In this document: positions 1 through 26,919 of the stretch, piece by piece
Layout: the number at the start of each line of letters is the position of its first letter
How positions within the stretch are numbered: the stretch's first letter is position 1
Source of the DNA: a virus
Reading direction: 5' to 3' (one strand)
Length of the DNA stretch: 26,919 nt
IMG/VR virus record: IMGVR_UViG_3300041955_001919
Span: 1 to 26,919 of that record
Notes under the pieces: model-generated
What the model saw: only the letters and a program-made list of their open reading frames with translations
What the model was told of the DNA's origin: nothing
Database searches by the model: none
Position numbers and translations under genes: made by a program

Positions 1-585
1 ATGAAACTATCCGCGAAAGCCGGCGCGTTCTCGCGGCTCTTCCTTACCGCCGCGTTGTTCTGCGCCCTGGCGCTTGGCGCGGGCTTTGGCCGGGCCGAGG
101 GCGTCAGGCCGATCGCCAAGCCGATCAAGCTCGCGGTCTTCGATCTCGAACTCGACGATTTCAGCGCCGGCGGCCCGCTTGCCGGCGAAAGCGCGGTCGA
201 GACCGAGCGGCTGCAGCGGGTGAGCGCGCTGGCGCGCGAGCAGCTCGCGCAATCCGGTCTGTTCGAACTGGTCGATACCAGCGCTTCGAACGACGAGCGG
301 CTCAAGGCGCATTGGCTGCGCAAATGCAACGGCTGCGAGGCCGACATCGCCCGTGCGCTCGGCGCCGATATGTCTTTCTTGGGCTTCTTTCGCAAGATCA
401 GCGTGATGGAGCAAAACCTCGAATTTCGTATCCGCGACGCCCAAACCGGCGAGTTCCTCAATGTGTCGCAAACGGATTATCGCGGCGAGACCGACGAGTC
501 CTGGAGCCGCGCGATAACATGGCTCATCAGGCACGGCCTCGTCGAACCGGAACTCGCGCGCCGCGCCCGCGATACGGCGCGGTAA
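1..585 (+). CDS. Exported DUF2380/DUF3280-like protein
   Basis: This 194-residue protein starts with a Sec signal peptide: basic residues, then a hydrophobic stretch at about residues 12-27, with a likely cleavage site near residue 32 (GRAEG). The mature part begins with a strand-like segment (IKLAVFDLELDD) and contains a paired-cysteine motif (KCNGCEAD, about residues 108-115) followed by ADMSFLGFFRKIS. This pattern fits the DUF2380/DUF3280 periplasmic proteins of alphaproteobacteria, whose function is unknown to me. It has no virion features and is probably a host gene flanking the phage region. The window opens exactly on its ATG, so its upstream context is not visible. The family assignment is from memory of sequence pattern; that it is exported is well supported. 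Confidence 0.7.
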   Translation: MKLSAKAGAFSRLFLTAALFCALALGAGFGRAEGVRPIAKPIKLAVFDLELDDFSAGGPLAGESAVETERLQRVSALAREQLAQSGLFELVDTSASNDERLKAHWLRKCNGCEADIARALGADMSFLGFFRKISVMEQNLEFRIRDAQTGEFLNVSQTDYRGETDESWSRAITWLIRHGLVEPELARRARDTAR

Positions 586-621
586 GACTCGGCTCCGCCG
601 ACAACAGTCGATGAGAGCTCT

Positions 622-701
622 TCATTGCGAGCGAAGCGAAGCAATCAAGAGGCCTCCCGCGACTCCTAAGATTGCTTCGTCGCTAACGCTCCTCGCATTG
701 A
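622..701. repeat. Palindromic repeat, family C copy 1
   Basis: An imperfect inverted repeat of about 80 bp. The left end reads TCATTGCGAGCGAAGCGAAG, and the right end carries its complement (GATTGCTTCGTCG ... CTCGCATTGA). The same architecture recurs at 18751-18828. Such cattgcgag...ctcgcaatg elements are scattered in intergenic DNA of many Rhizobiales genomes, so I read it as a host REP-type element rather than a phage site. Confidence 0.75.
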
Positions 702-744
702 CGGCTCGGCCGCCGTTCTCGCCCGCTCAACAATCCAAGCTGAC

Positions 745-774
745 AAGGCTCGCTTCGCGCGGGCCTTTTTCTTT
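745..774 (+). terminator. Rho-independent terminator just upstream of the protease gene
   Basis: A 9-bp stem (745-753 with 759-767, one G.U pair) has a 5-nt loop (TTCGC) and runs into a T-rich tract (766-774, TTTTTCTTT with one C). It faces + strand transcription and ends only 15 bp before the protease ATG at 789. It may end the transcript of the gene at 1-585, or of a phage gene that has been lost. Confidence 0.65.
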
Positions 775-788
775 AAGGACGCACAGAG

Positions 789-2000
789 ATGACGCAGTTG
801 CAGATGTTCATTCCGCTCACCAAGGTCGACGCGGGCAAGCGGCTCGTTTACGGCGTCGTCACCGCCGAAACGCCGGATCGCGGCAATGAGGTTTGCGATT
901 ACGCCAGCACCAAGCCCTATTACCAGAAATGGTCGGAGGAGTTCCGCAAGGCGAGCGGCGGCAAGAGTCTGGGCAATCTGCGCGCCATGCACGGCAAGGT
1001 GGCGGCCGGGCGCGTCGAGGCGATCCATTTCAACGATGACGCCAAGCAGATCGAAGTCTGCGCGAAAATCGTCGACGACGCCGAATGGGCGAAGGTGGAG
1101 GCGGGCGTCTACACCGGATTCAGCCAGGGCGGAGGCTATGTGAAGCGCTGGCCCGACGAGACCAACCCGAGCCTCACGCGCTACACCGCTTCCCCCGCTG
1201 AAATCTCGCTGGTCGATCTGCCCTGTCTGCCGAGCGCGACATTTTCGATGATAAAGGCCGATGGCGCCGTCGAGACGATGAAGTTCACGGGCTTCGACAA
1301 CGCCGTCGAGCAGGTGTGGCTCGCCGGCGACGGCAAGACGTTCAAGAAAAAGGCCGAGGCGATGGCGCATCAGGCTCTGCTCGCGAGCGCCGAGCCGATG
1401 CTGGGCGCGCTGGACCGCATCGAAAGCGATCTCGATAAAGCCGCGCCGACGCGGAAGACGCAGGCGCTTGAGTGTTTGCGCAAATGTCTCGGGCAAGAGG
1501 CCTTCGACGCCGGCCGCGCCATCGCCGCGCTGCAGATCGTGTTCGATGTGCTCGCCTCCGAAATCGCCGAGGGCGAGGACGACGACGGGCAGATCGAAGC
1601 GCTGCAAGACGCTATCGCGCGGCTGAAGGCGTTCGTCGTCGCGGAAATCTCCGAAGACGACGAAGACGGAGAACAGCCGTCGGCGCCTCTGGAGCAAGCC
1701 GCGCCCGTAAGCGATCTCGCCAAGATCGCCGAGACGTTGAAGGCGGCGCGGCTGGAGCGCGACGCGCAAAAGGCCCTGCTCGGCGAACTCGCGCCGCGCC
1801 TCGAAAAGCTCAGCCAGCGCGTCGAGGAGCTCGCCCGCCAGCCGTTGCCGCCGCCGCTGCTCGCGGGAACGCGCGCGGTGGAGAAGGGCGCGGACGTGCG
1901 CTTCGAGGACATAGCGGCGACGCTCGCGGCGATGACCGGCGAGCAACGCGCCGCGCTGCTGATCAAAGTCGCACAAAGCCAGCCGCAGCCGCTGCGGTGA
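789..2000 (+). CDS. Prohead (capsid maturation) serine protease with scaffold-like C-terminal extension
   Basis: This 403-residue protein resembles the HK97-type/XkdF-like prohead proteases, which cleave scaffold and capsid N-termini inside the procapsid. The first ~155 residues form the protease domain. A candidate catalytic His68 lies in LRAMHGKVAAG, and a candidate Ser140 lies in the conserved context AEISLVDLP. The remaining ~250 residues are unusually long for the family: highly charged, with an acidic stretch (EGEDDD, EDDEDGEQ) and a heptad-like helix near residues 310-350 (KIAETLKAARLERDAQKALL). This suggests a fused scaffold or delta domain. AAGGA at 775-779 may serve as the ribosome binding site. 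It precedes the capsid gene as expected, but no portal gene lies upstream and a minus-strand gene separates it from the capsid. Confidence 0.8.
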   Translation: MTQLQMFIPLTKVDAGKRLVYGVVTAETPDRGNEVCDYASTKPYYQKWSEEFRKASGGKSLGNLRAMHGKVAAGRVEAIHFNDDAKQIEVCAKIVDDAEWAKVEAGVYTGFSQGGGYVKRWPDETNPSLTRYTASPAEISLVDLPCLPSATFSMIKADGAVETMKFTGFDNAVEQVWLAGDGKTFKKKAEAMAHQALLASAEPMLGALDRIESDLDKAAPTRKTQALECLRKCLGQEAFDAGRAIAALQIVFDVLASEIAEGEDDDGQIEALQDAIARLKAFVVAEISEDDEDGEQPSAPLEQAAPVSDLAKIAETLKAARLERDAQKALLGELAPRLEKLSQRVEELARQPLPPPLLAGTRAVEKGADVRFEDIAATLAAMTGEQRAALLIKVAQSQPQPLR

Positions 2001-2006
2001 GGACGG

Positions 2007-2555
2007 CTACCCGGTGGCCGAGCGCACGCGGGGCGTCGCTTCGTCCCGCGCGCGATGTCGCGCCACCTCGAGGGCTAGCTGAAGCTTATATTCGAGCGAA
2101 GCCTTGAGGCTTGTCTTGAGCAAGCGTCCGCCGGAAGCGGCGAGCTTCGCGACGACGCGGTCGTCGATTTCGTGGTTCGTCGCGACGTTGCGTTCCAACA
2201 GCAGGGCCGCCCGACCCGGCTTCAGCACATCGTCGACTTCCTTGACGAACTCCTCGCTGACGCCGGCGCCGCTCAAGCCCTCGGCGACGGCGCCCGCCGC
2301 GGCGCCCGCGAGAACGCCGAAAATCGGATGCAGAAAGAGCAGTCCGATCAGCAGTCCCGACATCGTGCCCGTTCCGAGGTTCAAGGCCCCGGAGTGAACG
2401 ATATGGCTGAGTTTTATCGCGCCCTTCTCGTCGCGCGCGGCGACGACGACCTCGGATATGCGAAAGATTTCTTCGCGCGGCAGCGCCAACAGCGCGTCGC
2501 GCGCAGCTTCGGCGGCCTTCGCGTCGGGATAGCCAATCACAATCATGTCGTGCAT
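2007..2555 (-). CDS. DUF1269-like membrane protein
   Basis: This 182-residue protein begins MHDMIVIGYPDAKAAEAAR and then has RISEVVVAARDEKGAIKL. A glycine-rich double hydrophobic segment follows (LGTGTMSGLLIGLLFLHPIF then GVLAGAAAGAVAEG). The basic C-terminal part includes LLLERNVATNHEIDDRVVAKL. This is the layout of DUF1269-family inner-membrane proteins of unknown function. The start at 2555 was chosen because the homologous region begins there and a purine-rich stretch precedes it; the reading frame upstream runs through repeat DNA. It lies on the opposite strand between protease and capsid, a place where phages normally carry only head genes, so it looks like inserted cargo or host DNA. 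Confidence 0.75.
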   Translation of the reverse strand: MHDMIVIGYPDAKAAEAARDALLALPREEIFRISEVVVAARDEKGAIKLSHIVHSGALNLGTGTMSGLLIGLLFLHPIFGVLAGAAAGAVAEGLSGAGVSEEFVKEVDDVLKPGRAALLLERNVATNHEIDDRVVAKLAASGGRLLKTSLKASLEYKLQLALEVARHRARDEATPRVRSATG

Positions 2556-2684
2556 GTCTCGCCCTCTCGCTCGCGCGCCGCGATGGGCGCTCTTGCTGAT
2601 GTAGAGCGATACGAGCGGGGAACAATCGCAGGCGAAACGCCTGTCCGCCGTTCTCGTAGATAGGCCGATGACGCGGTGAGGGGC

Positions 2685-2718
2685 GGCCACCTTCTCCCGC
2701 CTGCGGGAGAAGGTGGCC
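2685..2718. repeat. Palindrome, family A copy 1
   Basis: A perfect 16-bp inverted repeat with a 2-nt centre: 2685-2700 pairs with 2703-2718. The core is CTTCTCCCGC/GCGGGAGAAG. It is followed by a small second inverted repeat (CCTCGCGAAGCGAGG, 2717-2731). The structure matches the dispersed cttctccc...gggagaag elements of alphaproteobacterial genomes. No T-tract follows, so it is not a classical terminator. Confidence 0.8.
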
Positions 2719-2839
2719 TCGCGAAGCGAGGTCGGATGAGAGATGTCGCGATCGCCCCGCATCTTTCTTCGCTGCGTCCCACTGAAAATCGGCCGTCTTC
2801 GCACCGTCGCTGTCGCCGAAAGAACCCTTCATCCGACTC

Positions 2840-2889
2840 CGCCATAGCCCGTCGCTTGCGACGGGCGTCCTTACAGACGCCCTATGGCG
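2840..2889. repeat. Palindromic repeat, family B copy 1
   Basis: A 50-bp element bounded by CGCCATAG and CTATGGCG, with an internal inverted repeat (CCCGTCGCTTGCGACGGG). Its reverse complement closely matches 15130-15180. Both copies lie next to a family A palindrome, so A and B appear to form a composite unit. Confidence 0.8.
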
Positions 2890-2895
2890 GAGCCA

Positions 2896-2919
2896 CCTTC
2901 TCCCACAAGTGGGAGAAGG
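2896..2919. repeat. Palindrome, family A copy 2
   Basis: A perfect 11-bp inverted repeat (CCTTCTCCCAC / GTGGGAGAAGG) with a central AA, about 50 bp upstream of the capsid start. Confidence 0.8.
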
Positions 2920-2972
2920 AAGAGACAACCGCGCCGGAGACGGCGAATCCACCTCCTATCAGGACTGCCCTC

Positions 2973-4487
2973 ATGACCATCCAACAGACCACGCATGAAG
3001 TTCTCGAAGCCATTCGCAAATCGCAGAGCCTGCCGCAGGGCGATCCGCGCCTGCTCGCCTTCGGGCTCGAAAAGAGCACTTTTACGCAGCCGACCAGCCC
3101 GACCGACGGCCTCGCGTCTTATGATCTCGAACCCGGCGCGAAGTTTCTCGCGCCCGTGCTGACGCCGTTGCGCAACGAGACGCCGCGCGTCTCAGGCCGC
3201 GGCGGCATTCAGGCCAATTGGCGCGCCATCACCGGCATCAACACCACCGGGCTGCGGCTCGGCGTCTCCGGCGGCAATCGCGCCGGCGTGCAGGCGGTGA
3301 CCACCGCCGATTTCTTCGCCTCCTATAAGGGCATCGGCCTTGAAACCAGCGTCGATTTCGAAGCCGAATACGCCGGCCTCGGCTTCGACGACGTGCGCGC
3401 CCAGGCGGGCCTGCGCGGGCTTCAGGCGACGATGATCGGCGAAGAGGCGCTGATCTTAGGCGGCAATAATTCGCTGCCGCTCGGCGTGACGCCGACCCCG
3501 ACGCTGACTGCTTCGGCTAGCGGCGGTTCGCTCGCCTCCGGCACGCTGTCGGTGATCGTCGTGGCGCTGTCGCTCGACGGCTTCATCAACGGCTCGGTGC
3601 TGAACGGCGTGCAGTCGCAGATCACCCGCACCAACGCCGACGGCTCCACCGACATCTTCGGCGGCGGCGCTGCGCAGAAATCAGTGAACGCCACGGTCGC
3701 CGTCACCGGCCCTTCGGGCGTTGTCGCGGCGAGCGTGACGCCGGTGCGCGGCGCGCTCGGCTACGCCTGGTTCTGGGGCGCGGCCGGCTCGGAGGTTTTG
3801 GGCGCGATCACCTCGATCAATTCGGTGAGCATTTCAGCGACTGCCGCGGGGACGCAGACGGCGGCTTCGCTTCCCGGCGCCGACTGGTCGAACAACACGC
3901 TGGTGTTCGACGGGCTGCTCACCATCGCGCTGAAGCCGGGTTCGGGCGCCTATGTCGCTGCCCAAGCGAGCGGGACCTCGGGCGTCGGCACGCCTTTGAC
4001 GGCGGATGGCGCGGGCGGCGTCGTCGAGATCGATGCGGCGCTCAAATCGATGTGGGACAATTATCGCCTCTCGCCCGACACGATCTGGGTGAACAGCCAG
4101 GAGGCGCTGAACATCTCGAAGAAGATTCTCGGCGGCGCCGTCAACTCGGCGCAGCGCTTCGTGTTCAACGCCGCGCAGGACGCTATCGGCGGCGGCGTGA
4201 TGGTGCGAACCTATCTCAACCGCTTCTCGATGAGCGGCGGCTCGACGCTGGACATCCGCGTGCATCCCAACCTGCCGGCCGGCACGATTCTGATGACCGC
4301 GCGCAGCATTCCCTATCCGCTGTCGGGCGTCGGCAACGTGTTCCAGATCAGAACGCGCCGCGATTACTACCAAATCGAATGGCCGCTGCGCACGCGCCGC
4401 TACGAATATGGCGTCTATGCGGACGAAGTTTTGCAGCACTATTTTCCGCCGTCGCTCGCGGTCATTTCCAACATTGCGAACGGGTGA
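2973..4487 (+). CDS. Major capsid protein (probable HK97 fold)
   Basis: This 504-residue protein follows the prohead protease and precedes the connector, the position of the major capsid gene. The start at 2973 (MTIQQTTHEV) was chosen because AGGA lies 8 bp upstream and the frame before it is repeat DNA. The N-terminal ~165 residues and the C-terminal ~180 residues look like the conserved capsid core; the C-terminus ends with RTRRYEYGVYADEVLQHYF. Residues ~168-320 are a Gly/Ser/Ala/Thr-rich beta region (with GPSGVVAASVTPVRG), which reads like an inserted Ig-like or decoration domain. HK97-type capsids are commonly 300-400 residues, so this one is long. The role is inferred mainly from gene order and general pattern; I could not see a diagnostic motif. 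Confidence 0.7.
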   Translation: MTIQQTTHEVLEAIRKSQSLPQGDPRLLAFGLEKSTFTQPTSPTDGLASYDLEPGAKFLAPVLTPLRNETPRVSGRGGIQANWRAITGINTTGLRLGVSGGNRAGVQAVTTADFFASYKGIGLETSVDFEAEYAGLGFDDVRAQAGLRGLQATMIGEEALILGGNNSLPLGVTPTPTLTASASGGSLASGTLSVIVVALSLDGFINGSVLNGVQSQITRTNADGSTDIFGGGAAQKSVNATVAVTGPSGVVAASVTPVRGALGYAWFWGAAGSEVLGAITSINSVSISATAAGTQTAASLPGADWSNNTLVFDGLLTIALKPGSGAYVAAQASGTSGVGTPLTADGAGGVVEIDAALKSMWDNYRLSPDTIWVNSQEALNISKKILGGAVNSAQRFVFNAAQDAIGGGVMVRTYLNRFSMSGGSTLDIRVHPNLPAGTILMTARSIPYPLSGVGNVFQIRTRRDYYQIEWPLRTRRYEYGVYADEVLQHYFPPSLAVISNIANG

Positions 4488-4503
4488 CGTTTGCGAGGCG
4501 CGT

Positions 4504-4529
4504 CCCTTCTCCCACAAGTGGGAGAAGGG
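4504..4529. repeat. Palindrome, family A copy 3
   Basis: A perfect inverted repeat (CCCTTCTCCCAC / GTGGGAGAAGGG) with a central AA, in the 78-bp gap between capsid and connector genes. Confidence 0.8.
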
Positions 4530-4565
4530 AGCGCCGCGCCACGACAAACAACGGAGCACGCAACC

Positions 4566-5390
4566 ATGACCACCGGCGATCTCGTTGCGCTTGGCGCGGT
4601 GAAGAACTGGCTTGGCGTCGTGACAAACGACGACGACGCGCTGCTCGGCGCGCTGATTACCCAGATCAGCCGGGGCATATACAACTACATCAACCGCTCT
4701 TTCGTGCTGCCGACCAACGTAACCGAGGCCTACGACGGAACCGGGCGCGATCAGCTGTTGCTGCGCAACTGGCCGGTCGGCGCGATCTCTTCCCTAGTCG
4801 TCGACGGCAAGGCGATTCCGCCGGCGCCTTTGATGGTCGCGGGCGTCTATCCAACGCCGGGCTATGTGCTGGAGCAAAGCGACGACGCGCCCCCCGGCGC
4901 GATGCAGCAGCTGTTTTTGCGCGGGCCGCATGTCTTCCGCAAGGGCCGGCAGAATGTCGTCGTCTCCTATCGCGCCGGCTACGAGATCGTCGGCGAGGCG
5001 TGGACGGTTCCGACGACGCCGTTTGAGGTTGCGGCGCTCGGGCCTTACGGCAATTGGGCGGTCGACACCTGCGTAGCTTATGCGAGCGGCGCGGCGATGA
5101 CGCCCGTTTCGGGGACGCCCTCGCTGGGCCAATATTCGGCGAGCGCCGGCGTTTACACATTCGCAGCCGCGGACGCGGGCGCCTCCGTGCTGATTTCCTA
5201 TGGCTACATCCCGGCCGATTTGGAGCAATGCGCGCTCGAATGGGTCGCCGACCGTTACAAATACAAGGACCGCATCGGCATGACGAGCAAGAGTCTCGGC
5301 GGCCAGGAGACGACGGCCTATCAGAACAAGGCGACGCCGGATTTCGTCGCGCAGTCGCTGATCAATTTCCGCAGGATCATCGCGAATTAA
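4566..5390 (+). CDS. Head-tail connector (gp6-like) with an extra beta domain
   Basis: This 274-residue protein starts MTTGDLVALGAVKNWLG, with GGAG 9 bp upstream. The N-terminal part (LGVVTNDDDALLGALITQIS) is typical of the gp6/YqbG-like connectors that form a ring below the portal. The C-terminal part (DLEQCALEWVADRYKYKDRIGM) also fits that family. Between them, residues ~166-214 carry an insert (VAYASG...GQYSASAGVYTFAAADAG) closely resembling a segment of the major tail protein at 6762-6905. Family members are commonly about 100-200 residues, so the length is explained by this insert. It is followed after 9 bp by the gp10-like gene, consistent with one transcript. Confidence 0.75.
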   Translation: MTTGDLVALGAVKNWLGVVTNDDDALLGALITQISRGIYNYINRSFVLPTNVTEAYDGTGRDQLLLRNWPVGAISSLVVDGKAIPPAPLMVAGVYPTPGYVLEQSDDAPPGAMQQLFLRGPHVFRKGRQNVVVSYRAGYEIVGEAWTVPTTPFEVAALGPYGNWAVDTCVAYASGAAMTPVSGTPSLGQYSASAGVYTFAAADAGASVLISYGYIPADLEQCALEWVADRYKYKDRIGMTSKSLGGQETTAYQNKATPDFVAQSLINFRRIIAN

Positions 5391-5399
5391 GGCGCGCCC

Positions 5400-5873
5400 A
5401 TGCTCAACGTCGACATCGAAGGCGTGGCGGAACTCGCGAGGCGCTTCGAGGCCATGCCCGCCGCGATCCGCGCGGCGCTCAAAGACAAGATCGACGATCT
5501 CGCCGATCGGCTGGTGGAGAAAATCAAAAGCGACAAGCTCGGCGGCGAAGTTTTGCGCGCGCGCAGCGGGGCGTTGCAGGGATCGATAGTGGCAAGCGTC
5601 GACAACGCCGGCGCAAGCGTCTTCTCGGCGGGCGTCAAATACGCCTTCGCGCAGGAATATGGCTTCGACGGCGACGAGACCGCAGCGGCGCACAGCCGCA
5701 CGATCAAACAGGCCTTCGGCAAGTCGATCGCGCCCAAGACGATCTTCGTGCGCGCCTTTTCGCGCCACATGAATCTGCCCGAACGCAGCTTCATGCGCTC
5801 CGCGCTGGACGAAATGCAGGACGAGATTGCAGAGGCGCTGAGCGAAGCGGTTAGCGAAGGGTTAGAGACATGA
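5400..5873 (+). CDS. HK97-gp10-like head-tail joining protein
   Basis: This 157-residue protein starts MLNVDIEGVAELARRFEAMP. The N-terminal helix, the segment ARSGALQGSIVASV, then YAFAQEYGFDG and the late PERSFMRSALDEMQDEI match the HK97 gp10-like family. That family acts in joining the head to the tail or completing the neck. It lies in the expected place between connector and tail terminator, and its stop overlaps the next start (ATGA). Confidence 0.85.
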   Translation: MLNVDIEGVAELARRFEAMPAAIRAALKDKIDDLADRLVEKIKSDKLGGEVLRARSGALQGSIVASVDNAGASVFSAGVKYAFAQEYGFDGDETAAAHSRTIKQAFGKSIAPKTIFVRAFSRHMNLPERSFMRSALDEMQDEIAEALSEAVSEGLET

Positions 5874-6331
5874 ATGTCGCGCGCGAAACGGTGATGGCGG
5901 CGTTGGTCGCCTTGTTGGAGAGCGTCGTTTTCGCACAACCGGTCAATGGCCAGACGGGGTTCGTCTCCGTCTCGCGGCGACTGAAACTTTGGTCCGACGT
6001 GCCGAAGTCGCAGCGCCCGGCGCTGTTTATCGCCGAGCATCGCGAGCAGCAAAATTATCAAAGCGAGGCGTTGCCGCCAAAGACGACGCTGAGCGTCGAC
6101 CTGTTCATTTACATCGACGCCGGCGACAGGAACACCATTCCCGCGAGCGCGCTCAACACGATAATGGACGCGCTGGAGGCCGCGCTGCAACCGGCGCCGA
6201 CGGCGAGCTACCGCCAGACGCTCGGCGGCCTCGTCTCGCATTGCCGCATCGACGGCGCGGTCTTGAAAGACCCTGGCGATCTCGACGGCGACGGCCTGCT
6301 GTGGGTTCCGCTGAAGATATTGGCGCTGTGA
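5870..6331 (+). CDS. Tail terminator / DUF3168-like minor tail protein
   Basis: This 153-residue protein starts MNVARETVMAALVALLESVV. It has the layout of tail-terminator (gpU/gp17-like) proteins: an N-terminal helix followed by strands such as RPALFIAEHREQQNY and TTLSVDLFIYIDAGD, then a helix (ALNTIMDALEAAL). It ends with a strand (LLWVPLKILAL). Tail terminators cap the tail tube and bind the neck. Position between the gp10-like and major tail genes supports the call; similarity alone is moderate. It is translationally coupled to the upstream gene through a 4-bp overlap. Confidence 0.65.
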   Translation: MNVARETVMAALVALLESVVFAQPVNGQTGFVSVSRRLKLWSDVPKSQRPALFIAEHREQQNYQSEALPPKTTLSVDLFIYIDAGDRNTIPASALNTIMDALEAALQPAPTASYRQTLGGLVSHCRIDGAVLKDPGDLDGDGLLWVPLKILAL

Positions 6332-6339
6332 GGCGCTCT

Positions 6340-6364
6340 CCCTTCTCCCACGAGTGGGTGAAGG
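6340..6364. repeat. Palindrome, family A copy 4 (degenerate)
   Basis: A variant CCCTTCTCCCACGAGTGGGTGAAGG with one mismatch in the right arm. It lies in the gap before the major tail gene. Confidence 0.7.
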
Positions 6365-6413
6365 ACGCGCCCATGATCAGAATTCCACGCATGAACCTTA
6401 AGGAACCAAACCC

Positions 6414-7157
6414 ATGTCCAACAACACTTCGCTCGCTTTCGGCTCTGGCGTCTTGATCGGCACGACCGCCGCCGGACCCTTGCAATTTGGAACCTTGCAG
6501 GATGTGTCGGTCGATTTTTCCTTTTCGATGAAGTCGCTGATGGGGCAATATCAGTTTCCTGTCGCGGTGGCGCGCGGCGCCGGCAAAGCCTCGGGCAAAG
6601 CGAAATTCGCCAATATCGACGGTCCCGTGCTCAACCAGATTTTCTTTGGAAATACGCCGGCGACCGGCCAGACGCTCTGGTCTTATAACGAAGGCGTCAC
6701 CGTCGGCGCCGCCTCGCCCTACACCGCGACGGTGGCCAACGCCGCAAATTTCGACGAGAACCTCGGCGTCGCCTATGCGTCGAGCGGACTGCAGTTGACG
6801 CCCGTCGCCAGCAGCCCGGCGGCCGGGCAATATAGCGTCGCCAGCGGCGTCTACACGTTCAGCTCGGCCGACGCCGGCAAGGCCGTGCTGATCACATACA
6901 GCTATACGCAATCCGTCGCAGGCTCGAAGGCGGTGATCTCCAACAAGCTGATGGGCGTGGCGCCGACCTTTCAGATCGACTTTTATCAAACCAACCCCAA
7001 TGTCGCCGGCGCACAATGGTCGCTGCGGCTTTTCAGCTGCATCTCGTCGAAGCTTTCGCTGGCCAGCAAGCTCGAAGACTTCACGATACCCGAAATGGAT
7101 TTCGAAGCCTTCGGCAATGCGTCAAACAACATCGCCCAATTTAACACCGCAATTTAA
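6414..7157 (+). CDS. Major tail (tube) protein with beta-domain insertion
   Basis: This 247-residue protein starts MSNNTSLAFGSGVLIGTTAA, preceded by AAGGA about 10 bp upstream. It has the strand-rich composition of siphophage tail tube proteins and sits directly before the tail chaperone gene. Residues ~116-164 (LGVAYASSGLQLTPVASSPA then GVYTFSSADAGKAVLITYSY) form a domain also present in the connector at 5061-5207. The N-terminal core (DVSVDFSFSMKSLMGQYQFP) and C-terminal core (KLEDFTIPEMDFEAFGNAS) flank it, so the shared domain appears inserted into the tube fold. It would project from the tail surface. Confidence 0.75.
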   Translation: MSNNTSLAFGSGVLIGTTAAGPLQFGTLQDVSVDFSFSMKSLMGQYQFPVAVARGAGKASGKAKFANIDGPVLNQIFFGNTPATGQTLWSYNEGVTVGAASPYTATVANAANFDENLGVAYASSGLQLTPVASSPAAGQYSVASGVYTFSSADAGKAVLITYSYTQSVAGSKAVISNKLMGVAPTFQIDFYQTNPNVAGAQWSLRLFSCISSKLSLASKLEDFTIPEMDFEAFGNASNNIAQFNTAI

Positions 7158-7166
7158 GGCGCTCCC

Positions 7167-7595
7167 ATGAATCCCGATCCCAAAATCGATTGCGCCGGCG
7201 CGCTGGTTGTGACGCTTGCCGGGCGCGAATGGTTCGTGCCCGTGCTGGCCATGCGCCAGGCGCGCGTCGTGGTGCCGGCGTTGATGCGCCTCATGCCAGT
7301 GTTGCAGGAGATGCAGAGCGGCCAGCCTTCGGCGATGGCGCGGCTCTCGGAGGAAAATTACGACGCGATCATCGCCGTCGTCCACGCCGCGCTGACGCGC
7401 GCCTATCCCGAGCTGTCGCGCGAGAGTTTCTTGGACCTGCCGGCCTCGACGCCGGAGCTCGTCGCGGCGCTCGGCGTCGTCACGCGCCAGACGGGCTTCT
7501 TCAAACCGGCCGAAGACGCGGGACAAGTTTTGGGGGAAACATTGGGGGAGACGGCGAAACCTGCGACGGCTCCCCAGAATTCTTCGACCGGCTGA
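7167..7595 (+). CDS. Tail assembly chaperone, short form (lambda gpG-like)
   Basis: This 142-residue protein starts MNPDPKIDCAGALVVTLAGR, 9 bp after the major tail stop. By position (between tail tube and tape measure) and helical composition it is the tail assembly chaperone, which binds the tape measure while the tube polymerises. I see no specific motif beyond this. A slippery heptamer at 7529-7535 followed by a stem lets ribosomes move to the -1 frame, giving a predicted 217-residue long form, as lambda does with gpG/gpGT. GTA gp10/gp10.1-type proteins occupy the same place. Confidence 0.75.
   Translation: MNPDPKIDCAGALVVTLAGREWFVPVLAMRQARVVVPALMRLMPVLQEMQSGQPSAMARLSEENYDAIIAVVHAALTRAYPELSRESFLDLPASTPELVAALGVVTRQTGFFKPAEDAGQVLGETLGETAKPATAPQNSSTG
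7529..7575 (+). promoter_or_regulatory. Programmed -1 ribosomal frameshift site
   Basis: The heptamer TTTGGGG at 7529-7535 is read in the zero frame as T TTG GGG. It satisfies X XXY YYZ exactly and allows both tRNAs to re-pair as TTT GGG. Nine bases later, GGGGAG (7545-7550) can pair with CTCCCC (7570-7575) around a 19-nt loop. The -1 frame then stays open to 7819 and has no ATG, GTG or TTG for well over 100 bases after this point. Confidence 0.75.
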
Positions 7596-7819
7596 TCGCC
7601 CATTACTGCCAATGTTCCGGCGAGCGATGGGACGACGCGCTGGAGGCGAACCTCACCTTCCCACGCCTCTTCGCGCGCCAGACCTATTGGCGTGAGTTTC
7701 CGCCGACGCATGTGCTGGTGCGGGCGATCGCTGTGGGGCTCGGCGTGTTCAAACCGACCGCGCCGCCGCGGGATGCGATGGCGAGCTTAAAGGCGATGTT
7801 TCCGGAGGGGAAGATTTAG
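7532..7819 (+). CDS. Tail assembly chaperone, -1 frame extension (gpT-like)
   Basis: This segment is in the -1 frame relative to 7167-7595 and encodes GNIGGDGE, then PEFFDRLIAHYCQCSGERWD and FARQTYWREFPPTHVLVRAI, a well-formed protein sequence. The upstream part of the same frame (7190-7531) is an Arg/Ala-rich shadow and has no plausible independent start near the real sequence. I therefore read it as translated only by frameshifting, giving a 123 + 94 residue product. It corresponds to the T part of lambda gpGT, which recruits tail tube subunits. An alternative is start by an unusual codon, or decay of a once separate gene. Confidence 0.7.
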   Translation, partial: GGNIGGDGETCDGSPEFFDRLIAHYCQCSGERWDDALEANLTFPRLFARQTYWREFPPTHVLVRAIAVGLGVFKPTAPPRDAMASLKAMFPEGKI

Positions 7820-7851
7820 GGATGCGCGATGCGCGTTGAAAGCGCCCCGCC

Positions 7852-8403
7852 TCAACCCGCGTGCTTCTTCACCCAGGCGACATACCGGTCCACCCAAGCC
7901 TGCAAAAACTGCCGGCTGGCGGGGCCGATCTCGCCGTCTGCGTCGAACAGGCCCTCCTTCGCCTGAATAAACGCCTCGGGCTGACCGAGCGTCGGGGCGT
8001 CGAGATAGGCGAGAATGTTGCGCAAATGCTGCTGCGCCAAGGCCGTGCCGATGGCGCCGACCGAGACGCCGATGACGCCGGCGGGCTTGCCGGCGAAGGC
8101 GTTGTCGCCATAAGGGCGCGACGCATGATCTATGGCGTTCTTGAGCACGCCGGGAACCGAACGATTATATTCGGGCGTCACGAACAAAACGCCCCTGGCG
8201 GCGCGAATCTCGCCTTTCAGCCGCTTTACGGACGCAGCTTGCGTTGCGTCGTCGTCCTGATTGTAGAGCGGCAGATCGCCGATTTGCGCCTGCCGGAAGG
8301 AAAACTCTGCGGGCGCCAGTTTCACGAGCGCGTCCGCCAGCTTGCGGTTGTAAGAGTCGCGGCGAAGACTGCCGACCAGGACAAGGATTGGATAGGGGCT
8401 CAT
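7852..8403 (-). CDS. NADPH-dependent FMN reductase (ChrR/azoreductase-like)
   Basis: This 183-residue protein starts MSPYPILVLVGSLRRDSYNR. The motif GSLRRDSYNRKL near the N-terminus is the flavodoxin-like FMN phosphate-binding loop. VTPEYNRSVPGVLKNAIDH in the middle is the second signature of the family, followed by the G-rich AGKPAGVIGVSVGAIGT. Such cytosolic enzymes reduce FMN, quinones, chromate or azo compounds using NAD(P)H; the substrate cannot be deduced. The start at 8403 is supported by GGAG 8 bp upstream on the minus strand. It is convergent with the tail chaperone, lies between chaperone and tape measure genes, and has no known virion role, so it is cargo or a host insertion. Confidence 0.88.
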   Translation of the reverse strand: MSPYPILVLVGSLRRDSYNRKLADALVKLAPAEFSFRQAQIGDLPLYNQDDDATQAASVKRLKGEIRAARGVLFVTPEYNRSVPGVLKNAIDHASRPYGDNAFAGKPAGVIGVSVGAIGTALAQQHLRNILAYLDAPTLGQPEAFIQAKEGLFDADGEIGPASRQFLQAWVDRYVAWVKKHAG

Positions 8404-8494
8404 ATCGATGATCTCCAAAAGCCGAGGATAAGCTGAGGCGTCAAAGGGTAAATATTGTTTGGCCTCTGCGAAAGACCAGCCATGGCTTTGCGCG

Positions 8495-8959
8495 TCAGTC
8501 GCACTCAGCGCCGACATTGCGCCAGTCGCTCCAGATGCGCCGCCGCGCCTCGTCCAGCGCGAGTTGTCCGGCGCACAGCGCGCGGGCGAGACAGGCTTCC
8601 TTGCGGTCCTTTTCATGGGCCTCGTCCCACGGCTGCAGCTCGAGATTGCTCGGCTCGTAGGGCGCTCCGCCGAGGCTGAGCGGAATGCGGTGGTCGAGTT
8701 CGAAGTCGCCGAGCATTTCTTGGGGAATCGCCAATTCGCGGGTCAGCGCGATTTTTACGCGCCGCGTATAGGACGAGGAGGGCCGCGCCCCCCTCGTCCA
8801 GCCGGGAACGCAAATCGTCGTTTCGACGGTCTCTTGCGTCACGGCGGGATTATACAAGATGTCTGCACGAACAGGTTGTGCATGCAGCGGGCTGACGATG
8901 AGGGCAAGAAGCAGCAATAATAGTGGCATGCATGCATTTCTCGCGGTTTGGCGAATCAT
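8495..8959 (-). CDS. Exported HNH-nuclease-like protein
   Basis: This 154-residue protein begins with a signal peptide (MPLLLLLLALIVSPLHAQP at residues 11-29). The mature part has SSSYTRRVKIALTRE and then DFELDHRIPLSLGGAPYEPS followed by NLELQPW. The DHRIPL...GG...NL pattern is that of HNH-type endonuclease domains, although the final histidine of classical HNH is not obvious (AHEKD may supply it). Two cysteines (ACLARALC) may form a disulfide, consistent with a periplasmic location. An alternative start at 8929 would still leave the signal peptide and would give a more usual leader length from the predicted promoter. It precedes the FMN reductase by 91 bp on the same strand. Confidence 0.65.
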   Translation of the reverse strand: MIRQTARNACMPLLLLLLALIVSPLHAQPVRADILYNPAVTQETVETTICVPGWTRGARPSSSYTRRVKIALTRELAIPQEMLGDFELDHRIPLSLGGAPYEPSNLELQPWDEAHEKDRKEACLARALCAGQLALDEARRRIWSDWRNVGAECD

Positions 8960-8971
8960 TGACCTATTGAA

Positions 8972-9002
8972 ATTATACCACTCTATGGTTGTGGGGTCTC
9001 AA
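8972..9002 (-). promoter_or_regulatory. Possible sigma-70 promoter for the HNH/FMN reductase pair
   Basis: On the minus strand a perfect -10 box TATAAT (8977 to 8972) is preceded, at a rather long 19-bp spacing, by TTGAGA (9002 to 8997). The 8960-9060 gap is clearly richer in A+T than its surroundings. A start near 8965 would leave a ~35-base leader if translation begins at 8929. This is a pattern match only. Confidence 0.4.
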
Positions 9003-9060
9003 ATTAAAACAATAAAATCCAAGCCAATTCCGGCGCGACGCAAAAAGGGAAAATCCGCCC

Positions 9061-10353
9061 ATGGTCGACGATGTGACGATCCGCTTCAGCGCCGACACCG
9101 ACGATTTGGAGGACGGACTCGCCGATGTGCGCGGCGCGGTCGGCTCGGTGACGCCGGACCTCAAAAAGCTCTCGGAGGGCGTCAGCGAAGCTGCGCAAAA
9201 GGCCGCGCCGGCGGCGGCGGCTTTCTCGCGCATGTCGATCGCCATCGGCGACGGGCTGACCGGCGCGTTGTGGCCCGCCTCGGCCGCCTTCGCCGCGCTC
9301 GGCGACGACGCCGGCGCCGCCAAGACGCGCATCGACGGCGAGATCAAGGCGCTGCAAGAGCAGCTCGCGATCAAGAAGACGATCTTCGACGGCGAGGCGA
9401 AGCTCAAGAACATCAGCGAGAGCGAAAAAATCGCGCTGGTGAAGGCCGCGACGCAAGAGGAATATGAGGCGCAACGCGCGCTGCTCGAACAAGAGGCGGG
9501 GCTCGCCGATCAGAGCGTCCGACAAAAGCAGCAGGCGCTGAACAAGATCGCAACGCTCGACGCGACGCATCAAAAGCAGATGCTGCAACTCGCCTATCAG
9601 GCCGCCGAGGAGCAGAACAAAATCTGGCAGGGCCTTGCGAGCAGGATCGGTTCGTCGATGAGCTCCGGCATCATGGGACTGTTGCAGCACACAATGAATT
9701 TCCGCGAAGGCGTGCGTCAGATGGCGGTTCAGGCGACGCAATATTTCGTCAATATGGGGACGCAATGGGTGGCGAGTTTCGCGATGAACATAGCGAAGAA
9801 CATCGCGACGCATGTGATGGGCGAACAGGCGATGACGGCCGCGACGCAGCTCGGCGTCTCCGAGCGCACGGCGAGCGAGGCGGCGGGAAGCGTCGCCGAC
9901 ATCGCCGGCAAGGCGGCGGCGGTGATCAAAAGCATCATGGCGTCATCCGCCGAGGCTTTCGCAGGCGTGTTCGGCTTCATGGCGCCGCTCTTGGGGCCGG
10001 CGGCGGCGGGTCCGGCGGCGGCGCAGGCGACCGTGGCCGGTGCGGCGAGCATCGCCTCATTCGACATCGGCGCCTGGAACATTCCGCAAGACCAGCTCGC
10101 GATGGTGCACAAGAACGAACTGGTGATGACCGCTTCGCAGGGCGACGCCTTCCGCAGCTTCGTCAACAACGGCGAGGCACGCAGCGACAGCGCGCCGCAG
10201 GTGCACGCGCCGGTGAATTTCCACGTCCACGCGCTCGACGCGCAGGGCGTCGCGAGCTTTCTGCAGGGCAATGGCCGCGAGATCATGAAAGCGGTCGGCC
10301 GCCATGTGCAGGACGGCCTGCATCTTGGCGTGCGGGGCTTAAATCCGACTTGA
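9061..10353 (+). CDS. Tail tape measure protein
   Basis: This 430-residue protein starts MVDDVTIRFSADTDDLEDGL, the common opening of lambda-type tape measure proteins. Residues ~90-180 are helical and coiled-coil-like (IDGEIKALQEQLAIKKTIFD; AQRALLEQEAGLADQSVRQK). Residues ~270-345 form an Ala/Gly-rich hydrophobic region (GFMAPLLGPAAAGPAAAQAT) that could insert into the host membrane during DNA ejection. The C-terminus has HVHALDAQGVASFLQGNGRE, typical of tape measure tails. At about 1.5 angstrom per residue the length predicts a short tail of roughly 65 nm. Position after the tail chaperone agrees, although two minus-strand genes intervene. Confidence 0.85.
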   Translation: MVDDVTIRFSADTDDLEDGLADVRGAVGSVTPDLKKLSEGVSEAAQKAAPAAAAFSRMSIAIGDGLTGALWPASAAFAALGDDAGAAKTRIDGEIKALQEQLAIKKTIFDGEAKLKNISESEKIALVKAATQEEYEAQRALLEQEAGLADQSVRQKQQALNKIATLDATHQKQMLQLAYQAAEEQNKIWQGLASRIGSSMSSGIMGLLQHTMNFREGVRQMAVQATQYFVNMGTQWVASFAMNIAKNIATHVMGEQAMTAATQLGVSERTASEAAGSVADIAGKAAAVIKSIMASSAEAFAGVFGFMAPLLGPAAAGPAAAQATVAGAASIASFDIGAWNIPQDQLAMVHKNELVMTASQGDAFRSFVNNGEARSDSAPQVHAPVNFHVHALDAQGVASFLQGNGREIMKAVGRHVQDGLHLGVRGLNPT

Positions 10354-10529
10354 GCCGGCAATTCGCGCTCATCTATTCCAGAGAGATCGCCGCCGTTTGG
10401 CGCGGGCGCCGCATGTGAGTAGTTTCCGCTTCTATCGCCGCCATAGCCCCGCGCGCTATGCTGCGTCTCCCGCATGCGTTCGAACACGGGGCGACGGCGC
10501 ATTTGATTTTCTCTTGAGGAAACGCAAAC
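10354..10529. other. Intergenic gap with no recognised feature
   Basis: Between the tape measure and the membrane-protein gene I see no convincing gene, terminator or repeat. A short run of open frame exists but shows no protein-like composition. Confidence 0.5.
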
Positions 10530-10964
10530 GTGACGCGACATTGGTGGCTTTGGGTGGTCTATCTGGTAATTTTAATCGTGGCGGGCATGGGTCATGTCGC
10601 TTGGTTCATGGCGACTCACGATCCGGCGATCGGCGCGCGATTTGGCGCCGCCTTGACTGCTTTAGGCGTCGTCGTAACGGCGCAACCGTTCTTTCGCACC
10701 GGATTTAAGGACGCCGTTGATCGTCAGATGCCCGAGGGTTTGGTCGAAGCCGTCAGTCGTCCGCTTTCCGGCCAGCCGCTTGCGGGCCACTCGCCCGCGC
10801 ATTTGCTCAAGCAGCAAAGAGATGCGCACAAGGTCGCGCGTCCCGGCGTCATGCACGATGTTGTCGCCGAACGCGTGATTGGCGTCGCTCTCATACTCTT
10901 TGGAACCCTAGTGCACGGCTATGGCGACTTGCCTCTAAAATGGCTGGCGTACGCAGCGAACTGA
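10530..10964 (+). CDS. Small membrane protein of unknown function
   Basis: This 144-residue protein starts at a GTG with GAGGA nine bases upstream. Three hydrophobic segments are visible: WWLWVVYLVILIVAGMGHVA (about residues 5-28), FGAALTALGVVVTAQPFF (about 38-55) and RVIGVALILFGTLVHGYG near the C-terminus. A polar middle loop contains HLLKQQRDAHKVARPG. I do not recognise the family. It lies between tape measure and TIM-barrel genes. In GTA-type clusters that position belongs to tail tip genes, so this is either accessory cargo, such as an exclusion protein, or a host membrane protein. Confidence 0.6.
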   Translation: MTRHWWLWVVYLVILIVAGMGHVAWFMATHDPAIGARFGAALTALGVVVTAQPFFRTGFKDAVDRQMPEGLVEAVSRPLSGQPLAGHSPAHLLKQQRDAHKVARPGVMHDVVAERVIGVALILFGTLVHGYGDLPLKWLAYAAN

Positions 10965-11001
10965 CCTGACGACCCGCCGCCAGTTTTCGTAAAGAACGCG
11001 G

Positions 11002-13557
11002 TTGATTGCGTCCGCATGCGCGTCCTCTGCTTCCATTGCCCTCGCGTCGCTGACGACCAATCGAGGCCCGCATGACCTCCCCTATCTCTCCGCGATAAAC
11101 CTCATTCCGGCGTCGGGCGAGTTCGTATACGACACGATGGCGTACAGCGGAATGCAGCCGGGGTCCTCGACCTTTGTGCCGATCAACACCTATCACGCGC
11201 CGGGCGGCACGCGCACCGATGTGATGTATGCGCTCGATCAGCTGCAGGCGACGCTGCCCAATTGCAATAGCGTCGCGCTGGTCGTGCAATGGCTGGGGAA
11301 CTCGCTCGACGCCTCAGCTTGCCAGGTCTATCCGGCTACGACCTATTTCTTTGACGGCGAGGTCGGCGCCTTCGAGCCGACCGCTGGCGGAACCGATTCC
11401 TGGCGCGTCTCCGATGTGACGCTCGCCACGTCAGGCCTCATTCCGATCAGTCGGCCCGACGGCGTTCACGCCGCCTATGGCGGCACGCCGTCCGATCAAT
11501 CGGTCGTGCGCTGCATCGCGGAGCTAAAGAATCGCGGCTTCAAGGTCGCGCTTTATCTGATGATGAATATGGACGTGACCGGCAAGCCCTGGCGCGGCCT
11601 CGTCACCTATTCGCCAGACGTCTCCAGCGCGGCGACGACAGTGGTGAATAGTTTTCTGGGGACCGCCGCGACCTCGCAGTTTACGCGCGACGCGACCAAT
11701 CTCACCGTGCATTACTCCGGCAATGTGCTCGACTTCACCTACCGCCGCTTCGTGCTGCATTACGCCAATCTCGCGGCGCTCGCCGGCGGCGTCAATCTCT
11801 TCGCCTTCGGTTCGGAGCTGCGCGGGCTGGAGGCGATACGCGGCCCCGCTTGGACGCCCGCAGGAACGACGGATGGAAGCGGCAATGCGGTGTGGGATTA
11901 TCCCTTCGTCGCCGGGCTCGTCACGCTCGCCAATGACTGCCGCTCGGTGTTCGACGCGGCGGGCTTTACGAAGAATCTCGCGGCGCGCGAAAACCTCATC
12001 ACCTATTCCGCCGATTGGTCGCAATGGATGGGCGCGCAGCATTCGGGCGTCACGGGAATCTTCCCGCATCTCGACACGCTATATGCGTCATCCAACATCG
12101 ATTTCGTGTCGATCGACAGTTACATGCCGCTGTCGGATTGGACCACCGGCGAGGGCGGTCTCGACGCGCAAAACTGGCGCTTGCCGCCGCCGACCTCCTG
12201 GCCGCTCGCCAGCCCGACGACGCTTGGCTTCGGCCTCACCGGCGCGCCCGATGTTCACCGGGTCGATTATCTGAAGGCCAATATCGAGGGCGGAGAGAAA
12301 TATCACTACTGGTACGGCGACTACACATCCTCGGTGACGCTCGATCCCAATGGCACGCTGCAATATGTGACCGCGCCGCAGGGCGATCGGCTGGCGCAGG
12401 CGCGCAATCCTTATTACGCGGGTCAAGAACTGTTCGCCTTCAAGATGCTGCGTTGGTGGTGGCTCAACACGCATCAAGCCGTCTACGACGCCGGCGACGG
12501 CGCGGGGACCATTCCACGCGGGCCGCAGACGCAATGGGTTCCGCAGTCGAAAAGCATAGGCTTTCTCGGATATGGCTTTCCGACCTCGGATCGATGCAGC
12601 AATGAAGAAAACGTGTTTTACGATCCGCAGTCGGTCTCCGGCGGCGCGCCGTTCTGGTCGATCTGGAACGCCGCCAAATCCGCGCCGTTGATCGACGCGA
12701 CGCTGGCGCTGACCGCGCTGCAGGCCTTCTGGCAATATTGGACGACGGACGGCAATAACCAAACGTCAAGCGCCGGCCTGCCGATGATCGCCGACGATCT
12801 GATGTTCGCCTGGTGCTGGGATGCGCGCCCGCTGCCGGAATTTCCGCTGCGCACCGACATTTGGTCGGACGGCGCGGATTGGCAGAACGGACATTGGCTC
12901 AACGGCAAAGTGCCGTCCTTGCCGCCGCAGACGCCCGCAAGCGCGCCGAGCTTCGGCCCGTTTCCGAGCTTTCCGACGTTGATCGGGCAGGGCTGGTCGA
13001 GCAAGGTTACGCCGAAATTTTCCACGCTCGCGCATGAGCGCGCGTCAGGCAAGTCGTCGCGCCGCATGAAGATGCGCTGGCCGCTGTACGAGATCGAACT
13101 GACCTATGATTTTTTGCGCGCCGACGCGGGAACCCAGGAGTTACAAAACATCCTCGGCTTCTTCGAGAGCGTGCAAGGCCAGGCGCAACCGTTCTGGCTC
13201 GCGCCGCCGGGGCTTTCCGCGCTGACGAACCAGCCGGTGGGAACCGGCGACGGCGCAACGACCGCATTTGCGATGGTTCGCACGACCGGGGCTTTTACGG
13301 AACCGCTCGCCGGCGTGTCGAGCCTGACGGCTGTGCGCGTGAACGGCGCGGGGCTGGCCTCTGGCGCGTGGAGCTTGTCGCCTGGCTACGAGCCCGTCCT
13401 GACGCTCGCGAGCGCGCCCGCATTGGGCGCTGGCGTCAACGTGGACGGCGCGGCGTTGTGGCTGTGCCGATTTGCCGACGACGCGCTGGACTTCGAGCAA
13501 TTCGCTTACAATCTGTTTAGGTTGAAGAGCGTGAAGCTGGTGACGGTGAAACTGTGA
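11002..13557 (+). CDS. GTA TIM-barrel-like protein fused to a DUF2460 domain
   Basis: Up to 851 residues. From INLIPASGEFVYDT (about residue 32) the sequence follows the GTA TIM-barrel-like (glycoside-hydrolase-type) domain: CNSVALVVQWLGNSLDASAC, YGGTPSDQSVVRCIAELKNR, YRRFVLHYANLAALAGGVNL, FAFGSELRGLEAI (conserved Glu), ENLITYSADWSQWMG, VDFVSIDSYMPLSDW-like and AWCWDARPLPEFPLRTDIW. The C-terminal ~190 residues (FSTLAHERASGKSSRRMKMR to the end) form a DUF2460 (GTA gp12-like distal tail) domain. In the Rhodobacter GTA the TIM barrel sits within the large hub protein gp15; here it is on its own gene with gp12-like sequence attached. No in-frame ATG precedes the conserved start: TTG 11002 is possible, while ATG 11072 is out of frame and soon stops. 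The N-terminus is therefore uncertain. Confidence 0.8.
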   Translation: MIASACASSASIALASLTTNRGPHDLPYLSAINLIPASGEFVYDTMAYSGMQPGSSTFVPINTYHAPGGTRTDVMYALDQLQATLPNCNSVALVVQWLGNSLDASACQVYPATTYFFDGEVGAFEPTAGGTDSWRVSDVTLATSGLIPISRPDGVHAAYGGTPSDQSVVRCIAELKNRGFKVALYLMMNMDVTGKPWRGLVTYSPDVSSAATTVVNSFLGTAATSQFTRDATNLTVHYSGNVLDFTYRRFVLHYANLAALAGGVNLFAFGSELRGLEAIRGPAWTPAGTTDGSGNAVWDYPFVAGLVTLANDCRSVFDAAGFTKNLAARENLITYSADWSQWMGAQHSGVTGIFPHLDTLYASSNIDFVSIDSYMPLSDWTTGEGGLDAQNWRLPPPTSWPLASPTTLGFGLTGAPDVHRVDYLKANIEGGEKYHYWYGDYTSSVTLDPNGTLQYVTAPQGDRLAQARNPYYAGQELFAFKMLRWWWLNTHQAVYDAGDGAGTIPRGPQTQWVPQSKSIGFLGYGFPTSDRCSNEENVFYDPQSVSGGAPFWSIWNAAKSAPLIDATLALTALQAFWQYWTTDGNNQTSSAGLPMIADDLMFAWCWDARPLPEFPLRTDIWSDGADWQNGHWLNGKVPSLPPQTPASAPSFGPFPSFPTLIGQGWSSKVTPKFSTLAHERASGKSSRRMKMRWPLYEIELTYDFLRADAGTQELQNILGFFESVQGQAQPFWLAPPGLSALTNQPVGTGDGATTAFAMVRTTGAFTEPLAGVSSLTAVRVNGAGLASGAWSLSPGYEPVLTLASAPALGAGVNVDGAALWLCRFADDALDFEQFAYNLFRLKSVKLVTVKL

Positions 13558-13567
13558 GGGGCTTCTT

Positions 13568-13590
13568 CCTTCTCCCACAAGTGGAAAAGG
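13568..13590. repeat. Palindrome, family A copy 5 (degenerate)
   Basis: CCTTCTCCCACAAGTGGAAAAGG lies in the 60-bp gap before the second DUF2460 gene. The right arm has decayed relative to the perfect copies. Confidence 0.7.
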
Positions 13591-13617
13591 AAGAGCGCCG
13601 ATGCAATGTGAGGCCGC

Positions 13618-14220
13618 ATGACTCTTCCCTTTTTCCCGACGCTCGCAGGCCAGACCTTCGCGACCAAGAGCCCGATCACCGCGAGCATCGTCGCCGAGCA
13701 TGACTCCGGGCGCACGGTGCGCACCGCGCTGTATCAAGGGCTTTACGAATTCGAGGTCGGCTTCGACGCGCTCGCCTCGGACGCCTCGAGCAACCCCGGG
13801 CTCGGCGCGCAATCGCTGCAGGCGGTGATGGGGCTTTATCTGCAATGCGGCGGGTCTTACGGCGCGTTTCTTTACGTCGACCCAAACGACAACGCCGCGA
13901 CCAACCAGACGATAGCGACGGGCGACGGCGCGACGACGCAATTTACATTGCAGCGTTCGATTGGCGCTGGGCAAGATTCGGATTTTTACGTCACCGGCGT
14001 GACGAGCGTGACCGTCAACGGCGCCGCTGTTTCGAACTGGTCGCTCATTGCCCCGAATCTGCTCGCTTTCGCCAGTCCTCCCGCCAGCGGCGCGGTGACT
14101 GCCGCGTCCTTCACTTACGCCTTCGTCTGCCGCTTTCTTCAAGACAGCCAGGACTTCGAAAACTTCATGCAAAATCTGTGGGCGTCGAAGACGATCAAAT
14201 TTCGGAGCGTGCGGCAATGA
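13618..14220 (+). CDS. DUF2460 distal tail protein (GTA gp12-like)
   Basis: This 200-residue protein starts MTLPFFPTLAGQTFATKSPI. It has the DUF2460 layout: an N-terminal strand set (FATKSPITASIVAEHDSGRT), then GLYEFEVGFDALASD, ALQ-type helix (LQAVMGLYLQCGGSYGAFLY), a mid-protein TGDGATTQFTLQRS segment and the end RFLQDSQDFENFMQNLW. Family members form the distal tail ring that links tube and hub. It resembles the C-terminal part of 11002-13557 in order of motifs (both have TGDGATT and a DFE.F..NL. ending), so the two arose by duplication. Its stop overlaps the start of the DUF2163 gene (ATGA). Confidence 0.85.
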   Translation: MTLPFFPTLAGQTFATKSPITASIVAEHDSGRTVRTALYQGLYEFEVGFDALASDASSNPGLGAQSLQAVMGLYLQCGGSYGAFLYVDPNDNAATNQTIATGDGATTQFTLQRSIGAGQDSDFYVTGVTSVTVNGAAVSNWSLIAPNLLAFASPPASGAVTAASFTYAFVCRFLQDSQDFENFMQNLWASKTIKFRSVRQ

Positions 14221-15089
14221 AGACGGCTTCCTCCACGCTCATAAATTTCCTGACCGCCGCGCGCGCCAACCCGGATATTCAAATCGCCTTCGCCGATTGC
14301 TACACCTTCACGCTGATGAGCGGAACGGCGCTCACATATACAAACGCGGACGTGCCCATCGTTTATGCGGGCAAAGAGTTTCTCGCCAATGGCCCGCTGG
14401 TGTCCGGCCTCAAATATCGCGCGGCGACCGGGCTCAACGTCGACCGCCAGGAAATCACCGTCGCAGCAAGGCCCGGGGATTTAACCAGCGGCGCGGAGTT
14501 TCTCGTCGCCTTGCGCGACGGAGCTTTCGACGGCGCGATGGTCCGGCGCGACCGCGTGTTCTTCGCCGATTTCGTCGGTGGGACGCTGGTCGATGGCGTG
14601 ACGCTGTTTTACGGCCGCGTCTCGACCGTGGACGAGGTGGGCCGCACCAAGGCGAAACTCACCGTCGCCAATGAGCTTGTCCTGCTCGACATCGACATGC
14701 CCCGCAACATCTTCGCGCCGACCTGCCTGCACACGCTGTTTGATCTTGGCTGCGGCCTGCCGGCGGGCGCCTTCTCGACCAATGGAGTTGTCGGCGCGGC
14801 GTCGACGACGAGCCTCATCAATTTTTCCGGCGCGCTGGCGGCGCATCTGCAGGGGAAGATCGTGTTCAGCTCCGGCGCCAACGCCGGCGTTATAGCGACG
14901 GTCAAATATGTCGCCGCCGGCGCGTCGCTGACGCTGATGTATCCGCTGCCCGAGCCGCCCGCGGCCGGCGACGCGATCACCGTCTATCAAGGCTGCGACC
15001 ACACGATGGGAACCTGCCAGACGAAGTTCGACAATCTTGTGAATTTTCGCGGATTTCCTTTTGTGCCGCCGCCGCAGATGGCGGTGTGA
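14217..15089 (+). CDS. DUF2163 tail protein (GTA gp13-like hub component)
   Basis: This 290-residue protein starts MKTASSTLINFLTAARANPD. Features of DUF2163/BR0599-type proteins are the N-terminal CYTFTLMSGTALTYTNADVP and VSGLKYRAATGLNVDRQEIT. The C-terminus has CLHTLFDLGCGL and the cysteine-containing end DHTMGTCQTKFDNLVNFRGF followed by PFVPPP. In the Rhodobacter GTA, gp13 is a hub protein reported to hold an iron-sulfur cluster through conserved cysteines; four late Cys are visible here (CLHTLFDLGC, GCDHTMGTC). The start was chosen by the 4-bp overlap with the previous gene. The longer upstream frame is a shadow. Confidence 0.85.
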   Translation: MKTASSTLINFLTAARANPDIQIAFADCYTFTLMSGTALTYTNADVPIVYAGKEFLANGPLVSGLKYRAATGLNVDRQEITVAARPGDLTSGAEFLVALRDGAFDGAMVRRDRVFFADFVGGTLVDGVTLFYGRVSTVDEVGRTKAKLTVANELVLLDIDMPRNIFAPTCLHTLFDLGCGLPAGAFSTNGVVGAASTTSLINFSGALAAHLQGKIVFSSGANAGVIATVKYVAAGASLTLMYPLPEPPAAGDAITVYQGCDHTMGTCQTKFDNLVNFRGFPFVPPPQMAV

Positions 15090-15100
15090 GACGCGTATTT

Positions 15101-15124
15101 CCTTTTCCCGTTTACGGGAGAAGG
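15101..15124. repeat. Palindrome, family A copy 6 (variant)
   Basis: CCTTTTCCCGTTTACGGGAGAAGG is a diverged copy that keeps most arm pairing. It abuts family B copy 2. Confidence 0.65.
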
Positions 15125-15129
15125 CGCCC

Positions 15130-15180
15130 CGCCATAGGGCGTCTGTAAGAACGCTTGTCGGCGAGCGACGGGCTTTGGCG
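15130..15180. repeat. Palindromic repeat, family B copy 2
   Basis: CGCCATAGGGCGTCTGTAAG and GAGCGACGGGCTTTGGCG match the reverse complement of 2840-2889 with a few differences in the centre. The copies are in opposite orientation, one in the head gene region and one in the tail gene region. Confidence 0.8.
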
Positions 15181-15230
15181 TGACGGGACGCCTCAACTTG
15201 GTTGGCTATTTCCCACGGACCCTCATCCTA

Positions 15231-15274
15231 CCCTTGCTTCGCAAGGGCCACCTTCTCCCACAAGTGGGAGAAGG
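15231..15274. repeat. Palindrome, family A copy 7 with a leading hairpin
   Basis: CCCTTGC / GCAAGGG (15231-15247, loop TTC) is followed directly by a perfect CCTTCTCCCAC / GTGGGAGAAGG palindrome (15251-15274). Confidence 0.8.
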
Positions 15275-15300
15275 GATTCGCCTCCGCACAGGAACCTCAC

Positions 15301-15738
15301 ATGCGCGAAAAAATCGTCGCCGAGGCGCGGTCCTGGATTGGCACGCCTTATCACAATTGCGCCGACATAAAGGGCGTCGGCGTCGATTGCGGGATGCTCT
15401 TGGTGCGCGTTTTCGTCGATCTTGGGCTGGTGGAGCCCTTCGATCCGCGCCCCTATACGCATGACTGGCACATGCACCGCGACGAAGAGCGTTACCTCAA
15501 CCTCGTGCTGCCGCGCGCGCGCAAAGTTTCGGCGCCGTGCCTGGGCGACGTGACGCTGTTTCGCGTCGGGCGATCCTACAGCCACGGCGGGCTGATTTCC
15601 CGCCTCGACCCGCTGACGATCATTCATGCGTCGCTCCCGTCGCGGATCGTTCTCGAAGAAGCCGTGGAGCGCAACGCCATGATGGCGGAGCGCGTCGCCA
15701 CGGCGCTTTACGCCAGCGTCGTGGATGGGCCGCTATGA
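15301..15738 (+). CDS. NlpC/P60 tail-tip peptidase (GTA gp14-like)
   Basis: This 145-residue protein starts MREKIVAEARSWIGTPYHNC. The NlpC/P60 catalytic residues are visible: cysteine in GVGVDCGMLLVRV, histidine in GRSYSHGGLIS and a third polar residue, His, in TIIHAS. GTA gp14-type enzymes are carried at the tail tip and cut peptidoglycan peptides as DNA is delivered. The gene follows DUF2163 and overlaps the hub start (ATGA), the same order as in GTA clusters. The length is normal for the family. Confidence 0.88.
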   Translation: MREKIVAEARSWIGTPYHNCADIKGVGVDCGMLLVRVFVDLGLVEPFDPRPYTHDWHMHRDEERYLNLVLPRARKVSAPCLGDVTLFRVGRSYSHGGLISRLDPLTIIHASLPSRIVLEEAVERNAMMAERVATALYASVVDGPL

Positions 15739-16457
15739 GTTTTCTCGCCGCCAAAAAGGCCTCGCCGCAGACCGCCGCGATTTGGCCGGCCTATACCGGG
15801 CTGCAACTGCAAACCGCGACCAACAGCTTACCGATTCCACTGGTGTGGGGCATGAGCAAGCTCGCGGTGAACATCTTCTTTTACGACAATTTCCGGGCGG
15901 TTCCGGTGTTCACGCCGCAGGCGTCGGCCGGCAAGGGCTCCATCTTCGGCGGCGGGGGTGGCGGCGTCACCTGGAGTCTTTCCGGCTGGACCTATTCCGC
16001 CGATCTGATGATGGCGCTGTGCGAAGGGCCGATCGTCGGCGTCAATCAAGTCTGGCAAAGCCAGTCGACTTACGGAACGCAATTCACGACGACGGGCGGC
16101 GTCGTCTCGGGCGGCGGCTCGGGGCTTTCCTCGCTGGGGCTCACGCTGTTTAACGGAGCGGCGGGCCAGGCGCCCTGGGGCTATCTCGCCGCGACTTATC
16201 CGACGCAAAGCCTCGCCTATCCCGGCACGGCCTATGTCTGCGCGGCTAATTTCGGGCTCGGCGCCTCGGCCAGCATCGGCACGCTGAACCTCGAAGTGCA
16301 GGGTCCGTTGTTTGGCACCGGCGCGAACGGGCTGGACGCCGATCCCGCGCAAGTGATCGCCGATTTTCTGCTCAACCCGCAATATGGCGCCGGCTTTCCC
16401 GGCGCCAATCTCGACGCGACGACGATCTACGGCGCCGGCGGCGGCGCGTCGCTGTAA
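15735..16457 (+). CDS. Tail hub protein, N-terminal part (ends at an in-frame TAA)
   Basis: This 240-residue frame starts MSFLAAKKASPQTAAIWPAY. It contains SLPIPLVWGMSKLAVNIFFY, GWTYSADLMMALCEGPIVGV and NQVWQSQ, then SLAYPGTAYVCAANFGLGAS and DPAQVIADFLLNPQYGAGF. These are the N-terminal signatures of the GTA gp15/phage hub family. The frame stops at TAA 16455-16457, in the middle of the conserved region; the same frame continues directly with NYCRAMGLCFSPTLNQ. The family typically has one continuous chain here, so this is the front part of a broken or stop-containing gene. Confidence 0.8.
   Translation: MSFLAAKKASPQTAAIWPAYTGLQLQTATNSLPIPLVWGMSKLAVNIFFYDNFRAVPVFTPQASAGKGSIFGGGGGGVTWSLSGWTYSADLMMALCEGPIVGVNQVWQSQSTYGTQFTTTGGVVSGGGSGLSSLGLTLFNGAAGQAPWGYLAATYPTQSLAYPGTAYVCAANFGLGASASIGTLNLEVQGPLFGTGANGLDADPAQVIADFLLNPQYGAGFPGANLDATTIYGAGGGASL
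16455..16457 (+). other. In-frame TAA inside the tail hub gene
   Basis: The codon series is GCG TCG CTG TAA AAT TAT TGC. A single C-to-T change from CAA (Gln) would give this TAA and restore a 749-residue protein. The frame is the same on both sides and remains open for 504 further codons (16473-17984). Confidence 0.85.
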
Positions 16458-16472
16458 AATTATTGCCGCGCT

Positions 16473-17984
16473 ATGGGCCTGTGTTTCAGCCCGACGCTCA
16501 ACCAGACCGAAACGGCGTCGAGCGTGTTGACGCGATGGCTGCAATTGCTGAACGTCGCGGCGGTGTGGTCGGGCGATCGGCTGCGTTTCATTCCCTATGG
16601 CGACGAGAGCGTCGCCGGCAATGGCGCGACTTTCGTTCCGGACACGACTCCGGTCTACTCGCTCACCGACGCCGATCTCGTCTATACGCCGGGCGACGAT
16701 CCGATCAAAGTGTCGCGCGTCGATCCCTTCACCTTGCCCAATCTGCAATGGATCGAAGCGCTCAACCGCACTGGAATCAGCACCGGGCCATCTGGCCCGT
16801 CGGACATATTGGAGCCGCAGGGCCTGCCGGAATATCAGGCGACGCCTGTATCGGCGCGCGATCAGGCGATGATCGAACAATTTGGGCTGCGCGTCGGCTC
16901 GACCATCACCGCGCATGAGATTTGCGATCTCAATGTCGCGTCGGTGGTCGCCCAGACGATTCTGCAACGCGGGCTCTATGTGCGCGCCAATTTCAAATTC
17001 TCGCTGTCCTGGGAGTTTTGTCTGCTCGATCGGATGGACATTGTGAGTCTGACCGACGCCAATCTCGGCTTGAGCGATTACTCCGTCCGCATCGTCAGCA
17101 TCGAGGAAGACGACAGCGGCAAGTTGAGCGTGACGGCGGAGGAAATGCCGCAGGGCGTCGCGACGCCCGCCGTCAATCCGATGGGCTCCAGCGGCGGCGG
17201 CTCGATCAACGCCGGCGTGGTCGCCGATCCGGTCAATACGCCGTTGATCTACGAGCCGCCGCCGGGCCTGACCGGCAACACCGCAGAAATCTGGCTCGGC
17301 GCTTCGGGCGGCGCGAGCGGCGTCAACGATCCAAACTGGGGCGGCGCACTGGTCTGGGCCTCGCTCGACAATCTCACCTTCCAAAAGATCACGACGATCA
17401 CCGCGCCGCTGCGCCAGGGTTTTTTGACCGCGCCGCTGCCTTTGGCGACGGGTTACGACACAGCCGACACGCTGAGCGTCGATCTCACCGAAAGCGCCGG
17501 CGCGCTCACCACCGCGACGCAGGCGGCGGCGCAGGCGGGGCAGACGCTATGTCTCGTCGACGGCGAACTTTTGGGCTTCGCCAGCGCGACGCTGACTGCG
17601 ACCTATAAATACAACCTCGCGGGCCTTCCGCGCGGCATGTATGGAACGACGGCGGCGGCGCATTCCACGGGCGCGCCCTTCGCGCGGCTGGACGGCGCGG
17701 TGGCGCAATATGCGCTGCCGTCCAACTTCATCGGCCAGACGATCTATCTCAAATTCCAGAGTTTTAACGTCTTCGGCGGGGGCGTCGAGGATTTGTCGAA
17801 TTGCGCGGTTTACACCTATGTCCCGAGCGGCGCGGGCGTCGTCGGCCCGGTCACGACATCGCTGGAGCTTGGCCAGAACCAGGACTGGGGATTGGCCAGC
17901 GCGCCGGTTGGGATTTCCGACGATTGGGGCACGGCGAGCGGGACGGTTTCCGCGAGGGTTGATCTGGGGAATGTGACCGGGTGA
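16473..17984 (+). CDS. Tail hub protein, C-terminal part (in frame after the TAA)
   Basis: This 503-residue frame opens MGLCFSPTLNQTETASSVLT, then VAAVWSGDRLRFIPYGDESV, the phage tail hub (Phage-tail_3-like) signature. SARDQAMIEQFGLRVGSTIT, FKFSLSWEFCLLDRMDIVSL and VRIVSIEEDDSGKLSVTAEE follow. Residues ~245-470 are strand-rich and resemble fibronectin/insertion domains at the hub periphery. There is an ATG at 16473 but no Shine-Dalgarno before it, so separate translation would need reinitiation 15 bases after the TAA. I interpret 15735-17984 as one ancestral gene. The TIM-barrel domain that usually lies within this protein in GTAs is absent here and is encoded at 11002. Confidence 0.8.
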   Translation: MGLCFSPTLNQTETASSVLTRWLQLLNVAAVWSGDRLRFIPYGDESVAGNGATFVPDTTPVYSLTDADLVYTPGDDPIKVSRVDPFTLPNLQWIEALNRTGISTGPSGPSDILEPQGLPEYQATPVSARDQAMIEQFGLRVGSTITAHEICDLNVASVVAQTILQRGLYVRANFKFSLSWEFCLLDRMDIVSLTDANLGLSDYSVRIVSIEEDDSGKLSVTAEEMPQGVATPAVNPMGSSGGGSINAGVVADPVNTPLIYEPPPGLTGNTAEIWLGASGGASGVNDPNWGGALVWASLDNLTFQKITTITAPLRQGFLTAPLPLATGYDTADTLSVDLTESAGALTTATQAAAQAGQTLCLVDGELLGFASATLTATYKYNLAGLPRGMYGTTAAAHSTGAPFARLDGAVAQYALPSNFIGQTIYLKFQSFNVFGGGVEDLSNCAVYTYVPSGAGVVGPVTTSLELGQNQDWGLASAPVGISDDWGTASGTVSARVDLGNVTG

Positions 17985-18055
17985 CGTTGCCCGCCCGCTT
18001 AAAAACTGTTACGGCCTCGCGCGATCCTTAAGCTCTCCCCACGAGGTCCCGCCCC

Positions 18056-18652
18056 ATGAACGACTCCGCCCCGACGCGCGCCGATTTCGCGGTTATCGAG
18101 CGCTCGGACGCGCGTTGGGCGCGGCTGCGCGAGTTGATCGAACAGCACTCGCTGAAGAGAGGCGATTTCACGCTCTCGTCCGGCGGCAAGAGCACATATT
18201 TGTTCCAGCTGCGGCAGACGACGATGCTTCCCGAGGGCGCGAAAATTCTCGGCGATATCGTCGTCGATTTCATGAAGCGTCACGATCTGCGCTGCGTCGG
18301 CGGTCTTGCGGTCGGCGCGGTGCCGATGGTGTCCGCCGTTTCCGTGATGAGCTTCATCAAGGCGTTTCCGATCGACGCCTTTTTCGTGCGCAAGGAAGCC
18401 AAGGCGCATGGCGCGCTGGAGCGCATCGACGGCTTTGTGTCTAGCGGCGAGGAAGCGCTGCTGATCGACGATGTGGCGACCTCGGGAAATTCGATCATCA
18501 AGGCGATGGAAGGGATGCGCATGGAGCATCCGACCAGCTTCGCGCGCAAGGCGCTCGTGGTGATCGATCGCGAAGAAGGCGCGCGGGAGAATCTCGCAGG
18601 CCGCGGGATCGAGCTGTTTTCGATTTTTACGCGATGCGATTTTAACATCTGA
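18056..18652 (+). CDS. pyrE: Orotate phosphoribosyltransferase
   Basis: This 198-residue enzyme is complete and starts MNDSAPTRADFAVIERSDAR. The OPRT signatures are all present: RGDFTLSSGGKSTYLF (about residues 35-50), FVRKEAKAHG (about 110-119, lysine-bearing loop) and the PRPP-binding motif EALLIDDVATSGNSI (about 133-147). It makes orotidine 5'-phosphate from orotate and PRPP in cytosolic pyrimidine synthesis. GAGGT precedes the ATG. A rho-independent terminator follows at 18685, so it is a self-contained unit between the hub and fibre genes. Whether it is the host's only pyrE or an extra copy cannot be told from this window. Confidence 0.93.
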   Translation: MNDSAPTRADFAVIERSDARWARLRELIEQHSLKRGDFTLSSGGKSTYLFQLRQTTMLPEGAKILGDIVVDFMKRHDLRCVGGLAVGAVPMVSAVSVMSFIKAFPIDAFFVRKEAKAHGALERIDGFVSSGEEALLIDDVATSGNSIIKAMEGMRMEHPTSFARKALVVIDREEGARENLAGRGIELFSIFTRCDFNI

Positions 18653-18684
18653 CGGCCTCGCCGCCGAAGCCGCCGCATAACATC

Positions 18685-18721
18685 GCCCGCCGTCGCTGAG
18701 CGAACCGGCGGGCCTTCTTTT
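18685..18721 (+). terminator. Rho-independent terminator after pyrE
   Basis: A perfect 8-bp stem GCCCGCCG / CGGCGGGC (18685-18692 with 18706-18713) with a 13-nt loop is followed by a T-rich tract (TTCTTTT, 18715-18721). It would end pyrE transcription and separate it from the fibre gene at 18879. Confidence 0.85.
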
Positions 18722-18750
18722 GCCCAGCAGGCGAACGGACACTGACACCA

Positions 18751-18828
18751 TCATTGCGAGCCGACGAAGCAACCCAGGGGCCGTGCTACGGCTCTGGATT
18801 GCTTGTCGGCCGCGCCTCCTCGCAATGA
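18751..18828. repeat. Palindromic repeat, family C copy 2
   Basis: TCATTGCGAGCCGACGAAGC at the left pairs with GCTTGTCGGC...CTCGCAATGA at the right. It matches the element at 622-701 in ends and layout. It lies between the pyrE terminator and the fibre gene. Confidence 0.75.
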
Positions 18829-18878
18829 CGATCGCGGCCCTCGGGGCTAACGAACCAAACCACCAGGAGCACGCTCGC

Positions 18879-19427
18879 ATGAGCACACAGGTTCAGTTGC
18901 GGCGCGACACCGCCGCCAATGTCGCCGCCTTCACTGGCGCGCAGGGCGAATGTGTCGTCGACACCACCAATAACCGCCTCGTCGTGCAGGACGGCGCGAC
19001 GGTCGGCGGCTTTGCGGCGGCGAAGCTCTCTGAGGTCGTGACGATCAGCGCCGCGACGCTGTTTTCGCAGGCGGCGCACGGCGGCGGCGTCACCGCCGGC
19101 TGTCTTGAGCAATTGGTCACGCTCTCTGGCGCGACCACGACATCGACCGCGCAGATTCCGAGCGGCGCGATTGTGCTCGCGGTGTCGAATCGTGTCGTCA
19201 CGGCGATCGCCGGCGCGACCTCCTATAGTTGCGGCGTCGCCGGGAACGTCTCGCAGTTCGGCAGTTCGCTCGGCGTTAGCGCCGGCTCCACCAATCTCGG
19301 GCTGATCGGCCCCAATCCCTTTTATGCGGCGACCTCCGTGCTCTACACGGCGGCGGGTGGAAGTTTCACCGGCGGAACGGTGCGCATGACGATCCATTAT
19401 CTCCTGCCGAACGTCGCGACGGCGTAG
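18879..19427 (+). CDS. Fibre-like protein with Mtd-N-like domain
   Basis: This 182-residue protein starts MSTQVQLRRDTAANVAAFTG, then AQGECVVDTTNNRLVVQDGA and TVGGFAAAKL. This is the short N-terminal domain found on phage tropism determinants, hyaluronidases and fibres (Mtd N-terminal-like), which attaches them to the baseplate. The rest is a beta-rich domain (TAQIPSGAIVLAVSNRVVTA; GLIGPNPFYAATSVLYTAAG; TVRMTIHYL). AGGAG lies about 9 bp upstream of the ATG. The frame reaching further back runs through repeat DNA and was not used. It could be a head or tail decoration or the base of the tail fibre. Confidence 0.7.
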   Translation: MSTQVQLRRDTAANVAAFTGAQGECVVDTTNNRLVVQDGATVGGFAAAKLSEVVTISAATLFSQAAHGGGVTAGCLEQLVTLSGATTTSTAQIPSGAIVLAVSNRVVTAIAGATSYSCGVAGNVSQFGSSLGVSAGSTNLGLIGPNPFYAATSVLYTAAGGSFTGGTVRMTIHYLLPNVATA

Positions 19428-19440
19428 CGGCTTTTTGATG

Positions 19441-19482
19441 CGTTTTCTTCGAGCGAAGCGGCCTCCGCTTCGCTCGAAAACG
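19441..19482. repeat. Long perfect hairpin between fibre genes
   Basis: Arms TTCGAGCGAAGCGG (19448-19461) and CCGCTTCGCTCGAA (19465-19478) pair perfectly around a 3-nt loop. Flanking CGTTTTC and AAAACG allow further pairing with a small bulge. It could stop transcription of the upstream gene but lacks a long T-tract on the + strand. It also resembles a host intergenic palindrome. Confidence 0.65.
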
Positions 19483-19580
19483 CTGTAGCTCCGCAAACGG
19501 TCCCAATCATTCCAACAACGGCGACGCGCTGGATTCTTCCAGCGCGATTGCGAACGCGCGTCCAACCAGGAGCTTTAAAC

Positions 19581-20669
19581 ATGCAATGGAAGAACCCGGA
19601 CGGGTCAATTACCGAGGGCGTCGTCATCGAGGATGGCGACGGCAATAAAATTACATCCTTTTCGGGCGGCGGCTCCGGCGGAACCGTGACGCAGGGCCCG
19701 GCGGGTTCGGCCAGCGCGCCCTGGTATGTCGCGCCGGGAACAGGCGTTACGTGGACGCTCGGCGGCGCGCTGCCGGCCTTCGCGGCGACGCCGACTTTCA
19801 ACATCGGCACGGCGCCGACCCTGGCCGTGAGCTGGTCCGGGCAGAGCGTCGCCGCGACGCAAAGCGGGACTTGGAACATCGGCAGCATCGCGAGTCTTCC
19901 GGCGCTCGCGAGCGGCTCGAACACCATCGGCGCGGTGACGCAGGCGAGCGGCCCGTGGACGGTGTCCTGGACCGGACAGAGCGTCGCCGCGACGCAAAGC
20001 GGGACTTGGAACATCGGCAGCATTGCGAGTCTTCCGGCGCTCGCGAGCGGCTCGAACACCATCGGCGCGGTGACGCAGGCGAGCGGCCCCTGGACGGTGT
20101 CCTGGACCGGACAGAGCGTCGCCGCGACGCAAAGCGGGACTTGGAACATCGGCAGCATCGCGAGCCTACCCGCGCTCGCCGCGGGGTCGAACACCATCGG
20201 CGCGGTGACGCAGGCGGGCGGTCCCTGGACAATAAATTACACGCAAATCGCCGGCGCCTCGCTTGGAGCGCCGACCGCATGGGGCGCAGCCCCGAGCGGC
20301 AATGTGCAGGGCGTCAACGCCAATGTGCTCGCGCTGCCGGCGCTCCCCTCTGGATCGAACACGGTCGGCAATGTCGGCGTCAACAACAATGCGGTCGGCT
20401 CGGGGTCGCTCGCCACTTCGCAGGCGTCGATCGGAACCACGGCCGGCGAGATCGCGGCGGCGCGCACTGGCGCGGCCGGGACCGGCCGCATCGCTGTGAC
20501 GCTCGTAAACTTCGGCTCGGCGACGGTCTTTTTCGGCAATTCCGGCGTGACGACGGCGACGGGCATGCCTCTCCCCGCCGGGGCGGCGGCGACACTCAAC
20601 ACGACGGCGGCGATCTACGGGATCGCCGCCAGCGGAACTCAAACCATCGGCATCACGGAGACCTTCTAA
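19581..20669 (+). CDS. Repeat-containing tail fibre-like protein
   Basis: This 362-residue protein starts MQWKNPDGSITEGVVIEDGD, with AGGAG 8 bp upstream. Residues ~84-218 are three tandem 45-residue repeats (each with SVAATQSGTWNIGSIASLPA and SGSNTIGAVTQ). A weaker related segment precedes them. The C-terminal 120 residues (GTAGEIAAARTGAAGTGRIA to GTQTIGITETF) look like a beta domain of a structural protein. The repeats predict an extended shaft. The gene ends at TAATG, overlapping the next start by one base, so the two proteins are translationally coupled and probably partner each other. Confidence 0.65.
   Translation: MQWKNPDGSITEGVVIEDGDGNKITSFSGGGSGGTVTQGPAGSASAPWYVAPGTGVTWTLGGALPAFAATPTFNIGTAPTLAVSWSGQSVAATQSGTWNIGSIASLPALASGSNTIGAVTQASGPWTVSWTGQSVAATQSGTWNIGSIASLPALASGSNTIGAVTQASGPWTVSWTGQSVAATQSGTWNIGSIASLPALAAGSNTIGAVTQAGGPWTINYTQIAGASLGAPTAWGAAPSGNVQGVNANVLALPALPSGSNTVGNVGVNNNAVGSGSLATSQASIGTTAGEIAAARTGAAGTGRIAVTLVNFGSATVFFGNSGVTTATGMPLPAGAAATLNTTAAIYGIAASGTQTIGITETF
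19832..20236 (+). repeat. Three tandem 135-bp coding repeats
   Basis: The word CAGAGCGTCGCCGCGACGC recurs at 19842, 19977 and 20112, exactly 135 bp apart. Copies are nearly identical at the DNA level, including silent positions, with slight changes in the third copy. The period is 45 codons, so repeat gain or loss keeps the frame. Confidence 0.9.
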
Positions 20670-23131
20670 TGCGCTCGAAACTCTATTTCGCTCTCGTGCT
20701 GTTGCTCAGCGCAGACACCGCGCTGGCGGACAGCTTCTCGGCTTCCGGGGCGCTAAATCTCACCATCGGCACGGTCGGCGTCAGCGGAACCGCCGGCCTG
20801 CTCTATTCGAATGGAACGACTCTCGAATCCTTAGCGGCGACATATGGAACCGATCCAAATCAGTCTTCCTTTCCGGGAAACGTTCTTGCTTTCGGCAACA
20901 ACATAGGGATCGCTCTTACCCAAGACGGAACGACGGCGACTGCCGGGCTGACGATCACCAATACAAGCACAACCGGGGGCTACGGCAATCTGCTTGAATT
21001 GTATGCGAGCATCGGCGGAACTAAGGGCGTCAACGTATATTTCGACAATTCGGGAAATCAATATTCGCGATTGGGTTCTACTCTTTCCGGACATGTCTCT
21101 GGCACGAACCCGCATCAGCAAATTCTTATTCCGAACGGCTACATCAATACGATGTATGCGGTTTGGGAGGATGTTTGGGGGCCTAACATCCTCACAAGAG
21201 ATTCCTCCGGAACGCCTCAAGAGCAAGTAATTCAGGGCCTCACTTGGGATGGTCGGTCGACGATTGCGCTAAACGCCGCGCAATCCGAGGTTATATTCGG
21301 CAATCAGACGGTGGGCTCCGGTCAGATTTTCCTCGGCGACACGTTCTTCGCGCGCGGAAACGCGGCTGCGTTGTTGCAGATCGGCGGACCGGATAACGTC
21401 ACGCCTATTGCGCAAACGCTTGCCGCGTCCGGCGCTCCGGCTCCGGTGACGGCGCAAGCCGTGTCCGGAGCCGCCGGGCAGGCGAATGTTGATCTTTATG
21501 TGATCCCCAGCGCCGCCGTCATGCAGAAAATTCAGGTCGGCATGGTGGTGACCGACACTACGACCTCGGGCGTTATCCCGGCCAATACGACTGTCACCGC
21601 CATCTTCATGCCCGGCCAGCAATTCACGCTGAGCAACAACATCACCGGCTCCGGCGTGCAATTCAACGATACGCTGGTGTTTTCGACGCCCAATACGGCG
21701 GGCTCCGCTTTGACCATTGCGGGCGGCAGAGGAACGGGAGCGGGCGCTGGCGGATCGACGTGTTTTGGCTATGCCCCGGCGGGCTCGTCGGGATCGTCTC
21801 AAAACGCTTGGGTGTGCGAGGGGACGATCAACGGTTCCGGTCTAACGCTCGGCGTGCAGGGGACTCTGCAAGGCGCGCTGACGCTCGCCAACACCGCGTC
21901 GACTTACGCCGTAACCTTGCAGAGTTCGAACAGCGCGACGGGGGCTTATACTCTCACGCTACCGACCGCCGCGCCGACTTCGAACGGGCAGACGCTTTCG
22001 GTCACCACGGCGGGCATCGCCTCCTGGGTTACGCCTGGAGCAGCCTCGATCTCGATAGGATCGACGGTGACGAGCGGCACAACCGGCTACGGCCTTTATG
22101 TCGCCCCCGGGCCGGTGCTGGGCCAATTCGCCTATGGGTCCGGCGTCTTCAACGCGATTGAAACCACAGCCAATGCGACCGGCGGCGTCGCCTTGGTCTA
22201 CGGCACGCCGACAGCAGGCAATTGTCTAAAGTGGAACGCCGGCGGCATACAGGACGCCGGCGCGGCTTGCGGATCCGGCGGCGGTATGCCTTCGTTCCCA
22301 GAGACGGTTGCAGGCACGACGACCAGCGGAGGAATTCCCTACTTCTCCAGCACGACGCAGCTTTCATCGTCTGGCTTATTGGCGGCGAATGCGCTCATGA
22401 TCGGCGGCGGGGCGGGCGCCGCGCCGTCCACGACGACGACGGGAACCGGCGTTCTCACTGCGCTTGGGATAGCCGTTGGAAACACTGGCGGTATGATCGT
22501 CGGCACAAATACCGGCGCTTCCTCCTTTAATCTTGGAATAGGAACTACAACAAATTTCGGGACTGGCTTTCAGAATATGGCCTTGGGCTATGGCGCATTA
22601 GGGGGATGCACATCGTGCTCAAGCAATGTGGGCGTAGGCGAAAATTCGCTCGATGTAATAACGTCCGGAACGGATAATACTGCTGTCGGTCAAAGCGCAA
22701 TTGCATCACTTACCACTGGCTCATATAATACAGGAATAGGTGTAAATGCATTATACAGCTTAGTCGACGGAGCGGAGAACGTCGGCATTGGCCGAAGCGC
22801 CGGATATAACATAGTCCATGGTTCCGGTAACACGGTCATAGGGTCTCTGGTCTATCCGTCTTCTGATGTCAGCAATGTCATCATGATCGGGGCGGGATTG
22901 TCTAGCAAGATAGACTATAACTACACTACGTCAAACACTTGGACGGCGACGGGAAACTTTGCTTCCACAGGGGGCTTCATCGCTGAGGCTGCGGCCCCAA
23001 CGGTCTCCGCAAGCCAAATCGGTTATGGCGGAACAACGGCGGCGTCATCTTCCTGCGGATCGCTTTCTAGCGCTGCTGGCTGCGTGGTCGTCAACGTCGC
23101 GGGAACCACGCATTACATTCCTTACTACTGA
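20669..23131 (+). CDS. Large fibre/spike-like protein with Sec signal peptide
   Basis: This 820-residue protein starts MRSKLYFALVLLLSADTALA, a clean signal peptide with cleavage expected before DSFSASG. The body is beta-rich and Gly/Ser/Thr-rich. The segment NTAVGQSAIASLTTGSYNTG and neighbours (about residues 640-740) resemble the YadA-head-like beta-roll repeats seen in fibres and adhesins. The last ~60 residues (AAAPTVSASQIGYGGTTAAS ... GTTHYIPYY) are a module I associate with alphaproteobacterial phage fibres. Start choice rests on the TAATG overlap with the upstream gene. A signal peptide is unusual for a virion fibre, so export to the host surface is possible. Confidence 0.7.
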   Translation: MRSKLYFALVLLLSADTALADSFSASGALNLTIGTVGVSGTAGLLYSNGTTLESLAATYGTDPNQSSFPGNVLAFGNNIGIALTQDGTTATAGLTITNTSTTGGYGNLLELYASIGGTKGVNVYFDNSGNQYSRLGSTLSGHVSGTNPHQQILIPNGYINTMYAVWEDVWGPNILTRDSSGTPQEQVIQGLTWDGRSTIALNAAQSEVIFGNQTVGSGQIFLGDTFFARGNAAALLQIGGPDNVTPIAQTLAASGAPAPVTAQAVSGAAGQANVDLYVIPSAAVMQKIQVGMVVTDTTTSGVIPANTTVTAIFMPGQQFTLSNNITGSGVQFNDTLVFSTPNTAGSALTIAGGRGTGAGAGGSTCFGYAPAGSSGSSQNAWVCEGTINGSGLTLGVQGTLQGALTLANTASTYAVTLQSSNSATGAYTLTLPTAAPTSNGQTLSVTTAGIASWVTPGAASISIGSTVTSGTTGYGLYVAPGPVLGQFAYGSGVFNAIETTANATGGVALVYGTPTAGNCLKWNAGGIQDAGAACGSGGGMPSFPETVAGTTTSGGIPYFSSTTQLSSSGLLAANALMIGGGAGAAPSTTTTGTGVLTALGIAVGNTGGMIVGTNTGASSFNLGIGTTTNFGTGFQNMALGYGALGGCTSCSSNVGVGENSLDVITSGTDNTAVGQSAIASLTTGSYNTGIGVNALYSLVDGAENVGIGRSAGYNIVHGSGNTVIGSLVYPSSDVSNVIMIGAGLSSKIDYNYTTSNTWTATGNFASTGGFIAEAAAPTVSASQIGYGGTTAASSSCGSLSSAAGCVVVNVAGTTHYIPYY

Positions 23132-23140
23132 GGAGAAACC

Positions 23141-23434
23141 ATGAAAGAGCACACGCTTTACCTCGCCGCAGCCCTCGGGCTGCTGGCGTCACCCTCCCTG
23201 GCCGATTCTTGCGCGCACACGGTCTCCCATCCCGTTCACGGGACGCTGTGCGTCGACAAACCCATCGTGCCGCCGACGCGCGAGCAATGCCGCGCCGATT
23301 CCGTCGCCTGTGAGGCGGCCCACAAGGCTTACGCGACGCTCGACCGCATCCGCGCCGCCTGTTTCGACCACAATGGCAAGCGAACCGACTCGGAAGCTGT
23401 CGCGAATTGCCAGAATGTATGGACGCCGAAATGA
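23141..23434 (+). CDS. Small exported six-cysteine protein
   Basis: This 97-residue protein starts MKEHTLYLAAALGLLASPSL and has a signal peptide cleaved near SLA-DSC. The mature part (~75 residues) contains six cysteines, enough for three disulfides, and helical segments such as CEAAHKAYATLDRIRAAC. I do not recognise the family. GAGGAGA precedes the ATG and the gene follows the fibre gene after 9 bp, so it is part of the same transcript. Confidence 0.7.
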   Translation: MKEHTLYLAAALGLLASPSLADSCAHTVSHPVHGTLCVDKPIVPPTREQCRADSVACEAAHKAYATLDRIRAACFDHNGKRTDSEAVANCQNVWTPK

Positions 23435-23475
23435 ACGCTCTGCTTCCCCAACCTTCCCGCTCAATAGGAGCCCGC

Positions 23476-23949
23476 ATGAAATCCGCATTCTATATTCTCA
23501 TCGGCCTGTTCGCCGTCGTTGGCGCCGCTTCCGCCGAACCGATGAAGCTTACGGTCAACCGAGCGTTTTCGGTTTCGATCGGGATCGACCAACTCGACAA
23601 GGGGTTTGAGGAGCCGGCCAAAAACGAGGGCAAGGATGTCATCTTGCATCGCGCTTTCGTTTTCAGTCCGGCGGTTCGCATCGCTTTGGCGGTCGACGCC
23701 TCGCATATCAGCGACGCCCTCGCGCCGGCGCAAAAGTCGCTCAAGGCCGCGCGCGAAAAAGTCGCGCCGAACGGCGCGCAGCTTGACGCTGAAACGCGCA
23801 AAGCCTTCGACGCCGAAGTCGAGAGGATCGGCGCCGCGATTGTCGAAGTCGACCTGACGCCTATCAGCCAAGACGACCTCGCTCTCGACAAAAACACCGG
23901 CATTACGGCGGCGACGATTCAGGCGCTGCTGCCGATCTTCAAGAAGTGA
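23476..23949 (+). CDS. Exported protein of unknown function
   Basis: This 157-residue protein starts MKSAFYILIGLFAVVGAASA, a signal peptide ending at ASA-EPM. The mature part begins with strands (KLTVNRAFSVSIGIDQLDKG), passes through VFSPAVRIALAVDASHISDA and has a charged helix (AEVERIGAAIVEVDLTPISQ). TAGGAG lies 6 bp before the chosen ATG at 23476; earlier in-frame starts overlap the previous gene. Family unknown to me. It belongs to the run of exported products after the fibre. Confidence 0.65.
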   Translation: MKSAFYILIGLFAVVGAASAEPMKLTVNRAFSVSIGIDQLDKGFEEPAKNEGKDVILHRAFVFSPAVRIALAVDASHISDALAPAQKSLKAAREKVAPNGAQLDAETRKAFDAEVERIGAAIVEVDLTPISQDDLALDKNTGITAATIQALLPIFKK

Positions 23950-23957
23950 CGTAAGCC

Positions 23958-24122
23958 ATGATCGAAGTCGCGGCGGCGCTCCGCGAGCTTGCGCTCGCGC
24001 TCTGGACGCTTTTCTTTCCGCCGTCCTTTGCGTCGTCGCCGCGGCTGGTCTCGCGCGAGTCGACCTTTCTTGCGCGCGCCCCGAAATTCTGGCGCAGCTA
24101 TCGGGCGTCGCGCGCGGCGTGA
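23958..24122 (+). CDS. Short protein, possible lysis or membrane component
   Basis: This 54-residue frame reads MIEVAAALRELALALWTLFF PP and then a basic tail (ARAPKFWRSYRASRAA). The first ~22 residues could form one membrane helix. Its stop overlaps the GTG of the next small frame (GTGA). Support is compositional and positional only. Confidence 0.45.
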   Translation: MIEVAAALRELALALWTLFFPPSFASSPRLVSRESTFLARAPKFWRSYRASRAA

Positions 24123-24211
24123 GCGCGTCGCGATATTGGAAGCTCAAGGCTTTCTTGGCGGCGCTGGCGCTGGCGATCGCCTTCCTTCGCGGCTATCGCA
24201 AAATGAGGTGA
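24119..24211 (+). CDS. Very small single-span membrane peptide
   Basis: This 30-residue frame starts at GTG: MSASRYWKLKAFLAALALAI AFLRGYRKMR. It is a hydrophobic helix flanked by basic residues on both sides. It overlaps the upstream stop and ends 4 bp before the next ATG, an arrangement of a tightly packed lysis cassette. It may equally be noise. Confidence 0.35.
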   Translation: MSASRYWKLKAFLAALALAIAFLRGYRKMR

Positions 24212-24215
24212 GCGC

Positions 24216-24452
24216 ATGGACGCTTTCCAGATCGCCGGCTTGTGCATCCTCGCCGCCTCGTTGATCGCCGCCGCGTTGATTTGGGATTGGGCGACGCATG
24301 AGCCTAGGCCCAATGCCGCTTGGAAATGGGGCGAGCCGCCGCGCCGCCCGCGACGTCGCGCGCTCGCCGAAGGAGTGATGATCCAATTCGGCTACGCCGG
24401 CCTGACCTTGACGAGCGCGGCTCTGGCGCTGCGCTGGGCCGGGGCGTTGTAG
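24216..24452 (+). CDS. Two-span membrane protein, holin candidate
   Basis: This 78-residue protein starts MDAFQIAGLCILAASLIAAA. It has a hydrophobic span at about residues 5-24, a basic middle (EPPRRPRRRAL) and a second span (FGYAGLTLTSAALALRWAG). Size, two spans and position ahead of two peptidoglycan hydrolases fit a class II-like holin. GAGGTGAGC precedes the start. I see no family motif. Confidence 0.5.
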   Translation: MDAFQIAGLCILAASLIAAALIWDWATHEPRPNAAWKWGEPPRRPRRRALAEGVMIQFGYAGLTLTSAALALRWAGAL

Positions 24453-24461
24453 GCTCGCGCC

Positions 24462-24665
24462 ATGCCGCTTCCACAGGACGACGTCACGCTTTGCCGATGG
24501 CGACGCTTCGTCATCTCGCGTTGGCTGATGGATCACAACATTTGGCTCGCCTGCGTGCAGGCCGTTTGTCTTGGCATGAACATGCGCCGCGCCGATTTTC
24601 TCGCCCTTGTGCGCGAATATTGCGATCTGCATAGCGAAAATCAAACTTACGGACGGAAGCGATGA
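24462..24665 (+). CDS. Small hypothetical protein
   Basis: This 67-residue protein starts MPLPQDDVTLCRWRRFVISR and is helical (WLMDHNIWLACVQAVCLGMN; DFLALVREYCDLH) with four cysteines and no signal peptide. Its stop overlaps the following ATG. Function unknown. Confidence 0.5.
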   Translation: MPLPQDDVTLCRWRRFVISRWLMDHNIWLACVQAVCLGMNMRRADFLALVREYCDLHSENQTYGRKR

Positions 24666-24769
24666 TGCGCGAGCTTGCTTTCCTAGCGCGCGCTCTTGTC
24701 GCGATCTTTGCCGGCGCGTTCCTGTTTGCTTGCGCGTGCGGGGCGTTGGCGGTGATCGCGTGGAAGTGA
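24662..24769 (+). CDS. Very small membrane peptide
   Basis: This 35-residue frame starts MMRELAFLARALVAIFAGAF and is one hydrophobic span. A cysteine in LFACAC resembles a lipobox only weakly, so a spanin-type lipoprotein is not established. It overlaps the previous stop (ATGA). It is the fifth small frame in a row before the hydrolases. Confidence 0.4.
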   Translation: MMRELAFLARALVAIFAGAFLFACACGALAVIAWK

Positions 24770-24892
24770 GCGAGAGCGGGCCGCAGCGTCCGTTCATCAG
24801 CTTCCTGACTGTCGCGCATCCGCATCGCCGGACGCCGCTCTCCCACGAATCCAGCCCCTCGCGCCAAAACATTCAATACGAAAGGAGCCGTG

Positions 24893-25411
24893 ATGGCCTC
24901 GTTCTATTCCGACGTGCTGGCCAAATCGCCGGCGTTTCATTCGGCCGACGTGCAAAAGTCGACCGATCTCTTGGAGCCCGGCGCGCGCGCGGCGGTCGCC
25001 GCGTTGATCGCGGAAGCGGCGACGCATGATCATCATTTGATTGTGCTCGAAACCTTCCGCTCCTCGCGTCGCCAATTGCAGCTCTATAACCAACACGCGA
25101 CTGAACTGCGCAACGTCGGGTGCCATGGTTACGGCGTCGCCTGCGATCTTGGAATCGCCGGCCCCACGGGCGCCGTGAACTGGAAGGCCGATTACACGCT
25201 GTTGCAGGCGCTGGCCAAAAAGCACGGGCTGATCTGGGGCGGCGATTGGGGGACGCCGAAGTGCCGCCACTCCTTCCGCGACATGGATCATGTGCAGCGC
25301 GTGCCGGTGTTTCGTCAGGCCGAACTGTTTTCCGGCGAGTGGTATCCGGGCGCGACCTACGATCCTTACGTCGACATGGAGCAACATGGCGTTGCGGGGG
25401 TCGAAGTCTGA
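24893..25411 (+). CDS. M15-family peptidase endolysin
   Basis: This 172-residue protein starts MASFYSDVLAKSPAFHSADV, with AAAGGAG 5 bp upstream. The M15 (VanY/D-Ala-D-Ala carboxypeptidase) zinc site is visible: His and Asp in CHGYGVACDLGI and the later His in FRDMDHVQ. TFRSSRRQLQLYNQ is the upstream family motif. It would cut peptidoglycan stem peptides for host lysis. It has no signal peptide, so it needs a holin to reach the periplasm. Its stop overlaps the next start by one base. Confidence 0.85.
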   Translation: MASFYSDVLAKSPAFHSADVQKSTDLLEPGARAAVAALIAEAATHDHHLIVLETFRSSRRQLQLYNQHATELRNVGCHGYGVACDLGIAGPTGAVNWKADYTLLQALAKKHGLIWGGDWGTPKCRHSFRDMDHVQRVPVFRQAELFSGEWYPGATYDPYVDMEQHGVAGVEV

Positions 25412-25875
25412 TGGCCCTCGATCAAGCCCAATACGCCGCCAACGCCCGCGAGATTTACGCCTGGTGGCGGGCGCGCGGAATGAGCCGCATCTTCGCTTGC
25501 GGCATGCTGGCGCAAGCAGACGCCGAGTCCTCGCTCGACCCGAACGCCATCGGCGATCACGACGAAGCCTTCGGCCTGCATCAGCTGCACATGGATCGCA
25601 TCAAGCTCATTCGCGACGGCGACAAGCAATGGCCCGGCTGCGGCGTCGACATATCGAAACTGCCGGCGATTTCAACGCAGCTCGACGGCGTGTTCTGGGA
25701 GTTGCAACACTCCGAGCATGGCGCGCTGACGCAGATTCTCGCGGCGACGACGGCTAACGACGCCGGCGTCGCCGCGAGTCGTTTCTACGAGCGTCCCGGA
25801 GCGCAGGGACAGGCCGCAAAGCTCGGCCAGCTCGCACAAAAGTGGGACGAATATTTTACGCCCGCGACCGCCTGA
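25411..25875 (+). CDS. Phage lysozyme/transglycosylase-like muramidase
   Basis: This 154-residue protein starts MALDQAQYAANAREIYAWWR. The segment MLAQADAESSLDPNAIGDHD then AFGLHQLHMDR resembles the catalytic region of phage tail-type lysozymes and lytic transglycosylases, with Glu in ADAESSL as the likely catalytic residue. It would cleave the glycan strand. Coupled by TGATG to the M15 peptidase, it gives a two-enzyme lysis pair attacking peptide and glycan bonds. Confidence 0.75.
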   Translation: MALDQAQYAANAREIYAWWRARGMSRIFACGMLAQADAESSLDPNAIGDHDEAFGLHQLHMDRIKLIRDGDKQWPGCGVDISKLPAISTQLDGVFWELQHSEHGALTQILAATTANDAGVAASRFYERPGAQGQAAKLGQLAQKWDEYFTPATA

Positions 25876-25926
25876 GCGAGGCGTCGATCCGCGCCGGGCG
25901 GCTTCCCGGCTTGCAGAGGTGACCGC

Positions 25927-26919
25927 ATGCGAAACTTCTTCTTTTTTCTCGCGGGGCTCGTCCTCGCCATCGTCAATCCGGCCTTCGCCGCCGATTTGCC
26001 TTCGGCTAAAACCGCGCCGCCGCCGCCGTTGGTTCCGGCGACGTCATGGACCGGGCTGTATTTCGGCGCCTCCGGCGGTTACGCCTTCGACAGTTCGCCG
26101 AACATGAATCTGGAGGCGTACAACAGCGGAGTTGGAACTTCGTTTCAGCCTTACGCCTATGCGTCCGGCGCGACCGCCGCTCTCAACAATCGCGCCTTTA
26201 TCGTCAGCCCCAATATCGGCGCCAATTATCAGGCGGGTAACTGGGTGCTCGGCGTTGAAGCTTCCGCCGATCTGCCGGTGGGCGGCAATACGCAGACCGT
26301 GACTTTCGCAACGCCGGGGCTTGGGCTCGTTCCGTCCGTCGCGCAGATCGGCGCGGGCTGGACGTTCCGTCTCGACGGGACCACCAAGATCGGCTGGTTG
26401 CTCAATCCGGCGTTGCAGATCTACGTCGGCGGCGGCCCGTCGATGCTGAAGACCGACTCTTCGGTTTATGCGGGCAGCCCCTATAACGTGGCCAGCGGCT
26501 ATGGGACGCAGGGCCCGAGCTTCCCCGGCTGGCACGCCAAGGCCGGCGTCGAATGGATGGCGATTCCCGGATGGTCGGTGAAGCTTGAATATGACCACGC
26601 CGACTGGGGCTCGCACACTGTCGCTGGGTCCGGCTTGCTCTATGGCGCGGCCTTTCCCGCCATCGCAGCGCAGCAGGCGCAGTATCTCGGAACCAAGCGC
26701 TTCACCGAGGAAAGCGTGCGGCTGGGTCTCGCCTATCACACCAATTTCCTTGGCGGCGCCAACGGCCTGTTCTTCCTACCCACCGGCAATGTCGGCGTCG
26801 ATGTTTCGACCTTCAACTCCAATGTGACGAACGGCGTCGGCAACGTCAACGGAGCGATTCAAAACGCGTTGCCGCAGTCCGGCGCGCTTAGCGCAGCCGC
26901 CGCCAAGGCGGGGCTCTAA
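25927..26919 (+). CDS. Omp25-like outer-membrane beta-barrel protein
   Basis: This 330-residue protein starts MRNFFFFLAGLVLAIVNPAF and has a signal peptide cleaved at AFA-ADL. The mature start (a Pro-rich linker, then SWTGLYFGASGGYAFDSS) is typical of Rhizobiales Omp25/Omp31-like barrels; GANYQAGNWVLGVEASADL, WHAKAGVEWMAIPGWSVKLE and RLGLAYHTNF are barrel strands. Family proteins usually end on that last strand; here ~60 residues follow (LPTGNVGVDVSTFNSNVTNG ... AAAKAGL). GAGGTGA lies just upstream of the ATG. It could be a host gene bordering the element or a phage-carried surface protein. The gene ends exactly at the window edge. Confidence 0.85.
   Translation: MRNFFFFLAGLVLAIVNPAFAADLPSAKTAPPPPLVPATSWTGLYFGASGGYAFDSSPNMNLEAYNSGVGTSFQPYAYASGATAALNNRAFIVSPNIGANYQAGNWVLGVEASADLPVGGNTQTVTFATPGLGLVPSVAQIGAGWTFRLDGTTKIGWLLNPALQIYVGGGPSMLKTDSSVYAGSPYNVASGYGTQGPSFPGWHAKAGVEWMAIPGWSVKLEYDHADWGSHTVAGSGLLYGAAFPAIAAQQAQYLGTKRFTEESVRLGLAYHTNFLGGANGLFFLPTGNVGVDVSTFNSNVTNGVGNVNGAIQNALPQSGALSAAAAKAGL

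Follow-up and report, generated by a model that had tools for sequence, protein, structure and literature searches.

A probable programmed -1 frameshift at G GGG GAA, with a downstream hairpin, in a putative phage tail assembly chaperone gene

The window analyzed here (the whole 26,919-nucleotide stretch of IMG/VR record IMGVR_UViG_3300041955_001919) probably contains a tail assembly chaperone gene in which ribosomes make a programmed -1 frameshift, slipping at G GGG GAA with stimulation by a hairpin, a reading to which we give a probability of roughly 85%. Judged by comparison with related loci, the signal from the -1 reading frame, and from the retention of G GGG GAA with a hairpin at +7 in the relatives, is far stronger than chance would give, and the most likely slip site is GGGGGAA, three bases further downstream than the TTTGGGG that a sequence-only reading had named. 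As far as can be told from sequence, this signal for programmed frameshifting is conserved and belongs to a well-known kind.

Gene cluster and comparative set

By its gene content, the window is a tail-gene cluster from a phage, a prophage, or a phage-derived element. Genes for connector, neck, and terminator proteins lead to a phrog_8234 tail protein gene with a probable tail tube role, which lies upstream of the ORF1/ORF2 cassette (Table 1). Two minus-strand genes (7852-8959) separate the cassette from the phrog_2854 tape measure gene downstream, and beyond it are genes for GTA_TIM, DUF2460, baseplate-hub, and Rcc01698-like proteins.

Table 1. Features of the cassette and its flanking tail genes, in window coordinates
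Feature	Position	Strand	Remarks
Major tail (tube) protein candidate, 247 aa	6414..7157	+	phrog_8234, 1.7e-59, a family without assigned function; role from position
ORF1, putative gpG-like tail assembly chaperone, zero frame, 142 aa	7167..7595	+	ATG 7167, TGA 7593-7595
T TTG GGG, earlier-named heptamer	7529..7535	+	in register; absent from 64/69 deduplicated loci
G GGG GAA, most likely slip site	7532..7538	+	in-register conservation; overlaps TTTGGGG
ORF2, putative gpT-like extension, -1 frame	7532..7819	+	stop 7817-7819; predicted fusion 217 aa
Second in-register G GGG GAG	7544..7550	+	made by hairpin 5' arm; part of close clade only
Proposed stimulatory hairpin	7545..7575	+	GGGGAG/CTCCCC; inner pairs 7552-7553/7567-7568, 7555-7556/7564-7565
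Tape measure protein, 430 aa	9061..10353	+	phrog_2854 tail length tape measure protein, 5.3e-13

Related loci were collected with the tail protein as query, which fetched 14 genomic and 80 viral-contig loci. An ORF2 query gave seven more (most on contigs already in the set), and five phage records were added. Of these loci, iterated HMMs recognized ORF1 in 103 and ORF2 in 97; motif counts were made over 69 deduplicated loci, and 68 loci were placed on a tree. The hosts of these relatives are Pseudomonadota (Methylocystaceae, Rhodoblastus, Methylocapsa, Brevundimonas, Acinetobacter, and Pseudomonas). Among named assemblies, a Methylocystaceae MAG (L001) comes closest to the window, with 94% identity in the tail protein; Rhodoblastus genomes come next.

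Two reading frames and their proteins

The two-frame arrangement is well established from the comparison of loci, based on the -1 relation, purifying selection, and the lack of a conserved ORF2 start. In all 97 loci where both halves could be identified, ORF2 lies at -1 relative to ORF1; none of the 97 has a +1 or zero-frame relation, and none has the two halves fused in one ORF. Within the close clade the ORF2 frame has a median dN/dS of 0.12 (range 0.04-0.22), versus 2.3 and 2.0 in the other two frames. By these sequence measures, the ORF2 frame encodes a real conserved protein under purifying selection, which bears out the initial view that the -1 frame, open to 7819, has a protein-like sequence.

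That view also held that ORF2 has no start nearby, and this is the case: between 7158 and 7658 the only -1-frame candidates are TTG 7190 and ATG 7229, which lie within ORF1 and a long way ahead of the site. We scanned the relatives from 45 nt upstream of the site, or from the opening of the frame, to the conserved domain of ORF2, and in 57 of 67 loci there is no ATG, GTG, or TTG in the ORF2 frame over that interval. The remaining loci share no conserved start codon, and no AGGA/GGAG/GAGG-type Shine-Dalgarno 4-mer precedes any of theirs.

ORF1 appears to resemble predicted phage tail assembly chaperones, judging from its structural model (a beta-hairpin followed by helices; AlphaFold, pLDDT 81.5). 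Its nearest viral models (Foldseek against BFVD) include many tail assembly chaperones and the GT protein of phage N15, with high probability and E-values of 1e-3 to 1e-1; PDB searches with the same model gave no clear fold match. Weak family matches were seen to phrog_183 “tail chaperone” (1 of 44 sequences, 6.4e-4) and to Pfam Phage_TAC_12 (3 of 44, best 1.4e-3). The ORF2 model is a small helical domain for which the viral-structure search returned no match, and neither protein matched the lambda families of Pfam by sequence. Two other profile matches were set aside as products of chance or composition: ORF1 to Pfam TetR_C_30, which was below the family cut-off, and ORF2 to the TAL effector repeats of Pfam.

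In L023/L097 (the same contig), an insertion of ~1.4 kb breaks ORF1 after ~65 codons, relative to L015. In L069, whose site is G GGA AAA, an otherwise conserved stretch of ORF2 has a TAG nonsense codon at an offset of ~400 after the tail gene, which probably reflects decay of this copy or an error in sequencing.

Conservation of G GGG GAR

An in-register G GGG GAR is present in 58 of the 69 deduplicated loci, against a mean of 4.1 and a maximum of 12 in codon shuffles. The same motif is found 0 and 0 times in the other two registers and once in ORF1 bodies. Ten loci have the lambda-type G GGA AAR instead (shuffle mean 0.6), and the one remaining locus, L054, has G GGG GCA. On the tree of 68 loci, the heptamer is GGGGGAA in 42 and GGGGGAG in 16. 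GGG is a minority glycine codon in these loci (40/362), and the plus strand of the window has only two GGGGGAR motifs, both inside the element.

In many loci the motif directly precedes the ORF1 stop, as in Rhodoblastus (CCG GGG GAG TAG), and Acinetobacter phages keep GGGGGAA, with ORF1 ending in TCG GGG GAA TAG/TAA. In L020 an ORF1-frame TGA comes just after GTG GGG GAG GCG, so the slip there would be limited to the site or to a point upstream of it. It should be noted that GGGGGAA is a non-canonical heptamer (it does not have the form XXXYYYZ), and that coding needs in the two frames (Gly-Glu and Gly-Gly) account for part of the conservation of GGG GAR.

The downstream hairpin

The arms GGGGAG (7545-7550) and CTCCCC (7570-7575), described earlier as following TTTGGGG after a 9-nt spacer, are both present. 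Counted from the end of GGGGGAA, the hairpin starts at 7 nt (a 6-nt spacer). Its stability in the window alone was rejected as evidence, because it does not differ significantly from shuffled sequence (z of -0.02 for 101 nt and -0.43 for 65 nt).

The case for the hairpin comes from the relatives. Averaged over the 58 GGGGGAR loci, the probability that a base is the 5' member of a pair is 0.59 six bases past the heptamer (+6) and climbs to 0.81-0.90 over positions +7 to +11. A scan with forced pairing at different offsets leaves the first base effectively unconstrained below offset 7, so that only its fall-off beyond +7 counts as agreeing with this profile. The folding z at the site averages -1.63, compared with -0.59 in control stretches 70 and 140 nt downstream (p = 1e-6, for loci that are not independent). 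Hairpin stems are found at the same offset with unrelated sequences in four clades: GGGGAG/CTCCCC in the clade of the window, a stem around CCGG in Rhodoblastus, GCCCCCGGG/CCCGGGGGC in soil contigs, and GCGGGC or GCGGAC with their complements in a Methylocapsa-like clade. Two-sided compensatory changes are few (1 to 3 pairs per clade) and lie outside the window's clade. Within that clade the stem is invariant, including in 11 close relatives, and it thus provides no covariation evidence. Where heptamer and stem had been expected to be conserved together, it is the stem that close relatives retain and TTTGGGG that several of them lack.

The G GGA AAR loci comprise a nine-member clade nested among the G GGG GAR loci (L051, L056, L057, L069, L071, L074-L076, and L085) plus L014. 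They have homologous genes in the same -1 relation, but differ in having a canonical, lambda-type site and in showing no pairing peak at +7. Their best hairpins at +6 to +8 have a median of -11.9 kcal/mol, versus -17.4 kcal/mol for GGGGGAR loci. Because these loci amount to about one clade of nine plus L014, the difference is close to a single evolutionary event. Folding found no strong hairpin in the Acinetobacter loci.

Alternative readings

The sequence-only reading described a lambda-like -1 cassette producing 142- and 217-residue chaperones. Its arrangement, its hairpin, and its startless ORF2 are upheld by the analysis; its choice of slip site, with tandem slippage of tRNA-Leu and tRNA-Gly on T TTG GGG 9 nt ahead of the hairpin, now appears quite improbable. 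T TTG GGG does lie in the ORF1 register at 7529-7535, as claimed, with the canonical form and a spacing in the usual range; the A-site Gly tRNA would re-pair perfectly after slipping there, and TTTGGGGGAA recurs independently in L067. However, TTTGGGG is in register in only 5 of the 69 deduplicated loci and is missing from relatives that have >90% identity in the tail protein and retain both frames. Homologues that keep both frames and the hairpin without it are L017 (ACT CTG GGG GAA), L019 (AAT CTG GGG GAA), L020 (GTG GGG GAG), L021 (GCG GGG GAA), L024 (GAG GGG GAA), and L101, and in L022 TTTGGGG overlaps a hairpin arm. Further, any in-register XXXYYYZ in the ORF1 tail is found in 24 of 69 loci, where codon shuffles give a mean of 16.5 and a maximum of 27 (12 and 11 loci in the other registers), so by sequence count the canonical motif occurs at chance level. 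Shuffling the last 50 ORF1 codons of the window produces an in-register XXXYYYZ 32% of the time, and TTTGGGG is as frequent in the window as in shuffled sequence. Given these rates, and a fold that is not extra stable, the heptamer and hairpin taken alone say little. In the window, four bases belong to both TTTGGGG and GGGGGAA, and the former may contribute to slippage there.

Two other readings leave out an active frameshift. ORF2 could be an independent gene that has a start codon of its own and is translated after ORF1 by coupling or reinitiation, as might be suggested by the ATGA overlap just after GGGGG in four Rhodoblastus-type loci and by public records that annotate ORF2 as stand-alone in Brevundimonas and Acinetobacter phages. 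Yet in Acinetobacter 5W the start given in the annotation (offset 347) falls inside the conserved domain, which begins at offset 314, and a separate start was rejected on the results of the scan above; this reading is already largely refuted, and we regard it as barely credible. The other is that the cluster is decayed or domesticated (possibly GTA-like) and that the element is inherited and no longer used. Neither a terminase nor a portal was recognized among the window proteins scanned, the minus-strand FMN reductase/HNH cassette stands ahead of the tape measure gene, and among the phage genes is one for a phosphoribosyltransferase-like protein. Against disuse, ORF1, ORF2, and the tape measure gene are all open, and purifying selection on ORF2 is strong among close relatives, although some of these may be active phages. 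On balance, we think disuse unlikely, if less so than a slip at TTTGGGG.

Proposed mechanism and products

For a programmed frameshift at GGGGGAA, we infer slippage and its efficiency along the following lines. On most ribosomes translation would run to the ORF1 stop, yielding the 142-aa gpG-like protein. A smaller share would be held up by the hairpin (7545-7575) while the Gly codon GGG (7533-7535) occupies the P site, shift one base back on the G run of G GGG GAA (7532-7538), and read the -1 frame to 7819, giving the 217-aa gpGT-like protein. The Gly tRNA would move from GGG to GGG with its pairing fully kept, and either the A-site Glu tRNA would pair anew with GGA, with a G:U in the middle, or the P-site tRNA alone would slip before accommodation of the Glu tRNA. 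By analogy with lambda (PMC5009743), contact with the tape measure protein would be made through the part shared by the two products, and the extension would bring in the tail tube protein.

The predicted product has 217 residues whichever candidate site slips, and the products of tandem slippage at GGGGGAA and of slippage at TTTGGGG would differ by one residue (QVLGENIGG and QVLGGNIGG, respectively). The fusion peptide predicted at the outset, QVLGGNIGG, is therefore right for a slip at TTTGGGG and also for a P-site-only slip at GGGGGAA, but not for a tandem slip at GGGGGAA.

Comparison with known frameshift systems

In lambda, genes G and T overlap in two frames between the tail tube and tape measure genes, a -1 shift occurs near the end of the first frame, and the second frame is without a start, so that a short and a long product are made (PMC5009743). 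The window has the same gene position, -1 shift, startless second frame, and pair of products (the shift and the products being predicted here). The sites differ: lambda has G GGA AAG, and the window has G GGG GAA plus a hairpin.

GGGGGAA is not new as a proposed site. In the PRFect study it is the sole “fivetwo” motif among about a thousand frameshift motifs of the SEA-PHAGES set, and is explained by G:U re-pairing (PMC10885494). In corynephage phi16, GGGGGAA with a pseudoknot was proposed in the tail genes (PMC5506516). We found no experimental slippage test of GGGGGAA in either report (PMC10885494, PMC5506516). These actinobacteriophages share with the window the heptamer and the kind of gene, and a downstream structure was proposed in phi16 as well. 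Their hosts are Actinomycetota, whereas those of the loci analyzed here are Pseudomonadota, and the likeness is one of heptamer and gene kind. Given the earlier proposals in actinobacteriophages, what is new is the instance in Pseudomonadota phages and the corrected slip site.

Tentatively, and at somewhat less than even odds, we suggest that phages and prophages of Pseudomonadota broadly use a tail chaperone frameshift on the weak G GGG GAR (where only the P-site tRNA re-pairs perfectly), usually with a hairpin fixed at +7, that the hairpin was dropped after a switch to G GGA AAR, and that site and hairpin strengths can be exchanged in evolution. The XXXYYYZ rule, which is usual in searches for tail chaperone frameshifts, leads here to a chance-level site that is three bases off. 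A search for G GGG GAR plus a hairpin would give the correct annotation in many Pseudomonadota phages, in which ORF2 is now missed or falsely started. The locus set also provides natural variants that bear on how far -1 slippage needs A-site re-pairing and on how a hairpin compensates.

Other features of the cluster

The minus-strand genes at 7852-8959, between the chaperone and tape measure genes, encode an NADPH-dependent FMN reductase and an overlapping HNH-like protein. Both genes are present in the close relatives L018 and L019; the reductase was seen in L001 and L015, the HNH-like gene alone in L020 and L024, and the Rhodoblastus loci have neither.

In the head-tail connector protein (4563-5390), C-terminal residues 156-215 match phrog_8234, the tail protein family of 6414-7157 (1.8e-9), as though a copy of one domain had passed between the connector and tail protein genes. 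DUF2460 occurs twice in succession, fused behind a GTA_TIM domain (11002-13557) and alone (13618-14220). Cellular-type genes flank or interrupt the phage genes (DUF3280, phosphoribosyltransferase-like, and outer-membrane beta-barrel, at 1-585, 18056-18652, and 25927-26919, respectively). Finally, a probable tail-fiber or appendage gene contains internal protein repeats (WTGQSVAATQSGTWNIGSIASLPALASGSNTIGAVTQASGPW) at 19751-20280.
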